DNA of 64,000 nt. Origin: Salipaludibacillus daqingensis (GTDB lineage: Bacteria > Bacillota > Bacilli > Bacillales > Salisediminibacteriaceae). Within the stretch, counting starts at the first letter, position 1; every line of letters starts with the position of its first letter. This document shows positions 1-64,000 of the stretch, one piece after another. The notes under the pieces were generated by a model. It was not told the origin of the DNA and searched no databases. It saw nothing but the letters and a program-made list of their open reading frames with translations. The position numbers were made by a program, and so were the translations under genes. The stretch lies in the NCBI RefSeq assembly GCF_029891575.1, contig NZ_JARZHF010000004.1, positions 186,001-250,000 of the forward strand. Direction: 5' to 3'.

Positions 1-2
1 AA

Positions 3-200
3 AATATTCGTGGAATAATACCTGACCGAATCAAGGAACTTGAAAACTCTATCAATTATTTGCAAAACCAATTATATCAAGAGAGTAACTTTCAGCTTAG
101 TTGTGAAATTAACAATGAAATTTCTGAACTGGCTTCGATCATTAATGACCTATGGATTTGGTACCGAACCGGCGAAGAAATTCATGTCACACACGTTTAG
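3..200 (+). CDS. C-terminal end of an unidentified small protein (cut by window edge)
   Basis: A reading frame is open from the left edge and stops with TAG at 198-200, giving the last 65 residues of a protein whose start lies outside. The segment is predicted to be mostly helical, with two amphipathic stretches (from IKELENSINYLQNQ and from NNEISELASIIND). This two-helix layout recalls Spo0E-type aspartyl phosphatases, but the SQELD-type signature is not present, so I do not assign it. A strong terminator follows 19 bases after the stop, which supports a real gene end. Confidence 0.45.
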   Translation, partial: NIRGIIPDRIKELENSINYLQNQLYQESNFQLSCEINNEISELASIINDLWIWYRTGEEIHVTHV

Positions 201-218
201 GTTATAAGAAAACACATT

Positions 219-255
219 AATGGAACGAAGGTTTATTCCCTTCGTTCCATTTTTT
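219..255 (+). terminator. Rho-independent terminator of the left-edge gene
   Basis: A 13-bp perfect stem (AATGGAACGAAGG with its complement) is followed by a T run at 250-255 on the plus strand. The right arm also encodes the last codons of the convergent EcsC-family gene, so the terminator overlaps that gene's 3' end. Confidence 0.8.
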
Positions 256-1078
256 CTTGCAACCACCTTTTTTGATAAAACATATGAGAGACATCTGAGA
301 CTTCGCAAGCAAAACGATAATTCATTCCAGCACCAATTGCGATTCCAGCAATGGGGATTCCTTGAATGAGTTTTTTTCTCGCAAATCGTAACATTAATAG
401 TTTCAATATCTGCTTTAGTGGTTGTTGAATCCAGGATTGAGCAATCACATTTTCTTCGCCTTCGTAAAAAAAAGCTTCTTCCTGCACATGATGATTCTCT
501 TCCAATAATTCTTGCCAAGCAGCACCTTGAAGATGTTTTGGAAGCGATGAAGCGTGAAAAACTTTTAACGCAAGCATCATTTCATATGGCCTTCTCATAT
601 CATTCCCATAAATCATCGCCAACAATTGTACTGTTCGTAAGTTAATCGCAAGCATGAGGGGTAAGTCAGATAAATACATAAGCATCCCGCCTCCACCAGC
701 AATCCCTCCTTGACCTAAAGCAACAACTCTCTGCTTCGCTAAATGTTTTCTTGCAATAAAACGGACCTGATCTATGGAAAGTTTCTTCAAATCAGCTATT
801 TCATCAATGTCATAACGAAAAATTCGAGCTTCCACAAATATGTTTTCTATTGATCTTTGTTCAAAGGTTGACTGTTGCAAAGAAGCTTGAATATGAAATA
901 GTGTTTGATCCAAAATAGAAAGGATTCGTTTTTTCAAAATAGGATCTAATTGTTGAATTGCTTGATTCATCCACTTTTGATAAGTCATAGAAAAGTCCGT
1001 TCCTTGACTTGCAAACTGGGCCAATTCCCATTTAGATATTTCCTCCGAAACTTGACGTTCCCGTTCAGTTAACTCCAT
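233..1078 (-). CDS. EcsC-family protein
   Basis: This 281-residue protein matches the EcsC family, whose molecular function is unknown; the name comes from the third gene of the B. subtilis ecsABC transporter locus, but no transporter genes are present here. The central part (about residues 120-165) is glycine-rich and hydrophobic and contains ALGQGGIAGGGG followed by MLMYLSDLPLML, the recognisable core of the family, probably membrane-associated. A second glycine-rich stretch (GIPIAGIAIGAGMNYRF) lies near the C terminus. The ATG at 1078 is preceded by a GAGGGGGG-type ribosome site. The 215-base region between this gene and the ackA terminator forms a structured leader (separate entry). Confidence 0.8.
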   Translation of the reverse strand: MELTERERQVSEEISKWELAQFASQGTDFSMTYQKWMNQAIQQLDPILKKRILSILDQTLFHIQASLQQSTFEQRSIENIFVEARIFRYDIDEIADLKKLSIDQVRFIARKHLAKQRVVALGQGGIAGGGGMLMYLSDLPLMLAINLRTVQLLAMIYGNDMRRPYEMMLALKVFHASSLPKHLQGAAWQELLEENHHVQEEAFFYEGEENVIAQSWIQQPLKQILKLLMLRFARKKLIQGIPIAGIAIGAGMNYRFACEVSDVSHMFYQKRWLQEKMERRE

Positions 1079-1122
1079 AAATAATTCCCCCCTCTATGAA
1101 ATCCCTCACATTAAACATTCCC

Positions 1123-1259
1123 TTTTATGACATCCAATTCCTGCTATTTCATAAAAACATCTTAAGTAACTACTGAAAGGTACTATCTTGTTCACTTAGG
1201 TCCTTTCACGGGCGCCCCTCTCACTCTTCGGGCACTATGCCGACATGTTTCTCTTACTT
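1123..1259 (-). ncRNA. Candidate structured leader RNA of the EcsC-family gene
   Basis: Read on the minus strand, AAGTAA (1259-1254) pairs with TTACTT (1169-1164) and closes a junction holding two arms: GTGCCC (1235-1230) with GGGCGC (1217-1212), and GAAAGG (1207-1202) with CCTTTC (1180-1175). The first arm needs a G-U pair that exists only in the minus-strand transcript, which fits a leader of the EcsC-family gene. A separate stem-loop follows (1156-1149 with 1130-1123, 8 bp), then the ribosome site. The layout resembles an aptamer plus expression platform, but I recognise no known riboswitch class. Confidence 0.4.
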
Positions 1260-1292
1260 TAAAAATGAGAAGTCGAAAACTATAGAACTTCA

Positions 1293-1328
1293 ATAAAAAA
1301 GCTGCCCTACAATATAGGACAGCTTTCT
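1293..1328 (-). terminator. ackA terminator
   Basis: An AAAGCTGCCCTA-type stem pairs with TAGGACAGCTTT with one mismatch, and is followed on the minus strand by a T run. It lies just downstream of the ackA stop and separates ackA from the EcsC-family leader. Confidence 0.85.
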
Positions 1329-1344
1329 AGCAATAAATCATATA

Positions 1345-2529
1345 TTAACTTAATCTTATTGTATCTCTAGCAATCATTACTTCTTCATTTGTTGGAATTA
1401 CTAATACTTTAACAGGTGAGTGCGGATAGTTTAAAAATGCTTCTTTACCACGTATTTTATTAAGGGTAGGATCCCAATAAATACCCATAAATTCCAAACC
1501 TTCCATTACTTTGGCGCGAATGACATCACTGTTCTCACCGATACCAGCCGTGAAAATAACTGCATCAAGACCTTGCATACGTGCTGCATAAGAACCAATA
1601 TACTTATGGATCCTTGATGTGAAAACTTCTAGTGCTAATCGAGCTCTCTCATTTCCTTCTTCCGCTTGGATCTCTATATCACGTAAGTCACTTGAGAAAC
1701 CAGATAATGCTAACATACCACTCTTTTTATTTAAAACATTCATCACTTCTTCTGCTGTTAAATCAGCTTTTTCCATAATATATGGGATCAGTGCTGGGTC
1801 GATATTACCTGACCTTGTGCCCATTGTGACTCCTGCAAGCGGTGTGAATCCCATTGACGTATCAATCGATCTTCCACCTTCAATAGCTGCAATACTAGCA
1901 CCATTTCCTAAGTGACAAGAAATCAATCGTAAATTTTCTAAAGGACGACCTAGCATTTCCGCTGCTCTTTCTGACACATATTTATGAGAAGTACCGTGGA
2001 AACCATATTTTCGAATACCATACTGCTCATAATATTCATATGGAAGGCTGTATAAATAAGAGCCTTCTGGCATCGTTTGATGGAATGCTGTATCAAATAC
2101 TGCAACAGCTTGTACATCTGGTAAAATTTCTTTAAACGCACGTATTCCTACTAAATTTGCTGGATTATGAAGAGGGGCAAGTTCGGATACTTCCTCAATT
2201 CCATTAATTACTTCATCAGTAATGACGACAGATTCATTGAATTTTTCTCCACCATGAACGACTCGATGTCCAATACCTTGAATTTCGTCTAATGATTGAA
2301 TAATTCCAAATTTCGTGAGCTTTTCTAATAAGATTTTTACTGCTTTCGCATGATCTTCAATGTCTGTTGTTTCTTTATTCTTTTCACCATCTACTTCGAT
2401 TGCAAAAACAGAATCTTTTAAACCGATTCTTTCAACAATTCCTTTGGTTACAACTTCTTCACTTGGCATTTCTAAAAGCTGAAATTTTAGCGACGAACTT
2501 CCAGCATTAATTGCCATAATTTTTGACAT
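1345..2529 (-). CDS. ackA: Acetate kinase
   Basis: This 394-residue enzyme interconverts acetyl phosphate plus ADP with acetate plus ATP in overflow metabolism. Expected family signatures are present: N-terminal [11 protein letters not shown] (N8), RVVHGG (R89), APLHNP (H121), VFDTAFH (catalytic Asp146), YGFHGTSH (H178), [18 protein letters not shown] (R239) and the C-terminal PTNEE. Length is the usual one. The ATG at 2529 has an AGGAGCGATTAAG-type ribosome site. In B. subtilis ackA is activated by CcpA; ccpA is in this window, but I found no convincing cre site in the 260 bases upstream. Confidence 0.97.
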
Positions 2530-2763
2530 AATCTTAATCGCTCCTTTATTATTCTTTGCTTATTTATGAGTGAATATCAATGATCAACATAGATAATTAA
2601 AACATGCTAGAATACATATTGCAACCACTGTTTCAGAACCAAAGTAAAACAGGACTATAACAGATGAAGTAAATAAAATCCCATAGTTATAAGGAATACA
2701 GTACATATAGCTTCTATCTGTTCCTAAACAGTTTCAAATAAGATTAAAACATGTAACAGGGCT

Positions 2764-2780
2764 CAAAAGTGACACTTTTG
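2764..2780. repeat. 17-bp near-perfect palindrome between ytxK and ackA
   Basis: CAAAAGTG and CACTTTTG flank a single central base. The spacer is too short for a stable hairpin loop, so it looks more like a dimeric-regulator operator than a terminator. It starts 9 bases downstream of the ytxK stop and about 235 bases upstream of the ackA start. Confidence 0.4.
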
Positions 2781-2788
2781 TGAAAATT

Positions 2789-3790
2789 CTATTTTTCTTG
2801 TTTTAAGTGATCGTCAAACCAAATTGAAATTTTTTGCATCATATCGGCAAGAGCCTGTTCTCTCGTAAACGAAGGAAGTTCTGCTAAAAGAGCTTGCCTT
2901 GGTTCTACCATTCCCTGAACTTTTTTTCTTAGTACAAGAATACTTTTGGCGGCATCTTGATTTTTAAACATAGAAGATGGCAATTGCATTAGAGAATAAA
3001 TCATCGCATGGTTTTTAATATATGCATGTAAGTTCTGTGACTGATCCGTTTGAAAGATATTATTCGGCACTAAAAAGATTGCAAATCCACCTGGTTTCAC
3101 GTGCTCGATCGCTTGTTCAATAAGCAAATGATGAACGTAGGAATGACCTTCGTTTGCTTTTGTTCCAAATCCGTCTGCTATTGTATCATTCGGATAATAA
3201 CCGGCAGGTAAATCAGATAAAACAAGGTCAACATTCTTTAATAGGGAGGTGCTTACACTATCTTGATGAAATAAATCAACGGAATGTTTTTGTAGATTTG
3301 CATTCGTAAAAGCTAACTTCAACAATGTTTCATCTGGATCTGCTCCGACGAAATGACCTTTCCCTTCTAATTGGTTCATCACAGCTGTCATTAAATTACC
3401 TGCTCCAACAGCAGGATCTAATAATACTGGTTTTTCTAAATCCTCGTAACTCAATAGTTTATTAACTAAATACCCAAGAAACAAGCTAACAGCATCTGGT
3501 GTCATCGCGTGGTGAGGTTGAGTAGCCTCTCTCATCCCTTTTAATACAGCTAGTTGTATCGCTCTTCGATATTCTTCCGGTTCAATACTCAACTGTAATA
3601 ATTTCGTAATCAGTTGAGAAACTTTTTTTTGATTTTCTTCCGCTAAATCTTGGATGACTTTTTTTTGAAATATATTTTCTCCCATTTCTCCAAGTGCGTC
3701 TAAATAAGGCAGATCTAATTCATTCTTTATCGCTTCTGCCCCTTCATCTAAAACAAGATAAAGGACCTCTGTATTTGTGTTTTCTGTCAT
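2789..3790 (-). CDS. ytxK: YtxK-family class I SAM-dependent methyltransferase-like protein
   Basis: The protein resembles N6-adenine methyltransferases and is conserved upstream of ackA in many Firmicutes; its substrate is unknown. The SAM-binding motif I is LLDPAVGAGNL, and the catalytic-loop position reads LSDLPAGYYP instead of the NPPY/F of DNA adenine methylases, a change I recall as typical of this family that questions ordinary DNA methylation. I start it at 3790 rather than at the upstream ATG at 3823, because AAGGAAGTGG lies at correct spacing only for 3790; this gives 333 residues. It is likely co-transcribed with or immediately upstream of ackA. Confidence 0.85.
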   Translation of the reverse strand: MTENTNTEVLYLVLDEGAEAIKNELDLPYLDALGEMGENIFQKKVIQDLAEENQKKVSQLITKLLQLSIEPEEYRRAIQLAVLKGMREATQPHHAMTPDAVSLFLGYLVNKLLSYEDLEKPVLLDPAVGAGNLMTAVMNQLEGKGHFVGADPDETLLKLAFTNANLQKHSVDLFHQDSVSTSLLKNVDLVLSDLPAGYYPNDTIADGFGTKANEGHSYVHHLLIEQAIEHVKPGGFAIFLVPNNIFQTDQSQNLHAYIKNHAMIYSLMQLPSSMFKNQDAAKSILVLRKKVQGMVEPRQALLAELPSFTREQALADMMQKISIWFDDHLKQEK

Positions 3791-3888
3791 AATAAAATCC
3801 ACTTCCTTTTTAACATATCGCATTTAGCTAAGCTAGCCATTCCCTATTGTATAAGATTCCAGGCTCGTTTACAAAAGCAAAAGAAAAG

Positions 3889-3916
3889 CATCTAGTTAAA
3901 GATGCTTTTCCATTCG
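3889..3916 (-). terminator. tpx terminator
   Basis: GAAAAGCATCTT with AAGATGCTTTTC-type arms form a hairpin followed by a T-rich tract on the minus strand, directly after the tpx stop. Confidence 0.8.
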
Positions 3917-3922
3917 TTTTAA

Positions 3923-4423
3923 TTATTTTGCTTTCTTGGCTGCATCAACTGCAGATTCATAATTTGGATGGTTCGTTACTTCTGATACATACTCTGTATA
4001 AGTAATCTTATCAGAGCTATCTATCACAAAAATAGACCTCGACAATAAGCGAAGTTCTTCAATAGCAACTCCGTATTTTTCACCAAAATCAAGGTTACGA
4101 TGATCGGATAGGACGTGGACATTGTCAATTCCTGCCGCTGCACACCAACGCTTTTGCGCAAAAGGTAAATCCACACTAATCGTTAATACTTCAACATTGC
4201 CTAGATTAGCTGCTTCTTCATTGAATTTACGAGTTTGTTCATCGCATACCCCTGTATCGATCGAAGGTACAACGCTGATAAGACGTACCTTTCCTTTTGA
4301 ATCAGATAGTTTAACTTCAGAAAGATCATTTGCTAAAACAGTAAAGTCCGGTGCTTTGTCTCCTACTGCAACTTGGGTTCCTTTAAGTGTTACAGGATTT
4401 TCTTTAAATGTTACTTGTGCCAT
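3923..4423 (-). CDS. tpx: Thiol peroxidase (Tpx, atypical 2-Cys peroxiredoxin)
   Basis: This 166-residue cytoplasmic peroxidase reduces hydrogen and alkyl peroxides using thioredoxin. The peroxidatic cysteine is C60 in [11 protein letters not shown] and the resolving cysteine is C94 in KRWCAAAG, the spacing of the Tpx class. Length is typical. The ATG at 4423 follows TAGGAGGAGATCGACAA. It lies in the same place relative to ytfJ and ytxK as in B. subtilis. Confidence 0.97.
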
Positions 4424-4525
4424 TTGTCGATCTCCTCCTATTTAGAATAAAAATAATCACTATCCTAATAAGAGTAACACATTTTCCCAATACTTAAAAT
4501 TTGTTTGCTTTGCTTGAAATAATAA

Positions 4526-4996
4526 TTAATAATTTGATGGTCGATCACCAGGTTCTGTTGGTGGTGTGCTTTCATTTGTATTTTTGTTTGTCGATTGAAG
4601 CATCTGTTGAATTTTATCTACAACTTGTGGCGTGAATTCCATCAACTTTTCATACAAATGTGCTTGCTGATCCAAGTGAAGCATTTTTACGCCATAGCTA
4701 GATACAACTAAAAATGCAATCGGGGTAATCGAAACTCCCCCACCACTTCCTCCACCAAATGGATGTTTTTTTTCGTCAGATCCTCCTAGTTTTTCTCCTG
4801 GCCCTTGAGGGTGATAATCACTTAAAACAAATTCACTCCCTCCTGCTGCAAAACCAAATCCTACTTTTGATATCGGTAAGATAACTGATCCATCAGGTGT
4901 CTCAACAGGATCACCAACGATTGTGTTCACATCCACCATTTCTTTTAGATTTTCCATAGCTGTTTTCATTAATCCTTGAATTGGATGATCAGACAT
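4526..4996 (-). CDS. ytfJ: Sporulation/germination protein YtfJ (GerW family)
   Basis: This 156-residue protein belongs to the GerW (YtfJ) family, which in B. subtilis is made in sporulating cells and needed for a normal L-alanine germination response. The conserved core is visible: GDPVETPDGSVILPISKV, then VGFGFAAGGSEF, a glycine-rich GGGSGGGVSITPIAFLVV, and a hydrophilic, Thr/Pro-rich tail. An AGGGAGGAAGTTCA ribosome site precedes the ATG. It is 31 bases downstream of ytfI, so the two form an operon, as in B. subtilis. Confidence 0.93.
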   Translation of the reverse strand: MSDHPIQGLMKTAMENLKEMVDVNTIVGDPVETPDGSVILPISKVGFGFAAGGSEFVLSDYHPQGPGEKLGGSDEKKHPFGGGSGGGVSITPIAFLVVSSYGVKMLHLDQQAHLYEKLMEFTPQVVDKIQQMLQSTNKNTNESTPPTEPGDRPSNY

Positions 4997-5027
4997 TGAA
5001 CTTCCTCCCTTAATTAATCATTGAAAT

Positions 5028-5660
5028 TCATTGTTTCTTTTTTCTTCTATGCCGTAAAACCTTCAAACCCGTACGAATAGCATAACCAATACGAAATGAA
5101 ACAATGCATTGAAAACGAGTCGATATTAATAAATCTTGAAAATATGGATAAACTTCCATTTTCGGTCCTTCTACTAAACGCATGTGTTGAGCTAACAAAC
5201 CAAATGCCGTCCCTTTTATCATCCAAATTCCTCCGCAACCTGTTCCTGTTTTGGCTGCATCTTCAAGACCCAAGTGTGTTTCCCATTGGACATTCGATAA
5301 CTCACATTTTGATAAGAACCATTGTACGATTTTATAAAAATCAATCGTATTTATTAAAAATTTATTAAAGTTTTCAATCATTTGAATAAAGTCATTTACT
5401 GAGAGTTTCATTTTTTGTTTCTCTTCTGGTCCTAAGCCTTCTGTTTCTTCCCTAAAAACAATAGACGGGGTCTCTTCATCTAAATCCATCGCAGGAATCT
5501 TCATTGTGTAACGAATGAAACGAGCGATCATTTGTATCGTAATTGTTCCATCAAAGTCTTTATTTATTTGTTGTACTTCAATTTTGATATTTAATTTCAG
5601 AAAAAGCATTAAAACAAGACCTATCATAATGAGAGTTAGTATTATTAGTAATATTGTCAT
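5028..5660 (-). CDS. ytfI: DUF2953 membrane-anchored protein YtfI
   Basis: A 210-residue protein with one N-terminal membrane segment (residues 2-22, ILLIILTLIMIGLVLMLFLK) followed by a soluble domain of the DUF2953 type, ending in a basic tail (RHRRKKKQ). It precedes ytfJ with a 31-base gap. Its pairing with the germination protein YtfJ suggests a spore-related role; the biochemical function is not known. Confidence 0.85.
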   Translation of the reverse strand: MTILLIILTLIMIGLVLMLFLKLNIKIEVQQINKDFDGTITIQMIARFIRYTMKIPAMDLDEETPSIVFREETEGLGPEEKQKMKLSVNDFIQMIENFNKFLINTIDFYKIVQWFLSKCELSNVQWETHLGLEDAAKTGTGCGGIWMIKGTAFGLLAQHMRLVEGPKMEVYPYFQDLLISTRFQCIVSFRIGYAIRTGLKVLRHRRKKKQ

Positions 5661-5727
5661 TCATAATCACCCCAGCTATCCAACATCTTCCACACTTATC
5701 ATAACCAATTTTTACAAAAAAATCCTA

Positions 5728-5752
5728 ACAGTCTTCACTGTTAGGATTTTCA
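5728..5752. terminator. Weak hairpin after yteJ
   Basis: ATCCTAACAGTC and GACTGTTAGGAT-type arms (about 5721-5752) form a hairpin between the yteJ stop and the ytfI start; T-rich sequence follows on the minus strand. It probably ends the sppA-yteJ transcript. Confidence 0.65.
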
Positions 5753-5759
5753 TCTTCAT

Positions 5760-6293
5760 TTATTGTTGCTCTTTCGGAATTGATTTTCCTTTTCTTGGCT
5801 CCAGACCAACAAACGTTTGACCTAAGCGGTCGTGGATTCCTCTTTTTTCTGATGAAAAGGCAACCACAACATATAGTATATTAGTGATCACAAGAGATTG
5901 ATGAATGTATCTTCCAACTAATTCACGAAAAATAACATCTAACCACGTCAACTTTGCCCCATCAGTATAGGAATAAACCTTCAGACCAAAAATTTGTTTA
6001 CCTAACGTTTGCTGAAAATACTTTGTCATCAATGAAAAATACCCGAAGGCAACTAAGTTTGCAACAATTCCTGCTACTGTAAAAATGCCTAATGTCCACT
6101 CATCTACATTCATTGCAAAATATAACGGTACTAATAGGATCCCGCTTAAACTAGATACGATGATTAAATCAACCAGATAAGCCCAGACTCGCATCCAAAA
6201 ACCTGCGTAAGGAATAGTCACATAGGGCGAATTGGGTGTTTCTGTGTTTAATGATTGTTCAGATGTATCCATCCATTCATTTTCATTATTCAT
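5760..6293 (-). CDS. yteJ: RDD-family membrane protein YteJ (SppI-type inhibitor of SppA)
   Basis: A 177-residue RDD-domain membrane protein with an acidic N terminus (about 45 residues), then membrane segments starting near FWMRVWAYLVDLIIVSSL, the RDD signature region (W-x-R-x-x-A-x-x-V-D). In B. subtilis the neighbour of sppA, YteJ/SppI, forms a complex with SppA and inhibits it; that role is inferred here from family and position. I choose the ATG at 6293 because GAGGTG lies six bases upstream; the in-frame GTG at 6302 has no room for a ribosome site. The ribosome site overlaps the end of sppA, implying coupling. Confidence 0.88.
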   Translation of the reverse strand: MNNENEWMDTSEQSLNTETPNSPYVTIPYAGFWMRVWAYLVDLIIVSSLSGILLVPLYFAMNVDEWTLGIFTVAGIVANLVAFGYFSLMTKYFQQTLGKQIFGLKVYSYTDGAKLTWLDVIFRELVGRYIHQSLVITNILYVVVAFSSEKRGIHDRLGQTFVGLEPRKGKSIPKEQQ

Positions 6294-6303
6294 TACCATC
6301 ACC

Positions 6304-7293
6304 TCAATCTGTATATAAATACATTAAACGCCGACCATGATTTTGTTCTAACCAACCTTTAACTTCTGTTAACCGTTGATTCTCAACGAGTTGTTGTACA
6401 GTGCCACCAAGAAATGCTGGGAAACCAATATTCGCCTCATATTCGACGACACTCAAATCTCCACGACCTAAGTCATCTTTCAATGAATCAATGACGTCAT
6501 CTAGGTGTCCTAATCCATCAATTAGTCCTTCATCCAGAGCTTGAGAACCAGTGTAAATGCGCCCGTCAGCCAATTCCATGACACGGTCTCGGTCAAGCTC
6601 GCGTCCTTCCTCAATTACGTCTACAAAACGATGATATGAGTCGTCTACCATGCTTTGTAATATGTCTCGCTCATCTTCTGTCATTTCTCTTGTTTGAGAC
6701 ATAATATCTTTATATTCACCACTCTTTATAACTTCTTGGGAAACGCCCCACTCTTCCGCTAATTCACTAACATTAATAGATTGCATAATTACCCCAAGGG
6801 AACCTGTTATCGTTTGGGAATTAGCATAAATTTGATCTGCTGGTGCCGATACGTAATAACCACCACTTGCAGCCATGCTTCCCATTGACACATATACTGT
6901 CTTTCGATACTCATCTTGGATTTCTTTAACCTTATCATGTATTTCATCACTTTCCACAACGCCACCACCAGGTGTGTTAATACGAAGAATAATACCATGG
7001 ACATCGGGGTCTTCTGCTGCATAGTCAAGCTGATCTAGCAGTAAACTGTGATCATATCCAGCTGCGAATAATCCACCACCTGCATCATCTTGAATAATTC
7101 CACGTAAATGGATGACAGCAACTTTTCCTTGGTCAGACCCTACTTCTAAAATATTTTCATGGAATTCTTCCCCGTCACCACCGAATATATCAGTCATTGT
7201 CGATGACACATCCGTAGTAAATAAACTTGCTGCTGAGTAAACCAAAAACAAAGCTACTGCAATAATTAATGCTGTCCACCTTTTTGAATTCAT
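6304..7293 (-). CDS. sppA: Signal peptide peptidase SppA (S49 serine protease)
   Basis: A 329-residue membrane-anchored protease with one N-terminal membrane segment (about residues 6-25). The Ser/Lys dyad is visible: S143 in SMAASGGYYVSAPA and K195 in SGEYKDIMS, four residues earlier than the S147/K199 pair of B. subtilis SppA. The first conserved substrate-binding block is LRINTPGGGVVESDEI. The family digests leftover signal peptides and contributes to resistance against some membrane-active antimicrobials. It is followed with no gap by its probable inhibitor yteJ. Confidence 0.96.
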   Translation of the reverse strand: MNSKRWTALIIAVALFLVYSAASLFTTDVSSTMTDIFGGDGEEFHENILEVGSDQGKVAVIHLRGIIQDDAGGGLFAAGYDHSLLLDQLDYAAEDPDVHGIILRINTPGGGVVESDEIHDKVKEIQDEYRKTVYVSMGSMAASGGYYVSAPADQIYANSQTITGSLGVIMQSINVSELAEEWGVSQEVIKSGEYKDIMSQTREMTEDERDILQSMVDDSYHRFVDVIEEGRELDRDRVMELADGRIYTGSQALDEGLIDGLGHLDDVIDSLKDDLGRGDLSVVEYEANIGFPAFLGGTVQQLVENQRLTEVKGWLEQNHGRRLMYLYTD

Positions 7294-7461
7294 AATATCC
7301 TCCTTTTTTCTTTAAGTTAACATTTAAAAATACTTAAATTTCATTTTTCTGATACGATTAAAGCAGGAATCGTTCAAACAATCTAGAATAGTAAACGTAT
7401 AGTGAACTTTTCTTTCACAACTAAGTCGATCAAACCAATAGAGAAAGGGAGAATCAAAGCT

Positions 7462-8259
7462 ATGAATGAACGAAACAGTGCTTATTTATTTTACAAACCA
7501 ACAGATGAATTAGAAGAGAAAGTGCAATCCATCCGAAAGCTCGGGCGCAAATACGGTTATACTTTAGTCGAAGATCCTAAAGACGCAAACATGATTATAA
7601 GCTTCGGTGGAGATGGTGCATTCCTCCAGGCCGTTAGAAAAACTGATTTTCGAGAAGACTGCTTATACATCGGAGTCAACGATGGTAGAGTCGGTTTCTA
7701 TACTGATTTTAGTACAAATGACTTGGAGAAAATTGAATTAGGACTTCAATCAAAGAATATTGAAGTACTTAACTATCCAACCATTGAAGTAACTGTCGAT
7801 GGCATGAAAAGCTTTCACTGCCTAAATGAACTTTCTATTCGTTCTAATATTATTAAAACATTCGCCATGGATGTATTTATCGATGATACGTATCTAGAGA
7901 CATTCCGTGGAGACGGACTCGTTGTTTCTACACCAACTGGCAGTACAGCTTACAACAAATCACTGAATGGTGCTGTTGTGGACCCTAAGTTAAAATCGAT
8001 GCAATTAACAGAAATTTCTTCTATAAACAATAATCAGTATCGTACGTTAGGTTCCCCTCTTATTCTAAGTAAAGATCGTGAATTGGTACTTAAGATTATT
8101 CAAGATGGTAATGATCATCCGATTATTGCTGCCGATAACGAGGCATTAAGTATTCGCCATTCTCATGAAGTAAGAATAAAAGTATCTGAAAAAGAAGTGA
8201 AAACATTAAGAATGAAAGATAACCTTTTCATCCACAAAGTAAAACGAAGCTTTTTATAA
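7462..8259 (+). CDS. ppnKB: NAD kinase (PpnKB type)
   Basis: This 265-residue enzyme phosphorylates NAD to NADP. The diagnostic GGDG motif is at residues 49-52 (SFGGDGAFLQA, catalytic Asp51), with NELSIRS and GDGLVVSTPTGSTAYNKSL following. The length and the place beside sppA/ytcJ match the second NAD kinase of B. subtilis (YtdI). The start is set at 7462, where AAAGGGAG sits 11 bases upstream; the reading frame is open further upstream without a ribosome site. It is transcribed divergently from sppA. Confidence 0.93.
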   Translation: MNERNSAYLFYKPTDELEEKVQSIRKLGRKYGYTLVEDPKDANMIISFGGDGAFLQAVRKTDFREDCLYIGVNDGRVGFYTDFSTNDLEKIELGLQSKNIEVLNYPTIEVTVDGMKSFHCLNELSIRSNIIKTFAMDVFIDDTYLETFRGDGLVVSTPTGSTAYNKSLNGAVVDPKLKSMQLTEISSINNNQYRTLGSPLILSKDRELVLKIIQDGNDHPIIAADNEALSIRHSHEVRIKVSEKEVKTLRMKDNLFIHKVKRSFL

Positions 8260-8276
8260 AAAATGAACGTCATCTT

Positions 8277-8316
8277 ACCAAGCGAAGTCAAAACGGCTTC
8301 GCTTGGTTGCTTTTTT
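8277..8316 (+). terminator. Terminator of the NAD kinase gene
   Basis: ACCAAGCGAAG and CTTCGCTTGGT form a perfect 11-bp stem with a 9-base loop, followed by TTGCTTTTTT. It separates the convergent NAD kinase and ytcJ genes. Confidence 0.92.
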
Positions 8317-8324
8317 CGGTTCAT

Positions 8325-9917
8325 TTACCTCTCATACATAATACTGTTATCAACGACTGTTTTTTCCACTTTCACATCTAACCACTCGTCTGGTTCTAAC
8401 TCAAATAAGTCCTCACTAAGAATCGTAAAGTCAGCTTCATAACCTGTGGCAATGATACCTCGTTTGTTCTCCATATTAATGGCTTTAGCACTTCCAATAG
8501 TAAATAATTGCAACGCTTCGTATAGTGATAATTTTTCTTTTTCGCCATATCCTTCATGGCTTTCACTTGGGTTCCGTCTCGTAACCGCTGCATGAATACC
8601 TAAGAGTGGATCGATAGGTTCGATCGGTGCATCCGAACCTCCTGCGCAAATTAACCCGTGACTAAGCATCGTTTTCCAGGCAAATGAATAAGGTAATCTC
8701 GAGTGCCCTAATCGAGATTCTACCCAAGGGAAATCTGAAGCAACAAATCTCGGCTGTATATCTAACACAACAGAAAGTTTCTGTAACCGATCAAGTAAAT
8801 CTTGACGTGTTACTTGTAAGTGGATAAGTCGGTCTCTTTTCCCTTCCCTTACTGGAAATTGCTCGATCGCTGAAATAGCATATTCTAATGCTAAATCTCC
8901 TATCGTATGGATCGCTACTGGCATGTTAAAGTGTCTTGCTTCTTGTACAATAGAAGCTAATTGCTCTTGACTATGAATGGCTACTCCATGAGTTTCTGGA
9001 TCATCACTGTATGCTTCACTTAAGAATGCCGTTCGACCACCTAATGCACCATCTGCAAAAATTTTAATGGAACCTAATTCCACAAAAGGGTCTTTTTCTC
9101 TGATGCTATCCCCTTCCACAAAAATTTCATTTGCTACTTCGTGGTGAACGAGAAGATTCGCTCGAAATTTTTGTTTCTCTCCATCTATGACACGATAAAA
9201 TGCTTCTAATGTTTTCGTAGCGTCTCCATAATAGTTTAAATCTTCGGAGTGAGCTCCTGTGTATCCATGTTTATGAAGATCTTTTAAAGACGTGGCTAAA
9301 GCATTCTCAATATAATTAAAATCATATTCTGGAAGTAAATTTCTAACTAACTCCTGAGCCTGGTCGTGTAAATAACCTGTTGGAATTCCATCATCATCCC
9401 GTTCGATAATGCCACCTGGTGGATCTTCTACCGATGCATCAATATTCGCTAAATTTAGAGCGAAAGAATTTGTTGTCATCGCATGGCGACAAACCCTTGT
9501 TATGATGATAGGGTGATTTACTGATATTTCATCTAAGATATTTCGATCTGGTACTATTTTATTAGGGTAAAGATTTTCATTAAAACCTTCAGCTAATAAC
9601 CATTGTCCATTTGGTATATCTTTCACAGTTTTTAATAATACTTCTTTTAATTCATCAATACTGGTCAGTTCTGATACATCCAATTTCAAAAGCTTTTCAC
9701 CATGACCAATCATATGTAAGTGACTATCTACAAAACCTGGATACATGACTGATCCTTGTAAATTTATTTCCTCGGAAATAGTAATATCAGGCATATTTAT
9801 TATTTCATTATGAGACCCTATTTTAATAACTTTTCCTTTTTCTACATAGATAGCATCATATACATCATTTTCTGTTTGAAGGGTTCTAATTTTCCCTCCA
9901 TACCACAATGTCCCCAT
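8325..9917 (-). CDS. ytcJ: YtcJ-family amidohydrolase
   Basis: A 530-residue metal-dependent hydrolase of the amidohydrolase superfamily, YtcJ branch. The metal-binding HxH is H66/H68 in GFVDSHLHMIGHG; other family blocks are GSIKIFADGALGGRTAFL, AIHTIGDLALEYAI and AGGSDAPIEPIDPL, the last carrying the conserved Asp. The substrate is unknown; related proteins act on N-formyl or cyclic amide compounds. A GAAGGAGGAA ribosome site precedes the ATG. The neighbour relation to NAD kinase is the same as in B. subtilis. Confidence 0.88.
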   Translation of the reverse strand: MGTLWYGGKIRTLQTENDVYDAIYVEKGKVIKIGSHNEIINMPDITISEEINLQGSVMYPGFVDSHLHMIGHGEKLLKLDVSELTSIDELKEVLLKTVKDIPNGQWLLAEGFNENLYPNKIVPDRNILDEISVNHPIIITRVCRHAMTTNSFALNLANIDASVEDPPGGIIERDDDGIPTGYLHDQAQELVRNLLPEYDFNYIENALATSLKDLHKHGYTGAHSEDLNYYGDATKTLEAFYRVIDGEKQKFRANLLVHHEVANEIFVEGDSIREKDPFVELGSIKIFADGALGGRTAFLSEAYSDDPETHGVAIHSQEQLASIVQEARHFNMPVAIHTIGDLALEYAISAIEQFPVREGKRDRLIHLQVTRQDLLDRLQKLSVVLDIQPRFVASDFPWVESRLGHSRLPYSFAWKTMLSHGLICAGGSDAPIEPIDPLLGIHAAVTRRNPSESHEGYGEKEKLSLYEALQLFTIGSAKAINMENKRGIIATGYEADFTILSEDLFELEPDEWLDVKVEKTVVDNSIMYER

Positions 9918-9989
9918 CTCGATATTCCTCCTTCATTCCCTTTCCCAATAACGTTAATCATACAGGGAGTTGGAAAAAAAATCAAAAAG

Positions 9990-10014
9990 AAAAGGACACC
10001 TTATAAAGGTGCCC
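9990..10014 (-). terminator. SASP gene terminator
   Basis: GGGCACCTTTATAAGGTGTCC forms a compact hairpin on the minus strand, followed by TTTTCTTTTT, just downstream of the SASP stop. Confidence 0.85.
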
Positions 10015-10040
10015 AATTAAGCCAGTTATTTTATTCATTA

Positions 10041-10241
10041 TTATTGTCTTCCACTCATTTGTTGTTCAGCCATTTGGACTAATCGCTTCGTAATTTCTCC
10101 TCCAACGGAACCGTTAGACCGAGAAGTAGCATCCGGACCAAGTTGAACACCAAATTCTTGAGCAATCTCGTATTTCATTTGATCTAAAGCTTGCTGTACA
10201 CCAGGGACTACAAGTTGATTTGAACTATTGTTGTTCGCCAT
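10041..10241 (-). CDS. sspA: Small acid-soluble spore protein, alpha/beta type
   Basis: A 66-residue DNA-binding spore protein that coats and protects DNA in the dormant spore and is degraded by the GPR protease at germination. The GPR site lies in YEIAQEFGV, and the C-terminal DNA-binding block contains [20 protein letters not shown]. It lies next to thiI as sspA does in B. subtilis, so I use that symbol, though the paralogue identity is not certain. A GGGAGGTGATAAG ribosome site and a sigma-G-type promoter lie directly upstream. Confidence 0.95.
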
Positions 10242-10265
10242 ATCTTATCACCTCCCTTGTACACA

Positions 10266-10294
10266 TAGAATGTGTTCTTAGAGCGATATCATGC
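10266..10294 (-). promoter_or_regulatory. Sigma-G-type forespore promoter of the SASP gene
   Basis: On the minus strand, GCATG (10294-10290) and CATTCTA (10272-10266) are separated by 17 bases. They fit the sigma-G consensus as I recall it (GHATR, 17-18 bases, CATHHTA) at every position. The -10 box ends 24 bases before the SASP start codon, which agrees with forespore expression of such genes. Confidence 0.75.
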
Positions 10295-10338
10295 ATGACA
10301 AAGTTTGGTAAGGTGATAAGAGTTAACAGTTAGTACAT

Positions 10339-11547
10339 TTAGAATAATGAATCAAACGAGGAGTTATTGTTTTCTTCTTGAGAGATAGTTATCGTTTCAA
10401 TATTACCAACTGCTTGAGAAACCATTTCCTCAATGTTAAAGTAACTTTCATATCTTTTAGCTTTATCTAGATTCGGTTTTGTTTTTGACTCTGCCGGTAA
10501 AAATATCGTACAACAATCTTCATATGGTCGAATAGAAATATCATACGTATCAATTTTATGAGCGTAATCAATGACTTCTAGCTTATCCATTGTAATAAGC
10601 GGTCGAAGAATCGGCAAATTTGTCACTTCGTTGATCGCATACATACTTTCCAATGTTTGACTTGCCACTTGCCCTAAACTCTCTCCATTAACAATTGCTT
10701 TTGCTCCGTTTTTCAATGCAATACTTTCCGATATTCTTAACATAAATCGGCGCATGACAGTCATCTCAAAATTATCTGGTATTTGCTTATGAATAGCTGT
10801 TTGAATATCTGTAAAGGGCACAATATGTAGCTTAATAGTTGCTCCATATTTGGTGAGTACTTTACAGAGATCTTCTACCTTTTGTTTCGCTCGTTCATTT
10901 GTGAAAGGCGGACTGTGAAAGTGTACAGCTTCAATTGTCACGCCTCTTTTTAAAGCAAGATAACCTGCTACCGGGCTATCAATGCCCCCGGATAACATCA
11001 GCATTACTTTACCACTAGTCCCCACAGGCAAGCCGCCAGCACCTTTTATTACTTTACATGTTATATAAGCTGCTTCTTCTCGAATTTCGACTTTAAGGTG
11101 TACGTCAGGTTCATGAACATTAACCGTTACTTGTTCCATACTTTTCAAAATATATCCCCCGACAACTCGGTTCATTTCTTGTGAACCAATTGGGAAGTTT
11201 TTGTTCGTCCTTCTAACCGATACTTTAAACGTTCCTTCCCCAGAAGGGAGTGCATCGTTAATAGCCCACAAGCCAGCCTCACAAATCGATGTCTCGTCAA
11301 GTTCCACTTTTAAAGCTGGGCTAAATGAATAAATTCCAAAAACATCCTTCAGTTGGTCGGATACTTTGGTGACATCTTCTCCATTTAGTTTTATGAACAT
11401 GCGACCGAATGAGCGGTTTGTTTTCACATTAGGAAAAGATTTTAGCGCTCCTCTTATATTTTGTTCAAGTTTTCTCTCAAAAGATGCTCTTTTTTTCCCT
11501 TTTAATGAAAGTTCTGCATACCTAATTAATAAATACTCATAATTCAT
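10339..11547 (-). CDS. thiI: tRNA 4-thiouridine synthase ThiI
   Basis: A 402-residue enzyme that uses persulfide sulfur to make 4-thiouridine at position 8 of tRNA. An N-terminal ferredoxin-like region is followed by a THUMP RNA-binding domain (about residues 61-165) and a PP-loop ATP-pyrophosphatase domain with SGGIDSPVAGY (residues 186-196). There is no C-terminal rhodanese domain, as is usual for Bacillus ThiI, which relies on a dedicated cysteine desulfurase. That partner, nifZ, lies directly upstream; its stop TAA shares one base with the thiI ATG (TAATG), so the two are translationally coupled. Confidence 0.96.
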   Translation of the reverse strand: MNYEYLLIRYAELSLKGKKRASFERKLEQNIRGALKSFPNVKTNRSFGRMFIKLNGEDVTKVSDQLKDVFGIYSFSPALKVELDETSICEAGLWAINDALPSGEGTFKVSVRRTNKNFPIGSQEMNRVVGGYILKSMEQVTVNVHEPDVHLKVEIREEAAYITCKVIKGAGGLPVGTSGKVMLMLSGGIDSPVAGYLALKRGVTIEAVHFHSPPFTNERAKQKVEDLCKVLTKYGATIKLHIVPFTDIQTAIHKQIPDNFEMTVMRRFMLRISESIALKNGAKAIVNGESLGQVASQTLESMYAINEVTNLPILRPLITMDKLEVIDYAHKIDTYDISIRPYEDCCTIFLPAESKTKPNLDKAKRYESYFNIEEMVSQAVGNIETITISQEENNNSSFDSLF

Positions 11548-12683
11548 TATACGTTCACAACCTTTTTCATGTTAGAAACAACTTCTTTAAATACAGTGAC
11601 AAAAAACTCCGCTTCTTCGTCAGTATTATGAAATGATAATGATATACGAACCGCCGATGAAGCTTTTTCTTTACTAAAACCAGAAGAATATAAAACTCTG
11701 CTAGGTGAAAATTGCTTTGATGAACAAGCGGATTTCGTTGATATATATATTTCTTTCTCTGCCAAGGCTTGAACAATGACCTCAGGTTTAATATAAGGGA
11801 TAGACACGTTTAAAATATGTGGTGCACGCTTTGCAGGAGAATTAATATTCACTCCATCTATTTTTTTCAGTTCCGCTTCTATACGTGTTGTTCGCTCTTT
11901 TAATGCTTCAAGTTTATTGCTAGCATCATCAAAAGCCATTCTTAAAGCTTTTGTTAAGGAGACAATTCCTGCTAGATTTTCCGTACCAGGTCTTATCCCA
12001 CTCTCTTGTTGTCCCCCAGAAAAAAGGGCTGTCAATTGAATTCCTTCACGCATAAATAAAACGCCAGTTCCTTTTAAACCGTGAAATTTATGGGCCGAAA
12101 TCGTACATAAGTCAACGTTTGAAAAGTTTAAAGGGACCTTTGTTACTCCTTGGACATGATCAACATGAAATACAATTTTAGGGTAGTTATCAAGTAATTC
12201 ACCTGTTTCTTCTACAGGTTGAATACTTCCTAACTCATTACTCACATGGATCATTGAAACGAGAATCGTATCCGGTTTTATTTCATTTTTTATTTGTTCT
12301 ACACTCACTTGTCCATGTTCATTTGCCTTTACATAACTGACTGAGAACCCTTCATTTTCTAACTCAAGTAATGCTTCATATGTGGAAGAATGCTCCATCG
12401 TGGTCGTAATGATGTGCTTGCCTCGCGATTGAAGTTGACGAGCCGTTCCTTTTACTGCCAAATTATTTCCTTCTGTTCCGCCCGATGTAAAATATATTTC
12501 TTTCTCTTTCACACCTAAAAGAGCAGCTGTTTTATTTCTTGCTTGAGTTAACAACTGTTCAGCTTCTTTTCCTAATGGATGAAGAGAAGAAGGATTGGCA
12601 AAATACGTTCTAGTGACTGATGAGAATGTATCAATTACTTCAGGAAACGGTCGCGTCGTTGCACTATTATCAAAATAAACCAT
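11547..12683 (-). CDS. nifZ: Cysteine desulfurase NifZ (sulfur donor for ThiI)
   Basis: A 378-residue PLP enzyme that removes sulfur from cysteine and passes it on as a persulfide. K199 in ISAHKFHGLKG binds PLP, and C320 in STKSACSSKQ is the active-site cysteine. YFDNSATTRP at the N terminus and GTENLAG are typical of the class. I start it at 12683, where AAAGGAG precedes the ATG; an upstream in-frame start at 12737 has no ribosome site. The one-base overlap with thiI marks it as the dedicated tRNA-thiolation desulfurase rather than the Fe-S cluster enzyme. Confidence 0.95.
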   Translation of the reverse strand: MVYFDNSATTRPFPEVIDTFSSVTRTYFANPSSLHPLGKEAEQLLTQARNKTAALLGVKEKEIYFTSGGTEGNNLAVKGTARQLQSRGKHIITTTMEHSSTYEALLELENEGFSVSYVKANEHGQVSVEQIKNEIKPDTILVSMIHVSNELGSIQPVEETGELLDNYPKIVFHVDHVQGVTKVPLNFSNVDLCTISAHKFHGLKGTGVLFMREGIQLTALFSGGQQESGIRPGTENLAGIVSLTKALRMAFDDASNKLEALKERTTRIEAELKKIDGVNINSPAKRAPHILNVSIPYIKPEVIVQALAEKEIYISTKSACSSKQFSPSRVLYSSGFSKEKASSAVRISLSFHNTDEEAEFFVTVFKEVVSNMKKVVNV

Positions 12684-13152
12684 GTAGAGAACTCCTTTAA
12701 TTTCAAGATAGCTTTTCAACAAATTATAATAACACACTTTCGTGGAATGCTACAGAAATAGTTTTCACTTTCCTTTCTGTTCCATTCCATATAGTTATTC
12801 TCTGTATTGGAGCTCTTCATCATTGGTAGTTATTGATCTTGTCCTATTATAGATGAATCCATTCGTTCATTTCTTATTTTAAAAAATATAATTATCTTTT
12901 TATTTATACTGTTCCAAATCTTTTTATATATGATAAAATAGCGTTCGGTATGAAACTTTGTCTCTTTTGATGTTTGCTTGCATCATTAGTTTAGTGGTAA
13001 ACGTTAAATTGAACTTTCACCCCTTAAATTCGAGTTTTTAATGAATGAATAAACACTAAATTAATCCACAAAACGTAGACAACTTTAATATAACAATAGA
13101 GACTACTTATTTTAAAAGATCATCTAGATAATTCAGACGGAGGTATTTATTT
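12684..13152. other. Intergenic region between nifZ and brnQ
   Basis: This 469-base, AT-rich divergent region carries the promoters of nifZ and brnQ. A TATGAT-type -10 box lies at 12929-12934 on the plus strand without a matching -35 box. I see no coding potential, no clear riboswitch or T-box, and no repeat. Confidence 0.5.
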
Positions 13153-14481
13153 ATGAACAACAAGCAATATTCTTATCGTGACACGTGGATGATTGGTCTG
13201 ATGATGTTTGCTCTTTTTCTAGGGGCTGGTAATTTAATTTTTCCACCAGCATTGGGTCAAGAAGCTGGAACATCTTTCTGGCTAGCGATTACCGGATTCT
13301 TAGTGACTGGAGTTGGACTTCCTGTATTAGCTATGGTCACAATCGCTAAATCAGGGGGGAATTTGCAACAGATTTCCAAACGAGTAGGTGTTATTTTCGG
13401 AATATTTTTTCCTTTAGCCGTTTATTTAGCTATCGGACCATTATTCGGTATACCAAGAACAGGGTCTGTAGCATATGAAATTGGCTTATTGCCTTATTTA
13501 ACTCAGGGGCCTTCTAACTTCTCACTGTTAATCTTCTCAGTTGTTTTTTTCAGTGTTAGTTACTGGCTCAGCTTAAACCCATCTAAATTAGTTTCTAGAA
13601 TTGGTAAAATATTAACTCCTATTTTGGTTGTAGTCCTTGTTGCCCTTACTTTTATGGGAATTCTTAATCCTGTAGGGACAGCACCTGCTCCTACTGGTGA
13701 GTATACTAACCTTGCCTTTTTCAGCGGATTTAAAGAAGGGTATTTTACAATGGATGCCATTGCTGCGCTTGTTTTTGGTATTATTGTCATATCTAGAATG
13801 AAAGAAAGAGGTATTTATAATAGGAAAGAACTTACAAATAAATCGATTCAAGTTGGGTTAATTGCTGGAACAGGGCTAATACTCGTTTATATATCTCTAG
13901 CATACTTAGGCTCAACCAGCGTATCTTTACTTGGTTATCAAGAAAATGGTGGGGCTATTTTAACAGGAATTTCCGAAGAATTACTTGGTATCGTCGGATT
14001 AATGTTACTTTCCATTGTCATTACTATTGCTTGTTTAACTACTGCAATTGGATTGATTTCAGCCTTTGGAGAATATGTTAGTATGACCTTTCCTGTAATC
14101 CCATATAAACTATCCACTGGTGTAGTGGCATTATTTAGCTTTACTATGGCCAACATGGGACTGAACCAGCTTATACAATTCTCCCTACCGATTCTTGTCA
14201 TGATATACCCTATTGCCATCGTTTTAATTATTTTGACTTTATTTGAAGGACTATTCAAAGGTAGAAAAGAAGTTTATGTTGGAGCAGTAATTGGAGCAGC
14301 AATAATTAGTGTTGCTGATGGTTTTGTAGCTGCAGGACTGTTTTTGGAGGCAACATCAGCATTTCTAGCTATTTTTCCTCTTACTGATCAAGGAATTGCT
14401 TGGGTGACACCTGCTTTGATTGGTGGCGCTTTAGGCTATATTTATTCCATGATATTCTACACACGTACGTCAGAAGCTTAA
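13153..14481 (+). CDS. brnQ: Branched-chain amino acid:cation symporter (BrnQ/BraB family)
   Basis: A 442-residue polytopic membrane carrier with about twelve hydrophobic segments, taking up leucine, isoleucine and valine with Na+ or H+. The opening MIGLMMFALFLGAGNLIFPP is the family signature, with IGPLFGIPRTGSVAYEIG following. In B. subtilis the homologue braB also lies beside nifZ and ezrA. A GACGGAGG ribosome site precedes the ATG. Confidence 0.95.
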   Translation: MNNKQYSYRDTWMIGLMMFALFLGAGNLIFPPALGQEAGTSFWLAITGFLVTGVGLPVLAMVTIAKSGGNLQQISKRVGVIFGIFFPLAVYLAIGPLFGIPRTGSVAYEIGLLPYLTQGPSNFSLLIFSVVFFSVSYWLSLNPSKLVSRIGKILTPILVVVLVALTFMGILNPVGTAPAPTGEYTNLAFFSGFKEGYFTMDAIAALVFGIIVISRMKERGIYNRKELTNKSIQVGLIAGTGLILVYISLAYLGSTSVSLLGYQENGGAILTGISEELLGIVGLMLLSIVITIACLTTAIGLISAFGEYVSMTFPVIPYKLSTGVVALFSFTMANMGLNQLIQFSLPILVMIYPIAIVLIILTLFEGLFKGRKEVYVGAVIGAAIISVADGFVAAGLFLEATSAFLAIFPLTDQGIAWVTPALIGGALGYIYSMIFYTRTSEA

Positions 14482-14586
14482 GTTGAATCTCCTAAAGAAG
14501 ACGTTGCTGCGTAATTAAAAGTTTCGGATGCCTATACTATCTCTTTTTTTCACAAAAGCAATGATTATAATTAAACAAACAAAAGC

Positions 14587-14618
14587 AAAGCCTACCGCAA
14601 AAAATAGCGGTAGGCTTT
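14587..14618. terminator. Bidirectional terminator between brnQ and the small acidic membrane protein gene
   Basis: AAAGCCTACCGC and GCGGTAGGCTTT form a perfect 12-bp stem. The 100-base stretch between the brnQ stop and this hairpin contains nothing else recognisable. Confidence 0.85.
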
Positions 14619-14623
14619 ACTTG

Positions 14624-15058
14624 TCATTCATCAAAAATTTCATTAAGAACAACATCAATTGATACGACACCTTCTGTTGCAATATGGTCAAAATCACCGA
14701 GTTGAATCCCACGATTACGAATATTATCTAATGTTAATTTTTGTGAATCCTTTTCATTATTTTCTTTGTCTAAGGAAGCTTCACTGCTAGTAAAATTATC
14801 ATCGTTTAACTCTTCCTCTAGTACCTCAGCTAAATCCCTTGAAGAGTTCGAAACATCACTTTGTTCATCTTCGTCGTTCTCTTGAAAGGAATCTTCTGAA
14901 TTTGTTCCAATATCTTCTTGTTCCATTTCATAACTATCATTATTAGCAATAGAATCTATAGGTTGATCATCTGAACGGAAGAAGGCGAAAAATAACAAAC
15001 CCCAGACAGCTATACAGCTTAACGTTATTGATCCTAGTGCTAGCCAATCTTTTCTCAA
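14624..15058 (-). CDS. Unknown acidic, single-pass membrane protein downstream of ezrA
   Basis: I do not recognise this 144-residue protein. It has one N-terminal membrane segment (about residues 6-27) and then a strongly acidic, Ser/Asn/Glu-rich low-complexity stretch (about 28-105), ending in a short more ordered part (LTLDNIRNRGIQLGDFDHIA, about 109-128, then EGVVSIDVVLNEIF). The start is TTG at 15058 with AAAGGAGG nine bases upstream. It follows ezrA by 43 bases, has the same topology (N-terminal anchor) and shares its transcript, so a division-related role is a reasonable guess only. Confidence 0.75.
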   Translation of the reverse strand: MRKDWLALGSITLSCIAVWGLLFFAFFRSDDQPIDSIANNDSYEMEQEDIGTNSEDSFQENDEDEQSDVSNSSRDLAEVLEEELNDDNFTSSEASLDKENNEKDSQKLTLDNIRNRGIQLGDFDHIATEGVVSIDVVLNEIFDE

Positions 15059-15101
15059 ATTACCCTTCCTCCTTTACAAATGATTGATTTAAATTTTTAT
15101 T

Positions 15102-16808
15102 CTATGACGTATAAGAAATTTGGAAATCTTCTTGTTCTTTGATTTTTTCTAAGGCATTTGGATCGACAATTTCCACTGCCTCAATTCCAAGCTCCAAAGC
15201 TTCTTCGTATAAATAGCTTCGAAAGCGATCTTCCGCTTGTAATAATTTTATATTAACTTGGTCGTGATAACTTCGGTACCGGTTTCCATATTGTATAACT
15301 AGTTCTGCAAGCCTTGCTTGTTCGACAGTATTATCTAAATTCTTTTCCCATTCCTCTACCCGCTTTTTAGCTTTAGCTACTTTTTCATTTACGTCTGGCA
15401 TAGAAATAGGTGTTTGCTTTAAATGATTTGATGCGTTTTTAAGTAAAGACTCCGCATCATCTAACTGGTTAACTAAATTTTGTGGAACCCCTGGAATATT
15501 ATTTTTCCTTAATCTCTTTTGACCTTGTAACAAAATTGCTTTCAAATCACGAATCATTTCCTCTGCTTTTCTTTCATCACTTCGCAGGTGATTCAAGTTT
15601 TCTTTCATATCTCGAACATCATTTTCGACAGTATCTAATTCTCCCATGAAATCTTGGATCATTATTCTTAACGTTGTAAATGATTGTTTCTTTTCTTCCA
15701 ACGCATCTTCGATAACAGAGTACTGATTCGATAGTTCCTTAATTTGTTTTTCAATTTTTAATCGTTGTTTATCGTGCGCTTCATTTAACTGATAATTAAT
15801 TTTAATTGTTTCCGTTTCCGCACTTAGAGCTTGAAATAAATCAGGAAGTTTATCAAGTCTCTCTTTTAAAACCGGCAATTCTTTTTCTACATAATTTCTT
15901 GACAATACTTCGTGCTCTAGTTTTTCATAAATATTATTGATTTCCTGTTCAATGTTTTCTACCGGTTGTTTTGCTTCATCTAATCTCAAATGCTCAACTA
16001 AAGGAACGGATGCAACTGCACGACGTTTCATATCACTAACTTGCCATTTGTATGAGAAGTGATGAATCGGATATCCGTTATCTTCCATTTCAGTTAATCC
16101 ATTTTCTAATTCTTCTAATTGTTTAGGTAAATCTTTCTCCACTTTGACTAAATATTGTGGAATATGATCAATGAGTGATTCGTATTCATCTAATAAATTT
16201 TTTATTGTTAATAATGTTTCTCGAGCTTGAAAATAGTTCCCATCTTCCGTTTGACTATCGAACGTCATGAACATCGTTTGAACATCTTTCAATCTTTGTT
16301 CTAGTGCTGATCCTGCTTGTCCTAATGTACCTCTTTGCATCCATAATTTCTTTTTTGTTTCGTCATATTCATTCTTAACTTTATCTATGTCTTGACGATT
16401 TTGTTCTTCACTATGTATCAATTGTTCGACTTCTTCAACCATGTCTTTCATTTGTTGCTCAACAGCTTCCAGTTCTTCGTCGACAATTTGCACATACTGC
16501 TTCGCTTTTCGAAATCGATATCTATTTGCCATCTCTTCAATATCAAAAAGTCTTTCTTCCATGTTTGGCAATTGGACGGTTACGATGTCGTCCCATTCTT
16601 CTCGCCATTGTTCGAAACGCTCTTCTGTTTCTCCAAGCATTTTTAATCCCTTTATTTTAGCAAGTTCTTCTGTGATCGGTTTGTTCATGAGAAGGACTTT
16701 TTTATTCTCCAAGCGATCTACTTCTTTATAAATTCTTTTCCTTGACAATGCCCCATAAATGATAATAAACAGGAACAGAAGGATAGAAGCATATATGGCA
16801 TATAACAT
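15102..16808 (-). CDS. ezrA: Septation ring formation regulator EzrA
   Basis: A 568-residue protein with one N-terminal membrane segment (about residues 2-21) and a long coiled-coil cytoplasmic part rich in Leu/Glu/Lys, the hallmark of EzrA. EzrA binds FtsZ, prevents extra Z-rings near the poles, and links the divisome to PBP1. Length matches the usual 560-570 residues. GAGGAGGCC precedes the ATG. The downstream gene for an acidic membrane protein is probably co-transcribed. Confidence 0.95.
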   Translation of the reverse strand: MLYAIYASILLFLFIIIYGALSRKRIYKEVDRLENKKVLLMNKPITEELAKIKGLKMLGETEERFEQWREEWDDIVTVQLPNMEERLFDIEEMANRYRFRKAKQYVQIVDEELEAVEQQMKDMVEEVEQLIHSEEQNRQDIDKVKNEYDETKKKLWMQRGTLGQAGSALEQRLKDVQTMFMTFDSQTEDGNYFQARETLLTIKNLLDEYESLIDHIPQYLVKVEKDLPKQLEELENGLTEMEDNGYPIHHFSYKWQVSDMKRRAVASVPLVEHLRLDEAKQPVENIEQEINNIYEKLEHEVLSRNYVEKELPVLKERLDKLPDLFQALSAETETIKINYQLNEAHDKQRLKIEKQIKELSNQYSVIEDALEEKKQSFTTLRIMIQDFMGELDTVENDVRDMKENLNHLRSDERKAEEMIRDLKAILLQGQKRLRKNNIPGVPQNLVNQLDDAESLLKNASNHLKQTPISMPDVNEKVAKAKKRVEEWEKNLDNTVEQARLAELVIQYGNRYRSYHDQVNIKLLQAEDRFRSYLYEEALELGIEAVEIVDPNALEKIKEQEDFQISYTS

Positions 16809-17135
16809 GATGAGGCCTCCTCTACCAACATTAGTTTTAGTACTAAATTTTAAAATTCATATGATATAATAAAGCGAATTTCCTTTGTAAAAAAGAATAA
16901 CAATAGAAATATAGCTTTATTAGTAATCAATGTATTATGTATAATGATGACAAATGTTTTTTTACAATGAAGTCTAGCTATAAAGTCCCTTTGAATGTCT
17001 TACTAATATATAACAATTTATTACAAATTTCGTCGAAGTTGATAAGAATATCCCTTTCTATCATATCATGGAAATGTCACTTTTGGTCATATTTATTCAT
17101 GATTTTTTATAGACAAATCGAAAGGAGTGCTTCCA
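16809..17135. other. Divergent intergenic region between ezrA and hisJ
   Basis: About 327 AT-rich bases hold the promoters of the two divergent genes; a TATAAT-like box lies near 16863-16871. No gene, repeat or structured RNA was recognised. Confidence 0.5.
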
Positions 17136-17939
17136 TTGATCAATCATGACAATCATATTCATACCCCCTTCTGTCCTCATGGGTCAGAAGATGCAATAAT
17201 TAACTATATTGAACGTGCATTGAAGCTAGGGTTAACTAACATCTCTTTTACAGAACATGCTCCATTACCAAAAGGATTTATTGATACTGTTCCTGGGAAA
17301 GACAGTGCCATGACCTATGAATCATTAGCGTCATACCTCGCATCCTGTTTGGAAGTCAAAAAACATTACTCTGATCGTATTAACATTAATATCGGCTTGG
17401 AAGTAGATTATATTGAAGGCTTTGAAAAGGAAACGACAGATTTTTTAAATGAATGGGGGCCACATTTAGATGACAGCATCTTATCCGTTCATTTTCTACA
17501 ATATGTACAAGGCAAATATATTTGCCTCGATTATGGAGTAACTACATTTGAAGAATTGGTAACGAAATGCGGATCTCTTAAAAATGTGTATCAGCTATAT
17601 TATGATACACTCCTTAAATCCATTAGTTATTCCCTTGGACAATATACTCCTAAACGAGTTGGTCACATTAGTCTTGTTCGTAAATTTCAACAACTTTTCC
17701 CGAGAACATTTGATGATAGTTCTTTTCTTGAGGAAACAATTCAAACCATGGTTAGACATAATAAAACATTAGACGTAAATGCTGCTGGCTTATTTAAAGA
17801 ACATTGCCAAGAAGTGTACCCTCCCATTTCATGGATAAAAAGAGCGAAGCAATTGAATGTTCCTCTAGTCTATGGATCAGATGCCCATGCTGCTCATCAA
17901 GTAGGTCAAGCTCGAGATTCTTTAATAAACTTATTCTAG
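17136..17939 (+). CDS. hisJ: Histidinol-phosphatase (PHP family)
   Basis: A 267-residue PHP-fold phosphatase catalysing the histidinol phosphate dephosphorylation step of histidine synthesis. Metal-binding motifs are HDNHIHTPFCPHG near the N terminus, SFTEHAPLP, and VYGSDAHAAHQVG near the C terminus. I place the start at the TTG at 17136, eight bases after AAAGGAG; the in-frame GTG at 17127 lies inside that ribosome site. The gene stands alone, away from the his operon, as in B. subtilis. Confidence 0.93.
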   Translation: MINHDNHIHTPFCPHGSEDAIINYIERALKLGLTNISFTEHAPLPKGFIDTVPGKDSAMTYESLASYLASCLEVKKHYSDRININIGLEVDYIEGFEKETTDFLNEWGPHLDDSILSVHFLQYVQGKYICLDYGVTTFEELVTKCGSLKNVYQLYYDTLLKSISYSLGQYTPKRVGHISLVRKFQQLFPRTFDDSSFLEETIQTMVRHNKTLDVNAAGLFKEHCQEVYPPISWIKRAKQLNVPLVYGSDAHAAHQVGQARDSLINLF

Positions 17940-17993
17940 ATGAACACTTTGTAAAAAAGGTTGAAAATGAAGAATGACGATATCATCCATTCT

Positions 17994-18653
17994 TCATTTT
18001 CTAGCAATCTCTTCTGCAGATCCTTCTGTAGCGATTGTTACAGATTCTTTGAAATGAGTTGCTACCCATTCACAAAGTTCAGAGAAATACTTATCTAAAA
18101 AATGGCTCTCATGAGGCATTAAATGATAGACTTCCCTAATATATTGTGGATGCAAAAAAGGTAACGTAAGCATACCGCGCAGCTGAAGGAAAAAATACTC
18201 ATTTGGCTGTGCTCTCATTTCTCCTCTCTCGAAGGCAACTTCTAATAGGGAATGGAAAAGGTGCTTCTCTTTTTTTAAATAGGTCGCCATTAATTCGCGA
18301 ACGAGAGTTGTATCGAGAGTAATTTCTCTATGAACAAACCTAGCTAGCTCATGATGTTTTTGTTGGTACATCATCACATTCCAAATCGCTTTTAATAGTC
18401 TATCAAAAACGAGTTCCTCTTCGTCTTCTATTTGTAACCATTGCGATTCAATGGCAGAGACATACCCTTCTAAAAAATTTGTCATAAGATGTTCTTGTAA
18501 TCCTTGCTTACTTCCGAAATAATAGGATATTAACGCTACATTCGCTCCAGCTTTATTTGCTATGTCTCTTACAGAACATCCAGTAAATCCTTTTACATTA
18601 AACAGTTCTATTGCAGCTTCTAACACCTTTTCTTTTGAGGCTTTTTTCTCCAT
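17994..18653 (-). CDS. refZ: TetR-family regulator RefZ
   Basis: A 219-residue TetR-type DNA-binding protein. The helix-turn-helix lies in FTGCSVRDIANKAGANVALI followed by SYYFGSKQGL. In B. subtilis RefZ (YttP) binds sites near the origin and regulates Z-ring position during sporulation; the position next to hisJ, ytsP and ezrA matches. The start at 18653 is chosen because GGGAGGGGGAG lies immediately upstream; the in-frame TTG at 18674 precedes that site. Confidence 0.88.
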   Translation of the reverse strand: MEKKASKEKVLEAAIELFNVKGFTGCSVRDIANKAGANVALISYYFGSKQGLQEHLMTNFLEGYVSAIESQWLQIEDEEELVFDRLLKAIWNVMMYQQKHHELARFVHREITLDTTLVRELMATYLKKEKHLFHSLLEVAFERGEMRAQPNEYFFLQLRGMLTLPFLHPQYIREVYHLMPHESHFLDKYFSELCEWVATHFKESVTIATEGSAEEIARK

Positions 18654-18811
18654 ATTCTCCCCCTCCCCTGTCAACCCGTTAGACTCTTATCTTCATTTAA
18701 TTCACGAAATTCTCATCATTTTCCTGCTTCAATCGATCGACAATTTTTTTATTTCTCTAGTTTGCTTCTCTATGGTATACTTTGCAATATTATTTTGAAA
18801 GGGTGAGTACA

Positions 18812-19291
18812 TTGTTTCAACCTCAAGCTACGGAAGGATCGTTACAAAAACAATATGACATGTTATCTAAACAACTCGACGCTTTGTTAGATGGGGAACA
18901 AGATCAGATAGCAAATTTAAGTAATGCCTCAGCTCTTTTAAATCAATTTCTTAAAGAAGTAAACTGGGTAGGTTTTTATTTATGGAAAGAAAACGAACTT
19001 ATTCTTGGACCTTTTCAAGGATTACCAGCTTGTGTGAGGATCGCATACGGAAAAGGCGTTTGCGGAACGGCTGCACAAGAGGAAAAAACCCTTCGCGTTG
19101 ACGACGTCCATGCTTTCCCTGGCCATATTGCTTGCGATGCAGCGTCAAATTCAGAAATTGTCGTTCCACTCATAAAAAATAACCAATTAATTGGTGTTCT
19201 TGATATTGATAGCCCTACAAAATCTCGCTTTTCAAAAGAAGATCAAGAAGGTATTGAAAAGTTTACTGAGATTCTTATTAAACATTTATAA
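18812..19291 (+). CDS. ytsP: GAF-domain free methionine-(R)-sulfoxide reductase YtsP
   Basis: A 159-residue single GAF-domain protein of the free-methionine-R-sulfoxide reductase type. The three conserved cysteines are in GLPACVRIAYGKGVCGTA and GHIACDAASNSEIVVP, and the family tail LIGVLDIDSPTKSRF is present. I place the start at TTG 18812, after AAAGGGTGAG, since this matches the usual family N terminus; upstream in-frame TTG (18782) and GTG (18803) are alternatives. Confidence 0.88.
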   Translation: MFQPQATEGSLQKQYDMLSKQLDALLDGEQDQIANLSNASALLNQFLKEVNWVGFYLWKENELILGPFQGLPACVRIAYGKGVCGTAAQEEKTLRVDDVHAFPGHIACDAASNSEIVVPLIKNNQLIGVLDIDSPTKSRFSKEDQEGIEKFTEILIKHL

Positions 19292-19299
19292 ATGAATTC

Positions 19300-19330
19300 A
19301 AAAAAGAGCACTTTTCATGTGCTCTTTTAT
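19300..19330. terminator. ytsP terminator
   Basis: AAAGAGCAC and GTGCTCTTT form a 9-bp stem with T-rich flanks on both sides, between the convergent ytsP and dgcP. Confidence 0.85.
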
Positions 19331-19368
19331 TATTAGCTATGTTAAAGCTATTGTTGATTTTTTAAGAT

Positions 19369-21678
19369 CTATTTTGACGATATTTTATTAAGTTCCTCAT
19401 AAATAACGACTTTGTTCCGACCTGAGTTTTTAGCACTATACATCGCTTTATCAGCGTCTGCAAATAACTTTGTTAACGTAGGAACACTTTTTAAATGCGA
19501 CCAACTAGAGACGCCACAAGATACGGAAACGTGTGGATTTGTGCTTTTTTCTACATTTTCTCTGATTCGTTCCGCTACTTTCAAAGCATCCTTGCTATCC
19601 GTCCTCGGCAGGTATATTGCTAATTCTTCCCCACCCCACCGTACAGGAATATCAGTCTTTTGCTTCGTATTATTTCTAATAATCTCTGCAACTTGAATAA
19701 GAACATGATCACCCGTTTGATGCCCATATTGATCATTTACATTTTTAAAGTGATCGATATCAAGCAAAACGAACGATCCATAGCCGTCCAAGGCCATTGA
19801 TTCAGATACTTTTTCATCCATATATTCACGAGTAAATAGTTTTGTTAAATAATCTGTTATAACAAGCTGTTTCATTTCTTCGTGAAGAATAGCATTCACT
19901 AACGCAAGGGATGAGTGATGAACTAATGATTTACAAAGTTTAAATTTATCAAAACTAAAAGCATAGGAGTCTTTTCCAAATACAAGGACCGCTCCAATCA
20001 CTCGCTCATTGTGAACCATAGGAACACCAATCACAGATTTAAATGGCACACTTTCTTTTGTCCAATCTCCAAGAAAAATCTCTTCTTTTCTTTCTTTCAT
20101 TCTAACTAATAATTCGTGAATGAACTGATCTCTCGTTTTATCTTGAAAGAAGGTTCCACTCCAATTCATTGATTTATTGTCTTGAGACCAGCGATCATCA
20201 AGCATAATAAAACCAACTTCATCAGCTAGACAAGCTTCTTTCATCTGACTAATCATCAATGCAATGGCTTCCTCTAATTTAAGGTTAGCATTCAATTTAT
20301 GTGAAGTTTGATTGATTACTTGAAGATCTTGAATATACTGCCTTGATTGTTGATATAACTCTGCGTTCTCTATCGCATTCCCGCCAGTAGTAGCTAAGAT
20401 TTGAATAAAATCTAATTCACTTTGTAGAAAAATTTGCGAGCTAGCCGTAATCATTTTCAATATACCGTACACACCTTGCTTCCCTTTCAACGGTACATAA
20501 AGAATCGTTTTATGAGCTTCTAAGTTGTCAACCACTTGAATTTCCCCTGTAAGGTAAGCTTTCGATCCTGGATCTTCTTCTGAATCGGCAATTTCCAGTG
20601 ACTGAACAGGTAAGTACTCCGCAACTTTCCAATCGTGAGACAACAGTAAATTAACTTCAAACGTCGGATAAGCTTCATGTAAAGAAAGCAGAATCTCTTC
20701 AAGAATACTATTAACGTCCATTGTCGAGTAGAATTTCCGATTCACTTTCAACAATAAATTTTTTCTCACTTTTTCAATTTGCATCTCTTCATAATTCAAT
20801 ATTTTACTAATCCATGGCCCTAAAAATCCCATTAATCCAATAATTTCTTCTATAGACTGCACGTTAATATACCCTATTTCAGACGTATAAATAACAAGAC
20901 CAATCGTATCCTTCCCGCGATAAATAGGGATCATCATATAGTCACTATATTTTGGCTGGTTATATAACAATGGTCTAGTAATTTCTTGCTTTCTATAAAT
21001 GGTAAGACGAGAGTTATTTACTGATTCCATCAGATCATTCACTTTGTTTTCATCAATAATATACTCCTTTTTATTACTTACGATTATTGAACTCGTTGAA
21101 GTGATTGGATTGAACGATGATCGTAACTGATCTTTTATGAACACAGTTACATCTCCATTTACTATATCTTCCCTCAATACATCAACAAGAGTATTCGCAA
21201 ACAAAACGGCATCTTCTGTGTAATTGGACTCTCGAAGCATTTTTGTGATTCTCACATGAATATTGTTTTCCAATGAAATTTCCTCTACCTTTTGTTCGTT
21301 CTTAATGAATTCCCAGGCTAGACTAATGGAATGCTTTAACCCTGTTAGAAAAGCTTCTAGTTCATTTATGTTATGTTCTCGTTCATCCGTGACAATCCCA
21401 AAAAGGCCTGTCCAAACTCCAAGTTCACCTTTAAGCGAGATATGAACGGTAGTGATTTCAAATGGCTTACAATTCCCTTCTCCATTTGTTATGAAATGAT
21501 GAAAATAATCCATCATATTTGATGACACAAGCCCCACTTCAGTTTTTGCTCTAACTTGTCTATCTTTTTCTATTAGAAATAATATCGAAGGTCTGTACTT
21601 TACATGAACTGGCTCGTTTTTTTGAAACACTGTATTGAAAATGTCCGAGATATATTGTAACAATAGTTTTGAGCTCAT
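19369..21678 (-). CDS. dgcP: GAF-GGDEF diguanylate cyclase DgcP
   Basis: A 769-residue cytoplasmic protein that makes cyclic di-GMP. About 600 residues of GAF-like sensory regions (including VPLKGKQGVYGILKM and VPMVHNERVIGAVLVF) precede a C-terminal GGDEF domain (about 605-760). The active site reads GGEEL at residues 682-686, an active variant, with LLDIDHFKNVNDQYGHQTGD upstream. The inhibitory I-site position nine residues before the GG is Gln instead of Arg (QKTD), so product inhibition may be lost. It sits between ytsP and rpsD as dgcP (ytrP) does in B. subtilis but is longer than I recall for that protein. Confidence 0.9.
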   Translation of the reverse strand: MSSKLLLQYISDIFNTVFQKNEPVHVKYRPSILFLIEKDRQVRAKTEVGLVSSNMMDYFHHFITNGEGNCKPFEITTVHISLKGELGVWTGLFGIVTDEREHNINELEAFLTGLKHSISLAWEFIKNEQKVEEISLENNIHVRITKMLRESNYTEDAVLFANTLVDVLREDIVNGDVTVFIKDQLRSSFNPITSTSSIIVSNKKEYIIDENKVNDLMESVNNSRLTIYRKQEITRPLLYNQPKYSDYMMIPIYRGKDTIGLVIYTSEIGYINVQSIEEIIGLMGFLGPWISKILNYEEMQIEKVRKNLLLKVNRKFYSTMDVNSILEEILLSLHEAYPTFEVNLLLSHDWKVAEYLPVQSLEIADSEEDPGSKAYLTGEIQVVDNLEAHKTILYVPLKGKQGVYGILKMITASSQIFLQSELDFIQILATTGGNAIENAELYQQSRQYIQDLQVINQTSHKLNANLKLEEAIALMISQMKEACLADEVGFIMLDDRWSQDNKSMNWSGTFFQDKTRDQFIHELLVRMKERKEEIFLGDWTKESVPFKSVIGVPMVHNERVIGAVLVFGKDSYAFSFDKFKLCKSLVHHSSLALVNAILHEEMKQLVITDYLTKLFTREYMDEKVSESMALDGYGSFVLLDIDHFKNVNDQYGHQTGDHVLIQVAEIIRNNTKQKTDIPVRWGGEELAIYLPRTDSKDALKVAERIRENVEKSTNPHVSVSCGVSSWSHLKSVPTLTKLFADADKAMYSAKNSGRNKVVIYEELNKISSK

Positions 21679-22103
21679 GATTATTCCCTTCCCTCTAAAA
21701 ATACCAATTATTCGCTGTTTATTATAGTACTAATTATACATGGTAATGGTCTGGTTTTTTAGATAAAAACGATATATATGCAAAATAATTTATATTTTAG
21801 GGTAGATATATATCTCTTTATGGTAAATTGATCCAAAACTTATCTAGAAAAACATATAACTGATACTCTATTTATGTAAAACGTTTATATTACTAGGGTG
21901 AATCCACAGACATAATGTGATTTTGGTATCATGTATTGAACATTACTGCTCACGTTCTACCAGCTAATATTATCGTTTTTAGGAGGTTTCAATTAGAGGA
22001 ACGCCCCTGACTTGTTCGCCAGCGTTAATCTAACGTACTTTCAAAAATATCACTGTCATTCAACAATCTGTATTATAAGATATAATTAAGTCAATTATTC
22101 TAC
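21679..22103. other. Intergenic region between dgcP and the rpsD promoter
   Basis: About 425 AT-rich bases without a supported gene. A strong ribosome-site-like AGGAGG at 21982-21987 is not followed by a usable start codon and frame. A short inverted repeat (CGTTAATCTAACG, about 22022-22034) is present. I cannot assign a function. Confidence 0.4.
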
Positions 22104-22132
22104 TTGACTTCACTAGTGAAAAATTATACACT
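22104..22132 (+). promoter_or_regulatory. Sigma-A-type promoter of rpsD
   Basis: TTGACT (22104-22109) and TACACT (22127-22132) are separated by 17 bases, a good housekeeping promoter. It lies about 190 bases upstream of the rpsD start and leaves room for the leader RNA. Confidence 0.65.
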
Positions 22133-22138
22133 GTACGT

Positions 22139-22320
22139 TGTGCAAATAAGATAGCCAATGTAAACGACATGTAGTTCATTTCATTCCCGCAAGCTGCGAG
22201 GGGTATTGCGTAACTTTTAGCTGTCGAGGCGAAGATACCAAAAATGAAATGTCTGTGTGTACGGGATTACAACTGTTAATTATTTCACGAAATCTTATCA
22301 TTTTAAAGGAGGAGACAAAT
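22139..22320 (+). ncRNA. S4-type autoregulatory leader of rpsD
   Basis: The rpsD transcript has a leader of about 180 bases. CATTTCATT (22177-22185) is exactly complementary to AATGAAATG (22243-22251) and closes a domain containing a GC-rich part and an inner GGTAT/ATACC pair (22202-22206 with 22235-22239). In B. subtilis ribosomal protein S4 represses its own gene by binding the rpsD leader; the position and structured nature here fit that element, and I infer homology rather than having aligned it. Confidence 0.6.
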
Positions 22321-22923
22321 ATGTCTCGATATACTGGACCAACATGGAAGCTTTCCCGTCGTCTTGGAATTTCTCTAAGCGGTACTGGAAAAGAGCTTCA
22401 AAAACGCCCTTACGGACCGGGGCAACACGGACCGAACTCTAGAAGAAAGTTAACTGAATACGGACTTCAGCTTCAAGAAAAGCAGAAGCTTCGTCACATG
22501 TACGGAATGACGGAACGTCAATTCAGCAAACTTTTTGAACAAGCTGGTAAGCAATCTGGTATCCATGGTGAAAACTTCATGATTCTTCTTGAATCACGTT
22601 TAGACAACCTAGTTTATCGTTTAGGCCTTACTCGCACTCGTGCGCAAGCTCGTCAATTAGTTAACCACGGTCACATCACTGTTGATGGAAGTCGCGTAGA
22701 CATCCCATCTTACCGTGTTCGTCCTGGTCAAACTCTTGGTCTTCGTGAAAAGTCACGTAACCTTGATATCGTTAAAACATCTCTTGAAGTTAACGACTTC
22801 ACACCAAGTTACGTTGAATTTGATGCAGATAAGTTAGAAGGAACTTTCACACGTTTACCTGAACGTTCTGAGCTACCTGCTGAAATCAACGAACAGTTAA
22901 TCGTTGAGTGGTACTCACGTTAA
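22321..22923 (+). CDS. rpsD: 30S ribosomal protein S4
   Basis: A 200-residue primary 16S rRNA-binding protein of the small subunit. It starts [20 protein letters not shown] and contains the S4 RNA-binding domain ([20 protein letters not shown]). I start at ATG 22321, preceded by AAAGGAGGAGACAA; the frame stays open upstream but that is leader sequence. It lacks the zinc-type N-terminal cysteines, so it is the non-zinc form. As in Bacillus, the gene stands alone. Confidence 0.98.
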
Positions 22924-22937
22924 TACGTACTTTTGGA

Positions 22938-22968
22938 AAGCACAGCCTTTATCGGCTGTGTTTTTTTT
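22938..22968 (+). terminator. rpsD terminator
   Basis: CACAGCC and GGCTGTG arms are followed by eight T residues immediately downstream of rpsD. Confidence 0.92.
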
Positions 22969-22996
22969 GTTAAATAAGGTTGTTGGATCTGATGAG

Positions 22997-23107
22997 TGCG
23001 CGGTAAATGTCGTTTTGCGCGCTGATTTCGTGGTGCTGCGCGCGTATTTACCAGTTTTGCGCGCGAAAATCATCGTTCAGCGCGCGCAAAACCCTAAATT
23101 TCCCAAA
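22997..23107 (-). repeat. 21-nt-periodic GCGCGC intergenic repeat element, copy 1 (five units)
   Basis: Read on the minus strand after the tyrS terminator, a lead TGGGAAATTTAGGGTTTT is followed by units that begin GCGCGC (the fifth GCGCAC) and repeat every 21 bases exactly, each with a 15-base variable AT-richer part. Copy 2 lies at 51121-51235 with the same lead, number of units, spacing and orientation. The GC-rich units stand out from the AT-rich surroundings. Function is unknown; 21 bases equal two helical turns, and also seven codons. Confidence 0.85.
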
Positions 23108-23109
23108 AA

Positions 23110-23145
23110 ATACCCCGGTACCATAACAATAGTACCAGGGCATCC
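23110..23145 (-). terminator. tyrS terminator
   Basis: CCCTGGTAC and GTACCGGGG arms (one mismatch) around a 10-base loop are followed by TATTTTTT on the minus strand, right after the tyrS stop. Confidence 0.8.
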
Positions 23146-23149
23146 TACG

Positions 23150-24427
<1,278 letters not shown>

Positions 24428-24540
24428 TCACCTCTAATTATGATTTAAACTATCTTTGCCTGCTTCGAAAACTAAATTGTTGTTTTGCTAAAAAATGAGA
24501 TTCACATACTACAAAAAGGGAAAGGTAGTATGTATCAACA

Positions 24541-24762
24541 AAAAAAACGCCCCTTAATAAATTAAGGGACGATTGAATCGCGGTACCACCCTGATTGGGA
24601 AAAGAAATTTCCCCAGCTCAAAATATGAGTTATCGCCTCATTGACGGTCCATGTTTCCACGGACAAACTCCAAGGTGGTAATTCATTTTACATCTGTGCA
24701 CCGATTCGCAGCTACCATCGGTTCTCTGAGACAGGGAGATGAAAATTACTATATCCTCTTCA
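24541..24762 (-). promoter_or_regulatory. T-box riboswitch leader of tyrS
   Basis: On the minus strand the T-box sequence AGGGTGGTACCGCG lies at 24592-24579, followed by a terminator hairpin (about 24571-24548) and a T run (24547-24541). Upstream is a stem I region with the GATGGTAGCTGCGAATCGGTG apical-loop block, at 24716-24696. A UAC (Tyr) triplet at 24680-24678, in TTACCA, is the candidate specifier codon. Uncharged tRNA-Tyr would bind and switch the terminator to the antiterminator, raising tyrS expression when tyrosine is short. Confidence 0.95.
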
Positions 24763-24920
24763 ACGTTTCGTTTATTTTGCTATATGATTTATATTTTTAT
24801 CATAACCTTCGTTTCGTTGTCAAACTTATTTTCAATAAGGGATCTAATTTTCCATCTAACGCTATATCATGAGCTCTAGAATATGCTATAATATGTTTGA
24901 CTTTTAGGAGGTTTGAATAA

Positions 24921-27900
24921 ATGAGTAAAGATAAATTTTCGCTAAAACAATTCTTTAGTAGAAAAGAACCTAAATATGTAATCAAAGGGGTTCGAGTAAC
25001 CTCTCAAGTTGTCTGGAATTTATTTTTAGTATTTGCAACGATAGGACTTATATCTATGTTTTTTGTTGGTGGTGCAGCTGCTGGCTACTTTGCATCATTA
25101 GTACAAGATGAAGAAATTCCAGAATATGAAGATATGGAAAGAGATATCTATGACTATGAAGAAGCCACAGAGGTTTACTTTAAAGATGACGTCTACTTAG
25201 GAGATTTACCAAGTCCTATTGAAAGAAGAGAAGCCTCATTAGACGATATTTCTGATAACTTAATAAATGCAGTTATCGCTACAGAAGATGAGTATTTCTT
25301 TGAACATGACGGCATTGTTCCTAAAGCATTATTTAGAGCAGTATTCCAAGATTTTTCAAATGCCACTACTCAAACGGGTGGAAGTACCTTAACGCAACAG
25401 CTTATTAAAAATCAAATTCTCACTAGTGAAGTGACCCATGATAGAAAAGCGGTGGAAATACTTCTTGCAATGAGAGCAGAAAACTTTTTTGAAAAAGAGC
25501 AAATTTTAGAAGCATATTTAAACGTTGTTCCATTCGGGAGAAATTCGTCCGGAAGACAAATTGCAGGGGCTCAAGCAGCTGCGGAAGGTATTTTCGATGT
25601 TGATGCTAGTGAATTAAATATTGCTCAAGCTGCCTTTATTGCTGGATTACCTCAAAGTCCTTTTGCATACACCCCATTTACGTCACAGGCAAATGTAAAA
25701 GAAGATTTTAATGCAGGATTGAATCGAATGCAAACCGTATTAAATCGAATGCATACGCACGGATATATATCAGACGAAGAATTTGAAGAAGCGCAAAATT
25801 ACGACATTCGCGAAAATTTAGCAGATCCGAAACCGAGTAGTTTTGATGCATATCCTGAAATTGTTCAGGAAGTTAATCGTAGAACACCGAGCAAATTATC
25901 TGAAGCGTTAATGGAAATTGATGACGTAGTTTTAGAAGACATTGAAGATGACGACCAAAGAGCATTAACAAAACAACGTTATGATGAAGAAGCCGCGCGC
26001 TCATTACAGCGTAACGGTTACAAAGTTCATTTAACGGTCGATAAAGATATATACGATGCTCAAAATGAAGCCGTGGAAAACTTTGAATATTTCGACGGAG
26101 AAAAACAAAGAACGGTAACAAATGAAGATGGTGATGAAGAAACACTAACTGAAATAGAAGAAACTGGGTCCGTTTTACAAGATAACCTTACGGGAGAAAT
26201 AATCAGCTTTGTGGCTGGACGAGATTATGAACAACAATCATTCAATCATGCTACACAAGCAGTAAGGTTAACTGGATCAACAATGAAACCTCTACTAACA
26301 TATGGTGTTGGTTTTGAAACTGGCGTTCTTCAACCAGGTTTCATAGCTCCTGATGTTCCGACAACTTATTCTTACAACGACCAAGAAGTACCTAACTTTG
26401 GCAGTAGTGATCCTCTAGGATTAATCACAGCTCGTGAAGCGTTGCAAAGATCAAGAAATACTTCCGCTGTTCGAGAGTATAGAAAGTTAGATCATGAAGA
26501 AGCAAGAGATTATTTAATTAAAATGGGGTTTGGTCCTTATCTTCCAGAAGATGCACCTTATGAAGCAACAGCATTAGGTACGTTAGGAATGACGAATGAA
26601 CGGAACACAAATGCTTATTCCCTTTTTGGAAATGAAGGTAAACGAGCGGAAAGTTATATGATTGCTCGCATTGAAGATTCCGATGGAAACGTCATTTATG
26701 AGCATGAAACGGAAGAAACGGAAGTCTTTTCTCCACAAACAAGTTATTTAATGATTGATATGATGCGTGACGTGTTAGAATCACCAGGTACAGCTTCAAA
26801 TTTACCAAACCTTTTAAACTTTTCTGCTGACTGGGCTGGGAAAACAGGGACGACAAATGGACCAGTAGACTATTGGTTTGTAGGGTTAAATCCAAATGTT
26901 ACGATGAGTGCTTGGTTGGGTTACGACAATAATGCAAGCCTAGGAGATGCAGAAGGATATAGTTACTCACAACGCACCCAAATGCTTTGGGCAGAGATGG
27001 CTAATGCGATTTATGACGTAAACCCTGATTTGATGGCACCTTCCGAGAATTTTGAGTCTCCTGGTGGAATTGTTCAGGAATCGGTATGCGGTATTTCCGG
27101 CATGCTACCATCTGATTTATGTCGTGAAGCGGGCCTTGTTACGACGGATTTATTTAACGTTGACTTCGTCCCAACAGAAACCGATGACAGTTTAACGAGA
27201 GTGCAATACGTTCGTGTTGATGATGGCATGTATAAAGCTTTAGACTCTACGCCGAGTGAGTTTACAAAATCTGGTGTTGCAGTAAAAGAAGAATACTTTG
27301 ATTTTGCAGACGACGGCGATATCTCTGAATATATTCCTGATGATTGGGATGATCTTGTCCCTGATAGAGACGCTCCAGATGATGGAAATACACCTGGAAC
27401 ACTCAGCTCAGTATCTGAATCGGGCAATAGTATTTCTTGGAACGAACATCCAGAAGGTGATGTTGTAGGATACAGAGTATACTTCTCCCCTAGTGAAGGT
27501 GAAAGTTTCAGAGAAGTGGACAGTGTTCGCTGGGATGAAGATTACAGCTACTCAGGTAGTCAAGGTGCTTATTACGTCACGGCTGTTGATGTAACAGGAC
27601 GTGAATCATCACCAAGTAGTGAAGTGATCATAGGCACGTTCTCTTCCCCTGAACCGGATGAGGATGAAGATGAAGACGAAACAGAAGAACAAGAACCGGA
27701 ATCTGATTCTGAGGAAGGTTCTCCTGATAACGATAATTCCAACAATGAAAACAACAATGCTACTAGAGAAGAAGAAGAAAATAACAACAATGATGATAAT
27801 GAAAATAATAATGAAAACAACAACAATAACAACAACAATAACAACAACAATAACGACAATGAAAACAATAATGACAATGACGGTAATGAAGACAATAATG

Positions 27901-28046
27901 ACAACAACAATAACGATGACAATAATAATGGTAACAACAATAACGATAATAATAATCTCAATACAAATAGCATTAACGAGAACGAAAACAATAATAGTAA
28001 CAATACAAATAACAATGATAGCAACGAAAATAATCAAAACAACTAA
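24921..28046 (+). CDS. Class A penicillin-binding protein (PBP1A family) with Asn-rich tail
   Basis: A 1041-residue bifunctional peptidoglycan synthase. A short cytoplasmic part and a membrane segment (about residues 32-60) precede a GT51 transglycosylase domain with E122 in ATEDEYFFEHDG and GGSTLTQQLIKNQ, then a transpeptidase domain with S453 (GSTMKP), SRN at 511-513 and KTG at 641-643. A fibronectin-III-like region (about 830-905) is followed by an acidic then Asn/Asp-rich low-complexity tail (about 907-1041). B. subtilis PonA also has an Asn-rich tail, but recU, the usual ponA partner, is absent here. Start: TAGGAGG before ATG 24921. Confidence 0.93.
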   Translation: MSKDKFSLKQFFSRKEPKYVIKGVRVTSQVVWNLFLVFATIGLISMFFVGGAAAGYFASLVQDEEIPEYEDMERDIYDYEEATEVYFKDDVYLGDLPSPIERREASLDDISDNLINAVIATEDEYFFEHDGIVPKALFRAVFQDFSNATTQTGGSTLTQQLIKNQILTSEVTHDRKAVEILLAMRAENFFEKEQILEAYLNVVPFGRNSSGRQIAGAQAAAEGIFDVDASELNIAQAAFIAGLPQSPFAYTPFTSQANVKEDFNAGLNRMQTVLNRMHTHGYISDEEFEEAQNYDIRENLADPKPSSFDAYPEIVQEVNRRTPSKLSEALMEIDDVVLEDIEDDDQRALTKQRYDEEAARSLQRNGYKVHLTVDKDIYDAQNEAVENFEYFDGEKQRTVTNEDGDEETLTEIEETGSVLQDNLTGEIISFVAGRDYEQQSFNHATQAVRLTGSTMKPLLTYGVGFETGVLQPGFIAPDVPTTYSYNDQEVPNFGSSDPLGLITAREALQRSRNTSAVREYRKLDHEEARDYLIKMGFGPYLPEDAPYEATALGTLGMTNERNTNAYSLFGNEGKRAESYMIARIEDSDGNVIYEHETEETEVFSPQTSYLMIDMMRDVLESPGTASNLPNLLNFSADWAGKTGTTNGPVDYWFVGLNPNVTMSAWLGYDNNASLGDAEGYSYSQRTQMLWAEMANAIYDVNPDLMAPSENFESPGGIVQESVCGISGMLPSDLCREAGLVTTDLFNVDFVPTETDDSLTRVQYVRVDDGMYKALDSTPSEFTKSGVAVKEEYFDFADDGDISEYIPDDWDDLVPDRDAPDDGNTPGTLSSVSESGNSISWNEHPEGDVVGYRVYFSPSEGESFREVDSVRWDEDYSYSGSQGAYYVTAVDVTGRESSPSSEVIIGTFSSPEPDEDEDEDETEEQEPESDSEEGSPDNDNSNNENNNATREEEENNNNDDNENNNENNNNNNNNNNNNNDNENNNDNDGNEDNNDNNNNDDNNNGNNNNDNNNLNTNSINENENNNSNNTNNNDSNENNQNN
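27780..28040 (+). repeat. AAC/AAT/GAC trinucleotide-rich tract coding the Asn tail
   Basis: The 3' end of the PBP gene is a nearly pure run of AAC, AAT, GAC, GAT and GAA codons, with an uninterrupted stretch of Asn codons near 27814-27854. Its in-frame triplet nature means length changes by slippage would preserve the reading frame. Confidence 0.85.
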
Positions 28047-28057
28047 TTTTAATTTCT

Positions 28058-28094
28058 CCAGACAAAAGGTCTTTCCTTTTGTCTGGTTTTTTTG
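28058..28094 (+). terminator. PBP gene terminator
   Basis: CCAGACAAAAGG and CCTTTTGTCTGG form a perfect 12-bp stem with a five-base loop and a following T run. Confidence 0.93.
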
Positions 28095-28265
28095 ATTAAT
28101 TCATCTCATAAATATATAACTGTTCTGTTATTTTTTAACACGTTTCCATCTATAAAATTGACATTTTTTTCTCTTCCTAGAGAGGAATATGATATAGTAA
28201 AGAAAAGGTCTTTTCTGACTATTAAGACAACATTTTTTTGCCAAACGCTTTAAGGTGGGATGTCT

Positions 28266-28901
28266 ATGAATCATCACAAACATTATCAATCAATAGAAAA
28301 TCGGACAAAAGATGGAAAAACATTTCTTATTGAAGGTCCAGTAGAAAAAAAAGTTATTGAGGAATCTGAATTCGATGAGGGACTTGTTGCATTTAGACCT
28401 CCTGACCAGCAGCGAAAAGCGCTGTTAAAAGTCGCTGATTTAGACGAAAGTAGAATTATTATCGTTAAGGAAGCAAATAAAATTGTAGGTTATGCCATTT
28501 ATTTGTATCCTGATCCATTAGAAAGATGGTCCGAAGTTAATTTAGATAATTTATTAGAACTTGGAGCTATTGAAGTTTCAGCCAACTATCGTGGTTATCA
28601 ACTTGCAAAAACATTGTTAAAGGTTTCTATGATGGATGATGCTATGGAAGATTACATTATCATAACAACGGAATATTATTGGCATTGGGACCTACGTGGA
28701 ACTGGTTTATCGATCTGGGAATACCGTGATATAATGGAAAAAGTTATGAAAACTGGTGGGTTGGAATGGTACGCAACAGACGATCCAGAAATTTGTTCTC
28801 ATCCTGCAAATTGTTTAATGGCTCGCATTGGTAAACGGGTCGGACCAGATGCCGTTCATGAATTTAATCGTATTCGCTTCAAGCATAAATATATGTTTTA
28901 A
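28266..28901 (+). CDS. acuA: AcuA, GNAT acetyltransferase that inactivates acetyl-CoA synthetase
   Basis: A 211-residue GNAT-family protein. In B. subtilis AcuA acetylates a lysine of acetyl-CoA synthetase AcsA and switches it off. The acetyl-CoA-binding region lies around EVSANYRGYQLAKTLLKVSM. The start is put at ATG 28266 because AAGGTGGG precedes it at proper spacing; an ATG six bases earlier touches the ribosome site. It is the first gene of acuABC; acsA itself is not adjacent here. Confidence 0.95.
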   Translation: MNHHKHYQSIENRTKDGKTFLIEGPVEKKVIEESEFDEGLVAFRPPDQQRKALLKVADLDESRIIIVKEANKIVGYAIYLYPDPLERWSEVNLDNLLELGAIEVSANYRGYQLAKTLLKVSMMDDAMEDYIIITTEYYWHWDLRGTGLSIWEYRDIMEKVMKTGGLEWYATDDPEICSHPANCLMARIGKRVGPDAVHEFNRIRFKHKYMF

Positions 28902-28921
28902 TGACGGGAAGGTGATTATTA

Positions 28922-29566
28922 GTGAATGTACGCGATGTTATGATAAAGAACTTAGTTGTTTCCAATAAAACAATGACTATTTGTGAGGCATTGGACCTTA
29001 TGAAAGAAAATCGAATTCGTCATTTACCGATAGTTAATTCGAAATACGAGTTAGAGGGTATCATATCTGATCGTGATTTACGAGATGCTTCTCCATCCAT
29101 ATTTGATGAGGAACATAAAGAGTTTGTTAACCTTCCAGTATCGAATGTCATGATTGATGACGTTATCACGGCTCTTCCTATGGACTTCGTTGAAGAAGCA
29201 GCACTCACTATGGTTGATAACCAAATCAGTTGTTTACCGGTAGAGGAAGATGGCATTCTCGTTGGGATCATTACAGAAACAGACCTTCTTAAAATACTCG
29301 TTCGCCTTACTGGTGCCAACTTACCAACATCTCGATTAGAAATTGAAGTTGAAAACGAAAGTGGACAACTTTCAGATGTTTCGAACATTATTAAAGAACA
29401 CAATGTGAATATCCAAAGTGTATTAGTGTATCCATCTTTTTACGATGAAACGAAAAAAATTCTTGTTTTTAGAATTCAATCGATCAATTTAAGTTCACTG
29501 CTAACTACATTGAGATCAAAACATTACAAAATTATTTGGCCTACAGAGTTGGAGATGAAAGCATGA
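28922..29566 (+). CDS. acuB: AcuB, CBS-ACT domain protein
   Basis: A 214-residue protein with two CBS domains (about residues 1-60 and 75-135; MNVRDVMIKNLVV and PVSNVMIDDVITALP) and a C-terminal ACT-type domain. It belongs to the acetoin/acetate utilisation operon; its precise role, probably nucleotide sensing, is not established. The start is GTG at 28922 after AAGGTGATTATTA. Its stop overlaps the acuC start by four bases (ATGA). Confidence 0.94.
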   Translation: MNVRDVMIKNLVVSNKTMTICEALDLMKENRIRHLPIVNSKYELEGIISDRDLRDASPSIFDEEHKEFVNLPVSNVMIDDVITALPMDFVEEAALTMVDNQISCLPVEEDGILVGIITETDLLKILVRLTGANLPTSRLEIEVENESGQLSDVSNIIKEHNVNIQSVLVYPSFYDETKKILVFRIQSINLSSLLTTLRSKHYKIIWPTELEMKA

Positions 29567-30738
29567 GAAATGAAGCTGCCTTTATTTTTTCACCAGAACA
29601 ACTTCAATATAAGTTTCATAACGATCATCCTTTCAACCAGCATCGCTTATCGATAACAAATGATTTATTAACTAAGACTGGGGCTTTGACTTCTGATGCG
29701 ATTATTCCTGCAAGAAAAGCCACCGTAGATGAATTATTGTTAGTCCATGATGAAGATTATGTCCAAGCAGTTATTGGTGCAACAGAAGGGCAATATAAGT
29801 CTTCCTATAAAACAACGTACGGTATCGGAACAGAAGATACTCCAATTTTCCCGTATATGCATGATGCTGCCGCATGGCTTGTAGGTGGAACTCTAACAGC
29901 TGTTGATCAAATATTTGAAAACGATTACAAACATGCACTCAACCTCGGGGGCGGTCTTCATCATGGCTTTAAAGGAAAAGCATCCGGATTTTGTATTTAC
30001 AATGATAGTTCCATTGCAGTAGAGTATATTCGTAAAAAATACGATGCTAGGGTTTTATATATTGATACAGATGCTCACCATGGAGATGGCGTACAGTGGG
30101 CTTTTTATAATGATCCTAATGTCTGTACCCTCTCTTTTCATGAAAGTGGCCGCTTTTTATTTCCAGGAACAGGTCATGTTAATGAAAGAGGACACGGTGA
30201 TGGACATGGATACTCTTTTAATATCCCTTTAGAAGCATTTACGGAAGATGAATCGTTTATCGATGCATATAAAGCTGCTATGCGTGAAGTTGTCGAATAT
30301 TTTAAACCTGATGTGATTTTGACACAAAATGGAGCAGATGCTCATTACTTTGACCCACTTACCCATCTTTGTGGAACGATAAGATTATTTGAAGAGATTC
30401 CTAAATTAGCACATGAATTAGCTCACGAGTACTGTAATGGAAAATGGATCGCTGTTGGGGGAGGCGGTTATGATATTTGGCGAGTTGTACCTAGAGCGTG
30501 GTCTTTGCTTTGGCTTGAAATGTCTGACCAATTAGATGTCATTCAAAAACCTATTCCCGAATCATGGATAAACCAATGGAAAGATGAATCTCCTGTTGAG
30601 TTACCTTCCCAATGGTTTGATCCTAAAGGAATGTATCCAGCCATTCCAAGGAAAAATGAAATAGAAACAAAAAATGAGCGGACGTTATTAAAGGCTCTGA
30701 AACCAGTGTTCGATCGAAAAAAAAAAGTGAAACTTTAA
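29563..30738 (+). CDS. acuC: AcuC, class I histone-deacetylase-like protein deacetylase
   Basis: A 391-residue zinc-dependent deacetylase that removes the acetyl group placed by AcuA on AcsA. Active-site residues include H133/H134 in GGGLHHGFKG, D170/H172 in DTDAHHGDGV and the Asp of NGADAHYFDP. The start is ATG 29563, coupled by ATGA overlap to acuB, with GGAG upstream. Length and order match B. subtilis. Confidence 0.96.
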   Translation: MRNEAAFIFSPEQLQYKFHNDHPFNQHRLSITNDLLTKTGALTSDAIIPARKATVDELLLVHDEDYVQAVIGATEGQYKSSYKTTYGIGTEDTPIFPYMHDAAAWLVGGTLTAVDQIFENDYKHALNLGGGLHHGFKGKASGFCIYNDSSIAVEYIRKKYDARVLYIDTDAHHGDGVQWAFYNDPNVCTLSFHESGRFLFPGTGHVNERGHGDGHGYSFNIPLEAFTEDESFIDAYKAAMREVVEYFKPDVILTQNGADAHYFDPLTHLCGTIRLFEEIPKLAHELAHEYCNGKWIAVGGGGYDIWRVVPRAWSLLWLEMSDQLDVIQKPIPESWINQWKDESPVELPSQWFDPKGMYPAIPRKNEIETKNERTLLKALKPVFDRKKKVKL

Positions 30739-30776
30739 ACTATTGAATGCTCTTCTTCATAGTTTAAGGAACAGCA

Positions 30777-30808
30777 AAAAGCGAGGAAGGTTATTCCTCG
30801 CTTTTTAT
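30777..30808. terminator. Bidirectional terminator between acuC and mtnN
   Basis: AAAAAGCGAGGAA and TTCCTCGCTTTTT form a 13-bp perfect stem with T runs on both strands. Its right arm also encodes the last codons of mtnN. Confidence 0.92.
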
Positions 30809-31504
30809 TTTGGTAATCATATTTTCAACAATAATCGAAGATGTTTTTGCCGCATCTTTCATAAAAATATCAAAACTTTGTGAAGCTTCTCCATTTGCTT
30901 TGTCTGAGATTGATCGGATAATAACAAACGGTATTTCGTTGAAATGAGCAACTTGAGCAACTGCTGCTCCCTCCATTTCTACACAATCGGCATCAAACGA
31001 ATCATGTAGGATTTTAACATGCTTTGGATCTGCAATAAACTGATCTCCACTAACCACTTTACCTTTATAAACTTCTTCGCCTTTATTAAGGACACTTTTT
31101 GCTGATGTGTACGCAATTTCAATCAAATGATGATCGGCTGAAAAATCCGAATTTCCCTCGTACATTGGGATCGTTCCTTTTTTGAATCCTAATGCAGAAG
31201 CATCTATATCATGCTGCTGCGAAGATGTCGATACAATAACATCCCCTATCTCTAACATTGGATTCGTAGCTCCTGCTACACCAGTAAAAATTATTTTTGT
31301 CACTTGAAAAAGATCAATCATTTTTTGAACAGTCATCGCAGCATTTACTTTGCCTATACCACATTTTACGATAACAACTTCCTCATGATCCCATTTCCCA
31401 TGATAAAATGTATGAAATTTTCTTTTTTCTTCTTTAAAGTCCGTCATCGCTCGTTGAAAATATGCTATTTCTTCTTCCATCGCACCAATAATCCCGATCG
31501 TCAC
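30791..31504 (-). CDS. mtnN: 5'-methylthioadenosine/S-adenosylhomocysteine nucleosidase
   Basis: A 237-residue MTA/SAH nucleosidase that splits adenine from methylthioadenosine and S-adenosylhomocysteine, recycling methionine and the activated methyl cycle. Expected residues are E12 in GAMEEEIAYF, E178 in VEMEGAAVAQVA and D201 in SISDKANGE. The start is GTG at 31504, eight bases after AGGAGG. In B. subtilis the gene lies elsewhere, so its place between acuC and motS is a local difference. Confidence 0.93.
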   Translation of the reverse strand: MTIGIIGAMEEEIAYFQRAMTDFKEEKRKFHTFYHGKWDHEEVVIVKCGIGKVNAAMTVQKMIDLFQVTKIIFTGVAGATNPMLEIGDVIVSTSSQQHDIDASALGFKKGTIPMYEGNSDFSADHHLIEIAYTSAKSVLNKGEEVYKGKVVSGDQFIADPKHVKILHDSFDADCVEMEGAAVAQVAHFNEIPFVIIRSISDKANGEASQSFDIFMKDAAKTSSIIVENMITKIKSEE

Positions 31505-31570
31505 CTTGTTGCCTCCTCTAAATCGTCTATAAAAAGTCCGAAAAAAGTAAAAGTATCCGGTCTAACGTTT

Positions 31571-32344
31571 TTAATACACATCACTTTCACTGTATGACGG
31601 ATCTGAAATGACAAGGACAACTCTTCGATTTTGTTGCAGATTATCTGCTGAAGTATTTGGTGCAACTGGTCTCGTATCTCCATAACCAACGGCAAGAAAT
31701 CTATCTGCATCTAAATTTTGATCATCAATCAAAAATCGAATCACACTACTAGCCCTTGCTCCTGACAACTCCCAGTTGGAAGGGTATTGATACGTATTAA
31801 TTGGCCGACTATCCGTATGACCTTCTACCTTAACCATATTTGGAATTGTTGATAATAATGTCCCTACTTTTCCAAGAAATGGCTCTGCTTCATTAATAAT
31901 TTCTGCTCTTGCAGTTTCAAACAATGCTTGCTCTTGTAAGACTAACACCACACCTCTATCATCTCTTGAAGCTGATATTTGTTCCGTTAACTCGTTTACC
32001 TCTAAGTATTCTTGCACTTCTTCTAATAATTCATCCAACTGTTCATTAATTTCCTCTTCATCCATTTCTATAAACGACTCAAACGGGTCAGCCTCTTGTT
32101 CAAATGGATCATCTTTCACATCTCGATCCTCGGCAGGGTTTTCAAAAGGTACAACGGACGGATAAAAGTCAAATACCGCTCGATCTTGAAAAGAATCAGC
32201 TATCGCACGGAACTTCTGGGCATCTACAACTGACATAGAAAACAATAAAATGAAAAAAACGAGAATTAACGTCATCATATCAGAAAAAGTAACCATCCAC
32301 TTTGGAGCTCCTTTTTCTTCACGAGTTTGCCGTCGTCTATTCAT
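31571..32344 (-). CDS. motS: Flagellar stator protein MotS
   Basis: A 257-residue MotB-like stator subunit. It has one membrane segment whose start carries the ion-binding Asp22 (WMVTFSDMMTLILVFFILL), a very acidic linker (about 70-125) and a C-terminal OmpA-type peptidoglycan-binding domain (KVEGHTDSRPI, NWELSGARA). MotP/MotS stators use Na+ in characterised Bacillus. The start overlaps motP by eight bases. The acidic linker is exposed outside the membrane, in line with a salty or alkaline habitat. Confidence 0.94.
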   Translation of the reverse strand: MNRRRQTREEKGAPKWMVTFSDMMTLILVFFILLFSMSVVDAQKFRAIADSFQDRAVFDFYPSVVPFENPAEDRDVKDDPFEQEADPFESFIEMDEEEINEQLDELLEEVQEYLEVNELTEQISASRDDRGVVLVLQEQALFETARAEIINEAEPFLGKVGTLLSTIPNMVKVEGHTDSRPINTYQYPSNWELSGARASSVIRFLIDDQNLDADRFLAVGYGDTRPVAPNTSADNLQQNRRVVLVISDPSYSESDVY

Positions 32345-33149
32345 TAGTATCCTTCTCCTCTTCCCCTTCCTCTTCCCGTTGTTTTATATGATTTGGAAGG
32401 AAAGCACTTAGCTTTTCTTGAAGAATTTTTGGGTTTTGGCCTGATTGAACACCAATGACCCCTTCCACGACAATTTGTTTAACAAAAACTTCTTCTTCTG
32501 TGCTAAGTGCCAATTTATTTGCCATTGGATTAAATACAAGATTAGCTAATAGCGTTCCATACAGTGTCGTTAATAAGGCAATTGCCATGTTAGGTCCTAG
32601 AGTAGATGGATCATTTAAATTTTGTAACATAAGCACAAGTCCAACTAGGGTACCTATCATTCCCCATGCAGGTGCATATTCACCAGCTTTTTCTAGAATA
32701 ATTCTACCTTTTCGGTGCCGCTCTTCCATTGCAATGACTTCAGCCATCATGATGTCTTTTATAATGTCTGGCTCAATTCCATCCACGGCTAAAAGCACTC
32801 CTTTTTCAATAAAAGGATCTTCCACATTTTCTAACCCTGCTTCTAAAGCAAGGAGTCCTTCACGACGCGCTTTCGCCGAAAGGTCAACAAATGTATCAAT
32901 AAGCTCTTGCAAGTCTTGTTCTTTCGTTTGGAATGCTTCCTTGATTACTTTAGGTAACATCTTTAAATCAGCAAGTGAAAAATTAATTAAAATAGCGGAA
33001 GACAAGCCCCCTAAAACAATGAGTAAAGAAGCAACCTGAATAAAGTCTGTCAGTTCACCTGCCCCTGCTGCATTTGAATAAATGGCTGCAAAGACAGCTG
33101 TTAAACCAATAAAAATCCCCACTGGTGTTAATAAATCAATTTTTTTCAT
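32337..33149 (-). CDS. motP: Flagellar stator protein MotP
   Basis: A 270-residue MotA-like stator subunit with four membrane segments (near residues 8-25, 35-55, 155-175, 180-200) and a conserved cytoplasmic loop. PAWGMIGTLVGLVLML is the family signature before the third and fourth segments. The start at 33149 is preceded by GGGAGAGG; an extension to 33218 would overlap the upstream stem-loop. It forms an operon with ccpA and motS, the arrangement known for the Na+-type stator in Bacillus. Confidence 0.94.
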   Translation of the reverse strand: MKKIDLLTPVGIFIGLTAVFAAIYSNAAGAGELTDFIQVASLLIVLGGLSSAILINFSLADLKMLPKVIKEAFQTKEQDLQELIDTFVDLSAKARREGLLALEAGLENVEDPFIEKGVLLAVDGIEPDIIKDIMMAEVIAMEERHRKGRIILEKAGEYAPAWGMIGTLVGLVLMLQNLNDPSTLGPNMAIALLTTLYGTLLANLVFNPMANKLALSTEEEVFVKQIVVEGVIGVQSGQNPKILQEKLSAFLPNHIKQREEEGEEEKDTNE

Positions 33150-33219
33150 AATCCTCTCCCTACCCTGCACGATCTCTTTGTTTGTCTTTTTATTTCTATT
33201 TAGAGAACACTTCGACATA

Positions 33220-33259
33220 CTAAAAACTTCTGCATCAACTTATAGCAAGAAGTCTTTAG
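33220..33259 (-). promoter_or_regulatory. Stem-loop between ccpA and motP
   Basis: On the minus strand, positions 33259-33245 and 33233-33220 pair over 14 base pairs (one G-U, one bulged base) around an 11-base loop (CTAAAGACTTCT arm against AGAAGTTTTTAG). No long T run follows, so it is not a typical strong terminator. A stem-loop in the ccpA-motPS intergenic region of B. subtilis is known to lower motPS transcription; this one fits the same role. Confidence 0.7.
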
Positions 33260-33390
33260 TAAAAGAAGTGTATTCATTTTTTTGTTCTTTTTAAGAATTA
33301 ATCTACAAAGAGAAATAGTCCCCATTTATCCCCTTTAGTTAATCAATATTTGCAAAAGCCTTGTTATGAATATAGCTTAATACAAATTAA

Positions 33391-34404
33391 TTATTGTTCT
33401 TCTCCAAAAGAAGTGGACTGGCGATACTCAATGCGATGTGGAAGCACCACAACATTTTCCGACACATCTTCTTTATTCATATATTTTGTTAACAATCTCA
33501 TCGAAACAGCTCCAATATCATACATTGGTTGAACAACTGTTGATAAGGTTGGACGAACCATTGTCGCTAATCTCGTGTTATCGAAACCGATGATTTCAAA
33601 GTCTTTCGGAACGGAGTAGCCTGCATCTTGAGCACCGTGAATAACACCCAGTGCCATTTCATCAGTTGAGGAGAATATTGCTGTTGGTTGCTCACTTAAC
33701 TTCAACAATGACTCCATCGCTTCCAATCCGGAATCATACGTGTAATCACCGATGACGACCATGTTATCATCTACTTCAAGCCCAGCGTCTTGCAAAGCTT
33801 CTTTGTAGCCAGAATACTTTAAATATCCGTTAATAGGATCCTCTAATGTTCCAGACAACATAGCTATCTTCTTATGGCCTTGTTCAATTATTGATTTAAC
33901 AGCATCATAAGCAGCTTGTTTATAGTCAATATTAACGGACGGGAACTCTTTTTTATCATCAACCGTTGCAGACAATACGATCGGTACAGGAGATTTCTTA
34001 AATGTATCTTCGTGCTCTTTCGTAATTTCTCCACCCATGAACACGATACCATCAACCTGTTTCTCTAATAATGTGTTGATGAGATGAATTTCCTTCTCTT
34101 TATTTTGATCAGAATTACATAAGATAATATTATACTTATACATCGTTGCAATATCTTCAATCCCTCGAGCAAGTTCAGAGAAGAAAATACTCGAAATATC
34201 AGGAATGATAACTCCTACTGTTGTGGTTTTCTTGCTTGCTAACCCTCTTGCCACAGCATTTGGGCGATAGCCTAAACGGTCAATAGCTTCTAATACCCTT
34301 TTTCTCGTAGTTGGTTTAACGTTTGGATTACCATTGACAACACGGGATACTGTTGCCATTGAAACACTTGCTTCTCTTGCTACATCATAAATAGTTATAT
34401 TCAT
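33391..34404 (-). CDS. ccpA: Catabolite control protein CcpA
   Basis: A 337-residue LacI-family regulator, the global carbon catabolite regulator of Firmicutes, acting with HPr-Ser46-P on cre sites. The N-terminal DNA-binding domain contains [20 protein letters not shown] and the hinge helix [15 protein letters not shown]. Length and the neighbours aroA (upstream) and motPS (downstream) match B. subtilis. AAGGAGGAGCAATCA precedes the ATG. Confidence 0.96.
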
Positions 34405-35083
34405 TGATTGCTCCTCCTTGTTTATTACAAATTATGGCTTTCATACTTTCATAATGTAATGCTATGATACGACACTTTTTGGAGGCGCGCAAATTCTTTA
34501 CTAATATCGACAAATCCTCCATAAATCTTAAGTCACTTCACGAATTAGCTATAGTTTCCAACGGAATTTAACCATGTTTTTTCCAATTAACGTCATTTTT
34601 CTACAAACGTATTAAACAATTTTCATATCCTCACTAAAATGATTTTTCATGATAGTTATTGTAAACGATAAACATTTCTTGATCGAATACATTCATTTCT
34701 ACTACTGATTGGACAGTCGTATGTTGGATCAATCGAATTGTCTGTATTTCTGCATTATCTAAAGCACAACTTGCGGTAAAGTTACTCAACCTTAATAACA
34801 CAAATAGCTAGTCTCCTAACCAGATACACATTTATCACACCCTTTTTCATAGAGTGTCTCTTAGGAAAGGAAACTATTCGTGAACAGAATCAGCTCGTCT
34901 CTTGCACCTCATGTTTATTATAACTTTAATCGACTAAATTAGTTATGAAAATCTCGATTTGTTTTCAAAATCCTGTGTGATCATTATGTAATAATGAAAA
35001 AAGTGGTGATTTTACCTTGAAAATCCTCAGTAAGAAGGTGGAACTCTCTCTACTCTGATTTTATTTTCAAGATCCACACCACA
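34405..35083. other. Intergenic region between ccpA and aroA
   Basis: About 680 AT-rich bases upstream of ccpA on the minus strand. No supported gene. It must contain the ccpA promoter. The only clear structure is a long imperfect hairpin at 35016-35071 (separate entry). Confidence 0.5.
35016..35071 (-). ncRNA. Long imperfect hairpin upstream of ccpA
   Basis: CTTGAAAAT (35016-35024) is exactly complementary to ATTTTCAAG (35063-35071), and TCAG (35027-35030) pairs with CTGA (35055-35058) inside it. It lies just past the aroA terminator. It may be a small RNA or leader element; it could also be chance. Confidence 0.3.
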
Positions 35084-35084
35084 A

Positions 35085-35117
35085 AATAAAAAGCCCCTAA
35101 AAAGGGGACTTTTTAAA
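35085..35117 (-). terminator. aroA terminator
   Basis: AAAAAGTCCCCT and AGGGGCTTTTT-type arms with a short A-rich loop and a T run on the minus strand, downstream of aroA. Confidence 0.88.
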
Positions 35118-35137
35118 GATATTCCATTGGTACTCGA

Positions 35138-36232
35138 TTACTTCACTTCTGCTCTTTTTTGTTTATATAAGCCTGACTTTTCTAAATTAGCCATGAACTC
35201 ATGGAATTGAGGAATATCCATTTGTTGAGCTGAATCAGAAAGTGCAACAGCTGGATCTGGGTGTACCTCTGTCATAACGCCATCAGCGCCTACTGCAAGT
35301 GCTGCTTTAGCCATTGGTAGTAAAAGGTCACGACGACCAGATGAATGTGTCACATCAACAAATACAGGCAAGTGAGTCTCTTGTTTCAAGATAGGTACAG
35401 CTGAAATATCTAATGTGTTTCTTGTAGCCGTTTCGTATGTGCGAATACCTCGCTCACACAACATGATATTGCCATTTCCTTTAGAGTGAATGTATTCTGC
35501 TGCATTGATAAATTCAGCGATTGTAGCTGAAAGACCACGTTTTAATAAGATTGGCTTATCGACACTACCTGCTGCTTTTAATAACTCAAAGTTTTGCATA
35601 TTTCTTGCGCCAATTTGAATCACATCAAGATAATCGACAGCTTTTTCAATATCATGTGGAGTGACGATTTCACTAATAACAGCGAGATCATGCTTATCAG
35701 CAACTTCTTTTAGAATTTTCAACCCTTCTTCTCCTAGACCTTGGAAATCGTAAGGGGATGTTCTAGGTTTGAATGCTCCACCACGTAAAAACTTAATTCC
35801 TTCTTTTTTCAATGCTTTTGCTACTTCATCTACTTGTTCAAAACTTTCTACAGAACACGGACCAGCAATAATACGCTGTTCTCCATTCCCTATTTTTTCT
35901 CCTCGAACCGTAACAATAGTATCCTCAGGATGCTTTTTACGAGAAACAAGAAGTGCTTTTGAATGATCATCCTCTTGAAGTTCTAAACTTGCTTTAAAAA
36001 TCTCTTTGAAGATGTGTTGAAGTGTCGATGTTTCAAAAGGACCCTCGTTACTTTGCTCAATAAAATTCAGCATTTTTCTTTCTCTCACAGGATCAAATCG
36101 GTTTAGACCCTGCGCACTCTTAACCCGGCCAATTTCCTGAGCTATCTTTGCTCGCTCATTAATTAACTCCACCAATTGATCATTTACTTTATCTAATTGG
36201 CTTCTCAACTCTTCTAATTGTTCATTACCCAT
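35138..36232 (-). CDS. aroA: DAHP synthase/chorismate mutase (bifunctional AroA)
   Basis: A 364-residue enzyme for the first step of aromatic amino acid synthesis. An N-terminal chorismate mutase domain (about residues 1-85; [20 protein letters not shown]) is fused to a KDO8P-type DAHP synthase domain ([30 protein letters not shown]). The mutase part acts as a regulatory domain for feedback by chorismate or prephenate in Bacillus. The start is 36232, preceded by AGAGGAGA; the upstream open frame has no ribosome site. Confidence 0.96.
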
Positions 36233-36478
36233 CAGAAAATCTCCTCTCTTTGCAGCAAAGTCTTCTACGACTTTTTTCGATTTAGCCACTATTATATACG
36301 ATTCATTCCACAATGTCACCACCTTTTCTTTAATTCTTAAACGCTTTTAAGTGGTAAAGCGTTACTTTTTAATCTAATTCCCTATCAAATCAGCATTTAT
36401 TAGCTCTCTCATGTATAATAAATAGTAGATAATTCGAAAAAAAAATTCTTTTACATACTTTTTTAGAGGTGATTTTAT

Positions 36479-38644
36479 ATGAATGATGCTTCAGATAAAT
36501 TAATTTTCGCACTAGATATTGGTACTCGATCGGTAGTAGGTTTAATCCTCCAACAAAAGCAACAAGGATATCACGTGTTAGATGTATACAGTTTAGAACA
36601 TAAAGAGCGTTCCATGTTAGACGGTCAAATACACAACGTTTTAGCCGTTTCTCATACCATTACATACGTAAAAGAACATTTAGAGGAAAAGCACGGTCCA
36701 CTCACAACCGTCTGTGTCGCGGCTGCAGGGCGATCTTTGAAAACGAAACGTGCGAAAGTCGATTTGGACATATTAGGAAAACCAATTTTTGATCGAAAAT
36801 CATTGCTTCACCTTGAACTGAGTGCTGTTCAAAAAGCACAATTCCATTTAGCTCATGAAGGAAACTATGTGAATCAAAAGGTAACCGATTATTGTGTCGG
36901 CTACTCTGTCATCGATTATCGCCTTGATGGAGAAGAAATTGGAAGCCTTGTAGACCAACGAGGCGAAACTGCCTCTGTTGAAGTAATAGCTACTTTTTTA
37001 CCTAAAGTAGTTGTAGAGTCGTTGATTTCTGCCTTGCAACGATCGGGTCTTGAATTAGAAGCGCTAACGTTAGAACCAATTGCAGCCATTAATGTGTTAA
37101 TTCCACAGTCGATGAGAAGATTGAATGTTGCACTTGTAGATATTGGTGCCGGAACGTCAGATATAGCCATTACAGACCTAGGGACAGTCACTGCATACGG
37201 TATGGTTCCTAACGCTGGTGACGAAATTACAGAAGCTTTAAGTGATTACTTTTTACTCGACTTTCCTGATGCTGAAATCATTAAACGAACACTTCATCAA
37301 AATGAAGAAGTGGTTATGACGGATATTCTAGGTATGGAAAATTCTTATAAAAAAGACGAAGTCATTGCTCCAATTCAAGGAGCAATTAATCATTTAGCCG
37401 ATCAAATTTGCCTAGAGATTTTAAAACTTAACGGAAGATCACCAAAAGCGGTCATGCTTGTAGGTGGTGGTAGTTTAACACCTGACCTTCCCGAAAAAGT
37501 AGCAGAACGTTTGGAACTTCCGAAAAACAGAGTAGCTATCAGAGGAATTGATGCGATTAAAGGGTTAACTTTCGAACAAGAATACGACGCAACTCCTGAA
37601 TTAGTCACTCCGATAGGAATTGCGATTGCAGCTAAGGAAAGTCCCGTTGAATATGTAAGTATTCAAGTCAATCAAGAAACTGTTCGCTTATTCGATATTA
37701 AAAAATTAACCGTAGGGGATGGATTGCTCTCTAGCGGATTAGAACTCTCAAAGCTTTATGGTAAACCTGGTATGGCTATGATGGTGAAAGTAAATGGGAG
37801 GGTGGTTTCCATCCCTGGGGAGCACGGCACTCCTCCAACTCTTAAAAAGAACGGAGAAGACACAGAGCTAGATGCCCCGTTGTTTCACGGCGATGTGCTT
37901 GAAGTATCTAAAGGACGAAGTGGAAAAGATGCCATTGCAACCATTGAAGATGTTCTTGACGAACAACCTTCGATGACGATCATCTTCAAGGGAGAAGAAA
38001 CAATCATTACACCTATGCTTTTAAAAAATGGAGAGCAGGCACATTTAAATTCGGATTTACTCGATAGGGATGTGATAGAGTGCCAACTTCCACAAAACGT
38101 CGAAGAGCTTCAAACTAGTTTAAATGTAATTAATGATTTTAACTCAACGAATCCAATTACTGTTTATATAAACGATCAATCTATCAAACTTTATGAAAAA
38201 AAGACGACGATTTTTATCAATGGACAAGAAGGCTCTTTAACATCTTCGATTAAACATATGGATGAGTTGGAGATTGTTCAGGAAGAACAAAAAGGACTTA
38301 CATTAAAATCTGCCATTGAAAAACTGTATGACCTATCTCATCGAGAAATCATTATTTCCTTCAATGATGAACCCGTTCGACTAGAAAAAGAAATGTATGA
38401 TTGCATGCAAGATAAAAAAACAATTTCCTTATACTCGCCATTGAAAAATGGGGATCGTATTCAAATAAGAAAAAAAGAACAAATTTCTTTTATTTTTCAA
38501 GATGTGTTCTCGAAAGTGAATATCCAACGACCAAATGATCAGCAAAAAAAACCGGTCATCTTAAGAAATGATGAAGAAACGTCTTTCTCTTCTCAAATCC
38601 ATCACGGTGATACCCTTGAACTAAGATGGGTAGACCTTAGTTAA
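36479..38644 (+). CDS. FtsA-like actin-fold ATPase with repeated beta-grasp-like C-terminal modules
   Basis: A 721-residue protein. Residues 1-390 resemble FtsA/PilM: phosphate-1 FALDIGTRSVVGL (9-21), phosphate-2 VALVDIGAGTSDIAI (217-231) and adenosine motif VMLVGGGSLTPDL (325-337). Residues 392-721 have no FtsA counterpart and form about five units, each a helix, a strand of the type VxxNGxxV or IxFxxEE, and a closing GDxLEV-type strand (471-476, 530-535, 595-600, 658-663, 710-715). This pattern recalls ThiS/ubiquitin-like beta-grasp folds. There is no membrane-anchor helix at the C terminus. ftsZ is not nearby; role unknown, perhaps a cell-envelope scaffold. Start after AGAGGTGATTTTAT. Confidence 0.85.
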   Translation: MNDASDKLIFALDIGTRSVVGLILQQKQQGYHVLDVYSLEHKERSMLDGQIHNVLAVSHTITYVKEHLEEKHGPLTTVCVAAAGRSLKTKRAKVDLDILGKPIFDRKSLLHLELSAVQKAQFHLAHEGNYVNQKVTDYCVGYSVIDYRLDGEEIGSLVDQRGETASVEVIATFLPKVVVESLISALQRSGLELEALTLEPIAAINVLIPQSMRRLNVALVDIGAGTSDIAITDLGTVTAYGMVPNAGDEITEALSDYFLLDFPDAEIIKRTLHQNEEVVMTDILGMENSYKKDEVIAPIQGAINHLADQICLEILKLNGRSPKAVMLVGGGSLTPDLPEKVAERLELPKNRVAIRGIDAIKGLTFEQEYDATPELVTPIGIAIAAKESPVEYVSIQVNQETVRLFDIKKLTVGDGLLSSGLELSKLYGKPGMAMMVKVNGRVVSIPGEHGTPPTLKKNGEDTELDAPLFHGDVLEVSKGRSGKDAIATIEDVLDEQPSMTIIFKGEETIITPMLLKNGEQAHLNSDLLDRDVIECQLPQNVEELQTSLNVINDFNSTNPITVYINDQSIKLYEKKTTIFINGQEGSLTSSIKHMDELEIVQEEQKGLTLKSAIEKLYDLSHREIIISFNDEPVRLEKEMYDCMQDKKTISLYSPLKNGDRIQIRKKEQISFIFQDVFSKVNIQRPNDQQKKPVILRNDEETSFSSQIHHGDTLELRWVDLS

Positions 38645-38650
38645 TAAGAA

Positions 38651-38680
38651 AAACACCTCCCAAAAATGGAGGTGTTTTTC
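38651..38680 (+). terminator. Terminator of the FtsA-like gene
   Basis: AACACCTCC and GGAGGTGTT with a seven-base loop and a following T run. Confidence 0.9.
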
Positions 38681-38724
38681 TTCATATTACTTTGGGCTCA
38701 TAAACGAGAATTCATATTAGTAAT

Positions 38725-39057
38725 TTACGCATTTGCCGCCGCTTTTTCTGCGTTCTTTTTTGTAATTTTCCAGTGGGAAGCATGCCAAGTTACCTCATTG
38801 TTTTGAATAAAAAATAGTTGAGGTGTTTCATGTTTGATCGAGAAATCCTCAGCTATTTGATTTGATAAGTCTCTTAATTCTTGCACATTTAAATAATAGA
38901 CAGGAAATGGAGCATTTGCTTCTGCATACTTCTCTATTTCAGTTAACGCCTCTGAACTTATTGGGCAAGTAGTACTATTTTTTAACAAGAAATAAGAATC
39001 TGTTTCTGATTGGATTTTTTTCCATTCTTCATTACTTTCGATTTTCTTGATGCTCAA
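38725..39057 (-). CDS. brxC: Monothiol bacilliredoxin BrxC (YtxJ)
   Basis: A 110-residue thioredoxin-fold protein. The active site is TTCPIS with a single cysteine, C31, the BrxC signature; the protein is proposed to reduce bacillithiol mixed disulfides on proteins. The start is TTG at 39057 with AAGGAGG seven bases upstream. It is the last gene of the ytxG-ytxH-ytxJ stress operon, in the same order as in B. subtilis. Confidence 0.92.
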   Translation of the reverse strand: MSIKKIESNEEWKKIQSETDSYFLLKNSTTCPISSEALTEIEKYAEANAPFPVYYLNVQELRDLSNQIAEDFSIKHETPQLFFIQNNEVTWHASHWKITKKNAEKAAANA

Positions 39058-39072
39058 TAGACTTCCTCCTTG

Positions 39073-39522
39073 TTATTCACTTTTCTCATTCTTTAGTCGT
39101 TCTTTCTCTTCTACTTCTTTAACAAGTTGTTCTACTGATCGCTGCAAATCTTCCACTTCTTGTCGAACAGATGCAGCAATATCTTCACTAATTCCCTCTA
39201 AATCATCTACCAAATAATCAGCAGACTCTGTCAGTTGAGCCATGTCTTTTCTAACAGACGTCGTTAATGTCTTCACTTTATCAATCAATTGAGTAGATTG
39301 GTCAGACACACTTCTTGCTGCTGTACTAGCCATTGTGCTTCCTTTTTCCACAGCTTGACTAGTCCAATCCGTTGTTTTATGCTTTGCAACTTTAGCTTGT
39401 TGATTAATATTTTGTCGAATTTCTCTTCCTGACTTTGGTGTCCATAAAAAAGTTACAGCCGCACCAACAACTCCTCCAACAAGCCCACCGATTAAGAAAT
39501 CTTTTGTGTTAATATTGCTCAT
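39073..39522 (-). CDS. ytxH: YtxH-family general stress protein
   Basis: A 149-residue protein with a glycine-rich N-terminal membrane segment (DFLIGGLVGGVVGAAVTFLW) followed by WTPKSGREIR, the YtxH signature, and a long helical, charged tail. Function is unknown; the B. subtilis gene is stress- and transition-phase-induced. The start at 39522 is taken because GGGAGG lies seven bases upstream; the ATG six bases earlier touches the ribosome site. Confidence 0.9.
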   Translation of the reverse strand: MSNINTKDFLIGGLVGGVVGAAVTFLWTPKSGREIRQNINQQAKVAKHKTTDWTSQAVEKGSTMASTAARSVSDQSTQLIDKVKTLTTSVRKDMAQLTESADYLVDDLEGISEDIAASVRQEVEDLQRSVEQLVKEVEEKERLKNEKSE

Positions 39523-39613
39523 GCTCATTCCTCCCTTTTTAAGTTGACGCTCCCTAATATCAAATCTTTATATATATATGATAGATAGCGTCAGCAATTT
39601 CTTTTTTCACTCT

Positions 39614-40057
39614 TTATCTTTCGTCTTTTTCACTTTTTGATTCTCCTGTTTTTTTCGCTTTGTACTTTGTCCAAAACTCTAAAACAATATTTCCCCATTT
39701 CACTGCTTGCGCCACTTGCTCTGAATTTTCATCTGCCTTACTTGATACAGCAGACGAAACTTTTTTAACGGACTGATTAATATTTTGAAAAGAATCTCCT
39801 AAATCTTTCGCAGCATCAAATACAGAGTTCAATGAATCAGACTTATGTTGAAGATCATCCGCTAATTTATTTGTCTTATGTAATAATTGTGTGGATTCTT
39901 TCGTGATTCCATCCACCTGTGTTTGCAACTCTTCCACTGTTGTCGACACACTTTCCATCGTTTTTTTCATTGATAGTAACGTCTGAATAATGTAAAAAAC
40001 GAGAAACGCAAACGCAATTGCGATAACAGCAACACTAACATACATTAACCATTCCAT
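39614..40057 (-). CDS. ytxG: DUF948 protein YtxG
   Basis: A 147-residue protein with one N-terminal membrane segment (about residues 5-27) followed by heptad-like helical sequence typical of DUF948 (MKKTMESVSTTVEELQTQVD). It resembles a membrane-anchored coiled coil. It opens the ytxG-ytxH-brxC operon and is preceded by stress and transition-phase promoter motifs. TCAGGAGGTATCGAAC precedes the ATG. Confidence 0.9.
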   Translation of the reverse strand: MEWLMYVSVAVIAIAFAFLVFYIIQTLLSMKKTMESVSTTVEELQTQVDGITKESTQLLHKTNKLADDLQHKSDSLNSVFDAAKDLGDSFQNINQSVKKVSSAVSSKADENSEQVAQAVKWGNIVLEFWTKYKAKKTGESKSEKDER

Positions 40058-40093
40058 GTTCGATACCTCCTGATTATTCCTTAAATTTCATTC

Positions 40094-40138
40094 TAACCCT
40101 ATTAAAACAAGATTCAACATCTTTTGCGAAATTCCTGC
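40094..40138 (-). promoter_or_regulatory. Overlapping sigma-H and sigma-B type promoters of ytxGHJ
   Basis: On the minus strand, GCAGGAATT (40138-40130), 11 bases, then GTTGAATCT (40118-40110) fits the sigma-H consensus (RNAGGAWWW, 11-12, RNNGAATWW) with one mismatch. GTTGAA (40118-40113), 13 bases, GGGTTA (40099-40094) fits the sigma-B consensus (GTTTAA, 12-15, GGGWAW) with one mismatch in each box. The GTTGAA is shared by both. The B. subtilis ytxGHJ (csb40) operon is transcribed by both sigma factors. Confidence 0.7.
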
Positions 40139-40249
40139 TAGTATTATCATTTTTTTATGATTATAGGTGTATCTGTGGTTAATCTACAAAGAAGTGTGTA
40201 AAATAGAGGAAGTTATTACACCCATATCTAAAAAAAAGGAGGAAGATGA

Positions 40250-41365
40250 ATGAAAGATCCTCGAATCACAAAACTAGCACAAAATTTAATTCATTATTCC
40301 GTTGATTTACAAAAAGGAGAAAAAATCCTTATTGAAAATTTCGGTGTTCAAAAAGAACTTGTCAAAGCATTAGTAGAAGAAGCTTATAAGGCCGAAGCTA
40401 TTCCTTTTGTTTCCCTTAAAGAACATGAAGTAAACCGAAGTTTACTCATGGGTGCTTCCAAAGAACAGCAAAAATTGACAGCCGAGTATGAAGCTTACGT
40501 CATGAAACAGATGGATGCTTACATAGGACTTAGAGCAGGGGATAACATCAACGAACTTTCTGATGTTCCTTCTGACAAAATGAGTCTACACCAACAAACT
40601 GTTGGAACAACCGTACATAGACACATACGCGTTCCAAATACAAAATGGGTTGTTCTTCGATATCCAAGCCATTCAATGGCTCAATTAGCAAAAATGAGTA
40701 CAGAAGGGTTTGAAGACTTTTACTTTAATGTATGCAATTTAGACTACGCTAAGATGGATCAAGCAATGGAGGCGTTAGTAAAACGAATGAATAATACCGA
40801 TCACGTTAGACTAACTGGTGAAGGAACTGATTTATCTTTTTCTATTAAAGATATTCCTGCCATCAAATGCGCTGGTCGACTAAATATTCCTGATGGAGAA
40901 GTTTATTCTGCCCCAGTTAGAAATTCAGTGAATGGGACAATCTCCTATAATACCGCTTCCCCTTATCAAGGAACGACTTTTGAAAATGTTACATTAACAT
41001 TTAAAAATGGAAAAATTATTGAAGCCTCTTCCAATCACACGAAAAAAATCAATGAAATATTTAATACGGATGAAGGAGCTAAATATATAGGTGAATTCGC
41101 TATTGGAATGAATCCTTATATTCAGCACCCGATGCAAGATATTTTATTTGATGAAAAAATTGATGGAAGTTTCCACTTCACCCCTGGCCAAGCATATGAT
41201 AATGCATACAACGGGAACGATTCTGCTATTCATTGGGACCTCGTGCATATTCAGCGTCCTGAATACGGTGGTGGAAACATCTATTTCGACGGCGAATTAA
41301 TTCGCGAGAATGGGCGGTTTGTTGTTGAAGATTTGATTGGTCTAAACCCGGAAAATTTAAAGTAA
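40250..41365 (+). CDS. M29-family metalloaminopeptidase (AmpS-like)
   Basis: A 371-residue cytoplasmic aminopeptidase of family M29. The metal-binding glutamate is E217 in LNIPDGEVYSAPV, and the C-terminal signature NDSAIHWDLV carries H328 and D330. The protein is somewhat shorter than the 410-residue AmpS type, so it may be a distinct paralogue. AAAAGGAGGAAGATGA precedes the ATG. Confidence 0.93.
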   Translation: MKDPRITKLAQNLIHYSVDLQKGEKILIENFGVQKELVKALVEEAYKAEAIPFVSLKEHEVNRSLLMGASKEQQKLTAEYEAYVMKQMDAYIGLRAGDNINELSDVPSDKMSLHQQTVGTTVHRHIRVPNTKWVVLRYPSHSMAQLAKMSTEGFEDFYFNVCNLDYAKMDQAMEALVKRMNNTDHVRLTGEGTDLSFSIKDIPAIKCAGRLNIPDGEVYSAPVRNSVNGTISYNTASPYQGTTFENVTLTFKNGKIIEASSNHTKKINEIFNTDEGAKYIGEFAIGMNPYIQHPMQDILFDEKIDGSFHFTPGQAYDNAYNGNDSAIHWDLVHIQRPEYGGGNIYFDGELIRENGRFVVEDLIGLNPENLK

Positions 41366-41400
41366 AGTTTATCAATAAAAACCAGTTAAATTGGTCCTAA

Positions 41401-41435
41401 TAAAAGCCAATTCCTAAAATGGAATTGGCTTTTTA
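41401..41435. terminator. Bidirectional terminator between the M29 aminopeptidase gene and murC
   Basis: AAAAGCCAATTCC and GGAATTGGCTTTT form a 13-bp perfect stem with T runs on both strands. Confidence 0.92.
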
Positions 41436-41450
41436 ATGTCATGCTTATCG

Positions 41451-42746
41451 TTATAACGTATTCTCATAAGCGGTTTGAAACTTTTGTACGTCTCCAGCTC
41501 CCATAAATATCAAAACAGCATTTTCATGTTGCTTTAATACATCCATTTGATCTTCTTTTATGAGATTTGCTCCCTTAATTTTACCTCGTAAATCTTCAAT
41601 AGATAATTGACCACTTTTTTCACGAGCTGATGAGAAAATATCACATAAATAAACATGGTCTGCTTCTTCCAGACTTTTAGCAAATTCGTCAAGAAATGTT
41701 CTGGTCCGCGTGAAAGTGTGCGGTTGAAAAATAGCAACAACATCTTTTTCTCCATACTTTTTTTGAGCAGACTCAATCGTGGCAGAAATTTCAGTCGGAT
41801 GATGAGCATAGTCGTCAATTAAAATTTGATCTCCTCGCTGTTTTTCACTAAACCGTCGTTTAACACCTTCAAAGGATGTTAGTTGGGCTTGAACCTTATC
41901 TAGCTCTATCCCCTCATAATGACATAACGTGATAACAGATAACGCATTGAGAACATGATGAGAGCCATAACCAGGTATCGTGAAAGATCCATATAATGAA
42001 CTACGAACATATACATCAAAATGAGTTCCTTCTTTATCTGTTTTGATATTTTTGGCGTAGAAATCATTATCTTCGTTTAGTCCGTAGTATAGCACAGGTA
42101 CTTGTGCGTTAAGTTCTTGTAAGTGATTGTCATCACCACAAGCAATAATAGCTTTTTTCACTTGCATTGCCATTTCTTGAAAAGCATCAAAAACATCTTC
42201 AACATCTTTAAAGTAATCTGGATGGTCAAAGTCAATATTTGTCATAATGGCATAGTCAGGATGATAATTCAAAAAATGACGACGATATTCACATGCTTCA
42301 AACACAAAATATTCACTATTTTCCCTACCTCGCCCAGTTCCATCACCAATTAAGTAAGATGTGGGACGAGCCGCATCAATGACGTGAGCAAGTAGCCCTG
42401 TTGTTGATGTTTTACCATGTGATCCTGTAACAGCAATGCTAGTAAAGTTTTGAATAAACTCTCCTAAAAAGTGTGGATACGAGTGTACTTCCATATCTAA
42501 CTCGGATGCTGCTTGGATTTCAACATTTTCTTCGTTAAAAGCCGGTGAAGCAATAAGCGTTTGCCCTTGTTTAATATTTTCTTTTTCAAATGAGAAAATT
42601 GGAATACCTTTTTTCTCTAGTGGTTTTTGAGTAAAAAATACTTTATCAACATCTGATCCCTGTACATGATATTTCATATCACTCAAAATTTGAGCTAATG
42701 CACTCATACCAGAGCCTTTAATTCCAATAAAATGGTAAACTGTCAT
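41451..42746 (-). CDS. murC: UDP-N-acetylmuramate–L-alanine ligase
   Basis: A 431-residue cytoplasmic ligase that adds the first amino acid of the peptidoglycan stem peptide. An N-terminal UDP-binding motif ([16 protein letters not shown]) is followed by the ATP-binding loop [12 protein letters not shown] (residues 106-117) and [10 protein letters not shown]. Position next to ytxG and sftA agrees with B. subtilis murC. TGGAGGTTCAATC precedes the ATG. Confidence 0.96.
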
Positions 42747-42921
42747 GATTGAACCTCCACGTTCTATTAAGATCTTCTATTTCTTACATAGATCCAACTC
42801 TTCCATCATTCTTTTTTCTATTCTGTCGGATTGCACATAGGTAATATTCCCTTATTATAGCAAAAAATAATCGCGAGAACCATCAACCCGTAGTCCTTCT
42901 TTATAGTTGTCATTGATTAGT

Positions 42922-43596
42922 CTATTTTCTTCCATCGTGAATCTTACCATACTTCAGCATGTCTATCCCATATTCTTTTAAATACCTTCTATATTCAGGT
43001 TGACCTTGTTTATACACGTTCGTTAATTCTTTTATTATTTTTTGCTCAAAAGAAGGGTCAATCACGATAGTTGGTCCTATGATCTTCTTTTCAAATCCAA
43101 TCATCGAAAGTCTCATAAAAGCAAGATCATTCTTATTTACATCTGGTTCAAATAAATATGGAGATACTTCTATTTCCTTTTCATCAAATAAAGAAAACAT
43201 CTTCACATGCTCTTTTTTGACTTCACAAATTCGAACAGGGACGAAATGCATGAGCATTAATATCCCGCATAATTCCAACATTTGTTTTGTCATTTCGTTT
43301 TGTTTCGTACGAACAAAAATGTCAAACAACCTAGAACCAACAACTGTTACATAGTCAAATAATAGCCAATGTTCAAAGTGAACTTGCATAGATGGATCCA
43401 GTTCTTCCTTATTGCTTAACCCTATTTTATGACAAAACAAATGCTTTGCACGAACTTTTTCTCGCAAGTTTGCTTCAGACTGAATGAATGTAAACATCCA
43501 ATCGTATAAATCTGCAAATGTATTCTGTAAAACCTGTTGTTTGTTGGATTTCACTTTTTGAAAATCAACTAAAAACTCCGCTTTTCTTCGTTGCAT
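42922..43596 (-). CDS. Unknown cytoplasmic protein
   Basis: I do not recognise this 224-residue protein. It has no signal peptide or membrane segment and is rich in aromatic and basic residues. The stretch HFEHWLLFDYVTVVGSRLFD resembles the FxxWxLFDY-type block of some UPF0149/SEC-C-associated proteins, but no zinc-binding SEC-C tail is present. An AAAGGGGTAG ribosome site precedes the ATG. It lies between murC (175 bases downstream) and a nicotinate phosphoribosyltransferase gene (183 bases upstream) and may be monocistronic. Confidence 0.75.
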   Translation of the reverse strand: MQRRKAEFLVDFQKVKSNKQQVLQNTFADLYDWMFTFIQSEANLREKVRAKHLFCHKIGLSNKEELDPSMQVHFEHWLLFDYVTVVGSRLFDIFVRTKQNEMTKQMLELCGILMLMHFVPVRICEVKKEHVKMFSLFDEKEIEVSPYLFEPDVNKNDLAFMRLSMIGFEKKIIGPTIVIDPSFEQKIIKELTNVYKQGQPEYRRYLKEYGIDMLKYGKIHDGRK

Positions 43597-43779
43597 TTTT
43601 ATCTACCCCTTTACAACCCCTTTTGAGAGAGGTCTAAATAAAAGAGAAAAGAAGCCTCTCATAAGTGCCTGACTTTACCAAGTGCTACAGCATATAGGTT
43701 CATCAACCGTTAGGTTATTCTCTATACTGTAACAAATGTGCCTGACTCTTATTGTATGAGATAGCTCCTTTTCTTTGCA

Positions 43780-44883
43780 TCAACCTAAAGTTATTTTTTG
43801 TAATCTTTGATTTTCGCGAAGTTTACGGCCGGTCTTTGCTTGTGGTTTACCATTTAACACCACATTATCTCCAGTAAAACCAATATGAATGTTTAATAAG
43901 CTACTTCCTACTCCATACATATCTACTGGGGCACCAATTCTTTCATAGCGCTCAATTCGTTTAGCATCAAATCCACCAGATGCGACAATTTTCACGTGGT
44001 CGTAGCCTTCTTCGTCAAGAGCTTCTCGAAGAGCAAATAGCAACTTCGGATTAACTCCTCTAGGATCGAACGTACCTAGAACCTCTGGATGGCGATTAAA
44101 ATATTGATCAATTAAATGATTAGAAGTATCAACACGAACCCCTTCTAACTCATTTCCAAAAGCTCGCGCCACTTTCAATGAATCTGTGATCACGTCGTTA
44201 TTATAGTCTACTAGCGCTAATAAATCATCATCAGGATATGTTTCCTTATACGCTTTTGTTGCTTCAACGACATCGCCTTCAAACAATTGAATAAGTGCGT
44301 GGGGCATCGTACCAATTCCTCTTTTTCCCCACCACTCATTCATCGCATGAGTCGCTTGTGCCTTAGAACCACCAATATAAGCAGCGTATCCATCACCTGA
44401 TTGCATCATAAAATGATCGTCCCTATCGCCCATAAAAATAACTGGTTTTTCCACACCAGATGATTTTGCTGCTTTGACAACTTCGTATACATTGGTTGCT
44501 ACCGATGTTCGTCTAGCGAAAATCCCATCAATAACACCTTCCAAAAAACCGTAGTTCTGGTATGGACCTTTAATCGTCATAACTGTTTCAAAAGGTTCAA
44601 TTTTATCACCATCTTCAAGAGATGCAACTTCCAACTCTTCTGGATTAATCGCAAATGTCTCTAGAAGTGCAATGACTTCATCTGTTCCACACAAAACGGC
44701 TTGAGTCTTTTGAAAAAACTGCATCGTGACAACATTATTAGGCTTATACTTTTCGGCAATCTCTTTTGTTTTCAAAAAATAAACAGCGGAAAACCAACCT
44801 TCTCCAACTCTTTCATCAAACTTAAATGTTTTATTTGTTAATCGCTTTATTTTCCCCTGTAGCTTCAAGCTAATTTCCTTCAT
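43780..44883 (-). CDS. Nicotinate phosphoribosyltransferase-type enzyme
   Basis: A 367-residue phosphoribosyltransferase of the nicotinate/quinolinate class, expected to make nicotinate mononucleotide from nicotinate for NAD salvage. Visible features are GEGWFSAVYFLKT near the N terminus, ARRTSVATNVYE, the IGTMPHALIQLF block, LVDYNNDVITDSLKVAR, VRVDTSNH and IVASGGFDAKRI. It is shorter than E. coli-type PncB. GGAGATAAAAA precedes the ATG. Confidence 0.88.
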   Translation of the reverse strand: MKEISLKLQGKIKRLTNKTFKFDERVGEGWFSAVYFLKTKEIAEKYKPNNVVTMQFFQKTQAVLCGTDEVIALLETFAINPEELEVASLEDGDKIEPFETVMTIKGPYQNYGFLEGVIDGIFARRTSVATNVYEVVKAAKSSGVEKPVIFMGDRDDHFMMQSGDGYAAYIGGSKAQATHAMNEWWGKRGIGTMPHALIQLFEGDVVEATKAYKETYPDDDLLALVDYNNDVITDSLKVARAFGNELEGVRVDTSNHLIDQYFNRHPEVLGTFDPRGVNPKLLFALREALDEEGYDHVKIVASGGFDAKRIERYERIGAPVDMYGVGSSLLNIHIGFTGDNVVLNGKPQAKTGRKLRENQRLQKITLG

Positions 44884-44913
44884 TTTTTATCTCCTTGAAC
44901 TTCCCTGTTCCAT

Positions 44914-45102
44914 TTAATGGTAGAGGGTTTCTTTAGCATGCTCTTGAATCACAGCTTCCATAATTTCGGCAACATCATCTTCATTAACTGTCTGTATCCC
45001 ATTTTTCAAAACAATAAATTGGGACCTTTCTTGTACTCTTAATAGGTGAATCCACTGCGGAGATACATGTTGAACCAAATTTTCCAAAGACATCTGTTGC
45101 AT
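44914..45102 (-). CDS. Small unknown protein (62 residues)
   Basis: The frame is open up to 45210, but no ribosome site serves that end. At 45102 an ATG lies eight bases after AGGGAGGG, so I set the start there, giving 62 residues (MQQMSLENLVQHVSPQWIHL at the N terminus). It is acidic at the C terminus, has no membrane segment and no motif I recognise. It is followed after 30 bases by the nicotinate phosphoribosyltransferase gene, probably in one transcript. Confidence 0.6.
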   Translation of the reverse strand: MQQMSLENLVQHVSPQWIHLLRVQERSQFIVLKNGIQTVNEDDVAEIMEAVIQEHAKETLYH

Positions 45103-45282
45103 GAGAACATCCCTCCCTGGTTTTAGTTCGACCTCGCGTGAAGCGTGAAGCAAACGAAATCGATGTGTTTCATTGAACGCATGTAGATTCTTCGTTTTTC
45201 TCTTCATCACCTGAAAAGTAATCGCGGATCCCTATGAAATTTTTAATGGGCGATAAAACGGAATACCACTAACATTGTATAT

Positions 45283-45320
45283 AAAAAAAGGAGAGATGTG
45301 TAGTCTAAATACTCCTTTTA
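45283..45320 (-). terminator. sftA terminator
   Basis: AAAAGGAG and CTCCTTTT form an 8-bp stem around an 18-base loop, followed by a T run on the minus strand, downstream of sftA. Confidence 0.65.
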
Positions 45321-45335
45321 TCTATTTTGTTCCTT

Positions 45336-47519
45336 TTATTCATGTTTTGTCAAATAAACATCCCTCGGTTTACTCCCTCGAGAGGAAGAAACGATACCTC
45401 GAGATTCCATCACATCAATCAATCTGGCCGCTCGATTATAGCCCATGCGAAACCGCCGTTGCAACAAGGAAGCGGAAGCCGCTTGCTCTTGAAGAACAAA
45501 TTCACACGCTTCTTCAAATAAATCATCTTCTGCTTCCGTAGCTATTTTTTCTTTTAGTTCTTCTTTTTCAAATAAAAATGGAAGTGTTGGTAATTCTTTA
45601 ACATAATCAACCACTCGGTCTATTTCATCATCTGATACGAATGTTCCTTGAATCCGAACAGGTTTAGATGAGCCACTCTCTAATAGAAGCATGTCCCCTC
45701 GCCCTAATAATCTTTCAGCACCACCGGCATCAAGAATTGTACGGGAATCTGCTTGTGATGACACCGAAAAGGCAACTCTTGTTGGGATATTTGCTTTGAT
45801 TAAACCAGTTATGACATCCACCGAAGGACGTTGGGTTGCCACAAGTAAATGGATCCCACAAGCTCTTGCTTTTTGGGCGATACGACAAATGGAATCTTCC
45901 ACGTCTTGAGGAGAAACCATCATGAGATCCGCTAATTCATCCACTACGATCAATAAGTAAGGTAATTTCTCTTCTGGCTTTTCTGCTCTCTCCATTTTCT
46001 CGTTATATCGAGCAATATCTCTCGCACCTGCATTGGCAAAAGATTGATAACGCCTCTCCATTTCTGTTACAGCCCATTTCAACCCTTCTGTCGCCTCTTT
46101 TGGGTCTGTAATGACTGGAGCTGCTAAATGAGGCACATCATTAAATGGCGCTAACTCAACCATTTTCGGGTCAATTAATAATAACCTTACCTCTTCAGGA
46201 GATGCCTTGTACACAATACTTGTAAGGATCGAATTCACACAAACACTTTTCCCTGATCCGGTAGATCCTGCTATCAGTCCATGGGGCATCTTCTGTAGAT
46301 CCGTAAGAACAGGATCCCCAGATATACCCATCCCCATCGCAACCGTCAATGGAGATTCAGCCTGATTAAAGGACGGATGCTCTAGGATCTCCCTTAAAAA
46401 TACAGGCTCAGCCACATCATTTGGCACTTCGACTCCAATCGTATTTTTCCCTGGAATAGGTGCTTCGATTCGAATGTCTTTAGCTGAAAGACTTAACTTT
46501 AAGTCATCTGTTAAGTTGACGATTTTACTCACTTTCACTCCTGGTTCAGGTTGAACCTCAAACCTAGTGACAGATGGTCCTTTTGTTACCCGGACAACCT
46601 CTGCACGTATGTGGAAATATTCAAATGTCTCATTTAATTTTTCCGTCTGCTCACTAAGCCATAACTTGTCATCTTTTTCTGTTTTTACCGGTTCATTTAA
46701 CAAGAGAAGAGACGGAAAAGAATAATTACCTTTCTCCTGATTATCAGTGCTTATCCTCTTTTCATCTGTCGCTCCATCCATCTGATTGTCCATAAAAATA
46801 ACAGGAGACTCTTTTTCTTTCTCTTCTTCCTTTTCTATTTCCGCATGTTTTTGTTTCATCGTTTTCGATGGTGATTTTTCATTCAAATTCTTTACAAGTT
46901 GTTCCCCTTCGTTTTCAGATTTATCAACTTCCTTTTCACGTTTAAAAGGAATAATATTCTGTTTGGTTTCACTTGGTTGGTTGACAGGAGTGTTTTCACT
47001 TTTCTCCCGTCGAGTTAATCGAGGTACCTTTCCTTTCGAAACTTCAGGAACGTAAGTTGATTTTTGCTCCTTATTTTGATTTTCTTCCTTCTCACTGATA
47101 TGAGAAGCTGTTCGCATATGTATTGGTTGGTAACCATGTATCGGAGATGGAATCTCTCGAACAGAAAAGCGATGACCTGTAAATTTTTCCTTATTAACTT
47201 CCTTTTTTTCCTTTTCTACCGTTGTTTGTATTTCTTTTTTATCATCTGTCGCATTTGTTTTTTTTGACGCCGATGGTTGTGCTTCCTTTACCTCATCTTT
47301 GATAAGTGGGAATCGAAACGATCCTTCCTTCGGATACTTACTAATCATTCTTACATTGTGTTCTTCTATATAATTTTCATTATTTCTAAAACCTTGTTTT
47401 GAACTTTCATAAAGCGGTGGACTATCTTCTCGTTTTCTTTCTAACGGTTCAGTATCCTCATCTGGAAATAACCATTTTTTTAGTTTAGAAAAATAATTTA
47501 ATAACCGTGTTTCTTTCAT
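45336..47519 (-). CDS. sftA: DNA translocase SftA (soluble FtsK/SpoIIIE family)
   Basis: A 727-residue ATP-dependent DNA pump that helps clear DNA from the closing septum. It has no N-terminal membrane segments. A charged, low-complexity N-terminal half (about 1-260) is followed by the motor domain with Walker A AGSTGSGKSVCVNS (K424), LLIDPKMVEL, Walker B-type YLLIVVDELADLMM and ATQRPSVDVITGLIKANIP, then a winged-helix gamma domain (RRFRMGYNRAARLIDVMESR). It is shorter than B. subtilis SftA, mainly in the disordered N-terminal part. Start after TAGGTGATGATAA. Confidence 0.94.
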   Translation of the reverse strand: MKETRLLNYFSKLKKWLFPDEDTEPLERKREDSPPLYESSKQGFRNNENYIEEHNVRMISKYPKEGSFRFPLIKDEVKEAQPSASKKTNATDDKKEIQTTVEKEKKEVNKEKFTGHRFSVREIPSPIHGYQPIHMRTASHISEKEENQNKEQKSTYVPEVSKGKVPRLTRREKSENTPVNQPSETKQNIIPFKREKEVDKSENEGEQLVKNLNEKSPSKTMKQKHAEIEKEEEKEKESPVIFMDNQMDGATDEKRISTDNQEKGNYSFPSLLLLNEPVKTEKDDKLWLSEQTEKLNETFEYFHIRAEVVRVTKGPSVTRFEVQPEPGVKVSKIVNLTDDLKLSLSAKDIRIEAPIPGKNTIGVEVPNDVAEPVFLREILEHPSFNQAESPLTVAMGMGISGDPVLTDLQKMPHGLIAGSTGSGKSVCVNSILTSIVYKASPEEVRLLLIDPKMVELAPFNDVPHLAAPVITDPKEATEGLKWAVTEMERRYQSFANAGARDIARYNEKMERAEKPEEKLPYLLIVVDELADLMMVSPQDVEDSICRIAQKARACGIHLLVATQRPSVDVITGLIKANIPTRVAFSVSSQADSRTILDAGGAERLLGRGDMLLLESGSSKPVRIQGTFVSDDEIDRVVDYVKELPTLPFLFEKEELKEKIATEAEDDLFEEACEFVLQEQAASASLLQRRFRMGYNRAARLIDVMESRGIVSSSRGSKPRDVYLTKHE

Positions 47520-47615
47520 TTATCATCACCTAATCCTTATCATGTTATCAATATACGTTCCACGTAGGTTCAACCCATAAGCTCTAAGCATTGTTCATTG
47601 AAACAATGAACAAGA

Positions 47616-47645
47616 AAAAAGAATCACCAAAGAGGCGATTCTTGA
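47616..47645 (-). terminator. ytpQ terminator
   Basis: AAGAATCGCC and GGTGATTCTT arms with a short loop (one mismatch) and a T run on the minus strand. Confidence 0.7.
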
Positions 47646-47687
47646 AATACTCTATCTTTATATTAACTTGCTAAGTAAAAAAATACA

Positions 47688-48497
47688 TCAATCTTTTTTC
47701 GTTTCTTTTGGTTTTTTTCGGGCTAAAATAAAGATCGGTTCTAGTTCTCCGTTCTCATACATGAATGGCAAAGCTGTCAAAGGTATTCGTCCTTGTGAAA
47801 AAAATTGAAAAACCATTTGCGCTAGCACATCGTACCCTGTTTCATTTTGAATATCACCAAAGATAAGCACATCATGGTGAGGAATAGCGACGGTTAATTG
47901 ACCTAATGTTTTTTCATCCATTTTTTTCAATAACACGTCATCAAGGATTCTACTCGCATCATAACCATCGTTCATACTTACAAAATAGAAGGTATTCCCT
48001 GCCACTTTATCTTCTCTCATCGTATGTGTTAGTGAACGAACATTAAATTGACTCATTTCTTGAATTTCGGCGAATGTTTTCCCTGCTTTTTCAAGCATTC
48101 CTTCATCTATAAGAGAATATGAATTGCCTTGGTCAACAGCGTAAAAGATTTTTGTTTCTGCCGTATGATCGGAATGAAGAAGCTTACGACCATCATTTGT
48201 TTCTGTTTCAAAAGAAGTCGTTCGGATGACAGGAAAAATATGTTGTTCATTCCCTGTAAGACTTACTTCAGCAGTTAATAACCTTAATCCTTCCGTGATC
48301 ATTTTCATTGTTTCTTCCAAAGCTTGATCCTTATTTTTCTCAAACTTTGGTGTTAAATTATCTAAGTTAATTGTTACTCCTTTATCAACCCGCTTATCTA
48401 TGATCCTCAATGTACCTTGTTCTCTATCGAAGGATGTAACCCAGTTTTCATTAGTAAGTTTTGCCTCAATTTCCCGTTTCATTTGGATCGGTTTCAT
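47688..48497 (-). CDS. ytpQ: DUF1444 protein YtpQ
   Basis: A 269-residue conserved cytoplasmic protein of the YtpQ/DUF1444 family, function unknown. It has no signal or membrane segment. The order ytpP-ytpQ-sftA is kept, but ytpR, which lies between ytpQ and sftA in B. subtilis, is absent: only 168 bases separate the genes. CTGGAGGGAATAAA precedes the ATG; an in-frame ATG five codons later is an alternative. Confidence 0.9.
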   Translation of the reverse strand: MKPIQMKREIEAKLTNENWVTSFDREQGTLRIIDKRVDKGVTINLDNLTPKFEKNKDQALEETMKMITEGLRLLTAEVSLTGNEQHIFPVIRTTSFETETNDGRKLLHSDHTAETKIFYAVDQGNSYSLIDEGMLEKAGKTFAEIQEMSQFNVRSLTHTMREDKVAGNTFYFVSMNDGYDASRILDDVLLKKMDEKTLGQLTVAIPHHDVLIFGDIQNETGYDVLAQMVFQFFSQGRIPLTALPFMYENGELEPIFILARKKPKETKKD

Positions 48498-48572
48498 TTT
48501 ATTCCCTCCAGTTCATTCATTATTTTAACATGATGACAGTTAATCACCAATTCCTCTGCTTATAAAAATTGA

Positions 48573-48605
48573 AAAAACAGGGACACTGATGTGGCACCCT
48601 GTTTC
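48573..48605 (-). terminator. ytpP terminator
   Basis: AAACAGGGTGCCAC and GTGTCCCTGTTT arms (with small mismatches) and a T run on the minus strand follow the ytpP stop closely. Confidence 0.8.
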
Positions 48606-48611
48606 CCTTTT

Positions 48612-48929
48612 TTATTGTTTTGCTTTTGTTAAGAAAGAATCAATTTCTTCCATTGTTTTTCGATCTTTACTCACAAATCGATCCACTTCATTACCTTCTT
48701 TAAACACAACAAAACTTGGTATTCCAAAAATGTCTAGTTCTTGACATAATTCAATAAACTCATCCCGATTAACTTTATAGAACTCTAATTCACTATGATT
48801 TTCCTCTAAAACTGGTAACAACGGTTCGATGATTGTACAGTCGGGACACCACCCTGCAGTAAACATTACTACTGCACCTTCACCTTCTATTACTTCATTG
48901 TATTGATCCATTGACGCTATATTTTTCAT
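48612..48929 (-). CDS. ytpP: Thioredoxin-like protein YtpP
   Basis: A 105-residue thioredoxin-fold protein with the CxxC active site as AGWCPDC (C28, C31), in place of the WCGPC of classical thioredoxin. Cis-proline region IFGIPSFVVFKEG is present. It is likely a thiol-disulfide reductase with unknown partner. ATAGGAGGAATCACG precedes the ATG. It follows the EIIC-like membrane protein gene by 11 bases, suggesting co-transcription. Confidence 0.92.
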   Translation of the reverse strand: MKNIASMDQYNEVIEGEGAVVMFTAGWCPDCTIIEPLLPVLEENHSELEFYKVNRDEFIELCQELDIFGIPSFVVFKEGNEVDRFVSKDRKTMEEIDSFLTKAKQ

Positions 48930-48940
48930 CGTGATTCCTC

Positions 48941-49969
48941 CTATGATTTATCAATTGTCATATCTCCATATTTAATACGATTCGTTTTTCGTAACCATTC
49001 TGAAAGGATGAAACTTAAGATAGCAGGTAATAAAAAATGTAACAATAAAATGCTTATAAGTACAGAAATATCCGTCCCCATTGTTCGGATCGTCATGATT
49101 TGTCCAACAAAACCGCTCGTACCCATTCCAGCCCCCGCATCATTGTTTTCCATATAAAAAACCATCGTCGATAAAGGACCTAAAATAGCTGCTGTGACAG
49201 TAGGGGGAATAAGTATATAGGGATTTTTTAAAACATTAGCAATTTGCAACATTGAAGTTCCTATTCCTAAAGCTAAAAGTCCAGACCAGCCGTTTTCACG
49301 AAAGCTACTTGATGCAAAACCTATCATCTGAGACGCACACCCAACGGTGGCAGCACCTGCTGCTATCCCTTCCAAACCAAGCATAATTGCAATTGCAGCG
49401 CTTGATATTGGAGCAGTTAAAGCAAGACCCATAAAAACTGCGACTAAAATCCCCATCATAAATGGTTGCTGTTCTGTCGCCCACATAATGAAAAGTCCAA
49501 ACTGCGTTACAGCACTCGCAATCGGCGGACCAATTAACATCGCACTTCCTACGCCTGCGATAATCGTCACAAGTGGCGTAACAATGATATCTATTTTCGT
49601 CTCTTTCGACACCATTTTTCCAATTTCTGTTGAAATTAATGCAGCTAGAAAACTTCCAACAGGTCCTGCCAGCTCTCCTCCAGATGCACCGCTTATTACT
49701 GCAGCAAACAACACAAGTCTAGGTGCCCCTAGTCCGTAAGCGACAGCAACACCGATCGCTGGCCCCGATAAACTCATCGCCGTTTCTCCCATCTTTATAA
49801 GGACAGCAGATCCAGGTACTCCAAAACCAAGCATCTGTGAACCGATTGTTTCCATAATCAGTCCGATAATTAGCGATGAAAATAATCCAAGGGCCATATA
49901 ACTCAACGTATTGATGATGTAATTATGAAACGTTGGTTCAATGCCTTTTCTTTTAAAGAAATCTCTCAT
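48941..49969 (-). CDS. PfoR-like / PTS EIIC-type membrane protein
   Basis: A 342-residue, very hydrophobic and Gly/Ala-rich protein with about eight to ten membrane segments, similar to the PTS EIIC-like family that includes the PfoR regulator. It lacks EIIA and EIIB phosphotransfer domains, so it is not a complete sugar PTS. I place the start at 49969, with TAAGGAG six bases upstream; the ATG at 50002 has no ribosome site. It is not part of the B. subtilis ytoQ-ytpP gene order and looks like a local insertion or lineage gene. Confidence 0.75.
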   Translation of the reverse strand: MRDFFKRKGIEPTFHNYIINTLSYMALGLFSSLIIGLIMETIGSQMLGFGVPGSAVLIKMGETAMSLSGPAIGVAVAYGLGAPRLVLFAAVISGASGGELAGPVGSFLAALISTEIGKMVSKETKIDIIVTPLVTIIAGVGSAMLIGPPIASAVTQFGLFIMWATEQQPFMMGILVAVFMGLALTAPISSAAIAIMLGLEGIAAGAATVGCASQMIGFASSSFRENGWSGLLALGIGTSMLQIANVLKNPYILIPPTVTAAILGPLSTMVFYMENNDAGAGMGTSGFVGQIMTIRTMGTDISVLISILLLHFLLPAILSFILSEWLRKTNRIKYGDMTIDKS

Positions 49970-50096
49970 CTCATACTCCTTACTTTTCAAGTTTAAGTCC
50001 AAATACTAAAGATTATAATAACACATCTCAGCATGTCATTTGTGCCGCTGATTCATTGGTTGTAAAATGGAAACATATAAATGGAGGGATTAATTT

Positions 50097-50534
50097 ATGA
50101 ACTTAACAGTATACTTAGCAGGACAAATTCACGATGACTGGCGCACAGAAATTAAGAAGAAAGCAAAAAACTTACCAATTCAATTTGTTGGACCAATGGA
50201 AAACCATGATCGTTCTGACAATATTGGGGAAGAAATCTTAGGGGAACAACCAAGTTCCATTTATAAAGACGAGGCTGCTTCAAAATTTAATAATTTGAGA
50301 ACTCGTATTTTAATGGAAAAGTCAGATGTCGTTATTGCATTATTTGGCGAAAAATATAAACAATGGAACAGTGCTGCCGACGCTGCATCAGCAGTTGCTC
50401 TTAACAAACCACTTATTTTAGTTCGCTCAAAAGACCTTCATCATCCTTTAAAAGAATTATCTGAAAAAGCACAAGTCACTGTAGAAAATGTTGATCAAGC
50501 GATCCAAGCTCTTTCTTACATTTTTGAATCATAA
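50097..50534 (+). CDS. ytoQ: YtoQ-family protein
   Basis: A 145-residue conserved cytoplasmic protein of the YtoQ family. The N-terminal part (MNLTVYLAGQIHDDWR) and the stretch NLRTRILMEKSDVVIALFGE resemble nucleoside 2-deoxyribosyltransferase-like folds, but the activity is not established. TGGAGGGATTAATTT precedes the ATG. Its 3' end overlaps the convergent DUF84 gene by six bases. Confidence 0.9.
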   Translation: MNLTVYLAGQIHDDWRTEIKKKAKNLPIQFVGPMENHDRSDNIGEEILGEQPSSIYKDEAASKFNNLRTRILMEKSDVVIALFGEKYKQWNSAADAASAVALNKPLILVRSKDLHHPLKELSEKAQVTVENVDQAIQALSYIFES

Positions 50535-51074
50535 TACATCGACGTCACTAAATGGTGGCGTCTTTTTGTTATTAAAGTGATAAAGTTGGCCCAATAACAT
50601 ACTATTTATTTGGCTGAACATCGTCGTACGATCCAAAAGACCTTCGGTAAAAACTCCAATCGCCCCTTCATTACTTCGTACATTATGCTTTTTTGTCCAG
50701 ACCTCCATTACCTCTCCTAACTCTAAACCATCATTCATTCTATTTTGCACGAATGATGGGAGAGGTATCCTTGCACCCGCTGCAACGAAAATATGCCCTT
50801 GTTTTGTTGCAAGCGCCCCCCAATTGCATAAATAAAGTTGGTCTTCTATCGTCATAACACCTCCCTCAAGTCCAATGCCTATATCAACAAGCTTATGCTC
50901 AACGAGATAGGTTGCGCGTTGAACTGCCCCTTGTTTTGTTTCCTTATCTGACATTGGTTGATTGGAGACATGAGAAGGTGCATTACACCCTTCCACGTTA
51001 TATTTATGACCGAAAACAGTTTCAACGGATTTTATTTTAGCTGGATTCATCGAACCAACATAGATTTTTTGCAA
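50529..51074 (-). CDS. DUF84 inosine/xanthosine triphosphatase-like protein
   Basis: A 181-residue protein of the DUF84/YjjX type, which removes non-canonical purine nucleoside triphosphates (ITP/XTP). Signatures are VGSMNPAKIKSVETVF at the N terminus and VDIGIGLEGGV. The start is TTG at 51074 after AAGGGAGTG. The catalytic assignment follows family membership only. Repeat element copy 2 lies in its upstream region. Confidence 0.8.
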   Translation of the reverse strand: MQKIYVGSMNPAKIKSVETVFGHKYNVEGCNAPSHVSNQPMSDKETKQGAVQRATYLVEHKLVDIGIGLEGGVMTIEDQLYLCNWGALATKQGHIFVAAGARIPLPSFVQNRMNDGLELGEVMEVWTKKHNVRSNEGAIGVFTEGLLDRTTMFSQINSMLLGQLYHFNNKKTPPFSDVDVL

Positions 51075-51120
51075 AAATGTTCACTCCCTTATAAATAATG
51101 ATCTTATAGTTATCGTGTTG

Positions 51121-51235
51121 TGCGCGGGAATAGCCATTTTGTGCGCGGAATTCCTGGTGTTTCGCGCGTTAAATGACGTTTGGCGCGCATAAATAGCCAA
51201 TTTGCGCGCGATAAACCCTAATATTCCCATTATTA
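51121..51235 (-). repeat. 21-nt-periodic GCGCGC intergenic repeat element, copy 2 (five units)
   Basis: On the minus strand, after the ytoP terminator, TGGGAATATTAGGGTTTAT leads into units starting GCGCGC, GCGCGC, GCGCGA, GCGCAC and GCGCAC at exact 21-base steps. Lead sequence, unit count and orientation match copy 1 at 22997-23107. The element ends about 50 bases upstream of the DUF84 gene. Confidence 0.85.
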
Positions 51236-51246
51236 ATCCAAAAAAG

Positions 51247-51276
51247 AGAAAGCCTCATTAACAAAATGAGGCTTCC
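51247..51276 (-). terminator. ytoP terminator
   Basis: AAGCCTCATT and AATGAGGCTT form a perfect 10-bp stem with a five-base loop, followed by TCTCTTTTTT on the minus strand. Confidence 0.9.
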
Positions 51277-51284
51277 AAAATCAC

Positions 51285-52358
51285 TTAAACATTGTCACGA
51301 ATGGTATTCAATGTCGTTTGATCAGTGTTTCTTACGAGCGTAGTGATCAATTCTTTCGCTGCTGCGTAATCATCGACATGAATCATAGATGCCGCTGTGT
51401 GGATATACCTTGAACAAATACCAATGACTGCTGACGGAACACCACTATTGGATATATGTACCCTTCCCGCGTCCGTTCCACCTTGAGAGACAAAAAATTG
51501 ATAAGGTATATTATTTGTTTCGGCCGTATCAAGAATAAATTCACGCATCCCCCGGTGCGTAATCATCGTTCGATCAAAGATTCTTAATAGAGCCCCTTTA
51601 CCTAAATGTCCAAACGCGTCTTTTTCCCCAGAAGCATCGTTCGCAGGACTTGCATCCAACGCATAAAAAATGTCTGGTTGAATCATATTTGCTGATGCTT
51701 GAGCGCCTCTAAGTCCAACTTCTTCTTGGACAGTGGCACCAGAATATAAGATATTGGGTGTTTTTTCACCTTTTAATTCTTTTAATAACTCGATCGATAG
51801 ACCAACACCATATCGATTATCCCAAGCCTTCGCTAAAATCTTTTTTTCATTTGCAAGCTTTTCCATAGGGCAGATTGGCACAATCTGTTGTCCAGGTTTG
51901 ATTCCAATCTTTATCGCATCTTCCCGATCATCTGCACCAATATCAATATACATATTTTTAATTTCCATTGGTTTGCTTCGTTTTGCTTCGTCAAGTAAAT
52001 GAGGAGGAACAGAACCAATAACCCCAGTAACCGGTCCATTTTCTGTCATAATCTTCAGCCGCTGTGCCAAGAGGACTTGACTCCACCAGCCCCCTAGTGT
52101 TTGAAAACGGATCAACCCTTTTTCATCAATGGAAGTAACCATAAATCCGACCTCATCCATGTGGCCTGCTACCATCACTTTTGGTCCTTGTGAATCACCT
52201 CTTTTGATACCAAAAACTCCACCTAAACGGTCTTGAATCACTTCATCGCTATATTTTTCTAATTCTTTTTTTACGTAAGCCCTTACTTCATGTTCAAATC
52301 CAGGAGCTCCTGGAAGCTGTGTCAATGTTTCAAACATCTTATACGTTTCTTGTCTCAT
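51285..52358 (-). CDS. ytoP: M42-family aminopeptidase YtoP
   Basis: A 357-residue dinuclear-metal aminopeptidase of family M42 (glutamyl/deblocking aminopeptidase type). Metal and catalytic residues lie in [14 protein letters not shown] (H66, D68), [29 protein letters not shown] and [13 protein letters not shown]. The start is 52358, preceded by GAAGGGAGA; the frame extends upstream without a better site. It adjoins ytzB as in B. subtilis. Confidence 0.94.
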
Positions 52359-52666
52359 CAAAAATCTCCCTTCCATGGTTTTTCTATGTACTCATTCTAT
52401 TTTAACGAAATGTCTGATCAGTTTCCACTTTTTTCGAAAACCGAAAGATCTCCCCACTCTAAATAAGTCTATTTATTTGCGGTTATAATAAATATTAGCC
52501 TCATTCTACCTCTCGATTTTAAGATTAGAAAACAAAAATTAAATCCTCCATCAAATTCTGTTAAAATGAAGGAGAGATAGTTGGTCATTTCTATGATGTT
52601 TCGCTATACTTAGTTATAGAAACATGTACTGATTTTATTTTTAATAATCGAAAGAAGGTGTCTTTC

Positions 52667-52990
52667 ATGGGTTGGAAAAAGTTCGCAGCTGGCATGGGGG
52701 CTGGAGTTGCAGTAACCATTCTAGCAAAAAATCAGTTAGAAAAAACAGATGGAAAATTATCACCAGAAAAAGCGCTAAAATTAGTGAAGCGTAAAACAAC
52801 TAACCTTGGAACGATTGAAGGCTCTTGGGTACATATGGTTACGGAAGAATTTGAACAAGATCATCTTTTATACGATGTGTATCGCGGAGGTATCACTTGT
52901 TCAGATGAATCAGGTAAAATGCACGCTTACGAATTTTTCGTAGACTCTTCTACTGGAACAGTATTGGCATTGAATGAACAAGATGCATAA
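52667..52990 (+). CDS. ytzB: PepSY-domain protein YtzB
   Basis: A 107-residue protein with a hydrophobic N-terminal anchor (about residues 5-22, GAGVAVTILA) and a PepSY domain (KLSPEKALKLVKRK, then YDVYRGGITCSDE). PepSY domains are often linked to inhibition or regulation of extracellular proteases; the Vpr-like protease gene lies 445 bases downstream, which may or may not be relevant. The start ATG 52667 follows GAAGGTG; the in-frame GTG at 52658 is within that site. Confidence 0.88.
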   Translation: MGWKKFAAGMGAGVAVTILAKNQLEKTDGKLSPEKALKLVKRKTTNLGTIEGSWVHMVTEEFEQDHLLYDVYRGGITCSDESGKMHAYEFFVDSSTGTVLALNEQDA

Positions 52991-52995
52991 TGAAT

Positions 52996-53028
52996 CCCTT
53001 ACGGAAATCCTCCGTAAGGGTTTTTTTC
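52996..53028 (+). terminator. ytzB terminator
   Basis: CCCTTACGGA and TCCGTAAGGG with a five-base loop and a run of seven Ts. Confidence 0.93.
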
Positions 53029-53435
53029 GTTTTTATACCCACATTAAGTCAGACCTTTTTTCCTATTCATTAATTATTCACCTCATGTATAAAACGCTAT
53101 TTTTTTACTCTTTTACTAGTATTTATTAATATTTATTTATTTTTAAGAAAATTCATAACTAAAAGTCAAACTAAATACCTGTATTTTCAAGTCGTTTTTT
53201 GTAGAATATTACATCCCAAAGTCCTAATCCTTTGATTTATCAGTACTTACGTTCTTAATTTATATTTAGAATATTATGAATAATGATTCTATAGTTTCAA
53301 GGGAATAACATATCGTAACTCGAAATAGTTTACTAGAGCAATATATTCAGTTTTGTTCTGAGATTAACTGAAAGAAGGAGGTGAGTCTACGTTTTAAGTT
53401 GCATGATTGTTTAAAAATGATTAGGAGGGTTTTAC
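53029..53435. other. Intergenic region upstream of the Vpr-like protease
   Basis: About 400 very AT-rich bases with A/T tracts (e.g. around 53100-53160) that may bend the DNA and bind transition-state regulators. An unused AAGGAGGTGAG lies at 53375-53385. No gene was recognised. Confidence 0.45.
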
Positions 53436-55811
53436 TTGAAATCTAGCGTCCATAAGAAAAGCATGTTATTTTTACTTAGTTTACTATTATTTGTATCCAC
53501 TTTTGCATCAATGGGTTTTTCAAATGAAAAATCGTTTGAAAGTGTAACTGATATAAAAGGATCATTTGACTTTAACTCTGATGATGAAATTACCGTGATG
53601 GTTGAATTACATGAACCATCTGTAATTCAAGCAAAACATAAAGGGAAATCTCAGTCTAAAGGAAACATAAAAAAAGTTCGCGACGAGATTACTAACGAAA
53701 TTCTTGAAAAGATTCCAACTAGTGAAGTAACTAGAGAATATGATTATTTATTTTCGGGGGCTGCTGTTACTTTAACAGAAAAAGATGTTCTTCAATTAGA
53801 GAGAATAGATGGGATTAAAGCTGTATACCCATCAGTGGAATATGAAGCAAATGAATTCGATCCAGAATTAATTTCAGATGAAGCATTTTCTCCTGCCATG
53901 ATGGATAGTGCACCATTTATAGGTGCCAATGAAGCTTGGGAAAGTTTAGGGATAACAGGTGAAGGTGTTACTGTTGCTATTATCGATACAGGTGTTGACT
54001 ATACTCACCCTGATCTCGCTCATGCATTTGGCGACTATAAAGGGTATGACTTTGTCGATAATAATGATGATCCTCAAGAAGGAGATGGACAATACCACGG
54101 AACACACGTTGCAGGTACTGTTGCTGCTAATGGTTCCATCCAAGGTGTCGCTCCAGATGCTAGTTTACTAGGTTACCGAGTTCTCGGTCCTCAAGGCGGA
54201 ACGACAGCAGATGTTGTCGCAGGTATTGAGCTAGCAGTCGAAGATGGAGCTGATGTGATGAACTTGTCTTTAGGCGCTAACGTGAACGACGCTGACTGGG
54301 CTACATCTATTGCGCTAGATTGGGCTATGGCTGAAGGTGTTGTAGCTGTTACTTCTAACGGAAATAGTGGACCTAATAACTGGACAGTTGGATCACCAGG
54401 AACAAGCCGTGATGCGATTTCCGTAGGTGCGACTCAACTACCTTACGACTTTTATACCTCTGAGATCTTCACATCAGAAGGTGTGGAATATCCATCTGCT
54501 AAAATTATGGGTTACCCAAATGAAGAAGAATTACTTGCTTTGAATGAAAGTGAGTTTGAATTTGTTGATGTTGGTCTTGCTGGACCATCCGATTTTGATG
54601 AGGTTGACGTAGAAGGAAAAATCGCTTTAATACAACGTGGTGATTATCCGTTTGTCGATAAAGCAACGAATGCTAAAAATGCTGGCGCTGTTGGTGCCGT
54701 AATCTACAATAACGTGGATGGAGAGCAGCCTGAAATCCCTGGCATGGCAGTCCCTACGATTATGACAACATTAGCTGATGGTGAAAAGCTCCTTGCTGAA
54801 TTAGAAGCTGGAAACAACACCATTTCTTTTGATATCGAATTTGATAGAGAAATTGGCGAAACCGTAGCAGACTTCTCCTCAAGGGGACCCGTATACGATA
54901 CGTGGATGATTAAACCAGACGTCTCTGCTCCTGGTGTTGATATCGTAAGTACATTTCCTGGTGAAAGTTATGCATCTCTTCAAGGAACAAGCATGTCTGC
55001 CCCTCACGTCGCAGGTGCAGCCGCTCTTATTTTAGAGAAAAATCCAGATTGGAACACGGATCAAGTAAAAGCAGCATTGATGAATACTGCTGAGCCACTC
55101 GAAGATGCTGATGGGAATGTGTATCCGTTTAATACACAAGGTGCAGGTAGTATTCGAGTTATCGAATCATTAACTACCGAAACATTAGTAACACCTGGTT
55201 CTTATTCTTTCGGTGTATTTGAGAAAAATAACGGAAAAGAAACGGAAAGACAGCACTTTGAAGTGACAAACTTATCTAACGAACGAAAGAGTTATGACAT
55301 GGACATTGAGTTATATGATGGTGAAGAACACATTAATGTCAATACGAGTAACAACCTTCAAGTACAAGCCGGAAAGACGCGTCAAGTAAATATGAATGTT
55401 CAAGTGAGCACGAATCAGCTTGATCCCGGTTACTATGAAGGAATGATTACGTTAACTCATGGTGATGAAGTGATTGAAGTTCCAAGCATTTTGTTCATCA
55501 TGGATCCAGACTATCCTCATTTAAGCTATGGGGGATTAACAAATGTTAGTGACGACGGCATGATCGATTTTTACGTCAATTTAAATCGTGACGTCGATTA
55601 TGTTGAGACGTACATTTTCACAGCAGGCTTAGCGCCTGTCGCCTTCGTTGAGACATTTACTGATTTACCACAAGGCGAGCAAGATTTAACAGCGGATGCT
55701 TCTGAAGTTTATAATGATCTTCCTTCAGGAGAATACGCCTTCGTTACCTTTATTGGTAAAGGTGATGTGGAAGAGGCATACATTCTTGGAGAATTCGAAA
55801 TAGAAGAGTAA
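53436..55811 (+). CDS. vpr: Secreted subtilisin-like serine protease (Vpr type)
   Basis: A 791-residue S8 protease with a signal peptide (residues 1-29), an I9-type propeptide (about 50-140), and a catalytic domain with D184 (IIDTGVDYTHPD), H221 (YHGTHVAG) and S519 (GTSMSAPHVAG). A PA domain is inserted (about 370-460; KIALIQRGDYPFVDKATN), as in Vpr. The C-terminal 200 residues form beta-rich, Fn3-like domains. The mature protein is strongly acidic. The start is TTG at 53436, with TAGGAGGG upstream. The role is extracellular protein degradation. B. subtilis vpr lies elsewhere, so the symbol denotes family, not synteny. Confidence 0.9.
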   Translation: MKSSVHKKSMLFLLSLLLFVSTFASMGFSNEKSFESVTDIKGSFDFNSDDEITVMVELHEPSVIQAKHKGKSQSKGNIKKVRDEITNEILEKIPTSEVTREYDYLFSGAAVTLTEKDVLQLERIDGIKAVYPSVEYEANEFDPELISDEAFSPAMMDSAPFIGANEAWESLGITGEGVTVAIIDTGVDYTHPDLAHAFGDYKGYDFVDNNDDPQEGDGQYHGTHVAGTVAANGSIQGVAPDASLLGYRVLGPQGGTTADVVAGIELAVEDGADVMNLSLGANVNDADWATSIALDWAMAEGVVAVTSNGNSGPNNWTVGSPGTSRDAISVGATQLPYDFYTSEIFTSEGVEYPSAKIMGYPNEEELLALNESEFEFVDVGLAGPSDFDEVDVEGKIALIQRGDYPFVDKATNAKNAGAVGAVIYNNVDGEQPEIPGMAVPTIMTTLADGEKLLAELEAGNNTISFDIEFDREIGETVADFSSRGPVYDTWMIKPDVSAPGVDIVSTFPGESYASLQGTSMSAPHVAGAAALILEKNPDWNTDQVKAALMNTAEPLEDADGNVYPFNTQGAGSIRVIESLTTETLVTPGSYSFGVFEKNNGKETERQHFEVTNLSNERKSYDMDIELYDGEEHINVNTSNNLQVQAGKTRQVNMNVQVSTNQLDPGYYEGMITLTHGDEVIEVPSILFIMDPDYPHLSYGGLTNVSDDGMIDFYVNLNRDVDYVETYIFTAGLAPVAFVETFTDLPQGEQDLTADASEVYNDLPSGEYAFVTFIGKGDVEEAYILGEFEIEE

Positions 55812-55815
55812 TATT

Positions 55816-55860
55816 GTTAAAAGCAGTCAAAGGTTTTTCACCTTTGACTGCTTTTTTTGT
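55816..55860. terminator. Terminator between the protease gene and ytnP
   Basis: AAAGCAGTCAAAGG and CCTTTGACTGCTTT form a 14-bp perfect stem followed by a T run on the plus strand. Confidence 0.93.
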
Positions 55861-56724
55861 TTATTCATTTGTGCGATCTCTCTCCACACTATCAAGCACT
55901 TCTTTGCCTGATGCGTCCCATTTTAATAATCGATATTTGTAATCATGGTAAAACATAAACCAAGATTCTTTTTCAATAGCTGGAATAATGAATTCTTGTT
56001 TTTTGGAAATGGAATCCATCGGATAGTCATCATAAGCAAGAACCCAAAGGACATTTTGATGAGCGTGTGTCGGCATGATGTCTGCCATATGCCAAACTTC
56101 TTGATCACCACGCTTTAAATGTAGAATACAATGTCCTGCGCTATGACCTCCCGTATGAATTAACCTAATACCAGGAACGACTTCCGCCTCTTCTTTAAAG
56201 GTCTTTACTTGATCGACAATTGCTTGCCAATTTTCTTTGAAATACGTATTTTTCGAGCGAATGTTTGGATGGCGAATATCGTCCCACTCTGTTTCTTGCA
56301 CCCAAATGACCGCATTCGGAAAAGTTGATACGAACTGATCATTCTCCCACATCGTTAAGCCACTCGCATGATCAAAATGCATATGAGTCATGAGTACTTC
56401 ATCAATATCGTGCCGTGTTAGATTCATCTGTTTTAAATTCTCTTCTACTTTTGATTCCGACGTCATCCCGAAATTTCTTTTAGCTTTGTCAGAATACTTA
56501 TTGTTACCTATGCCTGTTTCAACTAAAAGGTTTTTCCCATCCACTTGAATGAGAATAGGATCTGATCTTAGCTCAATTTGATTTTTTTCATTACATGGGT
56601 ATTTTCGTGACCATAGAGGTTTAGGAACAGGACCAAACATCGCTCCCCCATCCATATTTGTTACTCCTCCATTCAGCCACGTTAGTGTCACATCTTCAGC
56701 TATTTTCCATTGCTCCAACGCCAT
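55861..56724 (-). CDS. ytnP: Metallo-beta-lactamase-fold hydrolase YtnP
   Basis: A 287-residue metallo-hydrolase. The zinc motif HMHFDH lies at H114, H116, D118, H119, followed by GGHSAGHCILHL. The B. subtilis YtnP is reported to act as a quorum-quenching lactonase; activity here is inferred from the family. The ATG at 56724 is used since AAAGGTGGAG precedes it; an in-frame GTG at 56736 lies inside this site. It follows trmB by 19 bases and is probably co-transcribed. Confidence 0.9.
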   Translation of the reverse strand: MALEQWKIAEDVTLTWLNGGVTNMDGGAMFGPVPKPLWSRKYPCNEKNQIELRSDPILIQVDGKNLLVETGIGNNKYSDKAKRNFGMTSESKVEENLKQMNLTRHDIDEVLMTHMHFDHASGLTMWENDQFVSTFPNAVIWVQETEWDDIRHPNIRSKNTYFKENWQAIVDQVKTFKEEAEVVPGIRLIHTGGHSAGHCILHLKRGDQEVWHMADIMPTHAHQNVLWVLAYDDYPMDSISKKQEFIIPAIEKESWFMFYHDYKYRLLKWDASGKEVLDSVERDRTNE

Positions 56725-56743
56725 CAAGATCTCCACCTTTTTT

Positions 56744-57385
56744 CTATTTTTTTAAAGATGCCTCTAAACGAAAAATTCTCATCCCTTTTTTAGAAAATCG
56801 CTCTTCATACTCCGTCATTACGTTATTAGTCATGTCGCTATTGTGGAGATCTAAGCTGATATTTTTCAACTGAAAACCATAGTGAGTTAAACTCTCAATC
56901 GAGTATTCAAACAGCCCTTGATTGTCCGTTTTGAAATGAACTTCTCCATCTTTTTTCAAAATTTGCTCATACATACTTAAGAAATATTCATGCGTTAATC
57001 GACGTTTTGCATGTCTTTTTTTCGGCCATGGATCGGTAAAATTAATAAATACTCGGTCCACTTCGGAACTTTCGAAAAAATCAGCAATATTTTTCACATC
57101 TTCTTGTAAAAAACGCAAGTTACTAGGGGCTTCTTCCATTACTCTCTGCACGCCTGTTACGAGAACACTTTCATACTTTTCTATACCGATAAAATTCACA
57201 TCAGGATTGGCTTTAGCCATTTTCGTTACAAATTGTCCTTTTCCTGTTCCTACTTCAACATAGATTGGGTTATCATTAGCAAATTTTTTCTTCCAGTTCC
57301 CACGCCACTCCGTAGGTGATTTCTCTACAATTTCTGGATGTTCCTCAAGCAAATCCGCTGCCCAAGGTTTATTTCTTAAACGCAT
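56744..57385 (-). CDS. trmB: tRNA (guanine-N7-)-methyltransferase
   Basis: A 213-residue SAM-dependent enzyme that makes m7G46 in tRNA. SAM motif EVGTGKGQFV begins at residue 44, and NFTDPWPKKRHAKRRL is the family signature. I choose the ATG at 57385 since TrmB proteins of Bacillus begin at M-R-x-R-x-KPWA; the frame is open to a TTG at 57427. The ribosome site (TTGGAG) is rather far, so the start is not certain. Confidence 0.94.
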   Translation of the reverse strand: MRLRNKPWAADLLEEHPEIVEKSPTEWRGNWKKKFANDNPIYVEVGTGKGQFVTKMAKANPDVNFIGIEKYESVLVTGVQRVMEEAPSNLRFLQEDVKNIADFFESSEVDRVFINFTDPWPKKRHAKRRLTHEYFLSMYEQILKKDGEVHFKTDNQGLFEYSIESLTHYGFQLKNISLDLHNSDMTNNVMTEYEERFSKKGMRIFRLEASLKK

Positions 57386-57646
57386 AAGTTCTTTCACACT
57401 CCAATAGTTTTTCAAATCATCTCTCAAAAACTAGAATATCACAAAATCTCCCTTCTCGTTAGGGCTTGTTTTCGAACATTAATGTTATCTAATTACTTTC
57501 ATGTGTAAATTTCCTATTTTAGGGAAGAGAATGAGAAAGAGTAATTATATTTACTCCTATGTAAATGTTATTAACCGAATTGTGAAGTATTCACAATGTA
57601 AAAATAGCAGTAAAATCAATAAATAATACGTGGAGGGATCGTCTAA

Positions 57647-57970
57647 ATGGCTACACATCAAATGTTAGAACAATTTCAATCCATTTTAAAACAACAAAAA
57701 CAAAAAGGTACAGCTACTAGGGAAGAATTTAATCAACTTAGAGGGATCATCAAAGTACTTCGTGATGAAAAACTTAATGAAAATTTCGACGGAACGATTC
57801 AAGAGATTCATGCATTCATTGATAAAGCAGATGAGACTGAAAACTTAACAGACCTAATTGAACACCATAAACTAAACATTTCCCGTTGGATTGAAGAAAT
57901 TTCTTTATTAATCGATGGTGGAGGGAAAGTCACAATAGATTATGAACAGAGAAAAGGAAGAGAAGTATAA
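57647..57970 (+). CDS. YtzH-like protein, first of a tandem pair
   Basis: A 107-residue helical protein similar in layout to the next gene: an N-terminal H-x-x-L-E block, EEFNQLRGIIKVL and a C-terminal LNISRWIEEISLL. YtzH-family function is unknown. TGGAGGGATCGTCTAA precedes the ATG. The neighbourhood trmB-ytzH-ytmP is the B. subtilis order, where I recall only one copy. Confidence 0.8.
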   Translation: MATHQMLEQFQSILKQQKQKGTATREEFNQLRGIIKVLRDEKLNENFDGTIQEIHAFIDKADETENLTDLIEHHKLNISRWIEEISLLIDGGGKVTIDYEQRKGREV

Positions 57971-58060
57971 CCTGTTACAATCGACTAGTATAAAATTTGT
58001 TAATTTTCACATCCTGTTTCCATAAGGGTTAAAAAAACTCACTGGAAAGGATGACCTTAC

Positions 58061-58360
58061 ATGTCGATTAATTACCATCATCAACTGGAATTGTTGAACG
58101 ATATTTTAGAAAATCAGCTAGATGAAAAATACGGAAGTCATGACGAATTTCACCAATTGCAAAGTACGATTCAATCTCTATGGCAAAATCCTGAAATTCC
58201 TGAAGATTTCAAACAAACGTTATCTGCCATTGAACATTATGCCACTCAACATGATCAAGAAGGACAACGTGCGACGTTACCATCTTCAGAACTATTGCAG
58301 TGGATTCAAGAAATCGATCAAGTTGGCAATCAAACAATCGACCCCAATATAAACACCTGA
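58061..58360 (+). CDS. ytzH: YtzH-like protein, second of a tandem pair
   Basis: A 99-residue helical protein. HHQLELLNDILENQ at the N terminus, DEFHQLQSTIQSL in the middle and LLQWIQEIDQVG at the C terminus align with the preceding gene. I take this copy as the ytzH orthologue since its N terminus (H-Q-L-x-x-L-x-D-I-L) is closer to the family pattern. TGGAAAGGATGACCTTAC precedes the ATG. It is followed by a terminator. Confidence 0.82.
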   Translation: MSINYHHQLELLNDILENQLDEKYGSHDEFHQLQSTIQSLWQNPEIPEDFKQTLSAIEHYATQHDQEGQRATLPSSELLQWIQEIDQVGNQTIDPNINT

Positions 58361-58366
58361 TAAATA

Positions 58367-58406
58367 AGAAATGGCTCTCACCAACGGTGAGGGCCATTCT
58401 TTTTAA
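58367..58406 (+). terminator. ytzH terminator
   Basis: AATGGCTCTCACC and GGTGAGGGCCATT form a 13-bp stem with one G-U pair and a three-base loop, followed by CTTTTT. Confidence 0.9.
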
Positions 58407-58445
58407 CTGGGTTTTTATCCAAGTTTTTTTCTTTATAAAATCTAA

Positions 58446-59237
58446 TTAATGATGCCCTGCCTCTTGAAGGATTTCACTTAATAAATCCGTCCACTTCGTT
58501 ATTTCGTGATATTCATGGCGCTGCCAATACCAAATAATATTATCAACACATTGAGAAATCATATACCACTGCATTCTTTTTAGCATATCGTCATTGATAT
58601 GTTGCCCGTAAGTTTCAAGCCATGAAGACCAATCTTTTCTAGGAATATATAAATATAGGAGCGGTGCAAGGTCAAGAGCGGGATCCGCAACTTGCGCTCC
58701 GTCCCAATCAATTAAGAATAAATTATCTGTCCCGTTATGAATCCAGTTATTGTGATTCACATCCGCATGACAAACAACAAAGTTATTTTCACTATAAGAT
58801 GGAGCATTATCTGTTAACCATTTCAAAGCATCTATAACGAATGGATCTTGAATATAAAGTTGTGACGTTTTTTGTTTCAAATTCAACCGAATATGTTCAG
58901 GGGTGAGTGGGAGATTCCCCATTCTTTTAAACATATCTAATAAATCTTTCGATTGATGAATCTTCGATAACAAAGAGGCTACACGATCATCATTCATCTC
59001 GTATGATTTCAGTTCTCGTCCGTCCACCCAACGTTGAGCAGTGATAACATCTCCGTTTTCTAGACGTTTCGTCCATAATAACTTTGGAACGATTCCTTCC
59101 GCAGAAAGAACGGCTAAAAACGGTGAAGAATTTCTTTTTATAAAGATTTTTTGTTTGCCTTGTTCAGCAACATACGCCTCGCCAGTAGCTCCACCAGCTG
59201 GTCGAAGTTGCCACCCTTCACCCATGAAATGTTCCAA
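58446..59237 (-). CDS. ytmP: Phosphotransferase-family protein YtmP
   Basis: A protein of about 263 residues with an aminoglycoside/choline kinase-like fold. Signatures are GGATGEAYVA near the N terminus, CHADVNHNNW (Brenner-type catalytic loop with Asp) and LFLIDWDGAQVADPALDL (metal-binding DxD-type). The substrate is unknown. I propose the TTG at 59237 as start, six bases after GAGGGTG; the frame is open to 59252. It is convergent with ytzH as in B. subtilis. Confidence 0.85.
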   Translation of the reverse strand: MEHFMGEGWQLRPAGGATGEAYVAEQGKQKIFIKRNSSPFLAVLSAEGIVPKLLWTKRLENGDVITAQRWVDGRELKSYEMNDDRVASLLSKIHQSKDLLDMFKRMGNLPLTPEHIRLNLKQKTSQLYIQDPFVIDALKWLTDNAPSYSENNFVVCHADVNHNNWIHNGTDNLFLIDWDGAQVADPALDLAPLLYLYIPRKDWSSWLETYGQHINDDMLKRMQWYMISQCVDNIIWYWQRHEYHEITKWTDLLSEILQEAGHH

Positions 59238-59357
59238 TCGTTTCACCCTCAATTTTCATTCTTCGATATTTCGCCCCGATGATTCCTCTTATACAGACAG
59301 CTAGCACAAGTATAAAAGTCTTTTTCCATTGTAAATAAGTTTTCGACTTTCTTCAAC

Positions 59358-61481
59358 TTAAACTCGGATTTTTTTTATAACTAAAAACTCATATGGCTCC
59401 AATTCCGTATATTCTCCAACAATCTTCGAACTAGAAATTGGTTTCTGTCCAACATTAGATAAGAGGGCGTCCCAATTACCGAAAGAAGGTAATTTCATTT
59501 GAAATCGTTTTTTTGTTGGATTGACATAAATGCATAAATCTTTTCCGTCACCAAGCAATGTAAATCCAAATGTTGGTGCAGGGGTGGGTAAGACGTGCAC
59601 CCTTCGATCAATTTCATTTTTGGATATCAGACGAAAAACAGGGTGTTCATTTCTGATTTTTAACAATCTGCGCACAAAGTCGATATGGTCCTCATTTTTT
59701 TCTCGTTCTATCCAATTTAATTGGTTCACAATGTCACCAGAAATATAGCTATTTCCATCTCCATCTTTGGAACGAAACCATTCTTGTCCAGCATGAATAA
59801 ACGGTATACCTTGACTAACAATTGTTAAACCAATAGCTAGTTTAGCCATTTGCTTACGATCATCGTCTTCCTCTTCCTCATTTGATGTTAATAGTCGATC
59901 CCATAGTGTATGGTTATCATGACATTCCACATAATTTACGGTTTGATTTACGTCGGAAACAAATGGGGGAACCCACTCGTTCTCACTGCTAGACCCTTTC
60001 ACAAGCTGTGGAAGGCGTTCAATATATTTCCCCTTCCCATTCACATAACCATAATCAAATAAATCAAAGTTGTTGCCTTTCACAGAATCACGGAAAAAGT
60101 CATTGAAAAAACGAACACCAGGGAGTTGATGAGATTGGTGACTTGTTGCTTTATCCATAGAGTCTATAGCTGTCGGAAGTTCCCAGCCTTCTCCTAATAA
60201 CATAATTAAACCGTCTTCTTGATCACAGCGTTCCTTTATTTTTTTCATCGTTTCAATATCGATCGCACCCATTAAATCGAACCGAAAGCCATCGACTAAA
60301 TATTCCGTTAGCCAATAATCAATGGAATCCAATATAAACTTTCTTCCCATTGCCCTCTCCGATGCAAAATCGTTGCCTACTCCTGTACCGTTACTAATTT
60401 CTCCATGAGCATGGTAACGGAAATAGTACCCTGGTACTAACTTCTCAAAAGACGATTCTTCCATAATAAACACGTGATTATATACAACGTCTAAAATAAT
60501 AGAAACATTCCGTTCATGAAATGCTTGGACAAGTTTTTTCAACTCGGTTACACGAGAAAATGGATCGGTTGGATTGGACGAATAACTACCTTCTGGAGTT
60601 TGGTAAAATAATGGATCGTACCCCCAATTATACTTATTGTCTGGTTGAAGATCATCTACTCTTGCAAAATCATTCACAGGAAGAAGTTGCACATGTGTGA
60701 CACCTAATTCAGTTATATAATCCAACCCTGTGGAAAAACCACGGCTCGTTTTTGTATTTGGTTCTGTTAGACCTAAATACTTCCCTTTATGAGTGACACC
60801 ACTCTCTGGATGGACTGTTGCATCACGAACATGCAATTCATAAATGGAACTATCCTGCAAACGATCCATTTTCACTCTTTCCGTAATTCTAAAATTATCA
60901 GGATCCGTTTTAGATAAATCAGTCACGACAGCCGCTTGACTATTCGCGGTCAATGCCTTCGCATAAGGGTCAATAACGTCCAAAACTTCTCCATTTACGT
61001 TAATCCTATATAAATAAGGTAACCCATGACAGTTTTGATTTATTTCGTATTCCCAGACTCCTTTTTCTTTCCGTTTCATTACATAGGCTTTACCATCAAG
61101 AAGTAGATGCATCGACGTGGCTATAGGACTCCAGACTCTGAAAGTGGTAGCTTCCTTTTCATAAAGAGCTCCGTATTCTAAATGTGACGCATCGTATTCC
61201 ATATCAAACCACGCCGTCCGAACAACAGCCCCTGCATAAACAGGTATATTTATACCGTTATACTTAAACATTAACTCTTTACCTAACGGCAATGGTTCAG
61301 CAGAATGAAATATTACCTTTCTATCATTGATTACTTCTTTGACCGATAACTTCCATATAATATTCGTAATTTCGCTTTCAACAATCATTGCTTCTTCATG
61401 ATCATTAATCTCTTCAAAAGAAAATTCTCCCTCTAATTCAACGAGATGACAATCATTTATCCAAGCCCTGCACTTTTTCAT
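59358..61481 (-). CDS. amyX: Type I pullulanase AmyX
   Basis: A 707-residue GH13 debranching enzyme that cleaves alpha-1,6 bonds in pullulan and glycogen-type glucans. It has an N-terminal carbohydrate-binding-like part, the type I pullulanase signature YNWGYDP, then nucleophile D402 in GFRFDLMGAID, acid E431 in LLGEGWELP and VECHDNHTLWDRL. There is no signal peptide, so it is cytoplasmic and likely trims glycogen. It is divergent from glgB. AGAGGGAGCACC precedes the ATG. Confidence 0.95.
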   Translation of the reverse strand: MKKCRAWINDCHLVELEGEFSFEEINDHEEAMIVESEITNIIWKLSVKEVINDRKVIFHSAEPLPLGKELMFKYNGINIPVYAGAVVRTAWFDMEYDASHLEYGALYEKEATTFRVWSPIATSMHLLLDGKAYVMKRKEKGVWEYEINQNCHGLPYLYRINVNGEVLDVIDPYAKALTANSQAAVVTDLSKTDPDNFRITERVKMDRLQDSSIYELHVRDATVHPESGVTHKGKYLGLTEPNTKTSRGFSTGLDYITELGVTHVQLLPVNDFARVDDLQPDNKYNWGYDPLFYQTPEGSYSSNPTDPFSRVTELKKLVQAFHERNVSIILDVVYNHVFIMEESSFEKLVPGYYFRYHAHGEISNGTGVGNDFASERAMGRKFILDSIDYWLTEYLVDGFRFDLMGAIDIETMKKIKERCDQEDGLIMLLGEGWELPTAIDSMDKATSHQSHQLPGVRFFNDFFRDSVKGNNFDLFDYGYVNGKGKYIERLPQLVKGSSSENEWVPPFVSDVNQTVNYVECHDNHTLWDRLLTSNEEEEDDDRKQMAKLAIGLTIVSQGIPFIHAGQEWFRSKDGDGNSYISGDIVNQLNWIEREKNEDHIDFVRRLLKIRNEHPVFRLISKNEIDRRVHVLPTPAPTFGFTLLGDGKDLCIYVNPTKKRFQMKLPSFGNWDALLSNVGQKPISSSKIVGEYTELEPYEFLVIKKIRV

Positions 61482-61975
61482 GGTGCTCCCTCTTTTCTTT
61501 ATTCAAAACAGTCTTCCACTTCTCTGAAATGTCAGTAACCTTTATTTGATAAGGTCAAACCTTGTATCTATATCTTTATATTAACAAGTGAAATTAATGA
61601 TAAAACTTTAATTTTTAAAAAACTCACATAAATTTAACAACTTTTTCGCAATTTAACAAGGAACTTGCCTACCCTCTAGAGAATCTATAGTATATACATC
61701 TTTATGAGATTGCAGAACAGAACAACTTAATTTCATACATCTACTAATCCTTCATACCTATTAAAGATGTCATTCCATTTTTTACACACTCTCTTAATTA
61801 ATCGAATCATCTTTTCTAACCTGTAAAAAAAGCCATTTTATCCTTGCTTCTATGCATAGGACTCCTTATTCTCTATTAAAGGATGTAATCAAATGGCTGC
61901 CTTTGTCAACTCAGAAAAGATAACCAAGCTTGTCTCTATCTAGAGAGATAAACGAGTAAAGAAAGGAACTTGCAT
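61482..61975. other. Divergent regulatory region between amyX and glgB
   Basis: About 490 AT-rich bases with the promoters of amyX and glgB. It contains a large stem-loop (61831-61898, separate entry). A 25-codon open frame on the minus strand (from about 61813) has no ribosome site and is not called. Confidence 0.5.
61825..61898 (-). terminator. Minus-strand terminator-like stem-loop in the amyX–glgB region
   Basis: AGCCATTT (61831-61838) pairs with AAATGGCT (61891-61898) and ATCCTT (61840-61845) with AAGGAT (61879-61884). On the minus strand a T run (61830-61825) follows. No minus-strand gene ends here, so it may be an attenuator in a long amyX leader, a stop for antisense transcripts from glgB, or a remnant of a mobile element. 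Confidence 0.5.
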
Positions 61976-63892
61976 ATGAATTATCCCCTCTCAAACGAAG
62001 ATATTTATTTATTTCATCAAGGTACACACCACCACAGCTACGAGCTTTTAGGTTGTCACCAGATGGAATGGAACGAACAAAAAGGTTTCCGCTTCCTTGT
62101 ATGGGCTCCACATGCTCACCAAGTTTTTCTAGCCGGCGATTTTAATGACTGGAATGGTGAGTCTTATCCACTCGAGCGAGTAAATGAAGAAGGGTTATGG
62201 ATTGGCTTCTTCACAAATATCCCCTCTGGCTCGCCTTATAAGTATTCCATTGTCCACCCTAGTGGACAACGTCTGCTTAAAGCAGATCCCTTTGCCAAAC
62301 AATCAGAGCTTCGCCCAGCTACGGCTTCGGTTACCCCTACAGAAACATATTATGAATGGGCAGACGAAGATTGGCAACATATCAAGAAAAAATACAACCC
62401 ATATCAATCACCGATTAATATTTATGAGGTCCACCTTGGCACTTGGAAAAAGAAAGGGGATGAGGTTCTTTACACGTATCGAGAATTAGCAAAAGATTTA
62501 ATTCCTTATGTAAAGAAACTCGGGTACACACACATAGAATTGATGCCAATTTCAGAACACCCCTTTGACCTTTCATGGGGCTATCAAATCACAGGGTATT
62601 TCTCGATTACGAGTCGTTATGGCTCGCCAGATGATTTCAAATACTTTGTTGACCAGTGCCACCAACACGGAATCGGGGTCATTATGGATTGGGTTCCGGG
62701 ACATTTTTGTAAAGACGAACATGGGCTCAGGCAATTTGATGGGGAACCATTATTCGAGTATTTAGATGATCGAAAAGCTGAAAAAACTTCTTGGGGAACG
62801 CTAACCTTTGATTTTGGTCGTCCTGAAGTACAAAGTTTTCTCTTATCCAATGCTATCTACTGGTTAAAAGAATATCACATTGACGGTATTAGAGTAGATG
62901 CCGTAGCTAGCATGATCTATTTAAACTTCGATAAAAACGATGGGGAAGAGAAAGTTTATAACTCATACGGTGGCGACGAACACCTCGAAGCTATCGCTTT
63001 CTTAAAAAAGCTTAACCAAGTCGTATTCGAGTATTTCCCTACTACATTAATGATGGCTGAGGATAGTTCTGATGTGCCGTTAGTTACTGCCCCGATACAT
63101 GATGGTGGCTTAGGATTTAACTTCAAATGGAACATGGGTTGGATGAATGATGTTCTTGAGTATATGGAACACGATCCTCTTTATCGAAAGTGGAATCATA
63201 ACTTATTAACGTTCTCTTTTATGTATACTCATACTGAAAATTTTGTGTTACCACTATCCCATGATGAAGTCGTGCACGGAAAGAAGTCCTTATTAAATAA
63301 AATGCCTGGCGACCAATGGCAGCAGTTTGCCAACCTACGGTTATTATACGGCTACATGATGGTACACCCAGGGAAAAAATTATTATTCATGGGTGGCGAA
63401 TTTGGTCAATATGCCGAATGGAAAGATAAAGAACAATTAGATTGGCATCTATTAGACTACCCTTTGCATCATAGCATGTTTGACTATGTAAAAACATTAA
63501 ACCATTTCTATAAATCTGAACCTAGTCTCTATGAATTAGACCATGATCATAATGGATTTGAATGGATTGATCCACATAACATCGATCAAAGCATCGTCGC
63601 CTTTATTCGCAAAGGGAAAGAGAAAAAAGACGAAAGAATTATCGTATGTAATTTCACACCTAATGTGAATTATGACTATAAAATCGGTGTGTCTGAACCT
63701 GGAGAATACGTTGAGATTTTCAATTCAGACAAAAAATCGTTCGGCGGATCCGATCAATTGAACAACGAGAAACACTTTAGTTTTGCTGAGAAATGGCATA
63801 ATTTTGAACAACATATCAAAATTATGGTTCCCCCGTTAGCTATTGCTATATTCAAAAAAATAGATCAAGACACAACAGAGGAGGACAACTAA
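61976..63892 (+). CDS. glgB: 1,4-alpha-glucan branching enzyme
   Basis: A 638-residue GH13 enzyme that introduces alpha-1,6 branches into glycogen. An N-terminal CBM48 (FLVWAPHAHQVFLAGDFNDW) is followed by the catalytic domain with VIMDWVPGHF, nucleophile D308 in GIRVDAVASM, acid E362 in MMAEDSSDV and LSHDEVVHGKKSL. GAAAGGA precedes the ATG at 61976; the in-frame TTG at 61970 is less likely. glgC follows directly. Confidence 0.96.
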   Translation: MNYPLSNEDIYLFHQGTHHHSYELLGCHQMEWNEQKGFRFLVWAPHAHQVFLAGDFNDWNGESYPLERVNEEGLWIGFFTNIPSGSPYKYSIVHPSGQRLLKADPFAKQSELRPATASVTPTETYYEWADEDWQHIKKKYNPYQSPINIYEVHLGTWKKKGDEVLYTYRELAKDLIPYVKKLGYTHIELMPISEHPFDLSWGYQITGYFSITSRYGSPDDFKYFVDQCHQHGIGVIMDWVPGHFCKDEHGLRQFDGEPLFEYLDDRKAEKTSWGTLTFDFGRPEVQSFLLSNAIYWLKEYHIDGIRVDAVASMIYLNFDKNDGEEKVYNSYGGDEHLEAIAFLKKLNQVVFEYFPTTLMMAEDSSDVPLVTAPIHDGGLGFNFKWNMGWMNDVLEYMEHDPLYRKWNHNLLTFSFMYTHTENFVLPLSHDEVVHGKKSLLNKMPGDQWQQFANLRLLYGYMMVHPGKKLLFMGGEFGQYAEWKDKEQLDWHLLDYPLHHSMFDYVKTLNHFYKSEPSLYELDHDHNGFEWIDPHNIDQSIVAFIRKGKEKKDERIIVCNFTPNVNYDYKIGVSEPGEYVEIFNSDKKSFGGSDQLNNEKHFSFAEKWHNFEQHIKIMVPPLAIAIFKKIDQDTTEEDN

Positions 63893-64000
63893 ATGAAAAA
63901 AGAATGTGTTGGAATGCTGCTTGCCGGTGGCGAAGGGAAACGATTAGGATTACTGACGAAAAACTTAGCTAAACCTGCCGTCCACTTTGGTGGGAAATAC
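63893..64000 (+). CDS. glgC: Glucose-1-phosphate adenylyltransferase, N-terminal part (cut by window edge)
   Basis: The first 36 residues are present and run off the window. [11 protein letters not shown] followed by [13 protein letters not shown] is the nucleotide-sugar pyrophosphorylase signature of GlgC. The ATG directly follows the glgB stop (TAAATG) and AGGAGGACAAC serves as ribosome site, so glgB and glgC are an operon. The first dozen residues differ from the sometimes-seen LAGGQGSRL form only by conservative changes. Confidence 0.93.

Follow-up and report, generated by a model that had tools for sequence, protein, structure and literature searches.

Plasmid origins carry iterons, direct repeats set about two helical turns apart beside an AT-rich stretch, and KOPS and SRS are polar DNA motifs that are read by FtsK and SpoIIIE. 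Little is known of the extragenic repeats that lie scattered through the genomes of Gram-positive bacteria. In the accessible text of PMC3733652, REPs are palindromes of 20-40 bp, most of which carry a GTAG or CGTC tag. The accessible parts of PMC3049150 and PMC3733652 also describe small interspersed repeats of Gram-positive chromosomes, namely BOX and RUP of pneumococcus and bcr1 of Bacillus cereus, respectively.

We analysed a 64,000-nucleotide stretch of the Salipaludibacillus daqingensis genome, referred to as the window, and found at 22996-23107 a copy of an extragenic element that is dispersed, apparently does not code for protein and typically consists of five GCGC(GC/AC) boxes spaced 21 bp apart. 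With plasmid iterons this array shares a repeat step of about two helical turns (21 bp) and a position next to an AT-rich stretch, but arrays of this kind lie in many chromosomal spacers, their interiors are not conserved, and no replication initiator gene stands beside the window array, whose neighbors are rpsD and tyrS. As with KOPS and SRS, orientation correlates with replication in two other genomes, G149 (from another family of the order) and G015, with skew sampled along the whole contig; the arrays differ from these motifs in being phased rows of five boxes, in their polarity of about 80%, in their low copy number, and in showing no clear polarity in the genome studied here. Like the REP and BIME elements covered by the accessible text of PMC3733652, the arrays are dispersed, extragenic and, in some genomes, present in high copy, whereas the window element is built of five asymmetric units with a 21-bp period and has no tag (neither GTAG nor CGTC occurs in 22996-23107 on either strand). 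Phased tandem boxes are not mentioned for BOX, RUP or bcr1 in the accessible parts of PMC3049150 and PMC3733652, and no title or abstract opening in our literature search, which had partial open-access coverage, describes such arrays. In kind, then, these are dispersed extragenic repeats, and what is new about them is the helical phasing, the usual number of five boxes and the genome-specific interiors.

The window array and its surroundings are as follows.

22321-22923, plus strand: rpsD, ribosomal protein S4 (Pfam PF00163)
22935-22966, plus strand: putative terminator hairpin of rpsD, found by folding, with a T tail after it
22996-23107, minus strand: five-box array with a step of 21, box starts (plus coordinates) at 23080, 23059, 23038, 23017 (GCGCGC) and 22996 (GCGCAC)
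23080-23085, 23059-23064, 23038-23043 and 23017-23022 (plus coordinates): the GCGCGC boxes
22996-23001 (plus coordinates): the GCGCAC box
23086-23104, minus strand: tyrS-side end of the element, GGGAAATTTAGGGTTTTGC on the minus strand, similar in the second array described below (GGGAATATTAGGGTTT)
23109-23144, minus strand: putative terminator hairpin of tyrS, found by folding, with a T tail
23150-24424, minus strand: tyrS, tyrosyl-tRNA synthetase (Pfam PF00579)

The rpsD (plus) and tyrS (minus) genes are convergent, and the array occupies much of their spacer, between the two hairpins, neither of which was reported by a strict consensus terminator scan. A T-box leader lies upstream of tyrS at 24562-24772 on the minus strand (Rfam RF00230, 127.5 bits). 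Read on the minus strand, the array consists of four GCGCGC boxes and then GCGCAC in exact 21-bp steps (box span 22996-23085), so that the five units and exact period described in an earlier note on this DNA are confirmed by the coordinates. They are also confirmed by shuffling: the 64-kb window contains eight three-box GCGC runs at a fixed period of 21 (five of them four-box runs) and one at 23, and 300 first-order Markov shuffles of it gave no three-box run at any period from 15 to 30. The same note had proposed an AAAAC...ATTTNC pattern for the unit interiors, which is loose yet real: in 25 units drawn from five arrays, A/T fills column 18 in 24 and column 19 in 23, and C fills column 21 in 19.

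A second five-box array, absent from the earlier note, lies in the same window between genes for an M42 aminopeptidase and a DUF84 protein.

50529-51074, minus strand: DUF84 gene (Pfam PF01931)
51120-51220, minus strand: second five-box array, starts (plus coordinates) at 51120, 51141 (GTGCGC), 51162 (TCGCGC), 51183 and 51204 (GCGCGC)
51248-51276, minus strand: terminator of the M42 peptidase gene, adjoining the second array
51285-52376, minus strand: M42 aminopeptidase gene (Pfam PF05343)

The two window arrays have the end GGGAAWWTTAGGGTTT in common, on the tyrS side and on the peptidase side, respectively. The search for further copies that the earlier note called for yielded at least 12 extragenic arrays in this genome, both window copies included. 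They lie on contigs C2 (391 kb), C3 (59, 82.7, 91.9, 190.5 and 192 kb), C4 (209 and 237 kb), C5 (272 kb), C6 (14 kb), C8 (6 kb) and C17 (4 kb); a three-box match on C10, where a 487-aa open frame begins, was excluded from the count. By our reading of the open frames, with names assigned partly by eye, about four of the spacers are convergent, six co-directional and two divergent.

The clearest view of what is conserved comes from arrays that have diverged from each other. Among five such arrays in this genome (both window arrays, C3:91.9, C6 and C8), pairwise identity is 0.83-0.93 in the boxes, part of which is ascertainment since arrays were detected through GCGC boxes, and 0.31-0.46 in the interiors, where composition alone predicts 0.28. 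In these same arrays 20/20 spacings are exactly 21, so the helical phasing that the earlier note had pointed to is indeed kept from array to array. The identity count omits a sixth diverged array, C3:82.7, on account of its boxes GCGCGT and ACGCGC; on the common core CGCG, its five boxes too stand exactly 21 apart. Boxes and spacing have therefore been kept while the interiors diverged nearly to saturation.

Wider counts of spacings, which allow for register artefacts of overlapping GCGCGC (apparent 19 and 23), give the same period. It is found in 49/54 GCGC spacings of 11 arrays from this genome, and in 450/507 spacings of 57 arrays from 27 other genomes, hand-chosen out of 41 with array loci; in nine arrays from the remaining 14, which were run separately, 45/45 spacings are 21. 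The rest of the 507 fall at 20 (35 spacings), 19 (12), 18 (8), 23 (1) and 24 (1), with none at 22, so that a step of 20 is accepted more readily than one of 22. Because a good number of the arrays arose by recent tandem duplication, and tandem copies inherit their spacing, much of the 450/507 is non-independent, and the diverged arrays are the better evidence. This distinction bears on a neutral minisatellite, in which slipped-strand copying of a 21-bp unit would have built the arrays without any function. Some arrays are uniform and some show super-periods of about 82-103 bp, as such a process might produce, but the units are not alike over their whole length (interiors 0.31-0.46, boxes 0.83-0.93), and without selection boxes and phase would be expected to decay jointly, whereas the diverged arrays keep both over saturated interiors. 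We consider a minisatellite origin improbable.

The period of 21 bp is also seven codons, and it would suit a small protein of repeated heptads, of VLRA or ARK type. The VLRA heptads of the plus strand sit within a 112-aa open frame (22904-23242), a second open frame, of 52 aa, crosses the window array, and at least one of six frames is open in 11/12 arrays of this genome. However, only 9/57 of the non-21 spacings preserve a reading frame, which means that the period is not tied to codons; all six frames of the C5 array contain a stop, leaving no frame open in every array of the genome; and the 112-aa frame has no Pfam or NCBIfam match at E values up to 1. Coding was rejected on these grounds, in agreement with the earlier note, and we find a heptad protein scarcely credible.

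An RNA element, or an aid to termination in the 3' regions of neighboring genes, would fit the placement of the arrays in G149, where 14 copies are convergent and three divergent among the 34 with both neighbors called. Together with its flanking hairpins the window array folds well, with z scores of -6.1 and -4.2, although the low energies behind these scores include the hairpins themselves. With the boxes kept constant, ten tests find no folding contributed by the interiors (z between -0.7 and 1.9), T-tailed hairpins already stand on both sides of the array, and the sole Rfam match at gathering score in 21900-25000 is the T-box leader. A transcript-level function, one of the options in the earlier note, thus finds no footing in folding beyond the fixed boxes, and we regard it as very improbable. 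The same folding result means that the stem-loop palindrome of a REP is not seen here. Z-DNA or supercoiling, also raised in the earlier note, finds no support, and Z-DNA was set aside, since in many other genomes the box is just GCGC, which would be too short for it.

Across the order the element is patchy. Counting this genome in every case, three exact GCGCRC boxes occur in 7/150 genomes, four GCGC boxes with one mismatch or none in 14/35 genomes of the family, and five exact GCGC boxes in 33/397 genomes of the order, representing 27/135 genera. The four-box search found nothing in 6/7 genus-mates and 13 matches in the seventh, G007. Each genome has interiors of its own, such as GCGCAACTTCTC in G015 or CTCCTATGCGC in G008. 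Among the first arrays read in other genomes, those at L185, L187, L190, L191, L198 and L208 are uniform or coding-looking. A reversed-pattern control proved not to be neutral, as GCGCGC contains CGCG. Eight genomes (G011, G079, G117, G123, G147, G223, G349 and G406) have the control (CGCG) five-box pattern without an exact GCGC five-box array and possibly contain arrays with a different box.

The fullest picture of a discrete element comes from G149, in which we lined up 39 copies from about 100 of 106 oriented matches. The leader TTTTTCCATTTTCTTGCTGCATTT directly precedes the first box, and 34/39 copies score at least 20 of 29 over leader plus first box. Units read GCGCGNAAA, with GCTC as the third box in 12/39, and exactly five boxes are present in 28/39 copies. 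Spacings are 21 in 137/143 cases, the six others being 20 (twice), 22 (once), 23 (twice) and 24 (once). When all 397 genomes were searched with the leader followed by two boxes, G149 gave 12 matches, this genome a single one and the remaining 395 none, and the reversed pattern matched nowhere; the pattern was built from G149 and this genome, so that only its absence elsewhere counts as a test. The leader core TTTCCATTTTTTGG is present at two arrays here, C3:82.7 and C3:91.9, and the end shared by the two window arrays differs from the G149 leader.

Upstream of G149 arrays there is a second, mosaic repeat system (for example at L394, L396, L397, L408, L413, L415 and L432), with modules joined by GCTAGACAAGAAAAGCGGAGG-like stretches. 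A mosaic module directly precedes 13 (strict motif) to 16 (loose motif) of the 39 arrays, and an Rfam search of seven G149 loci at E values up to 1 returned two matches only, both far below gathering scores. The same 396-aa open frame, presumably an IS256-type transposase, lies beside four of the 39 elements (L407, L412, L423 and L431).

Comparison of orthologous spacers provides a view of gain and loss. Judged by TyrS, the nearest named relative of this genome is Salipaludibacillus keqinensis (91%), and its rpsD-tyrS spacer has three degenerate boxes exactly 21 bp apart, with 2/12 mismatches (4 at the best other period). Shuffles matched this spacer in 4/20,000 cases with base composition and 1/5,000 with a Markov model, for an array that had been spotted by eye before the test. 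The comparison covered 31 distinct spacers from 32 loci, two being from the same genome. None of the other 30 orthologous convergent rpsD-tyrS spacers reaches the S. keqinensis level at 21; two come to within three mismatches, and in a 2600-bp spacer two mismatches are reached at a different period. At the spacer orthologous to that of the second array, no array was seen by eye in seven genus-mates. Conservation of the period at orthologous loci, on which the earlier note had staked its reading, accordingly holds in decayed form in S. keqinensis but is not seen at the 30 other rpsD-tyrS spacers or, on inspection by eye, at the spacers orthologous to that of the second array in the seven genus-mates. 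Taken with the further copies in the genome, the checks set by that note gave a mixed outcome that is for the most part favorable, and its interpretation is supported in part. In G149 the hemL-spoVID spacer contains the element together with a mosaic module, and by eye the spacers are shorter and lack it in all six relatives in which they can be read (G036, G371, G119, G225, G082 and G176); G352 and G200 were unreadable across the spacer.

The copies also have a preferred direction. In G149, whose replication arms were drawn from GC skew at 21 places (one sample, at 2.12 Mb, is off pattern), 31/39 copies have their leader on the strand opposite the leading strand (p 0.0003), as do 20/25 when the 14 copies at 2.74-2.80 Mb are left out (p 0.004). 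The bias is present at copies whose neighboring genes are convergent, divergent or both lagging (17/20 opposite), and 9/14 copies with both neighbors leading are opposite as well. By hand count among the matches listed, 17/22 clusters in G015 show the same bias (p 0.017). In the genome studied here we found no clear link between array orientation and local GC skew, with unit direction partly ambiguous.

A comparable strand bias is familiar from IS200/IS605-type elements and fits a selfish, REP- or MITE-like repeat that is mobilized in trans by a transposase, whether of the single-strand HUH type or working through reverse transcription at nicks. Only that enzyme would read the boxes, and the host would gain no function from them. 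Such a repeat would account for the dispersal of copies that share a leader and mostly have five boxes, for the hemL-spoVID element and module absent, by eye, from the six readable relatives, for the lack by eye of the second array in the genus-mates, and for the bias in G015 and in G149, including those copies whose direction the neighboring genes do not predict. Yet no transposase gene was noticed regularly beside the arrays whose neighborhoods were read, searches of plasmid and phage records with the window array and with one G149 copy returned nothing at an E value of 0.01, and mobility alone leaves saturated interiors with unchanged boxes unexplained. With respect to a MITE, whose terminal inverted repeats and target-site duplication would be putative here, element-free spacers were seen for one G149 copy. 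We regard a purely selfish repeat as possible but, on balance, doubtful.

Taken together, the kept boxes and phase, the saturated interiors, the greater tolerance of 20 than of 22, and the lack of coding signs and of RNA folding beyond the boxes speak for a constraint at the level of DNA. We therefore favor, with a probability of roughly one half, an extragenic element akin to REPs in which a row of putative protein-binding boxes, set in helical phase, is what is conserved; the array probably serves as a landing array for a putative DNA-binding protein. Selection would act on a row of predicted binding sites on one face of the helix, and one subunit of a protein that binds cooperatively may touch each box and the A/T next to it. 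More tentatively, copies could be gained in intergenic spacers by duplication or by mobilization in trans, and the interiors might be homogenized or drift, species by species. Gain of the element and the strand bias fit mobilization in trans, as in REP systems, and the protein-binding and mobile-repeat readings may both be true together.

A bolder extension of the protein-binding reading, which we consider speculative and rather unlikely, is that these are chromosomal landmark arrays found in many Bacillales genomes, with about five phased GCGC boxes and a preferred direction relative to replication. They would be read by a putative fast-evolving, species-specific multimeric DNA-binding protein that organizes, segregates or marks the chromosome; the boxes would stay conserved, and the interiors would follow whichever form of the protein is present locally.

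A family in which helical phase and, as a rule, the number of boxes persist as the rest drifts points to a function at the DNA level and offers a testable target for finding the protein. The arrays also call for care in annotation, as they are often read as open frames of heptad repeats and could be called proteins. Elsewhere in the window, 27798-28030 contains 12-bp and 27-bp tandem repeats and encodes a low-complexity tail rich in Asn and Asp; the 1041-aa protein to which this tail belongs resembles, in our reading, a class A penicillin-binding protein.
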